A stretch of 42,871 nt of DNA from NCBI GenBank assembly GCA_029907605.1, contig JARYLO010000008.1:1-42871 (forward strand), read 5' to 3'. The DNA is from Sedimentisphaerales bacterium. Its GTDB lineage: Bacteria > Planctomycetota > Phycisphaerae > Sedimentisphaerales > Anaerobacaceae. The notes under the pieces are model-generated. The model was not told the DNA's origin and did not search any database. It was given only the letters and a program-made list of their open reading frames with translations. Shown here in pieces: positions 1-42,871 of this stretch (position 1 is its first letter; every line of letters starts with the position of its first letter). The translations under genes were made by a program, and so were the position numbers.

Positions 1-288
1 GGTTGGGTCCTGGAACACCTGCCTGATCCTCGTGCTGCCTTGGCGGAGCTGGTCCGTGTGCTCAGACCCAGTGGTCGTGTGTTACTTATGGCCTATGAAG
101 ATAACATGTTTGGGGCCTTGGTCGGGCTGTTTTGGCGGTGCCGCACATACAGCAGGGAGGAACTACGGCTGATATGCGACCAGGTAGGCCTGACCTGGCA
201 TAGGGAGATCTGGCTCACGCGGATCCACAAATGGCTCCACCTTGGCGGGATATTCGTCGAGGCGGTCAAACGAAATGGATGTCCTTGA
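1..288 (+). CDS. Class I SAM-dependent methyltransferase, C-terminal part (5' partial)
   Basis: The reading frame is open from the first base, so the N-terminal part, including the SAM-binding glycine loop, lies outside the window. The visible 95 residues begin with the motif WVLEHLPDPRAALAEL and continue with VRVLRPSGRVLLMAYED. This is the typical 'evl.Hl.dp..~l.e..RvLkpgG' stretch (motifs II-III) of Methyltransf_11/25 small-molecule methyltransferases. The C-terminal part carries the usual substrate-side helices. Location next to glycosyltransferase and pyruvyl transferase genes suggests a role in polysaccharide or glycan decoration, but the substrate cannot be read from the sequence. The next gene is convergent; the 176 bases between them show no gene and no clear terminator. 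Confidence 0.8.
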   Translation, partial: GWVLEHLPDPRAALAELVRVLRPSGRVLLMAYEDNMFGALVGLFWRCRTYSREELRLICDQVGLTWHREIWLTRIHKWLHLGGIFVEAVKRNGCP

Positions 289-464
289 CGACCCGTCACA
301 AGACTACAAACGGAGCTGGCAGGGTTCTTGTTGTGGTCGCGCTGAACGGCCTGGCCTTCCCGTCACCACTGGGTTGCAGTGACCTATCCGGACCTTCTTG
401 GGCTACATCCAAGATCAAGATGAGCAGTCAAGTACGTGGCATCGGTCCTGATTTAGGATGGTTT

Positions 465-1571
465 TTAGACCTTGCCGGTTAGGGTCTTCAATGCCATATA
501 GGCCCTTGACCTGATCAGTGGTATCCGCAACGCGACCGCTAGAGCTCGGTCGTACAAGGTCCGCCTGGGCAGTGCTTGTAGTATCTCCTGGGCCAACCCA
601 GACCTGAGCTTAAAGTTCCGTGTTGCTACCCGCATTGGCCGCAGCCTACCCGGGAAGGCACTGCAGCGATCCAGTACCCCGGCCACATAGAGGCATAGCA
701 TGGTCCTTATGCATTTCTCACACCAGCAGCAGTTGTATTGCAGTTCCTTACTTCTCCAACAGACACGGAGTGTCTGGAGCGCAAGCGGTGATGAGGCCAC
801 AGCGCTAATCACCTTCTGGAGTCTGCCTTTTTCGCAACCATCGTGGACGATCTGGACTGCCCCGTTTGATCAGAGCGGATCCAACAATGGATGGGACCTG
901 CAAGGTGCGAGCCTGGGATAGGAGAAGGTCGATGGGACATAAACAGTGCCCACTGTAGCAGCACATGCCAATGCCACCGCAGCTAGGGCACCACCGTGGC
1001 TATAGTCCCATCGGACAAACCTATCCATGAAGGTACGTATGTTCGTGGCTACCTCGATGAGCTGCTTGCCCTCGGCAGTGGCAACCTTGAGGATGTTTGA
1101 TCTGGTCTGTTCATATCGCCAATCATCATCAAGACGGATATCCCATCCCCTGACAAGGATAAGGTGTGTAAAAATCTGGCGGTTCTTATAGAGTGTGTAG
1201 AATGAGTCAACACCACCGCTGAAGAAGCTGGCGCAGCCTGCTGCCCTTTCGCTGGTCGGCTCATAGACCGATTCGGCAGCGACCTCGACCCTATGGGCAT
1301 CGCGCACCCAACTGCAGTATATGTCCTGTATCTGATCACAGGACCGGACCAATCTGGTCGATACAGGGGCCTGTAGATATAGGTCCTCGCCGGCAACCAT
1401 ACTGGGCAGCAGTAGGGGCCCCAAGAATATGTCAGCAGTAGGAGGGACCGGTTCGACACCCTTGATCTCGATCCAGAGCTTTTGGGGCCCATCCAACCTG
1501 CAGGTTTCCACCACGCACTCGATCCTCGCTGCATGACCAGAACCTGTGATCTCGATACTAGTTGCCTTCAT
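465..1571 (-). pseudogene. PP-loop ATPase-like protein broken by one in-frame TGA
   Basis: One frame runs for about 368 codons and is interrupted only by TGA at 870-872 (codon 234). Upstream the protein carries SFFSGGVDSFYTL (SGGVDS at residues 118-123), the PP-loop signature of ATP-pyrophosphatases of the asparagine synthase/ExsB superfamily. Downstream the same frame continues as IVHDGCEKGRLQK, then TLRVCW and YNCCWCEKCIRTM, a Cys-x2-Cys segment that belongs to the same family. In relatives I recall, the broken site reads HPLLDPLW, so TGG (Trp) has become TGA. Such proteins often sit in polysaccharide clusters; the substrate is unknown. The start overlaps the end of the upstream glycosyltransferase by 14 bases, suggesting they were cotranscribed. 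Readthrough, programmed recoding or a base-call error are alternatives to a true pseudogene. Confidence 0.8.
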
Positions 1572-2739
1572 CGTGGGACATCTCCATCAGTTTTTGCTTT
1601 GTAGAGTGGCCATGTTCAGCTATCAACCGCTCATACAGGTCTTCTAGGCGTTTGGCCTGCAGGGCTAGATTGAACCTTGCCAGCACATGGTCTCGAGCGG
1701 CCTGGGACATCTTGTTGCGGCGGGCCGGATCGGTCAGGAGTCCAGATATGGCCCTGGCCAGCAGTTGATCATCTTGGGCATCGACTACCAGCCCAGTCTG
1801 TCCATCCACGATCGTCTCAGGCAGCCCGCCACTTTGACCTACAACCACAGGGACCCCGCATGCCTGGGCCTCCAAAGAGACATTGCCAAGGCCCTCACAT
1901 GAGCCATCAGGAAGTACTATGGATGGCACGCAGCATACCCATGACCGGCCCAATTGATCCCTGACCTGATCCGGCGGAAGCATACCAGTAAACTGCACCT
2001 GCAACCCTAGCGACCTGGAAAGTTCGTGCAGGTATTCTCTCATGGGGCCATCCCCGACAACACCTAGTTCGATCTGATGGCCCTTGCTGAGGAGGATGGC
2101 CGCTGCCCTTATCAGGTGTTGACAACCCTTCCACTCCACCAGCCTGCCTACAAAACAGATCCTTCCAGGTCTTGGGTTGCCGGCCGGTTGCCAGAAGTCG
2201 GTATCTATGCCATCGTAATGCACAACGATCTTCCCATCGGGGCAGCCATCCTGTATCAACCTCGACCTGACAAACTGGCTGACGGCAATGATGGCCTGTG
2301 CCTCGCGGTAGAGCCGCCTTCGGTCTCGAATGTACCGGCGGCTGGCATCAACCCGCATGATGTCGCTGCCGCGAAGATGTACTACGAGCGGTACCGCCAA
2401 TGCCTTTGCAAGGTGCAAGGCCTGCATCCCATCCCATCCGAACTGGGCATGGACGATCGCTGGCCTGTAGGCCTTTATGGCATTGACCCAGACGGATGCT
2501 GGTCTTCCGGCAAGTTTCAATAGGAGCCTATGGAACCAGAATGGCCGGAACTGGCTGAGCAAGGCGGTCGGATACGGCTCTACCAGGTGCCAACCCGCCT
2601 GTTCCTTGAGCAATCCTACGAACACAGGCCTGAACGTGGCAAAGGATCGGGCAGGTGTAACCACAAATGTCTGGGATGGTGGCAATAGCCGCTTGCGAAA
2701 GATCAACACCGCCAACTTGCCGGCATCTGGATTGTTCAT
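1558..2739 (-). CDS. Glycosyltransferase family 4 (GT-B fold)
   Basis: This is a 393-residue GT4-type glycosyltransferase, a normal length. The N-terminal domain holds VHAQFGWDGMQALHLAK and VVHLRGSDIMR, the acceptor-side signature of WcaL/AmsK-like enzymes. The C-terminal nucleotide-sugar domain starts near ICFVGRLVEWKGCQHLI and contains the EX7E motif in EGLGNVSLEAQACGVPVV (about residues 280-288). It should transfer a sugar from a nucleotide donor during assembly of an exopolysaccharide or O-antigen-like glycan at the cytoplasmic face of the inner membrane. The donor and linkage are not predictable. It is first in a minus-strand unit followed by the broken PP-loop gene. The ATG at 2739 lies about 4 bases after the predicted transcription start of a good promoter, so translation may be nearly leaderless. 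Confidence 0.93.
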   Translation of the reverse strand: MNNPDAGKLAVLIFRKRLLPPSQTFVVTPARSFATFRPVFVGLLKEQAGWHLVEPYPTALLSQFRPFWFHRLLLKLAGRPASVWVNAIKAYRPAIVHAQFGWDGMQALHLAKALAVPLVVHLRGSDIMRVDASRRYIRDRRRLYREAQAIIAVSQFVRSRLIQDGCPDGKIVVHYDGIDTDFWQPAGNPRPGRICFVGRLVEWKGCQHLIRAAAILLSKGHQIELGVVGDGPMREYLHELSRSLGLQVQFTGMLPPDQVRDQLGRSWVCCVPSIVLPDGSCEGLGNVSLEAQACGVPVVVGQSGGLPETIVDGQTGLVVDAQDDQLLARAISGLLTDPARRNKMSQAARDHVLARFNLALQAKRLEDLYERLIAEHGHSTKQKLMEMSHDEGN

Positions 2740-2749
2740 AGGTCAGGTA

Positions 2750-2778
2750 ATTGTAGATATGCCTGCAAGGGGTTTCAA
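2750..2778 (-). promoter_or_regulatory. Sigma70-like promoter for the GT4 gene
   Basis: On the minus strand TTGAAA (2773-2778) and TACAAT (2750-2755) are separated by exactly 17 bases. The expected start point, about base 2743, leaves only about 4 untranslated bases before the ATG. Confidence 0.6.
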
Positions 2779-2791
2779 GCCGCCGGTATGG

Positions 2792-2819
2792 TTGAATATA
2801 GTGAGAATGCGAATATAAT
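2792..2819 (+). promoter_or_regulatory. Sigma70-like promoter for the pyruvyl transferase/GT2 pair
   Basis: TTGAAT (2792-2797) and a perfect TATAAT (2814-2819) are separated by 16 bases. The expected start point near 2826 gives a leader of about 12 bases before the ATG at 2838. It is arranged back to back with the promoter of the divergent GT4 gene. Confidence 0.65.
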
Positions 2820-2837
2820 TGACCATGGCCGTTTCGG

Positions 2838-3884
2838 ATGGACGAAGAGGGCATGATAGCTGTTAACCTGGTAAAGAAGACTAAGGACTGGATATCCACG
2901 ATCCTTGACCATTACAGGCCTGCAAGGTTCTATGATCTTTCGAGGATCCCTGCGGGACGGAGGATTGCCCGTTCAAAGGTGATCCAGTTCTATTCGGCGG
3001 TGAACAATATAGGCAATTATACGCCTGTATTGGGGATCCGCAGGCTGATCCAGCATCAACCAGATACCTGGAATGTACATGACAGGGCCATAGATTTCGA
3101 TTTTGTCAACAGGCATTACACCCATGCCATAATAGGTGGCGGGGGATTGCTGCATCCAGTTTTCGAGCCATTTTGGCGGCGATTTCATCGGGAATGTAGG
3201 CTTGCGACAGCGGTCTGGGGTATAGGTCTATGCCTCCCGAATGGCTCAGATGGCTGGAGTGTGGCTGGCAGGGAGGCGGTTAGGGCGGTGATGGGGCGTG
3301 CGGACTTGGTCAACGTAAGGGACGCCTGGACCGCAGAGTATTTTGGACTTGATCAGGCCGACATAGGACCATGTCCTACGATTGCATATCTGTTGGATTT
3401 TATGCCTTGCAAGGATCCTGGGGGCTATTGCCTCTTTAGCTGGCATGACCAGATAGTATCTAGCGAGCAGGCGAAGGCCTTCTTGAAGTCGCTGCGCGGG
3501 TCCTCAAGATACAAGATTAAGAGCACCAATAACAAGCAGTATCCGGGGCGAGGCGTCCACAGGATAGTGAAGGGATGGTACTGCAGTGCGGATATGGTCG
3601 TTACCACCCGCCTGCATGGGGCCATCATCGCATACGGGCTGGGGATCCCATATGTGGCCATCCCTGTAGATCGCAAGATCACGGAGTTCTACAGGATGTA
3701 TGGCAATGGGATCATTGTCGAACCGGATGATCTTGATCAGGTCCAGCATGTAGAAGACCTTATTGGGGCCATCAGGATGACCCAGATACGCATGGAAGAT
3801 GTACTGAGGTTTGGCAGGAAGGTCAAGGAATGGATTGGGCAGCCGCCTACAGACCACAATACCGTTCAAGGTATGGCCCTATGA
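2838..3884 (+). CDS. Polysaccharide pyruvyl transferase family protein
   Basis: The 348-residue product matches the PS_pyruv_trans family (CsaB/ExoV-like, GT-B-like fold). Supporting motifs are HAIIGGGGLLHP (glycine-rich loop), VWGIGLCLP, the VNVRD segment typical of the 'vRD..s' motif, and TTRLHGAIIAYGLGIPYVA near the C terminus, where the RLHG signature is nearly invariant in the family. Members transfer pyruvate from phosphoenolpyruvate to sugar hydroxyls of exported polysaccharides; some homologues act as glycosyltransferases instead. The first ATG is used here; a second in-frame ATG at 2853 is possible, since neither has a strong Shine-Dalgarno sequence. The stop codon overlaps the next start in ATGA, so the following glycosyltransferase is probably translationally coupled. 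Confidence 0.9.
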   Translation: MDEEGMIAVNLVKKTKDWISTILDHYRPARFYDLSRIPAGRRIARSKVIQFYSAVNNIGNYTPVLGIRRLIQHQPDTWNVHDRAIDFDFVNRHYTHAIIGGGGLLHPVFEPFWRRFHRECRLATAVWGIGLCLPNGSDGWSVAGREAVRAVMGRADLVNVRDAWTAEYFGLDQADIGPCPTIAYLLDFMPCKDPGGYCLFSWHDQIVSSEQAKAFLKSLRGSSRYKIKSTNNKQYPGRGVHRIVKGWYCSADMVVTTRLHGAIIAYGLGIPYVAIPVDRKITEFYRMYGNGIIVEPDDLDQVQHVEDLIGAIRMTQIRMEDVLRFGRKVKEWIGQPPTDHNTVQGMAL

Positions 3885-4717
3885 AAGTATCGGTGATCAT
3901 AACGACATTTAGGCAGCCGGTCTGGCTTCAGAAGGTCCTTTGGGGATATGCATGTCAAAAGGGGGCGGACTTTGAGGTAGTGATAGCAGAAGACGACCAG
4001 GATCAACGGACAAAGGAGGTGATAGAACACTTCAATCGCCAGATGCATGGCCCTATCCAGAACCTGGTGCACGTCAGCCATGAACATCGGGGCTTCCGCA
4101 AGTGCATGATCCTTAACAGGGCCGTGCTGGCTGCATCTGGGGACTACCTGATCTTTACCGATGGTGATTGCATACCTAGGCAGAACTTTGTGGCTACACA
4201 CATGCATCTTGCCCGAAAAGGCATGTTCCTATCCGGTGGTTACTTCAAGCTAGGCCGCAAGACCAGTATGGCCATAGATCGCCGGGAGATACAAAGCGGT
4301 CTTGGTTTCGATCCACACTGGCTGATCGCACATGGAGAGGGCTGGTCGAGGTGGTTGGTGCGTCTGAGGTTTGCGGATAGTAGGTGGAACTGGGTTATGG
4401 ATAGGCTGACGACCACCAAGGCAACCTGGAATGGGTGCAATTCATCAACGTTCAAGGAGTATGTCTTACAGGTCAATGGTTTTGATCATAGGATGCAGTA
4501 CGGCGGTCTAGACCGCGAGTTTGGCCAAAGGCTCGAGAACGCAGGCATAAAGGGGATACAGATCAGGCACAGGGCTATATGCCTGCACCTGGACCATGAC
4601 CGCAGTTATGCCAGTGCAGAAGGGCTGGCATTCAATAGGTCCATACGAAGCCAGACGGCCCTAAGAAAGGTGGTAAGGACCCCATACGGTATAGATCAAC
4701 TGGACCAAGAGGCCTGA
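3881..4717 (+). CDS. Glycosyltransferase family 2 (GT-A fold)
   Basis: The start at 3881 is chosen because it forms a 4-base ATGA overlap with the previous stop and places the canonical opening KVSVIITTFRQP at the N terminus; an upstream in-frame start at 3830 would add 17 unrelated residues. The 278-residue protein has the GT2 nucleotide-binding acidic pair in IAEDDQ and the DXD-type metal site in IFTDGDCIP. A C-terminal segment near NGFDHRMQYGGLDREFG matches the Glyco_transf_7C-like 'nGfDe.~.gwG.eD.Df' region that places the acceptor-side catalytic acid. No membrane segments are seen, so it probably works in the cytoplasm on a lipid-linked glycan. It forms a two-gene unit with the pyruvyl transferase. 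Confidence 0.92.
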   Translation: MKVSVIITTFRQPVWLQKVLWGYACQKGADFEVVIAEDDQDQRTKEVIEHFNRQMHGPIQNLVHVSHEHRGFRKCMILNRAVLAASGDYLIFTDGDCIPRQNFVATHMHLARKGMFLSGGYFKLGRKTSMAIDRREIQSGLGFDPHWLIAHGEGWSRWLVRLRFADSRWNWVMDRLTTTKATWNGCNSSTFKEYVLQVNGFDHRMQYGGLDREFGQRLENAGIKGIQIRHRAICLHLDHDRSYASAEGLAFNRSIRSQTALRKVVRTPYGIDQLDQEA

Positions 4718-4721
4718 TCGG

Positions 4722-4957
4722 TCAGACCTCTGGCAGTATCTGCAGTACGATGATGACCTTTGGATCGTAAAGCTTTGCCTTAAGCGAGGCCATGGCCTGC
4801 ATGGCATTCTGGATGGATGCCTCCGATACCTCGCTTGGCATGGGGCTCAATACATTGACTGGCTCTCCGGTCAGCCCGTATATCCAGGCCCGCAGGTTGC
4901 CTGTTCATATGTCACGTAGTCCTGCCGCACATAGGCGTTCTTTCTCTTGCCTGCCAC
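4722..4957 (-). pseudogene. Small unknown gene, frameshifted
   Basis: The 3' part is clearly coding-like: RAWIYGLTGEPVNVLSPMPS, then SEASIQNAMQAMASLKAK and the end VIIVLQILPEV before a TGA at 4722-4724. The frame is closed upstream by TGA at 4905-4907. In the neighbouring frame, sequence immediately upstream reads KRKNAYVRQDYVTYE, with third-position G+C like the local genes, so a single-base loss near 4905 best explains the break (total about 78 residues from a GTG at 4957). The alternative is one continuous frame from an ATG at 4994 with an internal TGA. It lies just downstream of the permease gene on the same strand and could be its last operon gene. I do not recognise the family. Confidence 0.45.
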
Positions 4958-5009
4958 GTTTTCCAGTCAATAGAGAGCTCCTATCCATAACCATCCATGT
5001 CAATCCAAA

Positions 5010-6521
5010 TCACCTATTGATGCCCTCTGACCTCATTGGTACAGACTGGAGCTGTGTATCAGAATGGTCCTGATGTAACATGATCCTTTCCCTGCGCTGC
5101 TGGACGGTGGGCATGTACGGCGATGATAACGAGATCCCTACCCATGCGATGATGCAGGTGATCAGCCCAGTTAGTATGCCTATCTTGAGCCATTGCGCGA
5201 ATCGCATCTGGGTATGATATCGCTTCTCCAGCATGCCTAGGGCAACGATGTTTGCTGTAGAGCCGATCATGGTGATATTGCCGCCAAGGCAGGTGCCCTG
5301 TACGAGGGCCCAGACAAGTGGGGTCTGCTGGAGATGGTTGACGACAGGTATAAAGGCCGCCGCAAATACGATATTATCTGCAAAGGCAGAGCCAAGGGCA
5401 GATATCCCTAGCACTGCAGGTATCAGCAGCATGGTCCGATCGCCAAATGCCGCGCGGAAATAATCGGAGATCCGCAGGGTCACCCTTGTCTCTTGCAGTG
5501 TGCCTGCCACTGCAAAGAGCATCATGAAGAAAAGCAGTGTCCACCATTCCACGTCGGCCTCGATGTAGTGGCGAGCCCTTTGGTATCGCCACAGCATCAG
5601 GAATCCTGCGATGACCACTGGGGCTACTATCAATATGGTGTTAGGAGCAAGGCCCAGTTTCCGCTCCAGATGGTGGTGCGAGGCGATGAAGAGTATCATG
5701 CCAACAAGTATGGCAAGGGCCCTTCCATACGGCACCTGTACCAATGGCCCCAGCCCAAGGCCCATCTGTCTTCTTGCCTCCAGCCTCTGGGAAAGGATGG
5801 CTATCTCCTTTCTGTACCACCATTGCATGACCAGCATCACAATCAACAGGTTTATCAGCATCAGTGGAAAGGACCATGTCAGGAAGTCTATGAAGGCCAA
5901 TGGAGGTTCGGAGTTCTGGCCTATCAGGATCCCTACTGGGTTGCCCAACATAGTTCCGCTGGAGCCTACATTGGTGCCCATGACCGCCATGATGATGAAG
6001 GGGATGGGGCTTATCTTCAAGGTATCACACACCTGGAATATCAAGGTAGAGATGAAGACTATACTGGTCACCTCGTCCACTGCACAGGCCATCAGGCCGC
6101 CGAGCACAATCGTAATGGCGACAAACCTGGGGCCAGTCATGCCCGGCATGGAGATCACCGATTGTATGATCCAGGTAAATAGGCCCAGTTCCTTCAATAC
6201 GCCTACCGTGACCATCATCCCCACCAAGAACAGGATCACGTCCAGCTTGCACTCCCTCAAGAATGCAGGCAGCGTCAGGACATTGGTGGCCATCAGCAAT
6301 CCTATGCCGATAAAGGCGATGGCAAGTCTGAATTGCCAGAAAAGCAATGTAGCAAGTATGATCAGTATGAATATGGAAGAGGATATGACCTGCTGCCTCT
6401 CGAAGCCCATCATGCTGGTGAGTATCGCGACCAAGGCGGTGGCGATCAGCATGGCCGAAGGCCGCATGAGCAGGGCGATGGTGGTCTTTTCCGGTCTGGA
6501 TCCAGCTACCATGGCCTTCAA
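5010..6521 (-). CDS. ArsB/NhaD/SLC13-type membrane permease (Na+/H+ antiporter-like)
   Basis: This 503-residue protein is highly hydrophobic, with about 11-12 membrane segments, and shows the two inverted-repeat signature loops of the ion transporter superfamily: NVGSSGTMLGNPVGILIG in the first half and GGNITMIGSTANIVALG in the second. CAVDEVTSIVF and GSAFADNIVFAAAF are the paired 'ddn.t' helices seen in NhaD and ArsB homologues. It probably moves a cation or oxyanion across the inner membrane; Na+/H+ exchange is the best guess but arsenite or a carboxylate cannot be excluded. Its start overlaps the stop of the EIIA-CBS gene by 4 bases (ATGA), so the two are probably coupled and functionally linked, with the EIIA-CBS protein as a candidate regulator. 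Confidence 0.85.
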   Translation of the reverse strand: MKAMVAGSRPEKTTIALLMRPSAMLIATALVAILTSMMGFERQQVISSSIFILIILATLLFWQFRLAIAFIGIGLLMATNVLTLPAFLRECKLDVILFLVGMMVTVGVLKELGLFTWIIQSVISMPGMTGPRFVAITIVLGGLMACAVDEVTSIVFISTLIFQVCDTLKISPIPFIIMAVMGTNVGSSGTMLGNPVGILIGQNSEPPLAFIDFLTWSFPLMLINLLIVMLVMQWWYRKEIAILSQRLEARRQMGLGLGPLVQVPYGRALAILVGMILFIASHHHLERKLGLAPNTILIVAPVVIAGFLMLWRYQRARHYIEADVEWWTLLFFMMLFAVAGTLQETRVTLRISDYFRAAFGDRTMLLIPAVLGISALGSAFADNIVFAAAFIPVVNHLQQTPLVWALVQGTCLGGNITMIGSTANIVALGMLEKRYHTQMRFAQWLKIGILTGLITCIIAWVGISLSSPYMPTVQQRRERIMLHQDHSDTQLQSVPMRSEGINR

Positions 6522-7450
6522 TCCCTCAGGATCTTGCTCAGAAACCTCTCCAGAGAGATGACACCGACCAGGCGTTTGCCTTGCAGTACATAGACCCTTG
6601 AGGCCTTCTGTCGCGTGATAAGCTTGGACGCTTGGATGGCGGGCTCATCCACCTGTACGGTAGCATAGTTATCGGTCATGATCTCTGTCAGCCAGGTCTG
6701 GCTCTCCTTGCGGAGTATCTGGGCAAAGGGCTCGAAGTTCATGATGGGGCTGAGGTCCTCCATCCAGAGGATGTAGTCAGGTAGGCACACACCGAGCAGC
6801 TCTTGTGTGGAGACCACACCGACCAGATCGCCATCCTTGTCCACAACAGGTAGCTCATTGAGCTTGTGTTCGACAAACAGGTCGATGGCCGTCTGAAGCG
6901 TGTCATTCTCCATCAACCTTGCCTCTACTGGGTCCATTACGTCCCTGGCCCGCAGGTACTCTGGCAGCCTCATCCCGCCCTCGTCGAAGAAGTTCCAGAC
7001 CTGCTGTGGCGTGGACAGTGCCGCTACCGTCTCGGCGGTATCAGGGTCCTTACAGATCTTGGCTATGGCGGCAATGGCCTGGAGGTATGCACCAGGTGCA
7101 TCCTTTGGCGCTAGGGTCAGTATGATCAGCTTCACCAGCTCGTTGGGCCTGGATCTTTCATACACGATCCCATTCTTGCTTGTGGCCACCGCCACCACGA
7201 TCCTGTCAATGGCCTCCAATCGGGCGTGTGGCATGGCGATCCCTGGGGCTACGATGGTAGGCATCTCGCTTTCCCTTTGGAGCACTGCATGATAGGCCTC
7301 ATCCACGTTGCCTATACCCCTTTGGTATGCCAGCAGTCGCAGCATCTCCAGGATCAATTGGTCTCTATCGCTGATCGTTGCTTGACATAAAACCTGTGCA
7401 GGCCCAAAGAGGCTCGAGAACCTTACACCGTTCTGTCTGACATTAGTCAT
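6518..7450 (-). CDS. PTS EIIA (type 2)-CBS domain fusion regulator
   Basis: The 310-residue protein has an N-terminal PTS EIIA type-2 domain (about residues 25-155) with the phosphorylation motif APGIAMPHARLE, His75 being the predicted phospho-histidine. A tandem CBS pair follows: the first starts at RARDVMDPVEARL (about 165) with LNELPVVDKDGDLVGVVS, the second at LTEIMTDNYATVQVDE (about 245) and ends in RLVGVISLERFL. EIIA domains of this kind act in nitrogen-PTS-like signalling, and CBS pairs bind adenine nucleotides. Fusion next to, and overlapping, a permease gene suggests control of that transporter by phosphorylation and energy state. No EI or HPr gene is in the window, so the phosphate donor must come from elsewhere. 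There are 37 bases between it and upstream mutS2. Confidence 0.88.
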   Translation of the reverse strand: MTNVRQNGVRFSSLFGPAQVLCQATISDRDQLILEMLRLLAYQRGIGNVDEAYHAVLQRESEMPTIVAPGIAMPHARLEAIDRIVVAVATSKNGIVYERSRPNELVKLIILTLAPKDAPGAYLQAIAAIAKICKDPDTAETVAALSTPQQVWNFFDEGGMRLPEYLRARDVMDPVEARLMENDTLQTAIDLFVEHKLNELPVVDKDGDLVGVVSTQELLGVCLPDYILWMEDLSPIMNFEPFAQILRKESQTWLTEIMTDNYATVQVDEPAIQASKLITRQKASRVYVLQGKRLVGVISLERFLSKILRD

Positions 7451-7487
7451 GTCTAAAACATCATCTCAACCATCTACCAGCAGGATC

Positions 7488-9596
7488 TTATAGGTATCTG
7501 GCCACCTCGGGCCTGCAGACCTGATCCAGACCTAACTCGATCTGCTTGCCGCCTGCCAGCAATACGATCGTGCCGCGATTATACAAGACCTTGTCCACAG
7601 TGGCTATGGTCTTGAAAGGTATCATATAAACGCTGTCGCCTCGCCGCAGGTCCTTTATGAATTGGGCATGCCTGACCTGCAAAGGCGACTGGCGAAGGAT
7701 CGCATCTATCTGATCTGCCAGGCCAGTTGCCTGTTGAGGCCAGGGCTTTGGGGCATTCTGGATCTCCTTGCAGAATTGGTCTACAAGTACCTTTACCTGC
7801 TGGAGCGATTGGTCTATGGCAAGATCTGCCTGCCGTTGGAGTAGCTGCTCTTGCTGTCTGAGTTGCTCTATCTGTTGTTCAAGCTGCTGCCTGGTGGCTA
7901 TGGCCTGCAAGACGGCCTTTTCTGCCTCGGCCCTCCTATCCTCTGCCAATTGCCTGACCTTTTGGACCTCATTGATCAGCCTTGCCTGATGGTCTGCCTG
8001 GGAGCCGATCGTCTGCTTGGCCTTTGCAGTGACCTTCCTCGGCATACCAAGCCTCTGGGCAATGGCAAGGGCATTGCTGGAGCCTGGCGTGCCCATCAAG
8101 AGCTTGAATGTAGGTTGCAGATGCTCGGTATCGAACAATAGCGATGCGTTCTCGGCCCTTGGTCTGGAAAAGGCATATGCCTTCAACTGCCCCATGTGGG
8201 TCGTGGCAATGACATGCCCTGATCTGGCCAGCAGCTCATCCAGGATCGCCGCTGCAAGGGCAGCCCCCTCTTGTGGGTCAGTGCCTGCACCCAGTTCATC
8301 CAACAATATCAGTGTACCTGGACGCGTATTGGCAAGTATCCTGATGACCTGTTTGACGTGGGCGGAGAAGGTGCTGAGGTTATCTTGGATGCTTTGCTGG
8401 TCTCCAATGTCGGCAAATACCTGGTGATAGACCCCGATCTGGGAGCCCTCTGCAGCGGGTATGTGGCATCCGCTCTGGGCCAAGAGGATGCAGATGCCCA
8501 CGGTCTTCAGCAGGACGGTCTTTCCGCCGGCATTAGGACCTGTCACCAGCAAGAGGTCCAGGTCACCGCCTATCCTAGGGCTGACTGGGACTACGTACTG
8601 GCCTGCATTTTCGACGTCCACTTTGTTTCGGTCTGCAGCTATTCGAACCAGCAATGGATGCCTTGCGTCAACAAGCCTGACCATGGGTTCCGGCATGATC
8701 TGAGGGCAGCAGCAATTATAGGCGATGCTGAACCTCGCCTTTGCATAGGTAAGGTCTACCTGGCCAAGTGTCTTTAGGGTCTGGAGTATCTGTCTTCTGG
8801 AGCCGATGGCCTGATGTGTGAGCTCCCAAAGGATCCTGTTTATCTCCTTCTTCTCTTCGAAGATCGCCTCCTCCAGTTCATTGTTTATCTGGACCAGTGA
8901 TTCAGGTTCGATATAAAGTGTCGCGCCTGTGTTGGAGCGGTCTAAGACCGTACCCCTGATGCAGGCCTTATAATTGGACTTGACGGCAAGCACTGGCCTG
9001 CCATGTCTGAAGACGATCTTGTTGTTCTCCAGGGCGTTGCGGACCTGGGGATCTGCGGTGAGCTGTTCATATCGCTGTTGTATCTGGGTCCTTAGCTGGT
9101 TGATCTTGTCCCTTATGGCCGCCAGCTTCACGGATGCAGTGGTCCGGACCTTAGCATCAGGTCCTATACAATGGTTTATCTGCCCGATCAATCCATCCAG
9201 CTCCATCAGCCCATCTGCCATGGATCGCAGTTGTGAGAACCTCTCGTTCTCGAGCTCCAGCAAGAACTGCTTGAGCCTGGATGCCACCTCCAGGACCTGC
9301 TTGATCAGCAACAGCTCGCTCGGCTCAAGTACGGTCTGCTTGTGACGCAGCCTTGTGAACATGGGTCCTATATCCCTGATCCCGGCCAGAGGGATGCGTA
9401 TGCCTTGTTGCAGCAGGTCCTTCAACTGGGATGTCTGGGCAAGCCTTTGCGGGATCCACTGTGGATCTGTGGACGGATACAGCGACCTTGCTGCAGCCTT
9501 GCCTAGGTCACTGGATGCAAAGGAGGCCAGGATCTCCAGTACCTGGCCGAATTCCAAGACCCCAAGTGTGTGATCGTCTATGCGTCTAACTGACAT
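7488..9596 (-). CDS. mutS2: MutS2 family protein without a Smr domain
   Basis: The 702-residue product has the MutS2 architecture: an N-terminal region starting VLEFGQVLEILASFASSDLG, a helical lever/clamp domain, and an ATPase domain with Walker A VTGPNAGGKTVLLKT (about residue 350) and Walker B LILLDELGAGTDPQEGAAL followed by the ATTHMGQLKAYA H-loop. A long Gln-rich coiled coil and a KOW-like beta segment (RRGDSVYMIPF to QIELGLDQVC) follow. MutS2 suppresses recombination and rescues collided ribosomes. The protein stops right after the KOW-like part, where most family members (about 780 residues) continue into a Smr nuclease domain. The ATG at 9596 is preferred over an upstream TTG because the domain begins at once. 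It is probably the first gene of the unit with EIIA-CBS and the permease. Confidence 0.93.
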   Translation of the reverse strand: MSVRRIDDHTLGVLEFGQVLEILASFASSDLGKAAARSLYPSTDPQWIPQRLAQTSQLKDLLQQGIRIPLAGIRDIGPMFTRLRHKQTVLEPSELLLIKQVLEVASRLKQFLLELENERFSQLRSMADGLMELDGLIGQINHCIGPDAKVRTTASVKLAAIRDKINQLRTQIQQRYEQLTADPQVRNALENNKIVFRHGRPVLAVKSNYKACIRGTVLDRSNTGATLYIEPESLVQINNELEEAIFEEKKEINRILWELTHQAIGSRRQILQTLKTLGQVDLTYAKARFSIAYNCCCPQIMPEPMVRLVDARHPLLVRIAADRNKVDVENAGQYVVPVSPRIGGDLDLLLVTGPNAGGKTVLLKTVGICILLAQSGCHIPAAEGSQIGVYHQVFADIGDQQSIQDNLSTFSAHVKQVIRILANTRPGTLILLDELGAGTDPQEGAALAAAILDELLARSGHVIATTHMGQLKAYAFSRPRAENASLLFDTEHLQPTFKLLMGTPGSSNALAIAQRLGMPRKVTAKAKQTIGSQADHQARLINEVQKVRQLAEDRRAEAEKAVLQAIATRQQLEQQIEQLRQQEQLLQRQADLAIDQSLQQVKVLVDQFCKEIQNAPKPWPQQATGLADQIDAILRQSPLQVRHAQFIKDLRRGDSVYMIPFKTIATVDKVLYNRGTIVLLAGGKQIELGLDQVCRPEVARYL

Positions 9597-9607
9597 AACC
9601 CATAACA

Positions 9608-9636
9608 AGGATACCGATAACCTGCCTGGATAGCAA
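9608..9636 (-). promoter_or_regulatory. Candidate promoter for mutS2
   Basis: On the minus strand TTGCTA (9631-9636) and TATCCT (9608-9613) are 17 bases apart. The predicted start near 9601 would leave about 5 bases before the ATG at 9596. The hexamers are imperfect, so confidence is modest. Confidence 0.4.
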
Positions 9637-9733
9637 GTTGGGCTATTTATCCTTCGGATCCTTCCAGCATATCCTTGAGCTGGAGTGAAGGTCCGGCCAG
9701 CCCATGTCGATAGCCCATAGAAGGATCGCCTAC

Positions 9734-9739
9734 AAGGAG
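9734..9739 (+). promoter_or_regulatory. Shine-Dalgarno AAGGAG deciding the gspE start
   Basis: AAGGAG lies 6 bases before the ATG at 9746, an ideal spacing. It favours this start over the in-frame ATG at 9704, which has no such site and would add 14 residues not expected at the N terminus of the family. Confidence 0.7.
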
Positions 9740-9745
9740 TGGTTT

Positions 9746-11446
9746 ATGCAGGTAATAGCAGACCCAGTGGTTTCATACATCCAGAAGCACAGGCTGCTGG
9801 ATGAGGAGAGGCTTCAGCAGGTCGTCAAACAGTCCAAGCAGACAGGTGCAACGATCCTGAGCATCCTGAAGGCAGAGAACCTGCTCGACGAAGAGCAGAT
9901 GGCAAGGGTCATTGCGGTTGCAAACCAGATAGAGTTCATAGAGCTCAACCCTGAGCAGATCGATCCGATAGTGGCCCATCTGGTGTCTGAGGAGCTTGCC
10001 AATCGCCATCAGCTCATACCTGTCAGGCTCGACAACGGCCGGCTGGTGGTTGCAATGGCCAATCCGATGAACCTGGTGGTGAGGGACCGTCTAGAGATAA
10101 AGACAGGCTATAAGGTGGTCCCTGTTGCAGCCTCGCCGGCGGCCATCCGCCAGGCCATACATTATCACTTTGACGTGGCCAATATCACAAAGCAGGCGAT
10201 CGCATCCATGAGGCTGAAGGGCCAGGCCGGTGGGGACCTGGAGATCCCTCAGGTGCTGCAGATCTCAGACCGTGTGGCCAATGACCCTGTCACCAAGCTG
10301 GTCTCATCCATCATCAGGGGTGCGATCGATGCAAGGGCCAGCGATATACATATAGAACCACAGTTCACAGATGTACGGGTTCGGTACAGGGTAGATGGCA
10401 TACTCCGACCGACCATAAACATACCCATCAGCGCACTGGCGGAGACGGTCTCCCATATCAAGATACTCGCTGGTATGGATATCTCTGAGAGGAGATTGCC
10501 TCAGGATGGGCACATCACCATAAGGCATTTAGATAAGGACTACGACCTGCGTGTCTCTTGTCTGCCGGCCGTGGGAGGCGAGAAGGTGGTCATCAGGATC
10601 CTGGACAAGAATACCGCCAGATGGAACATAGATACCGTGGTCACATCCGCCCAGGATAACCAGGCCTTCCGTAGGCTTGTGGCCAATCCTTATGGCATGA
10701 TCCTGTTGACAGGCCCTACGGGCTGTGGAAAGACCACCACACTGTATGCACTGCTTCAACTGCTGAATACCCCTGGGACCAACATAGTTACCGTTGAGGA
10801 CCCGGTCGAATACAAGGTCGAAGGTATCACCCAGGTACAGGTCAAGCCGGTCATAGGCCTGACCTTTGCCTCGGCCCTGCGGAGCATACTAAGGCAGGAT
10901 CCAGACGTTATCTTGATAGGAGAGATACGCGATACCGAGACCGCTGAGATTGCGGTCAGCGCCGCACTGACAGGCCACCTGGTCTTGAGTACCTTACATA
11001 CCAACGATGCTGCAGGGGCCATATCAAGGCTTGTCAACCTCGGTGTGCCGCCATTCCTTGTTGGGTCTGCCCTTCTAGGGGCAGTAGCGCAGAGACTGAT
11101 CCGGGTCAATTGTCCATCATGTAGCAGGCCCTATCAGGCCAATCAGCAGGAGCTGGAGTTGTTAAAGAGGCGTGCCCGCAAGGGACAGCAGTTAAACTTG
11201 CGGCATGGCCAAGGGTGCCCAGATTGTTACCATAGCGGCTACAAGGGCAGGAAGAGTATCTACGAGATCCTTACCATATCGAACCACATCCGCAGGCTGA
11301 CCCTAGACGGAGCAAACGACGACCAGATCCATCAACAGGCGGTCTCGGAGGGGATGAGGACCCTGCTGGATAGCGCACTGGACGAGGTCATCCAAGGCCA
11401 TACCACGCTGCAGGAGGTCTCTAGGGTCGTGGAGGTCAGGACGTAG
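9746..11446 (+). CDS. gspE: GspE/PilB-type assembly ATPase
   Basis: The 566-residue cytoplasmic ATPase powers pilin/pseudopilin assembly. An N-terminal MshEN-type domain (about 1-140) is followed by the T2SSE core. The core has SDIHIEPQ, the Asp box near VRYRVDGILRP, Walker A LTGPTGCGKTTTLYALL (about 322-329), the Asp-box/Walker B segment DVILIGEIRDTETAEIA (about 388-396) and the His box LSTLHTNDAAGAISRLV. The C-terminal zinc site is intact: CPSC (about 456) and CPDC (about 491). Length and domains are standard. It opens the pilus operon; 1 base separates its stop from the next start. PilB and GspE cannot be separated by sequence alone, and the accompanying PilM-N/PilO genes make a type IV pilus-like system as likely as type II secretion. 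Confidence 0.95.
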   Translation: MQVIADPVVSYIQKHRLLDEERLQQVVKQSKQTGATILSILKAENLLDEEQMARVIAVANQIEFIELNPEQIDPIVAHLVSEELANRHQLIPVRLDNGRLVVAMANPMNLVVRDRLEIKTGYKVVPVAASPAAIRQAIHYHFDVANITKQAIASMRLKGQAGGDLEIPQVLQISDRVANDPVTKLVSSIIRGAIDARASDIHIEPQFTDVRVRYRVDGILRPTINIPISALAETVSHIKILAGMDISERRLPQDGHITIRHLDKDYDLRVSCLPAVGGEKVVIRILDKNTARWNIDTVVTSAQDNQAFRRLVANPYGMILLTGPTGCGKTTTLYALLQLLNTPGTNIVTVEDPVEYKVEGITQVQVKPVIGLTFASALRSILRQDPDVILIGEIRDTETAEIAVSAALTGHLVLSTLHTNDAAGAISRLVNLGVPPFLVGSALLGAVAQRLIRVNCPSCSRPYQANQQELELLKRRARKGQQLNLRHGQGCPDCYHSGYKGRKSIYEILTISNHIRRLTLDGANDDQIHQQAVSEGMRTLLDSALDEVIQGHTTLQEVSRVVEVRT

Positions 11447-11447
11447 T

Positions 11448-12653
11448 ATGCCAGCCTACACATACATAGCCCAGGATCGAGCAGGCAGGCGTTTGACTGG
11501 TATATACCAAGGCATAGAGAGTGTTTCTGCATTGCGTCAGGAACTTGAAAAGGCAGGGCTGGAGCTGGTCAAGGCGGTCAAGGCCGACAAGCCAAACCGC
11601 AAAGACCCACTTCGAAGATCGGTCAGGCAAAAGGAGCTTGTGGCATTTACATACCAGTTTGCAGGTATGTACGGTGCAGGACTGACGGTCATACAGTGCC
11701 TCCAGACCATAGAGGACCAGACAGACAGCCCTGTACTTCGTGAGATCCTTGCTGACGTGCGTCAGGAACTCCAGACAGGTGCCAGCCTCAAGAGGGCATT
11801 TGCCAAGTATCAGCACGTGTTCTCCCCGTTTTTTGTCGGCATGATCGAGGCAGGCGAGACAGGCGGCAAGCTGGCAGAGGCACTGCAGACAAGCGCAGTC
11901 TATCTTGAAAAGAGGGCCGAACTTGTACAGAAGATCAGGGCCGCATTTGTGTACCCTGTGGCAGTGGCGATCGTCTGCACCATAGTAGTCAGTGCCATGT
12001 TGCTGTTTGTGGTGCCGATGTTTGCGAAATTGTATGAGAGACTGCACGTACCCCTGCCTTGGCCCACACAGGTCTTGATACTCTTGAGCACGCTCTTGCG
12101 GGGGTGGTGGATCCTGATTGTTCTGGCAGTAGGGGGGCTGATATGGCTGGCCAGGAGGATACTGAGGAGGCCTTCCGTAAGGTCCAAGATCGATCATATC
12201 AGACTGAGGCTGCCTGTGCTTGGTGGCCTCTACAGGCTCATACTGGTGAGCAGGTTTATCAGGACCTTTGCAGGCCTGGCAGGCGTTGGGGTACCGCTGT
12301 TAGAGGCGATAGAGGTGGCAAAGGTGGTGGCAAATAATGCGTACATGACCTCAATAGCCGAGGATCTCCAGCAGTCCATCCAGACAGGGCATGCGGTGAG
12401 TGCCTCCCTTAAGGCACACACGATCTTTCCGGCAGTGATGGTACAGATGGCAAATTCCGGCGAGAGGTCTGGCCTGCTGGCCCAGATGCTCACAAAGGCA
12501 GTGGACGTCATAGACAAGGAGATTGATCGCAAGATCGCAGGTCTACTTGTCAGGCTCGAACCTGTCCTGACCCTGGTTATGGGGCTTGTGATAGGCCTGA
12601 TCCTGCTGGCCGTCTATATGCCAATGTTCGATTACATGGGGCATCTGAAGTAA
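11448..12653 (+). CDS. gspF: GspF/PilC-type inner-membrane platform protein
   Basis: The 401-residue protein has the paired T2SSF domains of the platform protein on which pseudopilins are assembled. The opening PAYTYIAQDRAGRRLTGIYQ is the typical cytoplasmic N-terminal strand, followed by FTYQFAGMYGAGLTVIQCL (first domain). MIEAGETGGKLAEAL and its second-repeat counterpart MANSGERSGLLAQML are the two signature helices of the family. Membrane segments are visible around residues 165-190, 205-235 and 375-395. It interacts with the GspE/PilB ATPase encoded just upstream and follows it by 1 base. A GGAGG lies upstream of the ATG inside the previous gene. Confidence 0.95.
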   Translation: MPAYTYIAQDRAGRRLTGIYQGIESVSALRQELEKAGLELVKAVKADKPNRKDPLRRSVRQKELVAFTYQFAGMYGAGLTVIQCLQTIEDQTDSPVLREILADVRQELQTGASLKRAFAKYQHVFSPFFVGMIEAGETGGKLAEALQTSAVYLEKRAELVQKIRAAFVYPVAVAIVCTIVVSAMLLFVVPMFAKLYERLHVPLPWPTQVLILLSTLLRGWWILIVLAVGGLIWLARRILRRPSVRSKIDHIRLRLPVLGGLYRLILVSRFIRTFAGLAGVGVPLLEAIEVAKVVANNAYMTSIAEDLQQSIQTGHAVSASLKAHTIFPAVMVQMANSGERSGLLAQMLTKAVDVIDKEIDRKIAGLLVRLEPVLTLVMGLVIGLILLAVYMPMFDYMGHLK

Positions 12654-12735
12654 GGATCAGGTTAAGTCGGGGCGTCTTGATGACGAGATCAACAAAAAGT
12701 GATTTCATGAGGTCTAGATTGGAAAGGAGGAACAC

Positions 12736-13050
12736 ATGAGGTCAAGAGTTGGTTTTACATTAGTAGAGCTTTTGGTTGTGGTCCTGATCCTGGGTGCACT
12801 GGCCTTTATCGCCATACCAAGGATCAGCCAGAGTGCAACAAAAGCAAAGGAAAATGCGTGCAAGACAAATGTGGACCTAATCAATAGCCAGATAGAGCTG
12901 TATTATGTCGACAAAGGCACATGGCCCAATAGCCTGTCGGAGATTACGTCAAGCACCGACTACTTCCCGGACGGTCCCCCGGAGTGCCCGTTCGGCACCA
13001 CCTACAGCTACGATCCTGACAAGCACAGGGTTGAAGAGCACAGGCATTAG
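12736..13050 (+). CDS. GspG-like major pseudopilin
   Basis: This 104-residue protein has a perfect class III signal: MRSRVG is the leader, with predicted cleavage after Gly6, then FTLVELLVVVLILGALAFIA with Glu at mature position 5. The soluble part has a small C-terminal domain ending near PPECPFGTTYSYDPDKHRV, where 'CPFG..Y.yD' is typical of short GspG/PilE-like pilins of Planctomycetota. A very strong Shine-Dalgarno AAAGGAGG sits 5 bases upstream of the ATG, the best in the operon, consistent with high expression of a major subunit. The 82-base gap before it is the largest between intact genes of the operon, so a separate promoter or processing site is possible; a 5-bp hairpin is present but unconvincing. 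Confidence 0.9.
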   Translation: MRSRVGFTLVELLVVVLILGALAFIAIPRISQSATKAKENACKTNVDLINSQIELYYVDKGTWPNSLSEITSSTDYFPDGPPECPFGTTYSYDPDKHRVEEHRH

Positions 13051-13075
13051 GTTTTTGGGTGGATCTGGGCCTGCT

Positions 13076-13552
13076 ATGCATAAGGCCCGTTGTGGTTACA
13101 GCCTGGTAGAGCTGTTGGTCGTGGTGGCCATCATAGGGCTGATGGCTGCTGTAGCGGTGCCTAGGCTCTCATACGGCCTGGTTTATCGCACAAAGGCGAG
13201 GGCCGCTGCATACAGGCTGGTTACGGACCTCCGCAGGACTAGGGCCTTGGCAATACAGGATGCAGCCACGAACAAGAAGGGCTACACCCTGTTGATGACA
13301 GGCTCATCGCCATACAGTGGCTACCAGATAAAGAGTGAAAACGAAGACACCCAGCAGGAGCAGGTGTTGGATAACTACAGGTTCGAATCTGGGGTCACTG
13401 CCACGATCAAAGGCCCAAACAAGTTCACGTTTAAGCCATTGGGTAATCTCAAGCCGGGCAGTGGTAGGCAGATCACAGTCAGTGCCGATGGCAAGGAGTA
13501 CGTGATAACCTTTGTACAGGCAACAGGTGCAGTCAGTTGTACAGGCCGATGA
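13076..13552 (+). CDS. GspH-like minor pseudopilin
   Basis: The start at 13076 gives leader MHKARCG followed by the prepilin motif YSLVELLVVVAIIGLMAAVA with Glu at +5; upstream in-frame sequence only overlaps the preceding pilin gene. The mature part (PRLSYGLVYRTKARAAAYRL) and the segment LVTDLRRTRALAIQ are typical of the GspH/FimT domain, followed by a beta-rich domain with FTFKPLGNLKPGSGRQITVS and YVITFVQATGAVSC at the end, matching the 'g..i.f.~~G......g~i.l......~i.v...tGrv' pattern of GspH. Length is 158 residues, as usual. It probably forms part of the tip complex that primes pseudopilus assembly, with the following two minor pseudopilins. Confidence 0.9.
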   Translation: MHKARCGYSLVELLVVVAIIGLMAAVAVPRLSYGLVYRTKARAAAYRLVTDLRRTRALAIQDAATNKKGYTLLMTGSSPYSGYQIKSENEDTQQEQVLDNYRFESGVTATIKGPNKFTFKPLGNLKPGSGRQITVSADGKEYVITFVQATGAVSCTGR

Positions 13553-13567
13553 GAGACTTGGGATGCA

Positions 13568-13972
13568 ATGATGGCAACACCATCTGGCAGGTTAATTGCG
13601 AAGGGCATAACGATCGCAGAGGTGGTGGTTGCCTCTGCGATCATGTTGGCTGCTATCTTGCCTATACTCCATGCCTTGACAAGGGCACAGGCCACGGCAA
13701 GGCTCATAGAGTGGAAGACACACAGCCTTGTGCTTGCGCAGGGAAGGCTTGAGCAGATCAAGGCAAGTGCGGCAGCAGATTACGACCAATCCTTCAGCCA
13801 ATCCGGCCTTGTACTGGATGAGGGTTATGTATGCACCGTAGTTGATACCTACGGCCCAGGTGCAGACATCAGGACGATCACGGTCAGTGTAGGTTATGAC
13901 AGGGATGCAGACGGCAGCCTTGATCCAGATGAGCCATTGGTGACCCTTACAGGTCAGATAGCCAGAAGGTGA
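13568..13972 (+). CDS. GspI/PilV-like minor pseudopilin with an EF-hand-type loop
   Basis: The 134-residue product has a leader ending in AKG, followed by ITIAEVVVASAIMLAAILP with Glu at mature position 5: a class III prepilin signal in the GspI/PilV style. The helix continues into RLIEWKTHSLVLAQGRLEQI, matching the conserved 'A..la...le.i' segment of these minor pilins. The short C-terminal domain ends with a textbook 12-residue EF-hand loop, DRDADGSLDPDE, at bases 13898-13933, directly before the last beta strand. Calcium could therefore stabilise this subunit. Two ATGs (13568 and 13571) are adjacent. The stop overlaps an alternative GTG of the next gene. Confidence 0.85.
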   Translation: MMATPSGRLIAKGITIAEVVVASAIMLAAILPILHALTRAQATARLIEWKTHSLVLAQGRLEQIKASAAADYDQSFSQSGLVLDEGYVCTVVDTYGPGADIRTITVSVGYDRDADGSLDPDEPLVTLTGQIARR

Positions 13973-13977
13973 TCTTG

Positions 13978-14517
13978 ATGATAAGACCTGATCCAAGTCG
14001 CAAGATCCGTCGGGCCACCACACTGGTGGAATTGACGGTGGCCATCGCAATCATGGTGGTGATCTTCGCTGCCGTGGTGCCGATCATCAGGGCAGCCAGG
14101 GCCAATTGGGAGGCAAGGCAGGCTGCTGCAGATATGGTGCAGAATGCCAGGGTCCTACTAGACCACATGTACAGGAACCTTGCCACCGCTACCAGGATCG
14201 TTGCAGTCAGCAATCCGGATCAGACCAGTGGATACATCGAGTTTGAGGCCAGGGATGGGAACACATACAGAAGATACAGATATCAATTGACTGGTGGCAA
14301 CGTACAATATGGCCAGCAATATGGCCGGGTCTGGGATCTCCAGGACCTGGCCCAGGACCTGGGGACCCTCCGGTTTCTCTGCTATGACGGCCAGGACCTG
14401 GACAACCCAATCGCCAACTGTAACCAGATCAGACTGGTCAAGATACAGACATCGGTCAAGGGCCAAACCTGGACCGCTGCAGTATGCCTGAGGGTCCAGC
14501 AGGCCGGGGGGCAATGA
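13978..14517 (+). CDS. GspJ/PilW-like minor pseudopilin
   Basis: The ATG at 13978 is preferred because AAGGTG lies 6 bases upstream; a GTG at 13969 would overlap the previous stop and add three residues. The leader is basic (PSRKIRRA) and the hydrophobic helix TTLVELTVAIAIMVVIFAAV carries Glu at +5, with Ala rather than Gly at the cleavage site. The domain that follows (ARVLLDHMYRNLATATRIV, then GYIEFEARDGNTYRRYRYQL) is the beta sandwich seen in PilW/GspJ-like proteins of planctomycete operons. It has 179 residues. The stop overlaps the ATG of the following broken gene in ATGA, evidence that this gene was once coupled to it. Confidence 0.85.
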   Translation: MIRPDPSRKIRRATTLVELTVAIAIMVVIFAAVVPIIRAARANWEARQAAADMVQNARVLLDHMYRNLATATRIVAVSNPDQTSGYIEFEARDGNTYRRYRYQLTGGNVQYGQQYGRVWDLQDLAQDLGTLRFLCYDGQDLDNPIANCNQIRLVKIQTSVKGQTWTAAVCLRVQQAGGQ

Positions 14518-15337
14518 AACTGGCCGTAGGGGTCAAGGACTCGGTCGACTGGATCGGCGGGTGTATCGAGAGCTCCAGGTCCTCACAGGGGCCGTACAAC
14601 CCCTTAGACCCCGGCGATTAGGCGGCGGTATCCACCAACTCCAATGGTGCGAAGATAGAGCTCTTGGCCCGGACCATCTTACGGGGCGATGCCTATGTAG
14701 GTCCCAACGGGGATCCAGACCAGGGGATAAAGACATACGACACTGCCCAGATCACCGGGACCCCGGGACGCTGGAGTAAGATGTATCGATTCCGGCCATG
14801 TCCGTACCTCGAGGCACGCCGCTTTCGGAGGGGCCCTTACTACTGTTTTCGCGTACGGCCACGCCGTCCTCCGATCACCACTACAGCCTGATCCTGATCT
14901 GGGGCAAGTGTACCCTGGTGATCGACGGGGACGTCACGATCCGGGTCGGCGCCTGGTACTGGATCAATGCGGCGAGGATAGACGTCCTGCCTGAGTCGAG
15001 GCTGCATCTCTATGTGGGCGATTGGGTCATGCTTGGCACAGGGGCCTTGCTCAACGCCAGCTGAGGTCTGGCACAGTACCTGAGGGTCTACATGTATGGC
15101 AGCAGCGATACCTTCTCGATGTGGACCGGTTCGCAGATGTACGGGATCCTGGAAAAACCAAGGGGCAGTGTGCAGATACGGTGGCCCTCGCAGTTCTTCG
15201 GCAAGATCAAGGCAAAGACAATCTGCCGTAAGGACCAGGTCCACGTGGACCTGAATGCGGATTCTGACAGGCAAGGGGTGTTTATAGGACAATCCAGACC
15301 GGCTTGCTCGATCGGCGTGCCATATGCCTGCGGTTGA
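14514..15337 (+). pseudogene. Wrecked DUF7305-like pilus-associated protein
   Basis: Coding-like sequence continues over 820 bases but in two frames with several lesions: TAG at 14619-14621, a frame change near 14760, TAA at 14777-14779 and TGA at 15062-15064. Joined, it gives IKTYDTAQITGT, then DVSIPAMSVPRGTPLSEGP, then TLVIDGDVTIRV, RLHLYVGDWVMLGTGA, YMYGSSDTFSMWTGSQMYG and SQFFGKIKAKTI. This succession, with short glycine-punctuated beta rungs and the final 'yG.i.a..g.v.i.....fyG.i.ak.i....~vh.D' run, is that of DUF7305 beta-helix-like proteins, which often carry an N-terminal PilX helix. Here the ATG at 14514 gives no membrane helix, so the N-terminal part is also missing. It lies between pseudopilin genes on the same strand. 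Confidence 0.75.
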
Positions 15338-15406
15338 TGTAAGGTCAGGTGTCGATCCTGCCGACAACAGACTTGAGCCCAGACGCTGATTGTCGTGATC
15401 GGAACT

Positions 15407-15412
15407 GGGAGG
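15407..15412 (+). promoter_or_regulatory. Shine-Dalgarno GGGAGG deciding the PilX-like start
   Basis: GGGAGG ends 8 bases before the ATG at 15421. This start puts a short basic leader directly before the hydrophobic helix, so it is preferred over a GTG at 15349. Confidence 0.6.
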
Positions 15413-15420
15413 CCCGGAAT

Positions 15421-15813
15421 ATGTATGGTGCAGGCCCAAGGGGTTCGGTCCTTTTGATAGTGGTATTCGTAGTTGCACTGCTCAGTGCAGTGGTGGTAGG
15501 GATGATCCAGATAAACACAGAGGAGATACAGTTGATGCAGAATCATGTGAATATCGCACAGGCCTTCTGCATAGCAGAGGCAGGGGTAGAGGACGCTATC
15601 CGCTGCCTGAGGGCCGACAAGGATTGGGACGATGGCTTTACGGACAAGGCCTTTGCTACAGGCAGGTATACGGTTCAGATAAAGAGGTCAACCATAACCT
15701 CCACAGGTACAACCGCTGCACGTTATCAGGCCAAGATGGTGGTGGATGTAACGGTCTCAGGCTCAACGTCTCCTTATAAGGTCACCATAAGTGCGGTGAG
15801 GATAAACCCTTGA
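15421..15813 (+). CDS. PilX N-terminal-like pilus assembly protein
   Basis: The 130-residue protein starts MYGAGPRGSVLLIVVFVVAL and then has TEEIQLMQNHVNIAQAF followed by IAEAGVEDAIRCLRAD. This is the pattern of PilX_N/GspK-like pilus proteins: 'rGs~Ll.v~~~~~lls~~......~~~~......~~A...AEaGle.A'. The canonical Glu+5 prepilin motif is not present, as usual for PilX_N-type members. A small beta-rich C-terminal domain follows (YTVQIKRSTITSTGTT, then VTVSGSTSPYKVTISAVR). It is probably a minor subunit or tip component. It follows the DUF7305-like wreck and overlaps the next gene by 4 bases (TTGA), implying coupling. Confidence 0.8.
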   Translation: MYGAGPRGSVLLIVVFVVALLSAVVVGMIQINTEEIQLMQNHVNIAQAFCIAEAGVEDAIRCLRADKDWDDGFTDKAFATGRYTVQIKRSTITSTGTTAARYQAKMVVDVTVSGSTSPYKVTISAVRINP

Positions 15814-17330
15814 GGATCCAGAACAGGACAGCACTTGGCATAGAGATATCTACAAGACACGTGGCCATGGCCTTGGTCAGGTGGGAGCGAAGGCGGTTTG
15901 TGCTGATCAACGCGGCCAAGGTCCAGACGCAAGAGGAACTCATAAAGGATGGCCAGGTCCAAGACCCTGCGGCCATTACACGTGCCATAAGGCAGGCAAG
16001 GTCTGCCTGTCTAGGGACCTTCGGTTATGCATATTCTACAGGGCTCTGTTTGCCTGCTGGTCTTGCAAGGTTGCACCTATTGGATCTGCCTGAGCCACTG
16101 CCTGCCAACCTGGGTATGTATGTACGAGATGAGGTGGGCCAATTCTCTAACATACCTGCAGAGAGGATGGTCTGTGACTTTGCACCAATAGGTCCAAAGG
16201 AGGCAAACCGGCTCATTGCTGCCGTAGCAGATACCCAGCCGATAATGGGCCTGATAAGGCCATGTGCGACCTCCAGGCTGGTCGTCCAGCATGTAGCGCC
16301 AGGATGCATGGCCACATCGAGGTCCTTACAGGAATACCTGGTCAGGTCACAGGCAGGTAATGTACTGGTCATAACGATCGATCCACAGGGCCTGGCCTTG
16401 TGTGCCTGGAGGGAAGGGCACTGGGACTTTGCACGTGCGCAGCCTGCCTCGGAGCATTGGCAGTCCCCTGATGCACTCACAAGGTACATTGCAGGCCAGA
16501 TCCATGAGATCATCCAATTCTATACCGTAGAGGCCTCAGGTCCTCAGCCATGGCGCATATGCCTTGTCTGTCCAGAAGGATCCATGATCCCAAGTGGGGC
16601 TGAAGGGATGCTTGTGCCAGGCGGCATCAAGGTAGACCTGGAGATCGTAAGGCCCCAGGAGGTCCTGGACACGGTTGTTCAATGTCGCGATCGATCCACC
16701 CTGGCACAGACCAGCCTTGGTGCCGTGGGCCTTGCGCTGGGGCTACTTACCGAAGGGGGCGAGATCCCGACACTCAACCTGCTGCCGCCGCAGGTACTAC
16801 GGACCCGCAAGTTTATAAGGCAGGTCACGGTAGCAGGATTGGTCGCAGCCCTTGTGATACCTGCAATGGCATTGGTCCAGTTGGGCCTGGTAACAAGGAT
16901 AAGGGTCATGGAAGAGGCCATAGCAGGAAAGAGGGCGCTAGTAAGGGCAGGGCAAACAGCGGAATTGGCCAGCCAGCATAGGCAGTTGGAACAGAAGATA
17001 GATGAAGATTCAAAGGCGGCCAGATTCCTGCAGGAGCTGGTCGGCAACCAGCGGCAGGTCGACTGGGCAGGTCTACTTGAAGAACTAATGCAGGCCACCC
17101 CGAGCGCAGTGGCTGTCAGGCAATTGACGTGCCAGGCCGCAGACCAGCCGTTGTTGTTAATAGATGGCTATGCAGTCGACTATCCCTCCATCAGGCTCTT
17201 TGTGGAAGGGCTTGGCCAATCTAGATACATAGCATCTGCATCGCTTGTACGCAGCGGTGTAGATGTGGTCTTCGGGAAGACTCAGTTGGCTTACCAGATC
17301 CGATGTGTCCTCAAACCCATGGAGCCATAG
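15810..17330 (+). CDS. PilM-PilN fusion protein
   Basis: The product (506 residues, TTG start in a TTGA overlap) combines an actin-like PilM domain and a PilN-like part. The N-terminal part opens LGIEISTRHVAMALVRWERR, the first phosphate-loop region of PilM/actin-like folds, and contains GNVLVITIDPQGLALCAW, the second. A single membrane helix (RQVTVAGLVAALVIPAMAL, from about residue 338) follows the motif TLNLLPP, the typical 'iNLLP' cytoplasmic tail of PilN that binds PilM. A coiled-coil and a periplasmic ferredoxin-like PilN domain (QATPSAVAVRQLTC, about 425-506) complete it. In most bacteria PilM and PilN are separate; joining them tethers PilM permanently to the membrane. It should connect the cytoplasmic ATPase ring to PilO and the secretin. 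Confidence 0.85.
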   Translation: MRIQNRTALGIEISTRHVAMALVRWERRRFVLINAAKVQTQEELIKDGQVQDPAAITRAIRQARSACLGTFGYAYSTGLCLPAGLARLHLLDLPEPLPANLGMYVRDEVGQFSNIPAERMVCDFAPIGPKEANRLIAAVADTQPIMGLIRPCATSRLVVQHVAPGCMATSRSLQEYLVRSQAGNVLVITIDPQGLALCAWREGHWDFARAQPASEHWQSPDALTRYIAGQIHEIIQFYTVEASGPQPWRICLVCPEGSMIPSGAEGMLVPGGIKVDLEIVRPQEVLDTVVQCRDRSTLAQTSLGAVGLALGLLTEGGEIPTLNLLPPQVLRTRKFIRQVTVAGLVAALVIPAMALVQLGLVTRIRVMEEAIAGKRALVRAGQTAELASQHRQLEQKIDEDSKAARFLQELVGNQRQVDWAGLLEELMQATPSAVAVRQLTCQAADQPLLLIDGYAVDYPSIRLFVEGLGQSRYIASASLVRSGVDVVFGKTQLAYQIRCVLKPMEP

Positions 17331-17912
17331 ATGCTTGTAAAGGAGCTGGTCAATCTGAATGAATCCTCAAGGCGGGCGATGCTGGCTGCCATGGTCTGCC
17401 TTATGGCTGTGGCGATATACAGGTGGACCATATCCCCACAGCTTACGTACCTGCGTGCAGTCCAAGACTATGGACCTGTGGTTGAGAGGATGCACAAACA
17501 GGCCGTCTCCTTACAGGCTGGCCTGCAGACAAGACGTAGGATCCTGGAGGAATTGCAACAGCAGTTGCAGGATCTCCAGCCGCGATTCTATGGCCTAGAT
17601 GAGGCAGGCAGGATCGTGCATCAGTTCATGGCCATGGCTGGTGCTGCAGGCTGCACGGTGACAGGGATCCAGGTCAGGCAGCATCAGACCAGACCTGGGG
17701 CCAATCCTCAAGGGCCTGCCAGTAGATTAGACCTGGAGGTCACGGTGACAGGCTCCTATGACGGGATCATAGGGTTTCTAAAGGCGATCCAGCAGCAGCA
17801 TCGCCTGATATACGTGACGGCCATGAACCTTGGCCCTTCTGATCAGACAGGTCAGGTCCTGCAATGCAGCTTGAGTACTGCAGTGTACCTCATACAACAG
17901 GAGGAGATCTAG
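17331..17912 (+). CDS. pilO: PilO-like alignment subcomplex protein
   Basis: The 193-residue inner-membrane protein begins directly after the PilM-N stop. It has a short cytoplasmic tail, one membrane helix (AMLAAMVCLMAVAIYRW, about 16-32), a coiled-coil rich in Gln and Leu (LQTRRRILEELQQQLQDL) and a C-terminal ferredoxin-like domain with LDLEVTVTGSYDGIIGFLKA, matching the PilO signature 'v.v.l.G.y..l..Fl..l....ri'. PilN and PilO normally dimerise in the periplasm and contact the secretin through PilP; no separate PilP gene is seen here. The position between pilM-N and the secretin is the normal order. Confidence 0.85.
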   Translation: MLVKELVNLNESSRRAMLAAMVCLMAVAIYRWTISPQLTYLRAVQDYGPVVERMHKQAVSLQAGLQTRRRILEELQQQLQDLQPRFYGLDEAGRIVHQFMAMAGAAGCTVTGIQVRQHQTRPGANPQGPASRLDLEVTVTGSYDGIIGFLKAIQQQHRLIYVTAMNLGPSDQTGQVLQCSLSTAVYLIQQEEI

Positions 17913-17913
17913 G

Positions 17914-19329
17914 ATGGGCATGAGCACTTGCCGGTCGATCAGGCTTGTCTTGGCATATATCATCATCGCCTCCATAACACCTGTCTTGCAGGCTGCAGAA
18001 CCGAATGGACCTGCGATCGGCAGGCCAAACCCATTTGTGCCTCCGCTGGGAGAGTCATTGCCTGTCCAGCTACCGATTATGGCAGGCCAGGTGCCTGTTG
18101 GGCCGATCGAGCCTATTTCTGTGGAGACGGTCCAGTTGCAGTACCTCAATGCAAAGACCGCTGCCGACGCCTTCAAGGCATTGTGTTCTAGCAGGGGACT
18201 GATCGTACCGCAAGAGGGGGCCAATGTCTTGCTGGTCTTTGATACTAGCGATCATATAGACAGGGTAGTCCAGCAGATCAGGCAGGTGGATCAGGCTGGT
18301 CCTGGCCTACAGGTGGAGTCAATAAATCTGCGTTTCCTCCAGGCAACGGATATGCTTACGATAGTGCAGAAGATGGTCAGCTCTGCAGGTCAGGTGGCAG
18401 CCAATCAATCGAATAACTGCCTGATCGTCTGCGATAGTCTGGAGAACATACGCAGGATCATAGCGGAGATCCGCAAGGCAGATCAGGCCCCGCCGCAGGT
18501 ACTGGTAGAGGTAGTCCTGTTGGATGTGCAGTTGAGTAACGATGCGGAGATAGGGTTCAATTGGGACTACCTCCGCAGGGCACCTGACGACGTGGGCTAC
18601 AGGCAGAACTTCACCACCAACCGGCTCAGGATGGTCGAGGACAGCGAGGACATGGCCAGCAAGGGTATCGCATTCAACACCGTTGGGCTCGGTGGCGAGG
18701 TGAGCATCGTAACCGGTACGGTCAGGGCCCTTGTCCATGCGATCCAACAGAGACAGAAGGCCAATGTCATAGCCAGCCCGCGTGCCATGGTGGTCAGTGG
18801 AAAGAAGGCCATCATAAAGGCGGTAGAGGAGATCCCTTATATCATTGTGACTGACTCTGCTGCTGGAGGCCAGTTGCAGCAGACCGAGTTCAAGGAGGTA
18901 GGTGTCACATTGGAGGTCACCGCTACGGTAACTGACTCCAACCAGATCTTCCTTGATGCAAGGACGGTCCAGAACGTCCAGACGGGCGTCAGCGTTGCTG
19001 GCGTGCCTGTGGTAGATACACGCGAGAGCCAGACCAATCTCCTGCTCAATGACGGTCAGATCGTGATCATGGGCGGATTGAGGAGGCAGGTGCGGATCAG
19101 GCAGAAGGATCAGATACCAGTGCTTGGCGATATCCCTGTGCTAGGTGCCTTGTTTAGGGGTGTGATAGACAAGACATACAGCTCGGAGCTGGTAGTCCTG
19201 TTATCACCCCACATCTACAAGGGCCAGCCAGTGCCTGCAGATATCATGGAAAAGGTAGAAAAGAGCAAGGACTCGCTGATCTCCGGACCAAAAGGGTCCG
19301 ATGATCGATACAAGGGTAGTCTAGATTGA
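17914..19329 (+). CDS. Secretin (PilQ/GspD-like outer-membrane channel)
   Basis: The 471-residue protein has a signal peptide (SIRLVLAYIIIASITPVL, cleavage near QAAEP), two N1-like ring domains (VETVQLQYLNAKTAADAF; VESINLRFLQATDMLTIV), then the secretin domain. Signature stretches are VLVEVVLLDVQLSNDAEIG, NVIASPRAMVVSGKKAII, GVTLEVTATVTDSNQIFLD and the final QIPVLGDIPVLGALFRG. Secretins form the multimeric gated pore in the outer membrane through which a pilus or substrate passes. It is short, lacking the longer N0 and multiple N-domain array of GspD, so the periplasmic vestibule should be small. A signal-peptide lipobox is absent. An AGGAGGAG run precedes the start; a second ATG lies two codons in. 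Confidence 0.92.
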   Translation: MGMSTCRSIRLVLAYIIIASITPVLQAAEPNGPAIGRPNPFVPPLGESLPVQLPIMAGQVPVGPIEPISVETVQLQYLNAKTAADAFKALCSSRGLIVPQEGANVLLVFDTSDHIDRVVQQIRQVDQAGPGLQVESINLRFLQATDMLTIVQKMVSSAGQVAANQSNNCLIVCDSLENIRRIIAEIRKADQAPPQVLVEVVLLDVQLSNDAEIGFNWDYLRRAPDDVGYRQNFTTNRLRMVEDSEDMASKGIAFNTVGLGGEVSIVTGTVRALVHAIQQRQKANVIASPRAMVVSGKKAIIKAVEEIPYIIVTDSAAGGQLQQTEFKEVGVTLEVTATVTDSNQIFLDARTVQNVQTGVSVAGVPVVDTRESQTNLLLNDGQIVIMGGLRRQVRIRQKDQIPVLGDIPVLGALFRGVIDKTYSSELVVLLSPHIYKGQPVPADIMEKVEKSKDSLISGPKGSDDRYKGSLD

Positions 19330-19344
19330 TTCGGAGGTATCAGT

Positions 19345-19758
19345 ATGTTGGGTCTATTCAAGCTAAAAAAGACGGCATCAAAGCCAAAGATCTTGTTGGT
19401 AGACGACGAACAGGACCTGCTCAGTACGGTCTCCTACAGGCTCAAGTACGCACAGTATGATGTGGTGACCGCCAGTAATGGTCAGGAGGCCTTGGAAAAG
19501 GCAGCTGCTGAAAGACCGGACCTGATACTGTTGGATACGAATATGCCGGTGATGAACGGCCATGAGGTGCTCAGGCAGCTCAGGGCGGATCCAGACCTGA
19601 AGGACATACCTGTGATCATGCTGACCGCCCGTGCTGCCCCTGAGGATGTATCGGTTGCCTCTTCTTATGGCATCGCCGACTACGTGACCAAGCCGTTTGA
19701 CTTCAACGAGCTGATCAGCAAGGTTGGTGCAGCAGTGAAACGAGATGAGGATCGTTGA
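19345..19758 (+). CDS. Single-domain response regulator (CheY-like)
   Basis: The 137-residue protein is a receiver domain with a short basic N-terminal tail. It shows the acidic pair in ILLVDDEQD (about Asp20-Asp21), the phosphoacceptor Asp64 in LILLDTNMPVMNG, Thr94 in IMLTAR and Lys116 in VTKPFDF. No DNA-binding output domain is attached, so it probably acts by protein contact, for example on the pilus motor or a downstream kinase. A GGAGGT Shine-Dalgarno sequence precedes the ATG. It follows the secretin by 15 bases and overlaps the hybrid kinase in TTGA, indicating one transcript and a probable phosphotransfer partnership. Confidence 0.93.
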   Translation: MLGLFKLKKTASKPKILLVDDEQDLLSTVSYRLKYAQYDVVTASNGQEALEKAAAERPDLILLDTNMPVMNGHEVLRQLRADPDLKDIPVIMLTARAAPEDVSVASSYGIADYVTKPFDFNELISKVGAAVKRDEDR

Positions 19759-22526
19759 CAAGGCCAGATATGACTGAACAGGGCTCCAATCCACAGGCCA
19801 TCAAGATCCTGATCATCGAGGATGACCTGATAGACCGCAAGTCCCTGCAAAGGCTACTTGCCAAGTCTTCACTGGCCGATGCAGTGGTAGAGACTGCTGA
19901 CTCACTAGGGCAGGCCAAGGAGGCGCTGAAAAAGGGGGGTTTTGACATAGTCCTATCAGATCTTGGTCTGCCCGATAGCCACGGGATGGAAACCATAAGG
20001 GCCTTAAGGAGCTTGGTGCCTGAGCTGCCACTCGTGGTCTTGAGCGGTCTGGATGACGAGGCCACTGCCATCCAGGCACTACAACAAGGCGTTCAGGATT
20101 ACCTGATCAAGGGACGTGTAGACAGCCAGCTATTGGGCCGCTCCATAAGATATGCCATGGAGCGAAAGAGGGCCGAGCGCCAGATGCGTGTGGCCGAGCA
20201 AAGGTACCGTACCATCTTTGAGAATTCGGCAGTGGCTATCATGCTGGCAGACGAACAGCAGAGACTCATCTCATGGAATCGCTTTACCGAGCAGTTGCTC
20301 TGCATGACGCCGGAAGACCTGCATCACAGGCAGATCAGTTCTCTATATCCACCAGAAGAGTGGCAGCGGATCAGGGCATTGAACCTCAGGCGGCTTGGCA
20401 TGCAACACCACCTTGAGACCAAGATGGTCCGCAAGGATGGCCAACTTGTGGATGTGGATATATCGCTCAGTGTGTTGAAGGACGCAGAGGATCGTGTCAT
20501 AGGCTCGATCGGGGTTGTACACGACATAACCGAGCAAAAAAAGGCAAAGGAATCCCTTGAGAGGTCATTCTCTCTGTTGCATGCAACACTTGAATCCACT
20601 GCAGATGGGATCGGGGCCTTTGACAATTCAGGCCAGCTAACCAGCTTCAATCAGAAGTTCCTTCAGATGTGGGGTCTTACCGAGCTTGCCCAATCTGGCT
20701 TGACCAGGGCAAGGATCATAGAGGTGATCAAGGCACAGGTGGTGGACCCTCAGGTCGTGGACAGGGTGCTGGCGAGTGCATACAGCCAGCCGGAGCAGGC
20801 CCGATCCGGTGTATTGGAGTTACAAGATGGGAGGGTCATCGAGTACCACTGTCAGCCACAGCGGCTTGCGGGCCAGGTAACAGGTAGGGTCTGGAGCTTC
20901 AGGGATATCACAGAGCGGCGCAGGACCTTGGAAGCCTTGCAACAGTCCGAAGACAGGTTCAGGCAGGTAGTGGAAAACGCCCAGGAGTGGGTCTGGGAGG
21001 TGGATGCAGATGGTCTGTACACATATGTAAGCCCTATTGTCCAGCAGATATTGGGCTACAGCCCAGATGAGCTGGTAGGCAGGCTTCACTACTACGACCT
21101 GCTGGACCCAGATGATGGCGCTACGGTCAGGAGGAAGTTGCAGGAGGTCTTTGCCAGGCAGGACGCATTCAAGGGCCTCGAATCCTGTAATCGCTGCAAG
21201 GATGGGACCAGTGTGTGGCTGGCTAGCAGCGGCTCGCCATTGTTTGATCGCCAGGGCCGACTGATTGGATACAGGGGTGTGTCGGTAGACATAACCGAGC
21301 GAAGGCGACTTCACGAGATCCTTGATCGAAAACAGAGGAATCTCGAGGCGATATTCGATGCTGCGCCTGTTGGGATGCTGCTTGTAGATAGTCAGACGAT
21401 CGTCCGCAGGGCAAATGACGCCATCAGGCAGCTCTGCGGCAAGGACTATCCCCAGATCATAAACTATCTGCCAGGTCAGGCGCTTGGGTGTATCTACGCC
21501 AGTAGCATAATACAGGATGGCACGCATACCTGCGGTGTATCCGAGGCATGCAAGGATTGTGCATTGATAGCCACCATACGCCAGGCACTGGAGATGGGCA
21601 TACCAGTGCATGGTATAGAGATACAACCTACCATATACGTGGATGGCAAGGACGTGCAGCCATCACTTTCGGTAAGCTGTGAGCCTGTGATCATAGATGG
21701 CGCTAAATACGCGGTGCTCTCCTTGCATGATATTACAGCAAGGGTCAAGGCCGAGAAAGAGATGATGGAGGCCATGGAGCTGAAGAGCCAGTTCATATCC
21801 ACGGTCTCACACGAGCTGCGCACGCCATTGGCATCCATGAAGGAGGCTGTATTGATCGTGCTCGATGGTGTGGCCGGGCCCATAAACGACGACCAGCGTC
21901 ACTTTCTGGATATTGCAAAGAGGAACATAGATAGGCTGTGGCGTCTGATTAACGATGTCCTGGACTTCCAGAAGCTACATTCTGGTAGGATGCAGTTCAA
22001 TATGCAGCCCAATGACATGACAAAGGCGGTCGAGGAGGCCTACACCACGATGCTGACCTATGCCTCGAAGCGACAGATCCACATGTCATTCTCCGCCCAG
22101 CCCAATCTGCCAAAAGGTACATTCGACAGCGACCGTGTCATACAGGTCGTGACCAACCTATTGAGCAACGCCATCAAGTTTACACCAGAAGGTGGAAAGG
22201 TTACGCTAGACCTCAGTAAGCAAGGCGAGGAATTCGTGATAAAGGTCAGCGACACGGGCCTAGGCATACCAAAGGAGGCATTGCCAAGGATATTCGAGAG
22301 GTTTTATCGTGTTCAACGGCCAGGTCGCGAGATCAAGGGCACAGGACTGGGCCTGGCCATAGTCAAGGCCATCGTCACCGCCCATGGTGGAAGGATCGAG
22401 GTAGAAAGCGAGGTAAACAAGGGCACTACCTTCACGGTCTGGCTGCCTGTCAGTCCAAGACCAGCGCCTGCCCCGATGCCGGCTGCAGGCGATACATTGA
22501 TCGAGGGCATAGTCTCTGGCCACTAG
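19755..22526 (+). CDS. Histidine kinase with N-terminal receiver and four PAS domains
   Basis: The 923-residue cytoplasmic kinase starts with TTG in a TTGA overlap (an ATG follows at 19770). Domains in order: receiver (about 16-130, phosphoacceptor Asp69 in IVLSDLGLP), PAS1 from RYRTIFENSAVAIMLAD (about 150), PAS2 from LLHATLESTADGIGAFD (about 275), PAS3 from RFRQVVENAQEWVWEVD (about 405), PAS4 from NLEAIFDAAPVGMLLVD (about 530), then HisKA with His686 in STVSHELRTPLASMKEAV and HATPase_c with NLLSNAIKFTPEGGKV, SDTGLGIPKEALPRIFERF and GTGLGLAIVK. No membrane helix is seen. PAS4 has a cysteine cluster (Cys578, then Cys593, Cys600, Cys603), suggesting redox or metal sensing. It closes the pilus operon and probably signals with the upstream CheY-like protein. 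Confidence 0.93.
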   Translation: MTRPDMTEQGSNPQAIKILIIEDDLIDRKSLQRLLAKSSLADAVVETADSLGQAKEALKKGGFDIVLSDLGLPDSHGMETIRALRSLVPELPLVVLSGLDDEATAIQALQQGVQDYLIKGRVDSQLLGRSIRYAMERKRAERQMRVAEQRYRTIFENSAVAIMLADEQQRLISWNRFTEQLLCMTPEDLHHRQISSLYPPEEWQRIRALNLRRLGMQHHLETKMVRKDGQLVDVDISLSVLKDAEDRVIGSIGVVHDITEQKKAKESLERSFSLLHATLESTADGIGAFDNSGQLTSFNQKFLQMWGLTELAQSGLTRARIIEVIKAQVVDPQVVDRVLASAYSQPEQARSGVLELQDGRVIEYHCQPQRLAGQVTGRVWSFRDITERRRTLEALQQSEDRFRQVVENAQEWVWEVDADGLYTYVSPIVQQILGYSPDELVGRLHYYDLLDPDDGATVRRKLQEVFARQDAFKGLESCNRCKDGTSVWLASSGSPLFDRQGRLIGYRGVSVDITERRRLHEILDRKQRNLEAIFDAAPVGMLLVDSQTIVRRANDAIRQLCGKDYPQIINYLPGQALGCIYASSIIQDGTHTCGVSEACKDCALIATIRQALEMGIPVHGIEIQPTIYVDGKDVQPSLSVSCEPVIIDGAKYAVLSLHDITARVKAEKEMMEAMELKSQFISTVSHELRTPLASMKEAVLIVLDGVAGPINDDQRHFLDIAKRNIDRLWRLINDVLDFQKLHSGRMQFNMQPNDMTKAVEEAYTTMLTYASKRQIHMSFSAQPNLPKGTFDSDRVIQVVTNLLSNAIKFTPEGGKVTLDLSKQGEEFVIKVSDTGLGIPKEALPRIFERFYRVQRPGREIKGTGLGLAIVKAIVTAHGGRIEVESEVNKGTTFTVWLPVSPRPAPAPMPAAGDTLIEGIVSGH

Positions 22527-22603
22527 TTAGTCAGGGGTTGACATCGAGGTGACCTTTGGCCATACTGGCCCTAATCCTTGGCATGGATGCGAAAGGGCTG
22601 GCC

Positions 22604-23497
22604 ATGGCTTCTACTGTAAGAGATGCACTCCTATTGATAGCCTGTGCACTGGTTTCTTGCGGCTGCTCATTGCAACAGGGGTTGGTCAAGACTGGGGCGA
22701 TCCCGCAGGAGGTATTGAATGGATTCAGGTTCACAGAGGGGGTGTGCACGGACGGCAAGGGGAATATCTTCTTTTCCGACCTGCAACAGGAGAGGATCTA
22801 CAGATGGACCGCTGATGGGAGGCTGTTGATCTTTAAGGAGCAGAGCCGCAAGGCAAACGGCCTGGCGGTTGATCGCGATGGGAGGCTTATCGCATGCCTT
22901 TCTTGCCCAGGTGGTGGGCTGGTGGCATATGGCCCTGACGGGTCTGAGACGGTCTTGGCCGAGACCTACCAGGGTAAGAGGTTCAACAGCCTCAACGACC
23001 TCTGGATCGATGCCAAGGGAGGCATATACCTAACGGACCCCAGGTATGGCTCTCGTGCCCAGATGGAGCAAGACGGTGAGCATGTCTATTACCTGACGCC
23101 AGACAGAAAGAAGGTCATCCGTGTGATCGATGACCTTGTTAGACCCAACGGCCTTACTGGTTCGCCGGATGTAAGCAAGCTGTATGTGGCAGACCACGGC
23201 GGTGGCAAGACCTATGTGTATGACATAAGGCCGGACGGGACGCTGACCAACAAGAGGCTATTTGCCCCAACAGGTTCAGACGGCATGACCCTTGACCGTA
23301 AAGGCAACGTCTACCTTACCACCAGGTCCGCTGTTGAGGTCTACGACCCCAAGGGCAACAAGCTTGCGGTCATAGGCGTACCCCAGACCCCCTCCAACGT
23401 CTGCTTTGGAGGGCCTGACGGCAGGACCCTGTACATTACTGCCGGGACCGGTCTCTATTCGATCAGGATGGCGGTAAAGGGTCTCTGGAGCAACTGA
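22604..23497 (+). CDS. SMP-30/gluconolactonase-like lipoprotein
   Basis: The 297-residue protein starts with a signal peptide (MASTVRDALLLIACALVSC) ending in the lipobox LVSC, Cys19 being the lipidation site. The rest is a six-bladed beta-propeller of the SGL/SMP-30 family: RFTEGVCTDGKGNIFFSD contains the metal-binding Glu, NSLNDLWIDAKGGIYLTDP the Asn, and GSDGMTLDRKGNVYLTT the Asp. Members are metal-dependent lactonases acting on gluconolactone or related sugars. Start choice is uncertain: ATG at 22583 or TTG at 22556 would lengthen the N terminus, the latter preceded by GAGGTGA at short spacing; 22604 best fits a signal peptide. It follows the kinase by about 78 bases and may be in the same transcript. 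Confidence 0.82.
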   Translation: MASTVRDALLLIACALVSCGCSLQQGLVKTGAIPQEVLNGFRFTEGVCTDGKGNIFFSDLQQERIYRWTADGRLLIFKEQSRKANGLAVDRDGRLIACLSCPGGGLVAYGPDGSETVLAETYQGKRFNSLNDLWIDAKGGIYLTDPRYGSRAQMEQDGEHVYYLTPDRKKVIRVIDDLVRPNGLTGSPDVSKLYVADHGGGKTYVYDIRPDGTLTNKRLFAPTGSDGMTLDRKGNVYLTTRSAVEVYDPKGNKLAVIGVPQTPSNVCFGGPDGRTLYITAGTGLYSIRMAVKGLWSN

Positions 23498-23514
23498 CCA
23501 GGCGCAGAAAGGGT

Positions 23515-23543
23515 TTGACAATAGCCAGATCAGCAAGTAGTCT
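23515..23543 (+). promoter_or_regulatory. Sigma70-like promoter for the SH3-domain gene
   Basis: A perfect TTGACA (23515-23520) is followed after 17 bases by TAGTCT (23538-23543). Transcription should start near 23550, leaving a leader of about 53 bases that contains a hairpin. Confidence 0.55.
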
Positions 23544-23554
23544 TACTGCATATG

Positions 23555-23573
23555 AAGGCCAGGGTTTGGCCTT
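23555..23573 (+). other. Hairpin in the leader of the SH3-domain gene
   Basis: AAGGCCA and TGGCCTT form a perfect 7-bp stem around the loop GGGTT. It lies a few bases after the predicted transcription start. No U-run follows, so it is not a terminator; it may stabilise the mRNA 5' end or bind a protein. Confidence 0.4.
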
Positions 23574-23602
23574 ACTGGCATGACACATCGGAGGTGTAGA
23601 AG

Positions 23603-24802
23603 ATGGACGTTCTGGGGCCTTTGAAGACGTACTTATGTACTTATGCCTGGTGGCGCGGGCTTGTAGTCTTGTGTGTATCGGGTACGGTCGCCGGTGTGGC
23701 GTTTGGCCAGGACCTGCCTAGTCTAGGTGATGCGAATACCTCGGCTGTCCCAGCAGCTCAGTCAGCACCTGACCCCAACAGGGCATGGCCATTTGCCGGC
23801 ATGATCACTGGCGATGACGTGTTTGTCAGGTCCGGACCTGGTACGGATTATTACCAGTGTGGTAAGCTCCTCAAGGGCGATCGTGTCACAGTGGTCAAGG
23901 AAGAGGGGGGCTGGTCTTTGATCGTCCCGCCACTTGGCAGCTTTTCCTGGATCCATATGCAATATATCTGCGTGTCATTGAATGACAGGACAGAAGGTGT
24001 TGTAACAGGGGATCAGGTACCTGTGTATGCAGGCTCCGAGCTGGTTGCACCGATCCACTCCACCACAAGACAGGTAGTGCTCAGGCGCGGCGACAAGGTC
24101 AAGCTACTGGGCGAAGAGAGGGATGGCTATCTCAAGATCGCCTGTCCGGCAGGTGCAGGTCTCTGGGTCAGCAGCAGGTACATCAGACCTATCACAGATC
24201 AGCCAGCCAGCCGCCCCACACAGACCGTCGCAAAGCCGACCCAGCAGGAAGTGGGCGATGCGTACCGGATGGATGAGTTCAATAAGCTCCTAGAGCAGTT
24301 CAATGCCGAGACCGCCAAGCCCCTTACAAAACAGGATTTCACTGCCATCAAGCGGTCCCTGCAGTCCATCGTGGATGACAAGAAGGCTACCAAGGCATCC
24401 TTGTATGCGAGGCTGCTGCTTGCGAGGATCGCCAACTGTGAGGTCGCAAAGCAGGCCCAAGTGGACCTGGAAAAACAGGAAAAGGCTCTAGCAGATGCCC
24501 TTGCTAAGATAGAGAAGTCTAAGCAGGACCAACTGAAGCTTACCCCTGATATCAGCAGGTTCTGTGTTGTAGGGAGGTTGGAGCGGTCCAGTCTATACGA
24601 TGACCCAGCTGGCCCAAGGCGCTGCAAGGTTGTTGCCGATGACGGAAGCCTATTGTGCTTTGCGCAGGCCAGCCAAGAAGCATCAGGGCAGGACATGGAG
24701 GCCCTGTTAGGCCAGAAGGTAGGGCTGGTCGGTACCATCAAGCCCAACCCTGCCACCGGCACTGCCTTGGTGGAGTTCACCGAGGCCGTCAAGCTGCCCT
24801 AA
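23603..24802 (+). CDS. Secreted SH3-domain (SH3b) protein with coiled coil
   Basis: The 399-residue protein has a signal peptide (GLVVLCVSGTVAGVAFGQ). A first SH3b domain follows: ITGDDVFVRSGPGTDYYQCG, where VRSGPGTDY is the bacterial SH3 signature, then GDRVTVVKEEGGWSLI and WIHMQYI. A second, weaker SH3-like unit (GDQVPVYAG to LWVSSRYIRP) comes next. The middle part (about 215-310) is a charged coiled coil, and the end (about 320-399) is a small beta domain with GLVGTIKPNPATGTALVEF, like the 'Gkvvg~~G.~......~~v.Vt~~k.l' OB-like tail seen in planctomycete SH3 proteins. It probably works in the periplasm or at the cell wall; no catalytic residues are evident. A GGAGGT precedes the ATG by about 6 bases. 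Confidence 0.8.
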   Translation: MDVLGPLKTYLCTYAWWRGLVVLCVSGTVAGVAFGQDLPSLGDANTSAVPAAQSAPDPNRAWPFAGMITGDDVFVRSGPGTDYYQCGKLLKGDRVTVVKEEGGWSLIVPPLGSFSWIHMQYICVSLNDRTEGVVTGDQVPVYAGSELVAPIHSTTRQVVLRRGDKVKLLGEERDGYLKIACPAGAGLWVSSRYIRPITDQPASRPTQTVAKPTQQEVGDAYRMDEFNKLLEQFNAETAKPLTKQDFTAIKRSLQSIVDDKKATKASLYARLLLARIANCEVAKQAQVDLEKQEKALADALAKIEKSKQDQLKLTPDISRFCVVGRLERSSLYDDPAGPRRCKVVADDGSLLCFAQASQEASGQDMEALLGQKVGLVGTIKPNPATGTALVEFTEAVKLP

Positions 24803-25074
24803 GATTCTAGATTACTGAGTTTTTCAGTCATGAGCATGGGCTGAGACCGCGGGATGGATCATGGCATGCCTCGGAACGGGTGGAGGGGCTACAGAGCTGA
24901 TTTGCGGCTAGCCCAGAACGGCCTCGCCTAGGTGTTACGTTTGGCCAGCCAAGATGGTAATCCATGCTCTGGTGCAGGTCTTCAGTACCATGACGCTGGG
25001 GTAACTGTCTGTGTTGTCAGGGCTTGCAAGAAACCCATACCATCAAGGAGGCATCTTGCTACAGTGCCCCCCAA

Positions 25075-25590
25075 CTACATGTTCCGGTTCTGGTGAGTCA
25101 AGGTATCCGGATAGGACGCCACCAGCTGCAGTGCCCGCAGCAATGGATACTTCTCTGGGACGGCTCGCCTTTGAAATGGAACGTTTCGCAGGTTTTCCAG
25201 GATCTTTCTTAGAAGGTCGCTGATTATCCATACTTCAGCATCATCTAAGACTTGGTGGCGGCGGTTCTTTCCATGTGCCAGGACTACGACCCGTTGCCAT
25301 TCAGCTTGGTCTGGAAGGTCAAGGCCTCGGAAGAGTCTTGCGATACGCTTCGCACCTAGTCTGAATCTTTGGCTGAATCGTGTTCGCCGGCGGTTCCAGG
25401 CACGGCAATCGGTTGATGTCTCGAGATGGACCAGGTACCCTCTCGAGGGATCATAGGCAACCATGCCGACTTCCGTTTCAAACCCGCCTCGCCCACTTGG
25501 GTTTCGCCCAACTAACTCGTTCCGTCTAACTATGTAGCCTCGCCAGTCATACCATTCAGCCACTAGTTCTTCTAAGAAGTTCGTGTACAT
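25075..25590 (-). CDS. PD-(D/E)XK nuclease-like protein of unknown role
   Basis: The 171-residue protein opens TNFLEELVAEWYDWRGYIVR and has FETEVGMVAYDPSRGYLVHL followed by ETSTD. This resembles a widespread family with the pattern 'yECELDvvAF.p....LvHiEpS.D', which looks like a PD-(D/E)XK restriction-endonuclease-type core. The central Asp of that pattern is Gly here (EVG), so catalysis may be lost; this comparison is from memory. The ATG has an ideal AGGAGG 6 bases upstream, and the frame is intact. Codons differ from neighbouring core genes (CGA, CGG, GTT, TTA and GGG are common, AGG is rarer), a sign of transfer. It faces the SH3 gene convergently; the 272 bases between them hold only a small 5-bp hairpin. 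Confidence 0.6.
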   Translation of the reverse strand: MYTNFLEELVAEWYDWRGYIVRRNELVGRNPSGRGGFETEVGMVAYDPSRGYLVHLETSTDCRAWNRRRTRFSQRFRLGAKRIARLFRGLDLPDQAEWQRVVVLAHGKNRRHQVLDDAEVWIISDLLRKILENLRNVPFQRRAVPEKYPLLRALQLVASYPDTLTHQNRNM

Positions 25591-25971
25591 AGGCCCCTCC
25601 TGCGGTTTATCTGTTTGTCGCGTTTTCTACAATCCCTGCGACGCAATAGGTCCCTAATCATTGCCATCGGCTGAACAAATGTCGGAGATTGTGAGAAAGC
25701 CGGGTTGCGAACCAGATCGGCCATTAGGGAGCAAGAGTCGGTTACCGGTCCTTTGTCTAATCTCGCTGGATACCCCCACAAAAGGGGAAGTCTTACTAAG
25801 GGCAAGTTCGTGGATTCACGATGTTATCAACCCAGAAGGACACTCAGCCAGCAAGGTTTATGTGCACCCTTGTCTGGAGAAGAGCCTACGACCGCAACGG
25901 GTATTGAGGCAGATAAGCACGATGTAAGGGGTGGACGGTCTGGCCATAATTGGAGATGGGAGGTGAGCACT
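25591..25971. other. 381 bases without a recognisable gene
   Basis: Short open frames exist on both strands but none has a good ribosome binding site, recognisable motif or core-gene-like codon use. No tRNA, terminator or repeat was seen. The right end carries the strong Shine-Dalgarno sequence GGGAGGTGA (25958-25966) of the next, broken gene. It separates two divergent accessory genes, so promoters are expected, but none is clear by eye. Confidence 0.5.
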
Positions 25972-26297
25972 ATGGAAATGCCAATGACACTGCTCGGGCG
26001 CTGATGGTGGCTGTTGGGTGTTTCGTGACAGGGTACCTGACCGATTGCAAGACCGCACCCAGAAAAGGCCTGAATATAGGCTGGAGATGTTCAAGAGCTT
26101 CTTTCCAGTGTGGTTCGCGATACAGGAAGACGGGGCCCCATTTTTGCGGGCGGGGTTTCTCCAAGTCGGAGATAGAGGCCATGGAGGAGTTTATCCGGTC
26201 TATCGAGCAGAGGGACCTGGCTGGAGCCAATCTCGCGTTGGGCCGGCTGGTTCAGCTCGTGCGAAGGAACTTGCGGGATGAGTTGAAGATAGCGTAA
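25972..26297 (+). pseudogene. Small unknown gene with two or three frameshifts
   Basis: A strong GGGAGGTGA sits 5 bases before ATG 25972, which opens MEMPMTLLGR and hits TGA. The adjacent frame continues with MVAVGCFVTGYLTD and APRKGLNIGW, the third frame then gives EMFKSFFPVWFAIQEDGAPF, and the second frame returns with GFSKSEIEAMEEFIRSIEQR and LGRLVQLVRRNLRDELKIA. Correcting single-base losses near 26003 and 26082 and a gain near 26150 restores one protein of about 108 residues: a possible short membrane helix, a basic linker and a charged C-terminal helix. I do not recognise the family. It lies beside another broken gene in the same orientation. Sequencing errors could produce the same picture. 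Confidence 0.55.
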
Positions 26298-26332
26298 CGA
26301 AGAGGAGTAAGAGAAGCTGTTGGGGTGCAGTC

Positions 26333-26929
26333 ATGGGCGAGTCACGTGGTCTAAAAGACGTTGTTATCGGAGTAGATCTGGGCGGTTTTTGCGCCGATTA
26401 CTACGGTAGGATGCGGGAGATAGTGGCCGAGTGGTTTGGTAAGAGCCCGCAGGATCTGCCGGAGGATGTAGGGTTTGGCCTGTGGGAGTGGGGTGTCAGG
26501 GACAACGAGGAGTACAAACGGGTCCACAGGTTTGCCTTCACCGAGAAGCAGTTATTCGAGACTATGCGGATGATCCCAGGCGCGCGAACCTGGCTTGGAA
26601 GGTTGTCTGACAAAGGGGCACGCATCAGGATTATAACCAACAGGCTGTACGTGGGGTACTGCCACCGCAATACCATAAACCAGACGGTTAAATGGCTTGA
26701 TGCAAATGGAATACCATATTGGGAGCTGTGCTTCTTGAAGCAGAAGACTTATGTGAGTGCTGACTTGTATGTCGAAGACTCCAAGGAGCAAATCTAGAAT
26801 CTCAGAGGGGATGGACCTCACGTCATTTGCTTTGCGAATACTACCGATAGAGAGGTTTTCCCTCCCAGGGCCAAGGACTGGGAGGAGGTCTACAACCTGA
26901 TCCTGGAATGGGCAACCCGGCCACGATAA
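26333..26929 (+). pseudogene. 5'-nucleotidase-like HAD protein, broken by TAG and lacking a catalytic Asp
   Basis: One frame of 198 codons is interrupted only by TAG at 26795-26797 (codon 155); downstream it reads NLRGDGPHVICFANTTD and AKDWEEVYNLILEW, the expected end of a NT5C-type (PF06941-like) HAD phosphatase. Upstream motifs are VIGVDLGGFCADYY (motif I, Asp15), MRMIPGARTWLGRLSDKG, IRIITNRL (motif II) and LYVEDSKEQI (motif IV). In functional homologues motif I is D-x-D; the second Asp is Gly17 here (GGC, one transition from GAC). GAG to TAG is the simplest origin of the stop. Two independent lesions, one at the active site, argue for real decay. It follows the frameshifted gene by 35 bases on the same strand. 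Confidence 0.75.
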
Positions 26930-26954
26930 GACAATTTGAGTTGTGAGTTGCTTG

Positions 26955-28517
26955 TTATGTGGCGAGTTTTTCGTTGACCGTAGCAGTCAGCTGCAGCCAG
27001 TGGCGGCCATCCTGCTGGATCATCTGATCGGCCTCAGGTGGGCCGCTGGTGCCTGCCGGGTATGTGCAGAGTGGGGGCCTGCCCTGGCTGAATCCAGCCA
27101 GTATCGGCTCCAGTTTCTGCCAAGACACCTCCACCGAATCGTACCTGGTAAACAGTGTCTGATCTGCGTGCATGCAGTCCAATAGCAGCCTCTGATATGC
27201 GTCAGGCAGTGGCCGGTCTGTAAGGTCCTGGTAGTTGAAGGCCATCTGCAGCGTGCCCAGGCACAGCTTTGATCCAGGCAGTTTTGCCTGGAAGCTCACG
27301 CTTATCCCCTCATCTGGCTGGAGGCGAAGTAGCAAGATGTTCTGAGGGATCTGAAGTCCTGCCTTGCGGAAAAAAGATTGGGCCACCGGTTTGAAGCAGA
27401 TCGCCACGTGGCTATCCTTTGCCGCCAGTCGTTTGCCTGTCCGCAGGTAGAATGGCACGCCCTGCCATCTGGGGTGGTCCACGAAGAGCTTGAGGGCTAC
27501 ATAGGTCTCTGTCTGGGAGTCTGGTGAGATATGCTCCTCCTGGCGGTAGCCGCAGACCTGCTGGCCCTCAATGGTACCTGGGCCATACTGTGCCCGCACA
27601 GCAATGGCCTGGAGATCATCGGTGCTGAAGGGCCTTATCGCCTCCAATAGCCTTGTGATCTGGTCCCTGATCGCCTCTGGATCGAATGCCTCAGGCTCAT
27701 CCATGGCCACTAGGGCAAGTACGCCGAGCAGGTGGCCCTGGACCATATCCCGCAAGGCCCCAGCCTGGTCGTAGTAACGGCCCCGCTGACCTACGCCCAC
27801 CTGCTCTGCCATGGTGATCTGGATGTGGTCTATGTATCGGTTGTTCCACAGCGGCTCGAATATACTGTTGGCAAACCTCAGTACCAGGATGTTCTGGACG
27901 GTCTCCTTACCTAGGTAATGGTCGATCCTGTAGATCCTGGACTCTGGGATACAGCGGCTCAGTTGGCTGTTGAGTTGCCTGGCAGTTGCCAGGTCCATGC
28001 CGAAGGGCTTCTCTAGCACTAGCTTCGCATCCCATGCTGTACCTGCGTCTGGACAGACCAGGCCGGAGGAGGCCAGCCCGCTGGCAACTATCGGATAGAG
28101 GCCAGGCGGCAGGGCAAGGTAGAGGACCACATTCTTGTTCAGCCTATACCTGCAGTCCAGGTCGACCAGCAAGGACTTAAGGCGGTCATAAAAGGCCCTA
28201 TCTTCGTACCTGCCTGTGACGTGAAAGGTCCTGGAAAGCAGCATCTCCAACCAACCGTTGGCTTGGCCGCAAGGGCTTGCTGCCAGGATGGTCCTTACCC
28301 TTTCTCTAAAGGCCTCGGTTGAGAGGCTGGTCCTGCCACAGCCTACAAGACAGAAGCCCTCGTCGAGCAGTCCTCTGAGGTGGAGTTGTGCGATGGCTGG
28401 GATGAGCTTTCTGGTGGCCAGGTCCCCTGATGCCCCAAATATGACCATCACGCATGGGGTAGGGGGTATCTCTGCACACGTGATTGACCCAGGTGCCACA
28501 GGCCTTATCTTGACCAT
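26955..28517 (-). CDS. zwf: Glucose-6-phosphate 1-dehydrogenase
   Basis: The 520-residue enzyme oxidises glucose 6-phosphate to 6-phosphogluconolactone with NAD(P)+, the entry step of the oxidative pentose phosphate pathway. The coenzyme motif VIFGASGDLATRKLIPA (residues 26-42) and the active-site motif RIYRIDHYLGKETVQN (about 195-205) are intact, as are VPFYLRTGKRL and the C-terminal ADQTLFTRYDSVEVSW. The ATG at 28517 is chosen because AAGGA lies 6 bases upstream; a TTG at 28532 would add five residues. The gene is alone or downstream of rubredoxin (78-base gap, same strand). It converges with the broken HAD gene across about 25 bases. Confidence 0.97.
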   Translation of the reverse strand: MVKIRPVAPGSITCAEIPPTPCVMVIFGASGDLATRKLIPAIAQLHLRGLLDEGFCLVGCGRTSLSTEAFRERVRTILAASPCGQANGWLEMLLSRTFHVTGRYEDRAFYDRLKSLLVDLDCRYRLNKNVVLYLALPPGLYPIVASGLASSGLVCPDAGTAWDAKLVLEKPFGMDLATARQLNSQLSRCIPESRIYRIDHYLGKETVQNILVLRFANSIFEPLWNNRYIDHIQITMAEQVGVGQRGRYYDQAGALRDMVQGHLLGVLALVAMDEPEAFDPEAIRDQITRLLEAIRPFSTDDLQAIAVRAQYGPGTIEGQQVCGYRQEEHISPDSQTETYVALKLFVDHPRWQGVPFYLRTGKRLAAKDSHVAICFKPVAQSFFRKAGLQIPQNILLLRLQPDEGISVSFQAKLPGSKLCLGTLQMAFNYQDLTDRPLPDAYQRLLLDCMHADQTLFTRYDSVEVSWQKLEPILAGFSQGRPPLCTYPAGTSGPPEADQMIQQDGRHWLQLTATVNEKLAT

Positions 28518-28595
28518 CCCTGGTCCTTCCAATAGGTCGCCTGGGCCGGCCAGACATATTTACTCTGAGCCTGCCCAAACGGCACCTGCGACGCA

Positions 28596-28763
28596 CTAGT
28601 CGTCATCTATGGGTTCGAACTCGTCCTTTCCCACCCCGCAGTCTGGACAGACCCAGTCATCCGGCAGCTCCTCGAATGCCGTGCCTGGATCGATATCGTT
28701 CTCGGGGTCACCTATCTCAGGGTCGTAGATGTAACCACACATCAGACAGCGGTACTTCTTCAT
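28596..28763 (-). CDS. Rubredoxin
   Basis: A 55-residue rubredoxin that binds one iron through four cysteines and carries electrons in the cytoplasm. The two knuckles are Cys6-x2-Cys9 in [13 protein letters not shown] and Cys39-x2-Cys42 in [13 protein letters not shown]; the aromatic and proline residues between them are conserved ([15 protein letters not shown]). The start at 28763 is preferred because GAGGAG lies 6 bases upstream; an upstream in-frame ATG at 28781 would add six unneeded residues. Rubredoxins are typical of anaerobes, where they serve superoxide reductase or rubrerythrin; no such partner is in the window. It is divergent from the acetyltransferase gene. Confidence 0.96.
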
Positions 28764-28849
28764 ACCTGGCTCCTCATTCATATACCGTGAAGAACAGCCC
28801 GTATATATATCGGCACGTCAAGGCCAGTCTAGCCGTTTTTTGCAGCAAC

Positions 28850-28877
28850 TTGCAAGGGACGACCCTTCTTGTATACT
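28850..28877 (+). promoter_or_regulatory. Promoter giving a predicted leaderless mRNA for the acetyltransferase
   Basis: TTGCAA (28850-28855) and TATACT (28872-28877) are separated by 16 bases. The expected start point, seven bases after the -10 element, is base 28884, which is the A of the ATG. TTGCAA is palindromic and, on the minus strand, stands 18 bases from TAGACT, so it may also serve the rubredoxin gene. Confidence 0.55.
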
Positions 28878-28883
28878 GCGGCC

Positions 28884-29339
28884 ATGCATATACGTCCAGC
28901 CAAGGTCTCGGATGCCAGGCAGATAAACGCATTGATCGGTACCTTTGCCGAGCAGGATAAGATGCTCTTCAGGTCCCTGGCAGATATCTACGAGCACCTG
29001 CAGACCTTCCTGGTTGCACAGGAGGATGATCAGGTAGTGGGCTGCTGTGCCCTGGAGGTGGTCTGGTCAGACCTGGCAGAGATCAAGTCCCTGGCGGTTG
29101 CCCAGGGGCATCAATCAAAGGGGATAGGCACTGCCTTTGTGACGGCCGCATTAGAGAAGGCAAGAGAACTGGGGATCGGCAAGGTCTTTGCGCTGACCAT
29201 GGAGCCTGGCTTCTTCAAGAGGTTGGGCTTTGTGGAGGTCCCAAGGGAGAGCCTTCCGATGAAGGTCTGGAGGGACTGCGCACGCTGCCCAAAACAGCAA
29301 AGCTGCGATGAGGTGGCTGTGCTAAGGTCGCCAGCCTAG
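28884..29339 (+). CDS. GNAT N-acetyltransferase (ArgA-like)
   Basis: The 151-residue protein begins MHIRPAKVSDARQINALIG and contains LAEIKSLAVAQGHQSKGIGT, the acetyl-CoA pyrophosphate loop (Q/R-x-x-G-x-G/A), and FFKRLGFVEVPRESLP. The C-terminal LPMKVWRDCARCPKQQSC is a feature of short NAGS/ArgA-type acetyltransferases, with three cysteines arranged C-x2-C-x5-C that could bind a metal. It probably acetylates glutamate for arginine synthesis or another amino acid. The ATG at 28884 fits the start of the family; a TTG at 28869 lies inside the -10 region and is unlikely. Its stop overlaps that of the convergent permease gene in the palindrome CCTAGG. Confidence 0.85.
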   Translation: MHIRPAKVSDARQINALIGTFAEQDKMLFRSLADIYEHLQTFLVAQEDDQVVGCCALEVVWSDLAEIKSLAVAQGHQSKGIGTAFVTAALEKARELGIGKVFALTMEPGFFKRLGFVEVPRESLPMKVWRDCARCPKQQSCDEVAVLRSPA

Positions 29340-30298
29340 GCTGCCTGCCTTCTTTGGAATAAGGCTACTGCCAGGCCCAGGATCCCGCACATATAGCATA
29401 TGGCATAGGCCCCTGCGATGAGGATATACCTGAACGGGACCTGGGTACCTTCGTATATGGCGTCACTGATCCAGAATACCTGCAGATTCGGCACGAGGAA
29501 TCTGCCTATGGCTGCCCACCAGTGCTCCTGGGCCAGGCGGCCAAACACATAATCACTTATAAGACCTAGCAAGAAGACGCCCACACATCCTGCTAGCGTG
29601 ACTGCAAGGCTGAACCTGCTGGATAGTGCAAGTGCCATTGCAGCAACGATCAAGGCAGCCAACAGCAGTAGGACCGAGCCGTAGACGTCGGTAAGGTGAA
29701 TATTGTTGCCCTGTGGGTTAAATCGCCAGTTGCGATCTACAAGGCACAGGAAGACCATGGCCCCTGTGCCGAATAAAGCCAATAATGATATGACCGTTGA
29801 GGAGAACTTCCAATCGAACCAGTACGTGAATAGACCGGCTAGTAACACGCTGATCCCTACGGCTGCTGCGGCTGCGGCGATGACGGTCATGTCATGGGTA
29901 TCCCCTGCAGATTCGAGTACCCCATGTCTTATGGCCATTAATAGTGCTATGGTGCAGACAAGGTGTGCCAAGGCTATTGCTGCTGCCACCCCCAGGAACT
30001 TTGCCAACACGAATATTGGCCTTGGCACCGGCTTGGAAAGTACTGTGGTGATGGTCTTGCTGTCCATCTCCTCTGCGATCGACCCTGCAGCCGCAAATAT
30101 GGCCACAAAGAGGCTGGTCAAGAAGAGTGTTGACAGGCCCATGTCCCGCAAGAACTTATTGTCGTCGCTCATGGTGTACATGGAGATGGCTGGGCTGATC
30201 AGCAGTAGGATCAGTGCAGAGCCTACCAATACTGCGTACACAGGCTGTCTTATGGCCTGAGTGAAGGTGTTCTTGGCGATGGTATAGACCTTCTGCAT
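29336..30298 (-). CDS. ABC-2 type transporter permease (orphan)
   Basis: The 320-residue membrane protein has about six or seven hydrophobic segments. Its start is typical of ABC-2 permeases (MQKVYTIAKNTFTQAIRQP), and the segment SIAEEMDSKTITTVLSKP with PRPIFVLAKFLGVAAAIALA is the family signature 'e...gT....L.~P..R..~~lgK~l'. The ATG at 30298 has CGGAGG 6 bases upstream. The related permease at 37772 has the matching segment HTVLTKPIRRYQFILGKFLG, so the two belong to one subfamily. No ATPase gene adjoins this copy; it may share the ATPase at 36697. It is divergent from the SPFH operon. Confidence 0.85.
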   Translation of the reverse strand: MQKVYTIAKNTFTQAIRQPVYAVLVGSALILLLISPAISMYTMSDDNKFLRDMGLSTLFLTSLFVAIFAAAGSIAEEMDSKTITTVLSKPVPRPIFVLAKFLGVAAAIALAHLVCTIALLMAIRHGVLESAGDTHDMTVIAAAAAAVGISVLLAGLFTYWFDWKFSSTVISLLALFGTGAMVFLCLVDRNWRFNPQGNNIHLTDVYGSVLLLLAALIVAAMALALSSRFSLAVTLAGCVGVFLLGLISDYVFGRLAQEHWWAAIGRFLVPNLQVFWISDAIYEGTQVPFRYILIAGAYAICYMCGILGLAVALFQRRQAA

Positions 30299-30481
30299 CC
30301 TTTGCCTCCGATTGGACGACATCTTAACCTACGAACCAAGGTCACTGGGGTTTCGTATCGGTTGTTGATTTTTCGACATGTTGCCCCTAGACTCTGGCGA
30401 CGTCGTTTTTAGTTGGATCAGGTCATCTTGTAAAGGTTGATCTTGGGCGCGGCAGCAACTGACAATGTTGAGCTGGAAAGG

Positions 30482-32539
30482 ATGACCCGCACCTCCAAGG
30501 CCCCTGAGCACCTGGCTTGGGCCTGTCTGGTAGTAGGCGCGGTCCTGTCAACAGTGGCGGTATTTGTAGGCAGATGGTCAGGTTATACCGCAGTCTGGAC
30601 CGTGGGGTGTCTGATCGCAAACGGGGTGTTGATCTGGTTCGTGCTTGCCTTGCACCTGAGACTGCGGCGTCTGGCCTACCAGGAGCAATTGGATACGGCC
30701 CACTGGGCACAGGGCAGGCAGTCCTCAAGCATCTTCCAGGCCGAGGCAGAGCAATCCCTGGTGACGGTGATTGCAAGGCGGAGGCTTGAGGTATTCGAGA
30801 GGTGGTTCATCCCGATCTTCGGTGCCCTGATCGCTGCGGTCCAGATAGGTCTAGGGTGGGTGATATGGAGGTATGGACTGCGGCATATCGATGCCCAGGC
30901 CCAGTCTCCGCTGGTGGCAGGGATCATCATGGCCGCTGTGGCATTCGTGTGTTTCCTGCTTTCGCGATATGCCACTGGCATGTCCGCACAGCCTGCATGG
31001 AGGCCTTTGCGTGCAGGGGGCAGTGCATACCTGGCAGTAGCGGTGGCCGCCTTTGTCCTGGCCATAGGATTGGGTTTTGCCCAGTTCCAGGTATTCTGGC
31101 TCGAGAGGGCCGTGGCATATGCAGTGGCGGCCTTACTTGTAGTGCTGGGCCTAGAGACCCTGCTGAATGTCGTTCTGGATATCTATAGGCCCAGGGTGGA
31201 AGGGCAATATGACCGTGCCCCATTCGACAGCAGACTGTTGGGCCTGATCAATGAGCCTGGCAGCATCCTCCAGAGCCTGGCCAGCGCCCTGGATTACCAA
31301 TTTGGTTTTAAGGTCTCCCAGACCTGGTTCTATAAGCTACTGGAGCGGGCCATAGTGCCGCTCTTTTTGTTTGGTGTCGGGACGTTGTACATGGCCAGTT
31401 GCATAGCGGTCATACAGACCGATCAGCAGGCCATCATAGAGCGTCTCGGCAGGCCTATACGCCAGGTCCGGCCCGGCATGCACATAAAGTGGCCATGGCC
31501 TTTCGAGGTGGTCAGGGCCTATACCATAGGCAGGATCATGGAACTGCCGATCGGCTATAAGCCCAAGCTCGATCCGGCTGGATTCGAACAGCGTAGCCCC
31601 TTGCTATGGAACAAGCCGCACTACGAGGAGGAGCACAGCCTGCTGGTTGCAAGTGAAACTGGACAAGGTCCTGTCTCAGGGCAGTTTGGGGGTGCCTTGC
31701 CTGTTAGCCTGGTAAAGGCCAATGTCCCTGTTCACTACAGGGTAAAGGACCTGCGTGCCTTCTTGTACAACTACAGCGATCCACAAAAGACGCTGGAGGC
31801 GATCTGCTATCAGCAGCTTACGGTCTTTGGTGCAAGTGCGACTATCGAGACCGACCAGATGGGCTCAAGCAGGATTGCAGAGAGCCTGCTCGGCGGAGGA
31901 CGTGATAGGGCCAGGAAGGTCCTGATGCAGATGATACAAGAGGCTGCAGACGAGGCTGGCCTTGGTGTAGAGATCGTCTTTGTTGGTGTTCAGGGCATAC
32001 ACCCACCTGTGGAGGTGGTGCCTGAATACCAGGCAGTGGTTGGTGCGGTGCAGGAAAAGCAGGCACTGATCTTCAATGCCCTAGGCCAGCAGAATGAGGA
32101 CCTGTCTGGTCTTGTAGGGAGCGTTGAGCAGGCCTATGCCCTCTATGACCTGGCTACAAGATATCAGCAGGCAAGCAGGCAATCCAATCAGGCAGAGGAC
32201 GAGCGGTTGGGTGCCGAGTTAGACAGGGCCTTTGGCAGGGCGGTAGGTGAGGTCTATAGGATCCTTCGCGAGGCAAAGGCATATGCATACCGCAGGGCCA
32301 AGGAGGCCTATGGTGTTGGTATCAGGTTCAGGGGCCAGTTGGAGGCCTATCGTGCAGCGCCGAAGATCTTTGTCAGGCAGCAAAGGCTCCAGGCGCTTGC
32401 TGAGGCCATCTCGCCCATCCGCAAGTATGCGGTACTTGCCGAACCAAACGATAGAGAGGTCACTATTGTGGATCTACAGGATAAGCTTATGCCTAATGTG
32501 TATGACATAGGCCCACTTCAGGAGCAGAGGAACCCATGA
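30482..32539 (+). CDS. HflK-like SPFH protein with a large multi-pass N-terminal domain
   Basis: The 685-residue protein is unusually long for an HflK-like protein. About residues 1-270 form six membrane helices (for example LAWACLVVGAVLSTVAVFVG and AYLAVAVAAFVLAIGLGFAQ); a seventh (VPLFLFGVGTLYMASCIAVI, about 295) leads into the SPFH domain with IQTDQQAIIERLGRPIRQVR and PGMHIKWPWPFEVV. VPVHYRVKDLRAFLYNY and GLGVEIVFVGVQGIHPP are typical SPFH/HflK motifs, followed by a long coiled coil with Ala/Glu/Tyr repeats. HflK-HflC complexes form cages around FtsH in the inner membrane; here a multi-pass domain is built in. The ATG at 30482 is preferred over a TTG at 30437. The stop overlaps hflC in ATGA. 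Confidence 0.85.
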   Translation: MTRTSKAPEHLAWACLVVGAVLSTVAVFVGRWSGYTAVWTVGCLIANGVLIWFVLALHLRLRRLAYQEQLDTAHWAQGRQSSSIFQAEAEQSLVTVIARRRLEVFERWFIPIFGALIAAVQIGLGWVIWRYGLRHIDAQAQSPLVAGIIMAAVAFVCFLLSRYATGMSAQPAWRPLRAGGSAYLAVAVAAFVLAIGLGFAQFQVFWLERAVAYAVAALLVVLGLETLLNVVLDIYRPRVEGQYDRAPFDSRLLGLINEPGSILQSLASALDYQFGFKVSQTWFYKLLERAIVPLFLFGVGTLYMASCIAVIQTDQQAIIERLGRPIRQVRPGMHIKWPWPFEVVRAYTIGRIMELPIGYKPKLDPAGFEQRSPLLWNKPHYEEEHSLLVASETGQGPVSGQFGGALPVSLVKANVPVHYRVKDLRAFLYNYSDPQKTLEAICYQQLTVFGASATIETDQMGSSRIAESLLGGGRDRARKVLMQMIQEAADEAGLGVEIVFVGVQGIHPPVEVVPEYQAVVGAVQEKQALIFNALGQQNEDLSGLVGSVEQAYALYDLATRYQQASRQSNQAEDERLGAELDRAFGRAVGEVYRILREAKAYAYRRAKEAYGVGIRFRGQLEAYRAAPKIFVRQQRLQALAEAISPIRKYAVLAEPNDREVTIVDLQDKLMPNVYDIGPLQEQRNP

Positions 32540-33435
32540 AGCGTCTTGGCGTGCCGATCATCGTGATATTCCTGATACTGCTGTTTCTATCCATGCTGGT
32601 GGTCTTTCAGGTCAGACAGACCGAGGTGGCATTCGTGACCAGGTTTGGGCGGCCTGTAAGACCGGTAATAGAGCCTGGTCTACACCTCAAGTGGCCTGAT
32701 CCCATAGAACATGTCACAAGGTTCGACGCTAGGCTGAGGCTCTTTGAGGGCGATTATGCTGAGACCACCACCAAGGGTGCAGTACCGGTCATAGTCAAGA
32801 CATACGTGACCTGGCGGATAGTAGATCCACTGGCATTCTATAGGGCGGTAGGTACATCGATCCAGGCAGCTGAGAACAAGCTGTATAGCCAGATCAAGGA
32901 CACGCAGAATCGCGTCTTTGGCCAGCACCAGTTCGCTGAATTGGTCAATAGCGATCCAAATCAGATACGTCTGGCCCAGATCCAGCAGCAGATGTTGGAG
33001 GATATCAAGAAGGCCATGGAGGAGGACTATGGCATAGAGATAAAGGCCTTGGGCATAAAACAGATGAAGGTCAGCGAGGACGTGAGTGCAAAGGTCTTTG
33101 ACCGAATGAAGGCTGCCAGGACCCTTAGGACAAGGGCCACGATAGCCGAAGGTCAGGCGGAGGCCAAGGCTATAGAGAGTGATGCAAAGGCAAAGAAGGA
33201 AGAGCTATTGGCCGCTGCCCAGGCAAGGGCCATGGCCATAAGGGGACAAGGCGATGCAGAGGCAGCGAAGTACTATCAGATGCTAGAACAAGAGCCCGAG
33301 TTTGCCATGTTCCTGAAGAATCTAGAGGCCCTCAAGCAGATGCTCAAGGACAGGACCACACTGGTCCTGCCGATGATGGTTGAACCATTCAATCTCCTGA
33401 TGAGATTGCCCGATCCGAATCAGTGTAATAGATAG
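32536..33435 (+). CDS. hflC: HflC-like SPFH protein
   Basis: The 299-residue protein has an N-terminal anchor (VPIIVIFLILLFLSMLVVFQ) followed by the SPFH domain: VRQTEVAFVTRFGRPVRPVI, PGLHLKWPDPIEHVTRFDAR and the helical stretch EDVSAKVFDRMKAARTLRTR followed by AEGQAEAKAIESDAKAKKEE, which is diagnostic for HflC/prohibitin-like coiled coils. HflC pairs with HflK to regulate the membrane protease FtsH and to organise membrane domains. It overlaps the upstream HflK-like gene by 4 bases and precedes hflK by 9 bases, so the three SPFH proteins are probably made together in fixed ratio. Confidence 0.93.
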   Translation: MKRLGVPIIVIFLILLFLSMLVVFQVRQTEVAFVTRFGRPVRPVIEPGLHLKWPDPIEHVTRFDARLRLFEGDYAETTTKGAVPVIVKTYVTWRIVDPLAFYRAVGTSIQAAENKLYSQIKDTQNRVFGQHQFAELVNSDPNQIRLAQIQQQMLEDIKKAMEEDYGIEIKALGIKQMKVSEDVSAKVFDRMKAARTLRTRATIAEGQAEAKAIESDAKAKKEELLAAAQARAMAIRGQGDAEAAKYYQMLEQEPEFAMFLKNLEALKQMLKDRTTLVLPMMVEPFNLLMRLPDPNQCNR

Positions 33436-33444
33436 GCGTGGAAG

Positions 33445-34773
33445 ATGGCAGCCGATCATCCAGACAATCATCCTGATCACGAGCCTGAGGCCTTAGACAT
33501 CGCACAGATGGACTCTGCCAGTAGGTCTTTGGCAGAGGCCCTCAGGATCAGCTTTATAGTGCTGAAGTTTGTGATGATCGGCATCATAATCGCATTCCTT
33601 GCCACATGCCTACAGACCATAGGGCCACAGGAACAGGGCATACTGCTCCGCTTTGGTCAGGTGAAGGTAGGTCCTGACGGCCAGGTGGCGATCAAGCCTG
33701 GTCTGAAGTTTGTCTGGCCCTATCCGATAGAGGAGTTGGTCAAGATCCCGGTCTCCACAAAGACAAACCTGGCGATAAACTCATTCTGGTACTTTCAGAC
33801 ACCAGAGGAGCTCTTGGCTGACAAGACCAGGCCTGCACCCAGGCCGCCAGCAAAGTTGGATCCACTTGTGGAGGGGTATTGCCTTGCGCGTGGAGAGGAT
33901 GTGGGTAATCTACTAGGATTGACAGGCAGGCAGTTCAGGCGATTGTTGGTGACAGGGGGCGATGATTACAGCATCGTCCATTCCAAGTGGCAGGTCACCT
34001 ACGAGATCAGCGATATAAAGGCTTTCTTCAAGAATATACCCGTCCAGACGCCCAAGCCGGGCGAACCTTATTACCAGCTGATGAAAAAGGGGGTCAATCC
34101 GATCATACAGTCTTGTGTTGAGGAGGCGGTCATCAAGACGATGGTCAAGTACAATATCGATGAGGTGATCGCTGCAACCGACAGGGTTGCCTCTCAGGTC
34201 AAGGAGCTTGTCCAGGAGAAACTGGATACATTGGAAAGCGGGGTAAGGGTCCTTTCCGTGACACTGACGGCCTTTACCTGGCCCAGGCAGGTGGACGAGG
34301 CCTTCCAGACCTTTATCACTGCTAGTCAGCAGGCCCGTACCCAGGTCAGTCAGGCCCAGGCCGAGGCACAGACCACCATGAATGAGGCTGCAGGGCCTGT
34401 GGCCGCACAATTGACTGCCGCCTTGGAAGATCCAAATACCGATCCCAATACGCTTGAATCGCTTTGGGCTCAGGTCTCAGGTGAATGCCAGAGGATCCTC
34501 GCAGAGGCAAGGGCGTACAGGACAAGTGTGGTCGAGTCAGCCAGGTCCACGGCGGAGTATTTCCTGAGTCTGTTACCTGAATACAGGAATAGACCCATGC
34601 TTGTGGTGCAGGTCCTATATCTTGATGCAATTGGCCAGGTCTTGGCTGGTATTGATGAGAAGTTCGTACTACAACCTGCTACTGGCGGCAGTAGAGAGGT
34701 AAGGATCCTGTTGAATCGTGATCCAACGATCAGGGCAAGGCAGGCCGAAGGTTTGCAGAAATCCGGGCAATAG
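33445..34773 (+). CDS. hflK: HflK-like SPFH protein
   Basis: The 442-residue protein begins with a hydrophilic His/Asp-rich tail (PDNHPDHEPE), then a membrane anchor (FVMIGIIIAFLATCLQTI) and the SPFH domain with PQEQGILLRFGQVKVGPDG, IKPGLKFVWPYPIEELVKIP and WQVTYEISDIKAFFKN. The helical end contains ASQQARTQVSQAQAEAQTTM and GECQRILAEARAYRTSVVES, the typical HflK coiled coil. It has an insert after the first SPFH strands (about 110-165, with KTRPAPRPPAKLDPLVE) that is not in E. coli HflK. It should assemble with the two preceding SPFH proteins. The next gene, a metal ATPase, starts 3 bases after its stop. Confidence 0.88.
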   Translation: MAADHPDNHPDHEPEALDIAQMDSASRSLAEALRISFIVLKFVMIGIIIAFLATCLQTIGPQEQGILLRFGQVKVGPDGQVAIKPGLKFVWPYPIEELVKIPVSTKTNLAINSFWYFQTPEELLADKTRPAPRPPAKLDPLVEGYCLARGEDVGNLLGLTGRQFRRLLVTGGDDYSIVHSKWQVTYEISDIKAFFKNIPVQTPKPGEPYYQLMKKGVNPIIQSCVEEAVIKTMVKYNIDEVIAATDRVASQVKELVQEKLDTLESGVRVLSVTLTAFTWPRQVDEAFQTFITASQQARTQVSQAQAEAQTTMNEAAGPVAAQLTAALEDPNTDPNTLESLWAQVSGECQRILAEARAYRTSVVESARSTAEYFLSLLPEYRNRPMLVVQVLYLDAIGQVLAGIDEKFVLQPATGGSREVRILLNRDPTIRARQAEGLQKSGQ

Positions 34774-34776
34774 TCG

Positions 34777-36690
34777 ATGGTCCATGAACATCTTCACCTA
34801 AAGGAACAGGTCAGTCCCGACCAGCAGCAACTGCGGGTCAGCATGGCATTACTAGGTACCTTGGCAGGGGGGGTGCTGCTGATCAATAGCCGTGTTGGCC
34901 AGATCTTCTATGGGAAGGGCAGCTTCAATACGGAACTATTCGCCCTTGCAGGTGCAATACTGCTAGGGCTTCCGGTGGTCTGGCATGCAGTAAAGTGCCT
35001 GCTGAAGGGCCATTCCCACATGGATGAGCTGGCCGCCCTTGGGATCATAGCTGCCTTTGCTACGCAGGACTATGTCTCTGCAGGACTTATCGGGTTCTTC
35101 ATGTTGCTTAGCCAATTGGTCGAAACCAGGACCGCGCTGGGGGCCAGGGCATCGATCGAGGCCTTGATCAAACTGACCCCGACAAAGGCCTGCAGGTTGG
35201 ATGATGCAGGTGGCGAACAAGAGGTGCCTGTGAGCGGGTTGAGGCCTGGCGACCGTATCAGGATAAGGCCTGGGGACAATATCCCTGCAGACGGCGAGGT
35301 CATAGGCGGATACAGCTCGGTCAACGAGGCGACCATAACCGGCGAATCGCTACCTGTGGACAAGGTGCCAGGGATGCAGGTATTTGCAGGCACGATCAAT
35401 CTTACTGGTGTCCTGGATGTGCAGGTGACCAAGGCCGGTTCTGATACGACCTTGGGCAGGGTGCAGTCATTGATCGTCCAGGCGGAGCAGACCAAGATCC
35501 CCATCATGAGGATCATCGATAGGTACGTCAAGTGGTACGTGCCTACGGTGCTGATGATAGCTGCGATAGTGTGGTTCTTCACCCGCAACACCAGTCAGAC
35601 CATCACCATACTGGTGATTTCCTGTCCTTGTGCCTTGATATTGGCCACGCCAACGGCCATGGTGGCCGCGATCTCTGCAGCTGCAAGGATGGGTGTGCTG
35701 GTCAAGAATGTGGCAGACCTGGAGATCGTGGGCAAGGCCACCGCACTTGTCTTTGACAAGACCGGCACGATCACCACCGGCAAGCTGTTCGTCACGAAGC
35801 TGACGCCAGGTCCCCAAATCGGACCTGCCGAACTGCTCTCTACTGCCGCCTCTGCAGAACGGATGAGCAGGCATCCTGCTGCAAGGGCCCTGCAGGAGTT
35901 GGCCAAGGAGGCCAATGTTGTCCTTACCGATCCTACAGGATTCCAGGAGGTCCCTGGCAAGGGTGTGATTGCCACCGTCAACGGCCAGAAGGTGATAGTC
36001 GGCCGCGAGACCTTCCTGCAGGAGCAGGGGATCGACACCAGCCAGGTCCGAGGACCGAGCCTGCATGAGGAACAGGGCTTCAGCACCTTGTATGTGGCCA
36101 GGGATGGGCAGTGCATAGGTTGGATCGGGCTTGAGGACAAGACCAGGCCCGAGGCAAAGGAGGCGGTCAAGGAGCTTTTGGAGATCGGGATCAAGCGTAT
36201 TACCATGTTGACCGGGGATCGCAATGATGTGGCAAACAGGGTGGCAGCTGAGCTTGGTTGTACGGACTTCAAGGCGCAGTGTCTGCCACAGGATAAACTG
36301 GCCATAGTCGAGCAGATAAAAAGACAAGGGCATACGGTGGTGGTGGTTGGGGATGGGATCAACGACGCCCCTGCCCTGGCTGCAGGTGATCTGGGCATAG
36401 CCATGGGTGCGGCAGGCAGCGATGTGGCGATCAATTCGGCATCTATCGCCTTGATGAACGATGATCTTAGGCGTCTGCCGTTCTTGGTACGCATATCAAG
36501 AAAGACAAGGCGGGTCATAGGGCAGAACCTTGCCTTTGGCGTGGTGTTTATCATACTTGGGATATCCCTGTCGAAGTTCGTGCCGCCTACGTTGGCAGCA
36601 CTATTTCACTTTGCCAGCTCCCTGATCGTGGTATTCAACTCTGCCAGGCTAGTGAGGTTTGGCGAGCAGACCGTCAGCCAACGGATCTAA
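34777..36690 (+). CDS. P1B-type heavy-metal transporting ATPase
   Basis: The 637-residue pump shows all P-type marks: actuator motif TITGES, the CPC metal site in VISCPCALILATPTAMVAA, phosphorylation motif FDKTGTITTGK, the P1B-specific His-Pro pair in SRHPAARAL, TGDR and hinge GDGINDAPALAAGDLGIA. About seven or eight membrane helices are present. No N-terminal HMA (CxxC) domain is seen; the N terminus is short with several His residues (MVHEHLHL). The CPC motif fits Cu+, Ag+, Zn2+, Cd2+ or Pb2+ transport; the substrate is not settled. It starts 3 bases after hflK and is followed by an ABC ATPase 6 bases later, so it is embedded in the SPFH operon. Confidence 0.93.
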   Translation: MVHEHLHLKEQVSPDQQQLRVSMALLGTLAGGVLLINSRVGQIFYGKGSFNTELFALAGAILLGLPVVWHAVKCLLKGHSHMDELAALGIIAAFATQDYVSAGLIGFFMLLSQLVETRTALGARASIEALIKLTPTKACRLDDAGGEQEVPVSGLRPGDRIRIRPGDNIPADGEVIGGYSSVNEATITGESLPVDKVPGMQVFAGTINLTGVLDVQVTKAGSDTTLGRVQSLIVQAEQTKIPIMRIIDRYVKWYVPTVLMIAAIVWFFTRNTSQTITILVISCPCALILATPTAMVAAISAAARMGVLVKNVADLEIVGKATALVFDKTGTITTGKLFVTKLTPGPQIGPAELLSTAASAERMSRHPAARALQELAKEANVVLTDPTGFQEVPGKGVIATVNGQKVIVGRETFLQEQGIDTSQVRGPSLHEEQGFSTLYVARDGQCIGWIGLEDKTRPEAKEAVKELLEIGIKRITMLTGDRNDVANRVAAELGCTDFKAQCLPQDKLAIVEQIKRQGHTVVVVGDGINDAPALAAGDLGIAMGAAGSDVAINSASIALMNDDLRRLPFLVRISRKTRRVIGQNLAFGVVFIILGISLSKFVPPTLAALFHFASSLIVVFNSARLVRFGEQTVSQRI

Positions 36691-36696
36691 TAGACC

Positions 36697-37770
36697 ATGC
36701 AGTATGCAGTCCAGACAATCGGCCTGACCAAGATATTCAATGATTGGTGGGGCCGGCCTAAGGTCCGCGCGGTAGAGGAGCTAAACCTCACGATAAGGTA
36801 CAACGAGGTGTTTGGGCTACTAGGGCCAAATGGTTCTGGCAAGAGCACTACACTGAAACTCCTGCTCGGCCTTCTATATCCCACAAAGGGCAGGGCCATC
36901 GTGCTAGGTGGCGATGGGGACGACCCCAAGATCAATAGGAGGATCGGTTATCTGCCAGAGGAGTCGTATCTGTATCGTTACCTCAATCCGAGGGAGACCC
37001 TGGACTTCTACGGCAGGCTCTTTGGTCTGCCTAGCAAGATAAGGAGGGAGCGAACAGAGGCCCTGCTGGAGATGGTGGGGCTAAAGGCAGTTGCAAATCG
37101 CCCTATAGGGACATTTTCAAAGGGCATGGCCCGCAGGATAGGCCTTGCCCAGGCCTTGATAAACGACCCTGACCTATTGATCCTGGATGAGCCGACCAGT
37201 GGGCTCGATCCGATAGGTACCAAACAGATAAAGGACCTGATCAGGACCCTTGCCAGCCGCCGAAAGACCATCATATTGTGCAGTCACCTGCTTGCAGACG
37301 TAGAGGATGTGTGTGATCGGATCGCCATACTCTATGGCGGCAGGATCAGGGCTGAGGGTCCTGTAAAGGAGTTGCTACAGCGATCCGATAGGATCCAGAT
37401 CAGTACAGGCCCTGTTAGCCAGCAGACTATCGAGCAGATCAGGCAGCTCCTTGCCCAGGAGGCTGGCCAGGTGGATGTCTCATCGCCTATGGAGAGGCTG
37501 GAATCCTTCTTCATGCGGATCGTCTCTGAGGCCCAGGCCAGGGCCCAGCCGACCAGTGGGGCGATCAGCACCACACAGATAGGTTCATTCCTAGCAGGTC
37601 AGCCTAGTGGCGACCTGCTTGAGCGATTGACCGAATCTGTTGAGCAGCCGCAGCCGGCCACCGAACAGTCTGCAACCAGGCCTATAGAGACACCAACGCC
37701 TGTCAAGCAGGAGATACTTGATCAGTTGGTCTACAGGCCAGAGGATCAGCAGGACAAGGGGCAGGGTTAG
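36697..37770 (+). CDS. ABC transporter ATP-binding protein
   Basis: The 357-residue protein has a complete ABC ATPase: Walker A GPNGSGKSTTLKLL, Q-like loop GYLPEESYLY, signature FSKGMARRIGLAQAL, Walker B LLILDEPTSGLDPIG and the H-loop LCSHLLADVED. It is of the ABC-2 exporter type (NatA/CcmA-like). The C-terminal tail beyond about residue 270 is long, low in complexity and rich in Gln, Thr and Pro (for example SVEQPQPATEQSATRPIETP), unlike most family members. It pairs with the permease that begins 2 bases after its stop and may also serve the orphan permease at 29336-30298. Confidence 0.93.
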   Translation: MQYAVQTIGLTKIFNDWWGRPKVRAVEELNLTIRYNEVFGLLGPNGSGKSTTLKLLLGLLYPTKGRAIVLGGDGDDPKINRRIGYLPEESYLYRYLNPRETLDFYGRLFGLPSKIRRERTEALLEMVGLKAVANRPIGTFSKGMARRIGLAQALINDPDLLILDEPTSGLDPIGTKQIKDLIRTLASRRKTIILCSHLLADVEDVCDRIAILYGGRIRAEGPVKELLQRSDRIQISTGPVSQQTIEQIRQLLAQEAGQVDVSSPMERLESFFMRIVSEAQARAQPTSGAISTTQIGSFLAGQPSGDLLERLTESVEQPQPATEQSATRPIETPTPVKQEILDQLVYRPEDQQDKGQG

Positions 37771-37771
37771 T

Positions 37772-39145
37772 ATGGGAAAGATCCTGGCGGTTGCTACAAA
37801 CACGGTCAGGCAGGTCGTCAGGATGAGGATCGCGGTGGTCTTTTTCGTCTTATTGTTGGTGATCCTGCCTGTGCTTGCCGCTGCTAGCACTGGAGATGGC
37901 ACCGTGAAGGGCAGGCTGCAGACCTTCGTCAGCTATGGGCTTTCTCTGATAGGTCTCTTGGTGTCGCTACTGACGATCATTGCAATGACCTATACGACCA
38001 CTGCAGATATAGTGCAGTGCCAGGTGCACACGGTACTTACAAAGCCGATACGCAGATACCAGTTTATCCTGGGCAAATTCCTGGGCGTGATGATCGTTGA
38101 TGTGGTGGTACTGGCAATCATGTCTGGGCTGGTGTTCGGGATCACCATCTATAGTCCTAGACTCTTCAGGATCGATCCTGAACAGATGGAGCAACTAAAT
38201 AATGAGTTCTTCACTGCCAGGAATGCCCTAAGACCAACAGAGCCAGATGTCTCCAAGGAGGTTGAGGAGCTTTACCAACGTCTGGTCACCAGCCAAGAGC
38301 TCGAACAGGTCTTCAAGGGTTTGCCCAGGGAGCAGGTCATAGCGAGGCTGACTCAACAGAAGAGGCTGGAAAAGAGGGCAGCAAGTGTTGGCCAGGAGCT
38401 GATGTGGGAGTTCCACAATGTCAGGCTTGCCGACCCGAATGGCTCGCTTTTCATAAGATTCAAGTACAATGTCAGCTCCAATCCTATAGACCTGCAGATC
38501 TCCAGTCAGTGGCTGGTTGGTGACCTGAGGCAACTCAACCAGGGGGTCCAGGTCGGCACGCCCATCTATCGGGTGGAAAGGAAGGATCCGGTCCGAACCT
38601 TCAGGGAGTTTGCAGTCCCAGCCGATGCGGTGGCCAAGGATGGGTATCTGGCAGTCGCTTTCCTCAATGATCTGGATAATGACACGGTCGTGATCTTCCC
38701 ATTGGACGAGGGGCTGGAGGTCTTGTATAAGGCCGGTGGCTTTACCGCGAACCTGTTGCGAGGTGTGTTGCTGATATTGGTGCGATTGGTCTTTCTCGCT
38801 GCAGTTGGTGTGTTTGCTGGGTCGTTCTTGTCATTTCCTGTGGCGATCCTGCTATGCCTGCTTGTGCTATTCACTGGTAGTACCAGTGGCTTCATACTAG
38901 AATCCTTCTCTTTTCTGGGCAAGAACCTAAGCGTTATCTACGACTATACACTCAAACTCTTGGTCCAGGCGCTACCCAGGTTTGACCTAATGAACCCAAC
39001 CAAGTTCCTAGTCTCGGCCAGGTTGATACCCTGGTCGCTGGTGCTTTGGCAAGGTGGAGGTCCCATCCTCGCCAAGGCATTGGTGCTCTTGGCCACAGGC
39101 CTTTGGGTGTTCAGGTCTAGTGAGCTTGCCAGGACCACGGTTTGA
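37772..39145 (+). CDS. ABC-2 type transporter permease with large extracytoplasmic domain
   Basis: The 457-residue permease begins MGKILAVATNTVRQVVRMRI with its first helix (VVFFVLLLVILPVLAAAS). QCQVHTVLTKPIRRYQFILG is the ABC-2 coupling segment. Between helices at about 110-130 and 325-345 lies a hydrophilic domain of about 190 residues with coiled coil (EVEELYQRLVTSQELEQVF) and a beta part (LFIRFKYNVSSNPIDLQISS). Further helices (LLRGVLLILVRLVFLAAVGV, FPVAILLCLLVLFTGS) follow. The start at 37772 is chosen because it follows the ATPase stop by 1 base; an upstream in-frame start inside the ATPase gene is unlikely. It probably exports or extracts a lipid-like or envelope substrate. Confidence 0.85.
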   Translation: MGKILAVATNTVRQVVRMRIAVVFFVLLLVILPVLAAASTGDGTVKGRLQTFVSYGLSLIGLLVSLLTIIAMTYTTTADIVQCQVHTVLTKPIRRYQFILGKFLGVMIVDVVVLAIMSGLVFGITIYSPRLFRIDPEQMEQLNNEFFTARNALRPTEPDVSKEVEELYQRLVTSQELEQVFKGLPREQVIARLTQQKRLEKRAASVGQELMWEFHNVRLADPNGSLFIRFKYNVSSNPIDLQISSQWLVGDLRQLNQGVQVGTPIYRVERKDPVRTFREFAVPADAVAKDGYLAVAFLNDLDNDTVVIFPLDEGLEVLYKAGGFTANLLRGVLLILVRLVFLAAVGVFAGSFLSFPVAILLCLLVLFTGSTSGFILESFSFLGKNLSVIYDYTLKLLVQALPRFDLMNPTKFLVSARLIPWSLVLWQGGGPILAKALVLLATGLWVFRSSELARTTV

Positions 39146-39162
39146 TGGTGCTTTAGACGCAC

Positions 39163-40941
39163 ATGAAGGCCCGTGACATAGCTGTATATCTAGTGGGTAT
39201 CATATTGGCCATATGCCTGCTATGGGCAGCAGGTGCGCAACTCGACTCCATCAACGAGAAACGCAAGGCCATGAAGCTGGTGATGAACGAACCTCTCGAG
39301 AACGCCCCCCCATCCCTGGCCTTTGCAACAGTGGCAATGGGGGCATTTAGGGGATTGGTGGTGGACATACTGTGGATCAGGGCAGATGCCCTCAAGGAGC
39401 AGGGCCAGTTCTTTGATGCAAGACAACTGGCCGAGTGGATCACAACCCTGCAGCCTAGGTTCCCAGATGTATGGGTCTTCCAGGCATGGAACATGGCCTA
39501 TAACATATCTGTCGCCATACCCGTTTCCCGGCCAGATCAGAGATGGCATTGGGTAAAGAGCGGTTATGAGCTGCTACGGGATAAGGGGATACCGCTCAAT
39601 CCAAAGAGCCTGGCGCTATACCAGGAACTCGGCCGTATCTTCCAGCACAAGATAGGCGGGATCACGGACGATGCCCACAAGTACTATAAGGTCCAGCTTG
39701 CCAAGGAGATCGGCCCGCTTGTAGAGGTGGCAGACCAGTCCTACTTCGAGGCACTGGCGGCAGCACCGACGGATTGGTCCCAGATCTATTCGGATCCCAA
39801 CCTTAGGCCGATCATACATGCCCTGATGGCCTCGGATGACGCATTCTCCACGCCAGAACGATTCTTCTCCAGCTACATGGCCCTTACCCAGGACCCAAAC
39901 CGGTTTGGGCCAAGGCCCTTTCAGGTCATACAGTCATACCTGGGAGACCCCAATCTCAGGCGGCTTGGCCTGATCGTTAGGGCCCATCAATTGAGGAGGG
40001 TCTGGAAGATGGACCCTGCCTTCATGGTAGAGCTCAACAAGCTCTATGGACCTGTTGATTTCAATGACCCCAACCATGTGATACCCCTGGACTGGCGACA
40101 TCCAGACTCCCACGCCATCTATTGGGCCGCCATGGGGCTAAAGATGGTTGCGGAGGAGCAGGGCCGCAAGCTAGAGACCGTCGAGCTCAACACCGACCGG
40201 ATCATCATGCACAGCCTGCAGAACCTATTCAGGTATGGCAGGCTCCTATTCTATGATGTGGCGGTCAGGCCGCAGAAGGAGGATGGGAGCCTGGCAGAAG
40301 AGCCAGTTATCGTGACGGACGTCTTTGTAAGGCCAGACCTGCGGATGTTCGACCGATATCATCAGGCGGTACTTGCACTTATGGAAAAGTACAGTGACAA
40401 AGACACCAGGGAGGAGTCGCTGGCGGTCGGGCATAGGAATATGCTCAGGAATGCGGTCTTGTCCTTCTATCAGAGCGGGCTGGTCGCCCAGGCCCAAAGG
40501 ATCTACGATGAGCTACGCAGGAGGTATCCGCTGGATGAATTCAAGGTCCCTTTGGCCGAGTTCTGCAGGCGTAAGTTCATTGACGAGTTACAGGGCCTCG
40601 GTATGCCCGATGCAACCGAGCAGGTGGTGGCACTGCTCAAGCAGAGTTATTATCTCTATGCCATAGGCTCTGATGACGAGGCCTTTGGTACAGAGAGGCT
40701 TGTGCAGCAGATCTATGACTACTATCACAAGGAATACTCGGACGAACAAGGCAGACTAGGCCTGCCCACTATGGCAAGGATCAGGTATACTGCCCTGATA
40801 GACTTACTTGGTGATCCGCAATACCCACCCTACCTCAGACAGAACCTGTTGACCAGGATCCGCAATGAAAGGCCCCAGTTATTTGAGCTCCTGCAGAAGG
40901 AAGAGCAGCAACTACAGGCCACAAGGCCGGTAGGGCCGTAG
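39163..40941 (+). CDS. Large membrane-anchored unknown protein ending the SPFH operon
   Basis: The 592-residue protein has one N-terminal membrane helix (DIAVYLVGIILAICLLWAAG) and a long helical extracytoplasmic part. Segments such as FRGLVVDILWIRADALKEQG, FDARQLAEWITTLQPRFPDVW and VFQAWNMAYNISVAI resemble TPR-like helical repeats. I do not recognise a named family. It follows the permease by 17 bases on the same strand, so it belongs to the same transcript and may be the periplasmic partner of the ABC exporter or the SPFH complex. The next gene is convergent, 3 bases away, so the operon ends here. Confidence 0.8.
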   Translation: MKARDIAVYLVGIILAICLLWAAGAQLDSINEKRKAMKLVMNEPLENAPPSLAFATVAMGAFRGLVVDILWIRADALKEQGQFFDARQLAEWITTLQPRFPDVWVFQAWNMAYNISVAIPVSRPDQRWHWVKSGYELLRDKGIPLNPKSLALYQELGRIFQHKIGGITDDAHKYYKVQLAKEIGPLVEVADQSYFEALAAAPTDWSQIYSDPNLRPIIHALMASDDAFSTPERFFSSYMALTQDPNRFGPRPFQVIQSYLGDPNLRRLGLIVRAHQLRRVWKMDPAFMVELNKLYGPVDFNDPNHVIPLDWRHPDSHAIYWAAMGLKMVAEEQGRKLETVELNTDRIIMHSLQNLFRYGRLLFYDVAVRPQKEDGSLAEEPVIVTDVFVRPDLRMFDRYHQAVLALMEKYSDKDTREESLAVGHRNMLRNAVLSFYQSGLVAQAQRIYDELRRRYPLDEFKVPLAEFCRRKFIDELQGLGMPDATEQVVALLKQSYYLYAIGSDDEAFGTERLVQQIYDYYHKEYSDEQGRLGLPTMARIRYTALIDLLGDPQYPPYLRQNLLTRIRNERPQLFELLQKEEQQLQATRPVGP

Positions 40942-40944
40942 TGC

Positions 40945-41214
40945 TCAACTGGTTATATCCTTATCGGATTCGGCAGGGTTATCGCTTGGCAGGTGATTAT
41001 TGAACCTGGCCTCCACAAGCACCCAGAGCCTGCAGGCAAGATCCCTGACAATATGGACCGCACTGTTTGCCACCCATGTCGTGGCCCTGACTAGGAGAGT
41101 CCTTGCCGGATTGGCTTGTTGCTGTCCAGGCTGATAGGCCTGGTCTACAGGTGGGGCAAGGCAGTAGACTGCGGTAATGAACCCGGCCAAGAATACAAGG
41201 ATGTATTTGCTCAC
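40945..41214 (-). CDS. Small secreted or anchored unknown protein
   Basis: The 89-residue product starts with a hydrophobic signal or anchor (MSKYILVFLAGFITAVYCLA), then a Pro/Gln-rich linker (PPVDQAYQPGQQQANPAR), an amphipathic helix (TTWVANSAVHIVRDLACRLW) and a charged end. No family is recognised. A GAGGG run lies about 8 bases before the GTG start, and a good promoter stands 74 bases upstream. It is divergent from the HTH regulator, which might control it. Confidence 0.55.
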   Translation of the reverse strand: MSKYILVFLAGFITAVYCLAPPVDQAYQPGQQQANPARTLLVRATTWVANSAVHIVRDLACRLWVLVEARFNNHLPSDNPAESDKDITS

Positions 41215-41294
41215 TTCTGGTCCCTCGATGTTGGTAATCTGATACCTGAGGCCCGGTCCTGGCCTTCCACCTTTCTTGTGTGTCCCCTAATACT

Positions 41295-41323
41295 TATATA
41301 GCATAGGGCAGCGATACATCCAA
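41295..41323 (-). promoter_or_regulatory. Sigma70-like promoter for the small secreted protein
   Basis: On the minus strand TTGGAT (41318-41323) and TATATA (41295-41300) are 17 bases apart. Transcription should start near 41288, giving a leader of about 74 bases. No promoter was recognised for the divergent gene in the rest of the gap. Confidence 0.5.
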
Positions 41324-41463
41324 AAATCGCTTGTCCAATCTCAGGGCCTATATCCCTATCTCCTCGCCAGCAGGTCATGCCAAGGACGGCTATCTGCTGC
41401 GATTAACCGAGGGCCTGTTGGTGCCGAAATATGGGTATGAGGTCAGAAGTCTTGGGGTGATTG

Positions 41464-42039
41464 ATGGCAAAAGGCAAGAACATCTTGACAACCGGTGATG
41501 TTGCGAGGATCTGCAATGTGGCAGCAAGGACGGTCTCAAAATGGTTCGATACGGGCCAGCTTAAGGGCTATAGGATCCCAGGCAGCAAGGATCGGCGGAT
41601 CCCGCTCGAGGAGCTGATCAGGTTCATGAAACAGCACAACATGCCCCTAAAGGGGCTTTCTAGCGGAAAGGTGAGGGTCCTGATAATCAGCAGCAACAAG
41701 CCCACCGCCCAGTCCATGGCAGAAAAAATTGCAGCCTCTGGCCAATACGAGCTCCAGCTGGCAGACAACAACTTTGCTGCCGGCCTGGCGGTCCAGAGGT
41801 TTAATCCGCATGTCCTGGTCATAGACCTATTGGCCGGTCAGATCGATGCTGTGGGCATATGTAGGTCCATTCGGAACGATCCTGAGCTCCAGACCGTCAA
41901 GGTCATTGCCAGCACAGGCAGGCTCTCGCCTTCTGAGCGTCAGGTACTGTTTCAGATTGGCTTTGACGAATGCATTGAGCAGGGCGCAGTCGAAGAGCTG
42001 ACCAGGGCTATCGAGCAGGCCGTCGCCATCGTATATTAG
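41464..42039 (+). CDS. HTH (MerR/excisionase-type) protein with atypical receiver domain
   Basis: The 191-residue protein has an N-terminal excisionase/MerR-like HTH (ILTTGDVARICNVAARTVSK, then WFDTGQLKGYRIPGSKDRRI and PLEELIRFMKQHNM; residues 5-60), a short linker and a receiver-like domain (about 70-185). The phosphoacceptor position is kept in HVLVIDLLAG (Asp near 120), but the acidic pair is replaced (VLIISSNKPTA) and the conserved Lys is missing near FDECIEQGAV. It therefore probably works without normal aspartate phosphorylation. Such HTH-receiver fusions are common in planctomycete genomes and have no known targets. GGGGTGA lies 3 bases before the ATG; an overlapping TTG at 41461 is less likely. 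Confidence 0.82.
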   Translation: MAKGKNILTTGDVARICNVAARTVSKWFDTGQLKGYRIPGSKDRRIPLEELIRFMKQHNMPLKGLSSGKVRVLIISSNKPTAQSMAEKIAASGQYELQLADNNFAAGLAVQRFNPHVLVIDLLAGQIDAVGICRSIRNDPELQTVKVIASTGRLSPSERQVLFQIGFDECIEQGAVEELTRAIEQAVAIVY

Positions 42040-42061
42040 CTGACATCTCTGGGCGGCCAGC

Positions 42062-42871
42062 CTATTGATACACGAATGTCGTCTCTGTCTTCTCCAGCGG
42101 CCTGTTGATGGTCTCGCTGCTCAAGGATGCCTTGAACCAGACCCTCCCTGTGTTAGCAGGCTTAGTGACAACCCTCCAACTGGCCTTCTCCTTTGGGCCT
42201 AGGGATCGGAGCTGGGCAAAGGTGATCGTCTTGCCCGAGTATGTGGCCTTGGTTGGTCCTGTAGAAGACACATACGATAGACCCTCGTCCAACTGGCATA
42301 CCAGCACCAGGTTGTGATCTGAGGCGGATCCCTCATTGGTCACTGTGATTACATATGTCAGGTTGGCATTTGCCTCGATCGGGTCGTCAAGGTCCACTAC
42401 ATCCAACCTTATTGCAGGTACACCCAGTATGGCGGTCCTGGCCGTGATGGTGGTCGGTTCTGTAAACATCGCCTTTGCGGTCGATGTAGTGGTGACGATG
42501 CCAGTAGAGGCGGGCTTGTATGAGACCTGGACCATCCTAGAGGACTTTGGCAGTATGGTTCCCAGGTTCCAGACCAACTTTGCCCCCCAAATATCTGCAG
42601 GGGGATTGCAGGTCACCTCCTGGGCATCAGCAGGGAGGAGCTCTTCTAAGACCGTCTTGTTTGCAGGCCCATCGCCTTGGTTGGTGACAGTGATCTGATA
42701 GGAGATGGGTCTGCCGAGGTAGACCCGTTCAGGGCTTGTCCTTTCAAGCGCAAGTAGGGGGGTCCGTACTGCCAATTGGCCCAAGGCAGATTCCGCCTGT
42801 GCGTTGGAGCTGGAGAGGGCCTTTGCTTGGCTGGTGAATGTACCTGGTTTTGAGGCCTGAAGTTGTACAGA
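42062..42871 (-). CDS. DUF11-repeat surface protein, C-terminal part (5' partial)
   Basis: The frame is open to the window edge, so the N-terminal part is missing; about 269 residues are visible. Two full DUF11-type Ig-like repeats are clear: LGRPISYQITVTNQGDGPAN, then LVWNLGTILPKSSRMVQVSY, and EANANLTYVITVTNEGSASD, then ITFAQLRSLGPKEKASWRVV. 'YtitVtN.Gd..a..v.v.d.LP.g' is the DUF11 signature. The part nearest the edge (SVQLQASKPGTFTSQAKALS) is probably the end of another repeat. Such proteins are exported and cell-surface or extracellular in planctomycetes. The protein ends right after the last repeat, without a visible sorting signal. It converges with the HTH gene across about 22 bases. 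Confidence 0.85.
   Translation of the reverse strand, partial: SVQLQASKPGTFTSQAKALSSSNAQAESALGQLAVRTPLLALERTSPERVYLGRPISYQITVTNQGDGPANKTVLEELLPADAQEVTCNPPADIWGAKLVWNLGTILPKSSRMVQVSYKPASTGIVTTTSTAKAMFTEPTTITARTAILGVPAIRLDVVDLDDPIEANANLTYVITVTNEGSASDHNLVLVCQLDEGLSYVSSTGPTKATYSGKTITFAQLRSLGPKEKASWRVVTKPANTGRVWFKASLSSETINRPLEKTETTFVYQ

Follow-up and report, generated by a model that had tools for sequence, protein, structure and literature searches.

A planctomycete SPFH protein with a likely CDF-type membrane domain, encoded together with HflC, HflK and a P1B-type ATPase

The systems closest to the locus described here are SPFH assemblies, cation diffusion facilitators (CDF) and metal-efflux platforms. 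Most SPFH groups are reported to have N-terminal transmembrane regions (PMC2636767). The HflK/HflC assembly of E. coli surrounds FtsH, with an entryway present (PMC12048511), and stomatin, likewise an SPFH assembly, encloses AQP1 and UT-B (PMC12407830). In mycobacteria, PacL1 and CtpC form a metal-efflux platform; PacL1 belongs to the DUF1490 proteins and contains Glu/Ala repeats, and a flotillin-like protein is reported to be absent from its foci (PMC9374683). The available part of PMC2636767 mentions neither a protein that combines SPFH and CDF domains nor a link with P-type ATPases, and in PMC13220708 the term P-type ATPase occurs in the reference list only. Among the literature matches listed, none described an SPFH protein that carries a CDF domain, or a P-type ATPase joined to an SPFH protein by fusion or linkage in planctomycetes.

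The window (the whole stretch of 42,871 nucleotides that was analyzed) is a contig of a Sedimentisphaerales genome of 2.89 Mb that is 94.6% complete. It contains a tightly packed row of genes that starts with an ABC-2 permease on the minus strand (29336..30322; Pfam scan) and continues on the plus strand with K1 (30482..32539), HflC (32536..33435), the HflK-like K2 (33445..34773) and a P1B-type (heavy-metal) ATPase (34777..36690; TIGR01525, 566 bits against a cut-off of 346). These are followed, also on the plus strand, by an ABC transporter ATP-binding protein (36697..37770; PF00005, E = 1.5e-30), an ABC-2 type permease-like protein with an uncertain TTG start (37718..39145; PF12698, E = 5e-4, below the cut-off) and a TPR-like protein with an N-terminal membrane segment (39163..40941; PF13428, E = 9.7e-5, just below the cut-off). 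The spacings from K1 over HflC and K2 to the P1B-ATPase are −4, 9 and 3 bases, such that the ATG of HflC overlaps the K1 stop codon and the ATPase starts 3 bases past the stop of K2. The permease-like and TPR-like proteins (37718–40941) have no NCBIfam match, and both are conserved with K1.

K1 is a single unbroken frame of 685 residues that runs from an ATG at 30482 to a TGA at 32537–32539. Upstream, the reading frame extends without a stop to a TTG at 30437; conservation favors the ATG at 30482, which aligns with the start of a relative from the same genus. Four parts follow each other on the plus strand: a six-helix membrane domain with a predicted CDF fold (residues 2–239, 30485..31198), a linker (residues 236–289, 31187..31348), an anchor formed by the seventh long helix (residues 282–305, 31325..31396) and an HflK-like SPFH domain with C-terminal helices (residues 306–685, 31397..32536). 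Hydropathy analysis flags six strong segments starting at residues 11, 39, 109, 142, 182 and 210, next to the anchor at 290, together with weak segments at 252 and at three places within the SPFH half. AlphaFold predicts long helices at 6–33, 36–79, 97–135, 143–167, 176–200, 206–235 and 282–305. Both methods thus bear out the extra multi-pass domain ahead of the SPFH fold that an earlier note on this DNA had pointed out. In the same hydropathy run, a single strong segment is seen in HflC and likewise in K2. The segments up to and including the anchor number seven in 22 and eight in 11 of 33 sequences according to the hydropathy script. Loop 58–108 contains eight K+R and six D+E residues, and loop 161–181 three K+R and no acidic residue. 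By the charge rule only, this would fit a K1 with a cytosolic N-terminus and a cytosolic linker (236–289) and with its SPFH domain outside the inner membrane, as in HflK.

The full-length AlphaFold model has a mean pLDDT of 81.4 and a pTM of 0.44, so the relative placement of the two halves is poorly predicted. Modeled alone, residues 1–312 reach a pLDDT of 78.2 and a pTM of 0.74 with the same long helices. The alignment supplied to AlphaFold (A2) comprised 68 of the 74 non-redundant K1 sequences derived from 78 full-length ones, the six omitted sequences including five with a late or doubtful start; a further alignment (A3) additionally omits that of locus L159. The earlier note had left the N-terminal part without a known fold. 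The predicted structures suggest that its six helices likely form the membrane domain of a CDF transporter of the YiiP/ZnT kind. The full model superimposes on YiiP (8f6k_B) with a Z score of 20.0 and 2.5 Å over 201 residues, and the domain modeled alone finds YiiP as its best CDF match (Z = 19.8, 2.7 Å, 200 residues aligned). In the comparison with the domain alone, the first 25 rows are all CDF chains (YiiP, SLC30A10 and ZnT) with Z scores from 19.8 to 10.2, and the best non-CDF chain follows at 10.1. For this half, Foldseek gives a probability of 1.00 with E-values that are not significant (0.016 at best for the full model and 0.068 for the domain alone).

With the N-terminal part by itself, Pfam returns no match, and PF01545, the CDF family of Pfam, has none in the K1 protein of the window. 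A comparison with the phylum-wide profile A5 (the 33 sequences of alignment A1) does match 13 CDFs including E. coli FieF, with an E-value of 2.2e-5 and a probability of 76.5% in one profile comparison, the controls having been run without the FieF set. This match is colinear over 193 columns and covers all six helices. Against 12 planctomycete CDFs the E-value is 3.9e-4, and the seven controls (the reversed CDF profile, as well as two ABC permeases and a P-type ATPase, each forward and reversed) gave E-values of at least 0.067. When the deepest K1 sequences were added (57 of 72 rows kept by hhalign), the CDF score weakened to 1.4e-3, with the seven controls at 0.026 or higher. The order-level K1 profile did not find the CDFs by hhalign (E = 0.1), and among PDB sequences it retrieved only three ZnT1 entries with helices 1 and 2 in register, which are not significant (E = 0.34–0.55); the wider K1 profile had no matches in the PDB sequences. 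Profile comparison agrees with the CDF fold when the K1 side is diverse enough. A Pfam scan of 68 K1 members is noisy: Caveolin is reported for 31 (weak, best E = 0.0031), Proton_antipo_N for nine and Sensor for two (best E = 2.8e-5), and Cation_efflux, the third most frequent match, for only four (best E = 0.029). For the deep K1 proteins of loci L192, L193, L197, L199 and L200, the order-level N-terminal profile gives no report, and for L198 it gives 34 bits only; the proteins of L192, L193 and L197–L200 have six to eight membrane-like segments, anchor included. The cytosolic metal-binding domain found at the C-terminus of CDFs is absent from K1, where linker, anchor and SPFH domain take its place and Pfam finds only Band_7.

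The ligands of site A in FieF are D45, D49, H153 and D157. In the profile alignment that contains FieF, they correspond to L44, G48, A182 and V186 of K1 (helices 2 and 5). Across the 33 phylum-wide K1 sequences, these four places hold no D, E, H or C in 18 cases and one in 15, with three or more in none, and at order level 63 of 69 sequences have none and six have one. In the 13 CDFs, a D or H stands at each place in 12 or all 13. With the site A ligands lost, K1 is unlikely to transport metal in the manner of a CDF, and we rejected its reading as an active CDF transporter on this ground; the N-terminal domain is probably a pseudo-transporter. A transporter with a rebuilt site, for instance one using E68 and E225 or the residue at position 44, appears highly improbable. 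E68 and E225 are indeed invariant in the 33 sequences, 12 of which have H and 10 Q at position 44, but a canonical site takes four ligands, of which no K1 keeps even three, and E68 is located where helix 2 is predicted to extend into the cytosol. An ordinary CDF is encoded elsewhere in the genome, with a weak second match below the cut-off.

The earlier note had considered that an internal start near 31380 with an independent protein upstream would speak against one continuous protein. Such an arrangement is unsupported: across the 78 of 392 phylum genomes in which the N-terminal domain was found, its frames are 480–1043 residues long, save four short pieces of 133–195 residues. Nearly all of these frames are long enough to include an SPFH domain, the short ones being fragments or splits, and in the loci that were read the SPFH domain itself is confirmed. 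Full-length K1 is 27–66% identical to 32 relatives. The linker (236–289) has the highest conservation of the protein, 0.75 versus 0.45–0.57 elsewhere (69 order-level sequences), and P237, S250, R251, Q273, G275 and F276 are invariant in the 33 sequences. As this peak spans the join of both parts of K1, it argues against two proteins. Two independent genes were therefore rejected, given the fused frames across the phylum and the conserved linker across the join. That the frame represents two genes or an assembly artefact has a negligible chance of being true: the domain does come in two pieces in a few relatives (G204, G265), yet single frames recur in dozens of genomes from several families and the best-conserved stretch crosses the join. 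In these relatives (G204:C1 and G265:C1), the CDF-like domain is split over two frames near residue 120–140, in or just past the long cytosolic loop behind helix 2.

With whole K1 as the query, 94 of the 99 genomes in the relatives set have a match, as do 122 of the 294 in the phylum set; the genome of the window is counted in both, and some matches are to other SPFH proteins only. The N-terminal domain alone gave matches in 78 of the 392 phylum genomes sampled and in 64 of 101 genomes of the class; beyond the phylum, it was looked for only among the best 80 of 495 loci. A single K1 sequence as a query against the genome contigs returned nothing, whereas an alignment as a query did find matches. 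The named relatives are the best 80 of 495 loci; they come from metagenome-assembled genomes, nearly all of Phycisphaerae, Sedimentisphaerales or other Planctomycetota.

The second half of K1 carries a Band_7 domain (PF01145, residues 310–533, E = 3.8e-10, 40.5 bits against 23.6). It resembles E. coli HflK (7vhq_E) with a Foldseek E-value of 1.6e-12, and the structural match by VIA has a Z score of 16.2 with an rmsd of 11.2 over 267 aligned residues. HflC exceeds its family cut-off (TIGR01932, 144.7 bits against 134.4). K2, a protein of 442 amino acids with a single strong membrane segment, scores 106.1 bits with the HflK equivalog profile TIGR01933 and K1 scores 74.3 bits, both below the cut-off of 159.4. 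A tree built from 76 SPFH domains unites HflC with its E. coli counterpart (100/99), and K2 with HflK of E. coli (89/81). The latter two share a clade with the SPFH domains fused to ATPases (see below), supported at 90/96, to which K1 does not belong; K1 is not monophyletic in this tree, as the long row K1_L198 is placed elsewhere with weak support. K1 is therefore probably a separate SPFH paralogue instead of an HflK with an addition. The trio of K1, HflC and HflK noted earlier is a conserved one, with HflC following in 75/75 and HflK in 71/71 loci with enough sequence (best 80 of 495), and judged from the sequences it plausibly constitutes a three-subunit SPFH system.

One reading of such a trio is that K1, HflC and HflK together are the FtsH modulator of the phylum, in which the CDF-fold domain would select membrane substrates as a gate or adaptor and the P1B-ATPase would be a mere neighbor or one client. 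The genome has one FtsH gene above the family cut-off, K1, HflC and K2 are its only Band_7 (SPFH) proteins found, HflC passes its equivalog cut-off and K1 folds like HflK, all in line with the arrangement around FtsH in E. coli. The FtsH gene, however, lies on another contig of the same genome with none in the K1 operon, and the fusions of P1B-ATPases with HflK-like SPFH domains that occur elsewhere are not explained by neighborhood alone. We regard this reading as fairly unlikely. A defense-system reading was rejected, as PADLOC gives no match for K1 or HflC; for K2, it reports a weak MukB-like match of 15.6 bits in the helical part.

The strongest functional clue, absent from the earlier note, is the P1B-ATPase downstream. 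Among the loci (best 80 of 495) whose sequence reaches far enough on the side in question, the P1B-ATPase follows K1 in 63/63, the ABC ATPase in 61/61, the permease in 60/60 and the TPR gene in 56/58, while the divergent permease lies upstream of K1 in 70/70. Among 39 further K1 loci across the phylum, HflC comes next in 35 and HflK in 34, with both following in 30; a P1B-ATPase lies close to K1 in 30 of the 39 (22 downstream and eight upstream). It was not seen near K1 in the other nine, two of which have less than 2 kb beyond K1 and one of which (L180) has no upstream sequence. The order-level linkage of the ABC and TPR genes, which is as tight as that of the P1B-ATPase, would also suit an SPFH trio working for the ABC-2 exporter and TPR protein encoded in the same operon, with the ATPase in a secondary role. 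Loci L179, L185 and L191 are on the same side, as they keep the ABC and TPR genes with no P1B-ATPase seen in the stretch examined (5.7–5.9 kb before and 9.9 kb after K1). Deep loci such as L192, L194, L196, L197 and L200 nonetheless keep K1, HflC, HflK and the P1B-ATPase without adjoining exporter genes in the stretch examined, and among the loci studied an SPFH fusion was seen with P1B-ATPases only. We consider a primary role for the exporter unlikely. Just upstream of the deep K1-HflC-HflK-P1B operon in L197, a gene (L197:3971–5578, plus strand) encodes a large multi-helix protein that resembles metalloid permeases by eye.

The operon P1B-ATPase is the only one in the genome above the TIGR01525 cut-off and contains the motifs CPC, DKTGT and TGES. 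In the 80 aligned order-level copies, CPC is present in all and DKTGT and TGES in 77. The 31 deeper ATPases, one of which is the fusion of L202, show CPC in 18, TPC in one and other variants in 12. CPG instead of CPC is found in five of the 31 (L183, L187, L192, L193 and L197); these ATPases may have a different substrate or may have lost theirs. In another planctomycete family (f34, which we think is Pirellulaceae), a P1B-ATPase and an HflK-like SPFH domain are joined in one protein of about 1,100–1,200 residues. Of 61 genomes of that family, at least 20 have a single match that spans both ATPase and SPFH domain; in three of these, the match contains an in-frame stop. The fusions comprise L202:9557–13021 (minus strand), L213–L224, L245, L247–L249 and L252–L260, and both domains are present in all 14 that were checked with profiles. 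A gene pair of an HflC-like and a further SPFH protein directly follows the fusion in 10 of these 14; the contig ends in one case and the pair is absent in three. Five fusion sets were included in the SPFH tree, where their second gene falls with HflC and their third beside HflK and K2. P1B-ATPases are tied to SPFH trios in two ways, by operon and by fusion.

A tree of 72 ATPases (every eighth order-level copy, midpoint root) separates the operon (42) and fused (14) ATPases into two clades, both with support of 100, and the fused ones lie with 16 other P1B-ATPases of their family. The link with SPFH proteins thus either has several origins or goes back very far. The HP pair is absent in eight of 14 fusion-set rows, which have HL or HV instead, and activity of the fused ATPases is therefore not to be assumed. 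The fused SPFH domain scores best with the K1 SPFH profile in 14/14. A simple exchange of CDF domain for ATPase in an ancestral K1 was rejected, as the tree puts the fused SPFH domains on the HflK side (90/96).

While the architecture and fold of K1 are well supported, the function of the K1 system is a matter of inference at about an even chance. From sequence, predicted structure and analogy, the assembly of K1, HflC and HflK may organize the co-encoded metal pump in a scaffolded metal-efflux platform, a reading that could as well be right as wrong. K1 would be an HflK/HflC-like SPFH subunit, the third of the assembly, with a CDF membrane domain inserted ahead of its anchor, and this dead CDF domain would most likely be a docking or spacing module and not a pump. 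Together with HflC and HflK, K1 could co-assemble into a membrane wall whose SPFH domains lie outside. Lining this wall, the CDF-fold domains and the conserved cytosolic linker would hold the P1B-ATPase inside or beside it, much as aquaporin is held by stomatin rings and CtpC by PacL. For this platform, we infer the topology from charge, along with co-assembly, binding of the ATPase, a metal substrate and non-transport by K1. The order-level linkage of the ABC and TPR genes, equal in tightness to that of the P1B-ATPase (best 80 of 495), stands against the platform, and so do the phylum loci in which no P1B-ATPase was seen near K1, the ATPases that lack CPC or the HP pair, and the position of the fused SPFH domains, which do not lie inside K1 in the tree. 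More broadly, planctomycetes might have metal-efflux compartments with SPFH walls and covalent transporter modules (a dead CDF domain in K1, a P1B-ATPase in the fusions), SPFH cages being organizers of transporters first and regulators of FtsH in some lineages; this extension is tentative and rather doubtful. The locus matters for the contents of bacterial SPFH cages, as K1 and the fusions name a likely client that is directly testable. K1 has a transporter-fold domain built into an SPFH protein and conserved in much of a class, and apparently exemplifies a CDF transporter that has become a structural component.

Compared to HflK/HflC, K1 shares the Band_7 domain, an HflK-like fold and adjoining HflC and HflK genes; by the charge rule, its SPFH domain may also lie outside the inner membrane. 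It differs as a third paralogue with six extra helices (seven long helices versus a single anchor), in that K1 and K2 both remain below the HflK equivalog cut-off, and by its operon with a P1B-ATPase and an ABC exporter. With CDF transporters (YiiP/FieF, ZnT/SLC30), K1 shares the six-helix membrane fold, at a Z score near 20 for the predicted model, and a colinear profile match, but it lacks the transport-site ligands and the CDF C-terminal domain and has an anchor and SPFH domain instead. The resemblance to PacL1/CtpC is that of a membrane scaffold in one operon with a P1B-ATPase, which for the K1 system applies to 63/63 loci (best 80 of 495). The K1 scaffold is, however, an SPFH protein, and no DUF1490 match was found by Pfam among the eight window proteins scanned. 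Finally, stomatin is an SPFH assembly that gathers membrane transporters, as proposed for the K1 system; its client is a separate protein, whereas K1 carries a transporter-fold domain itself.
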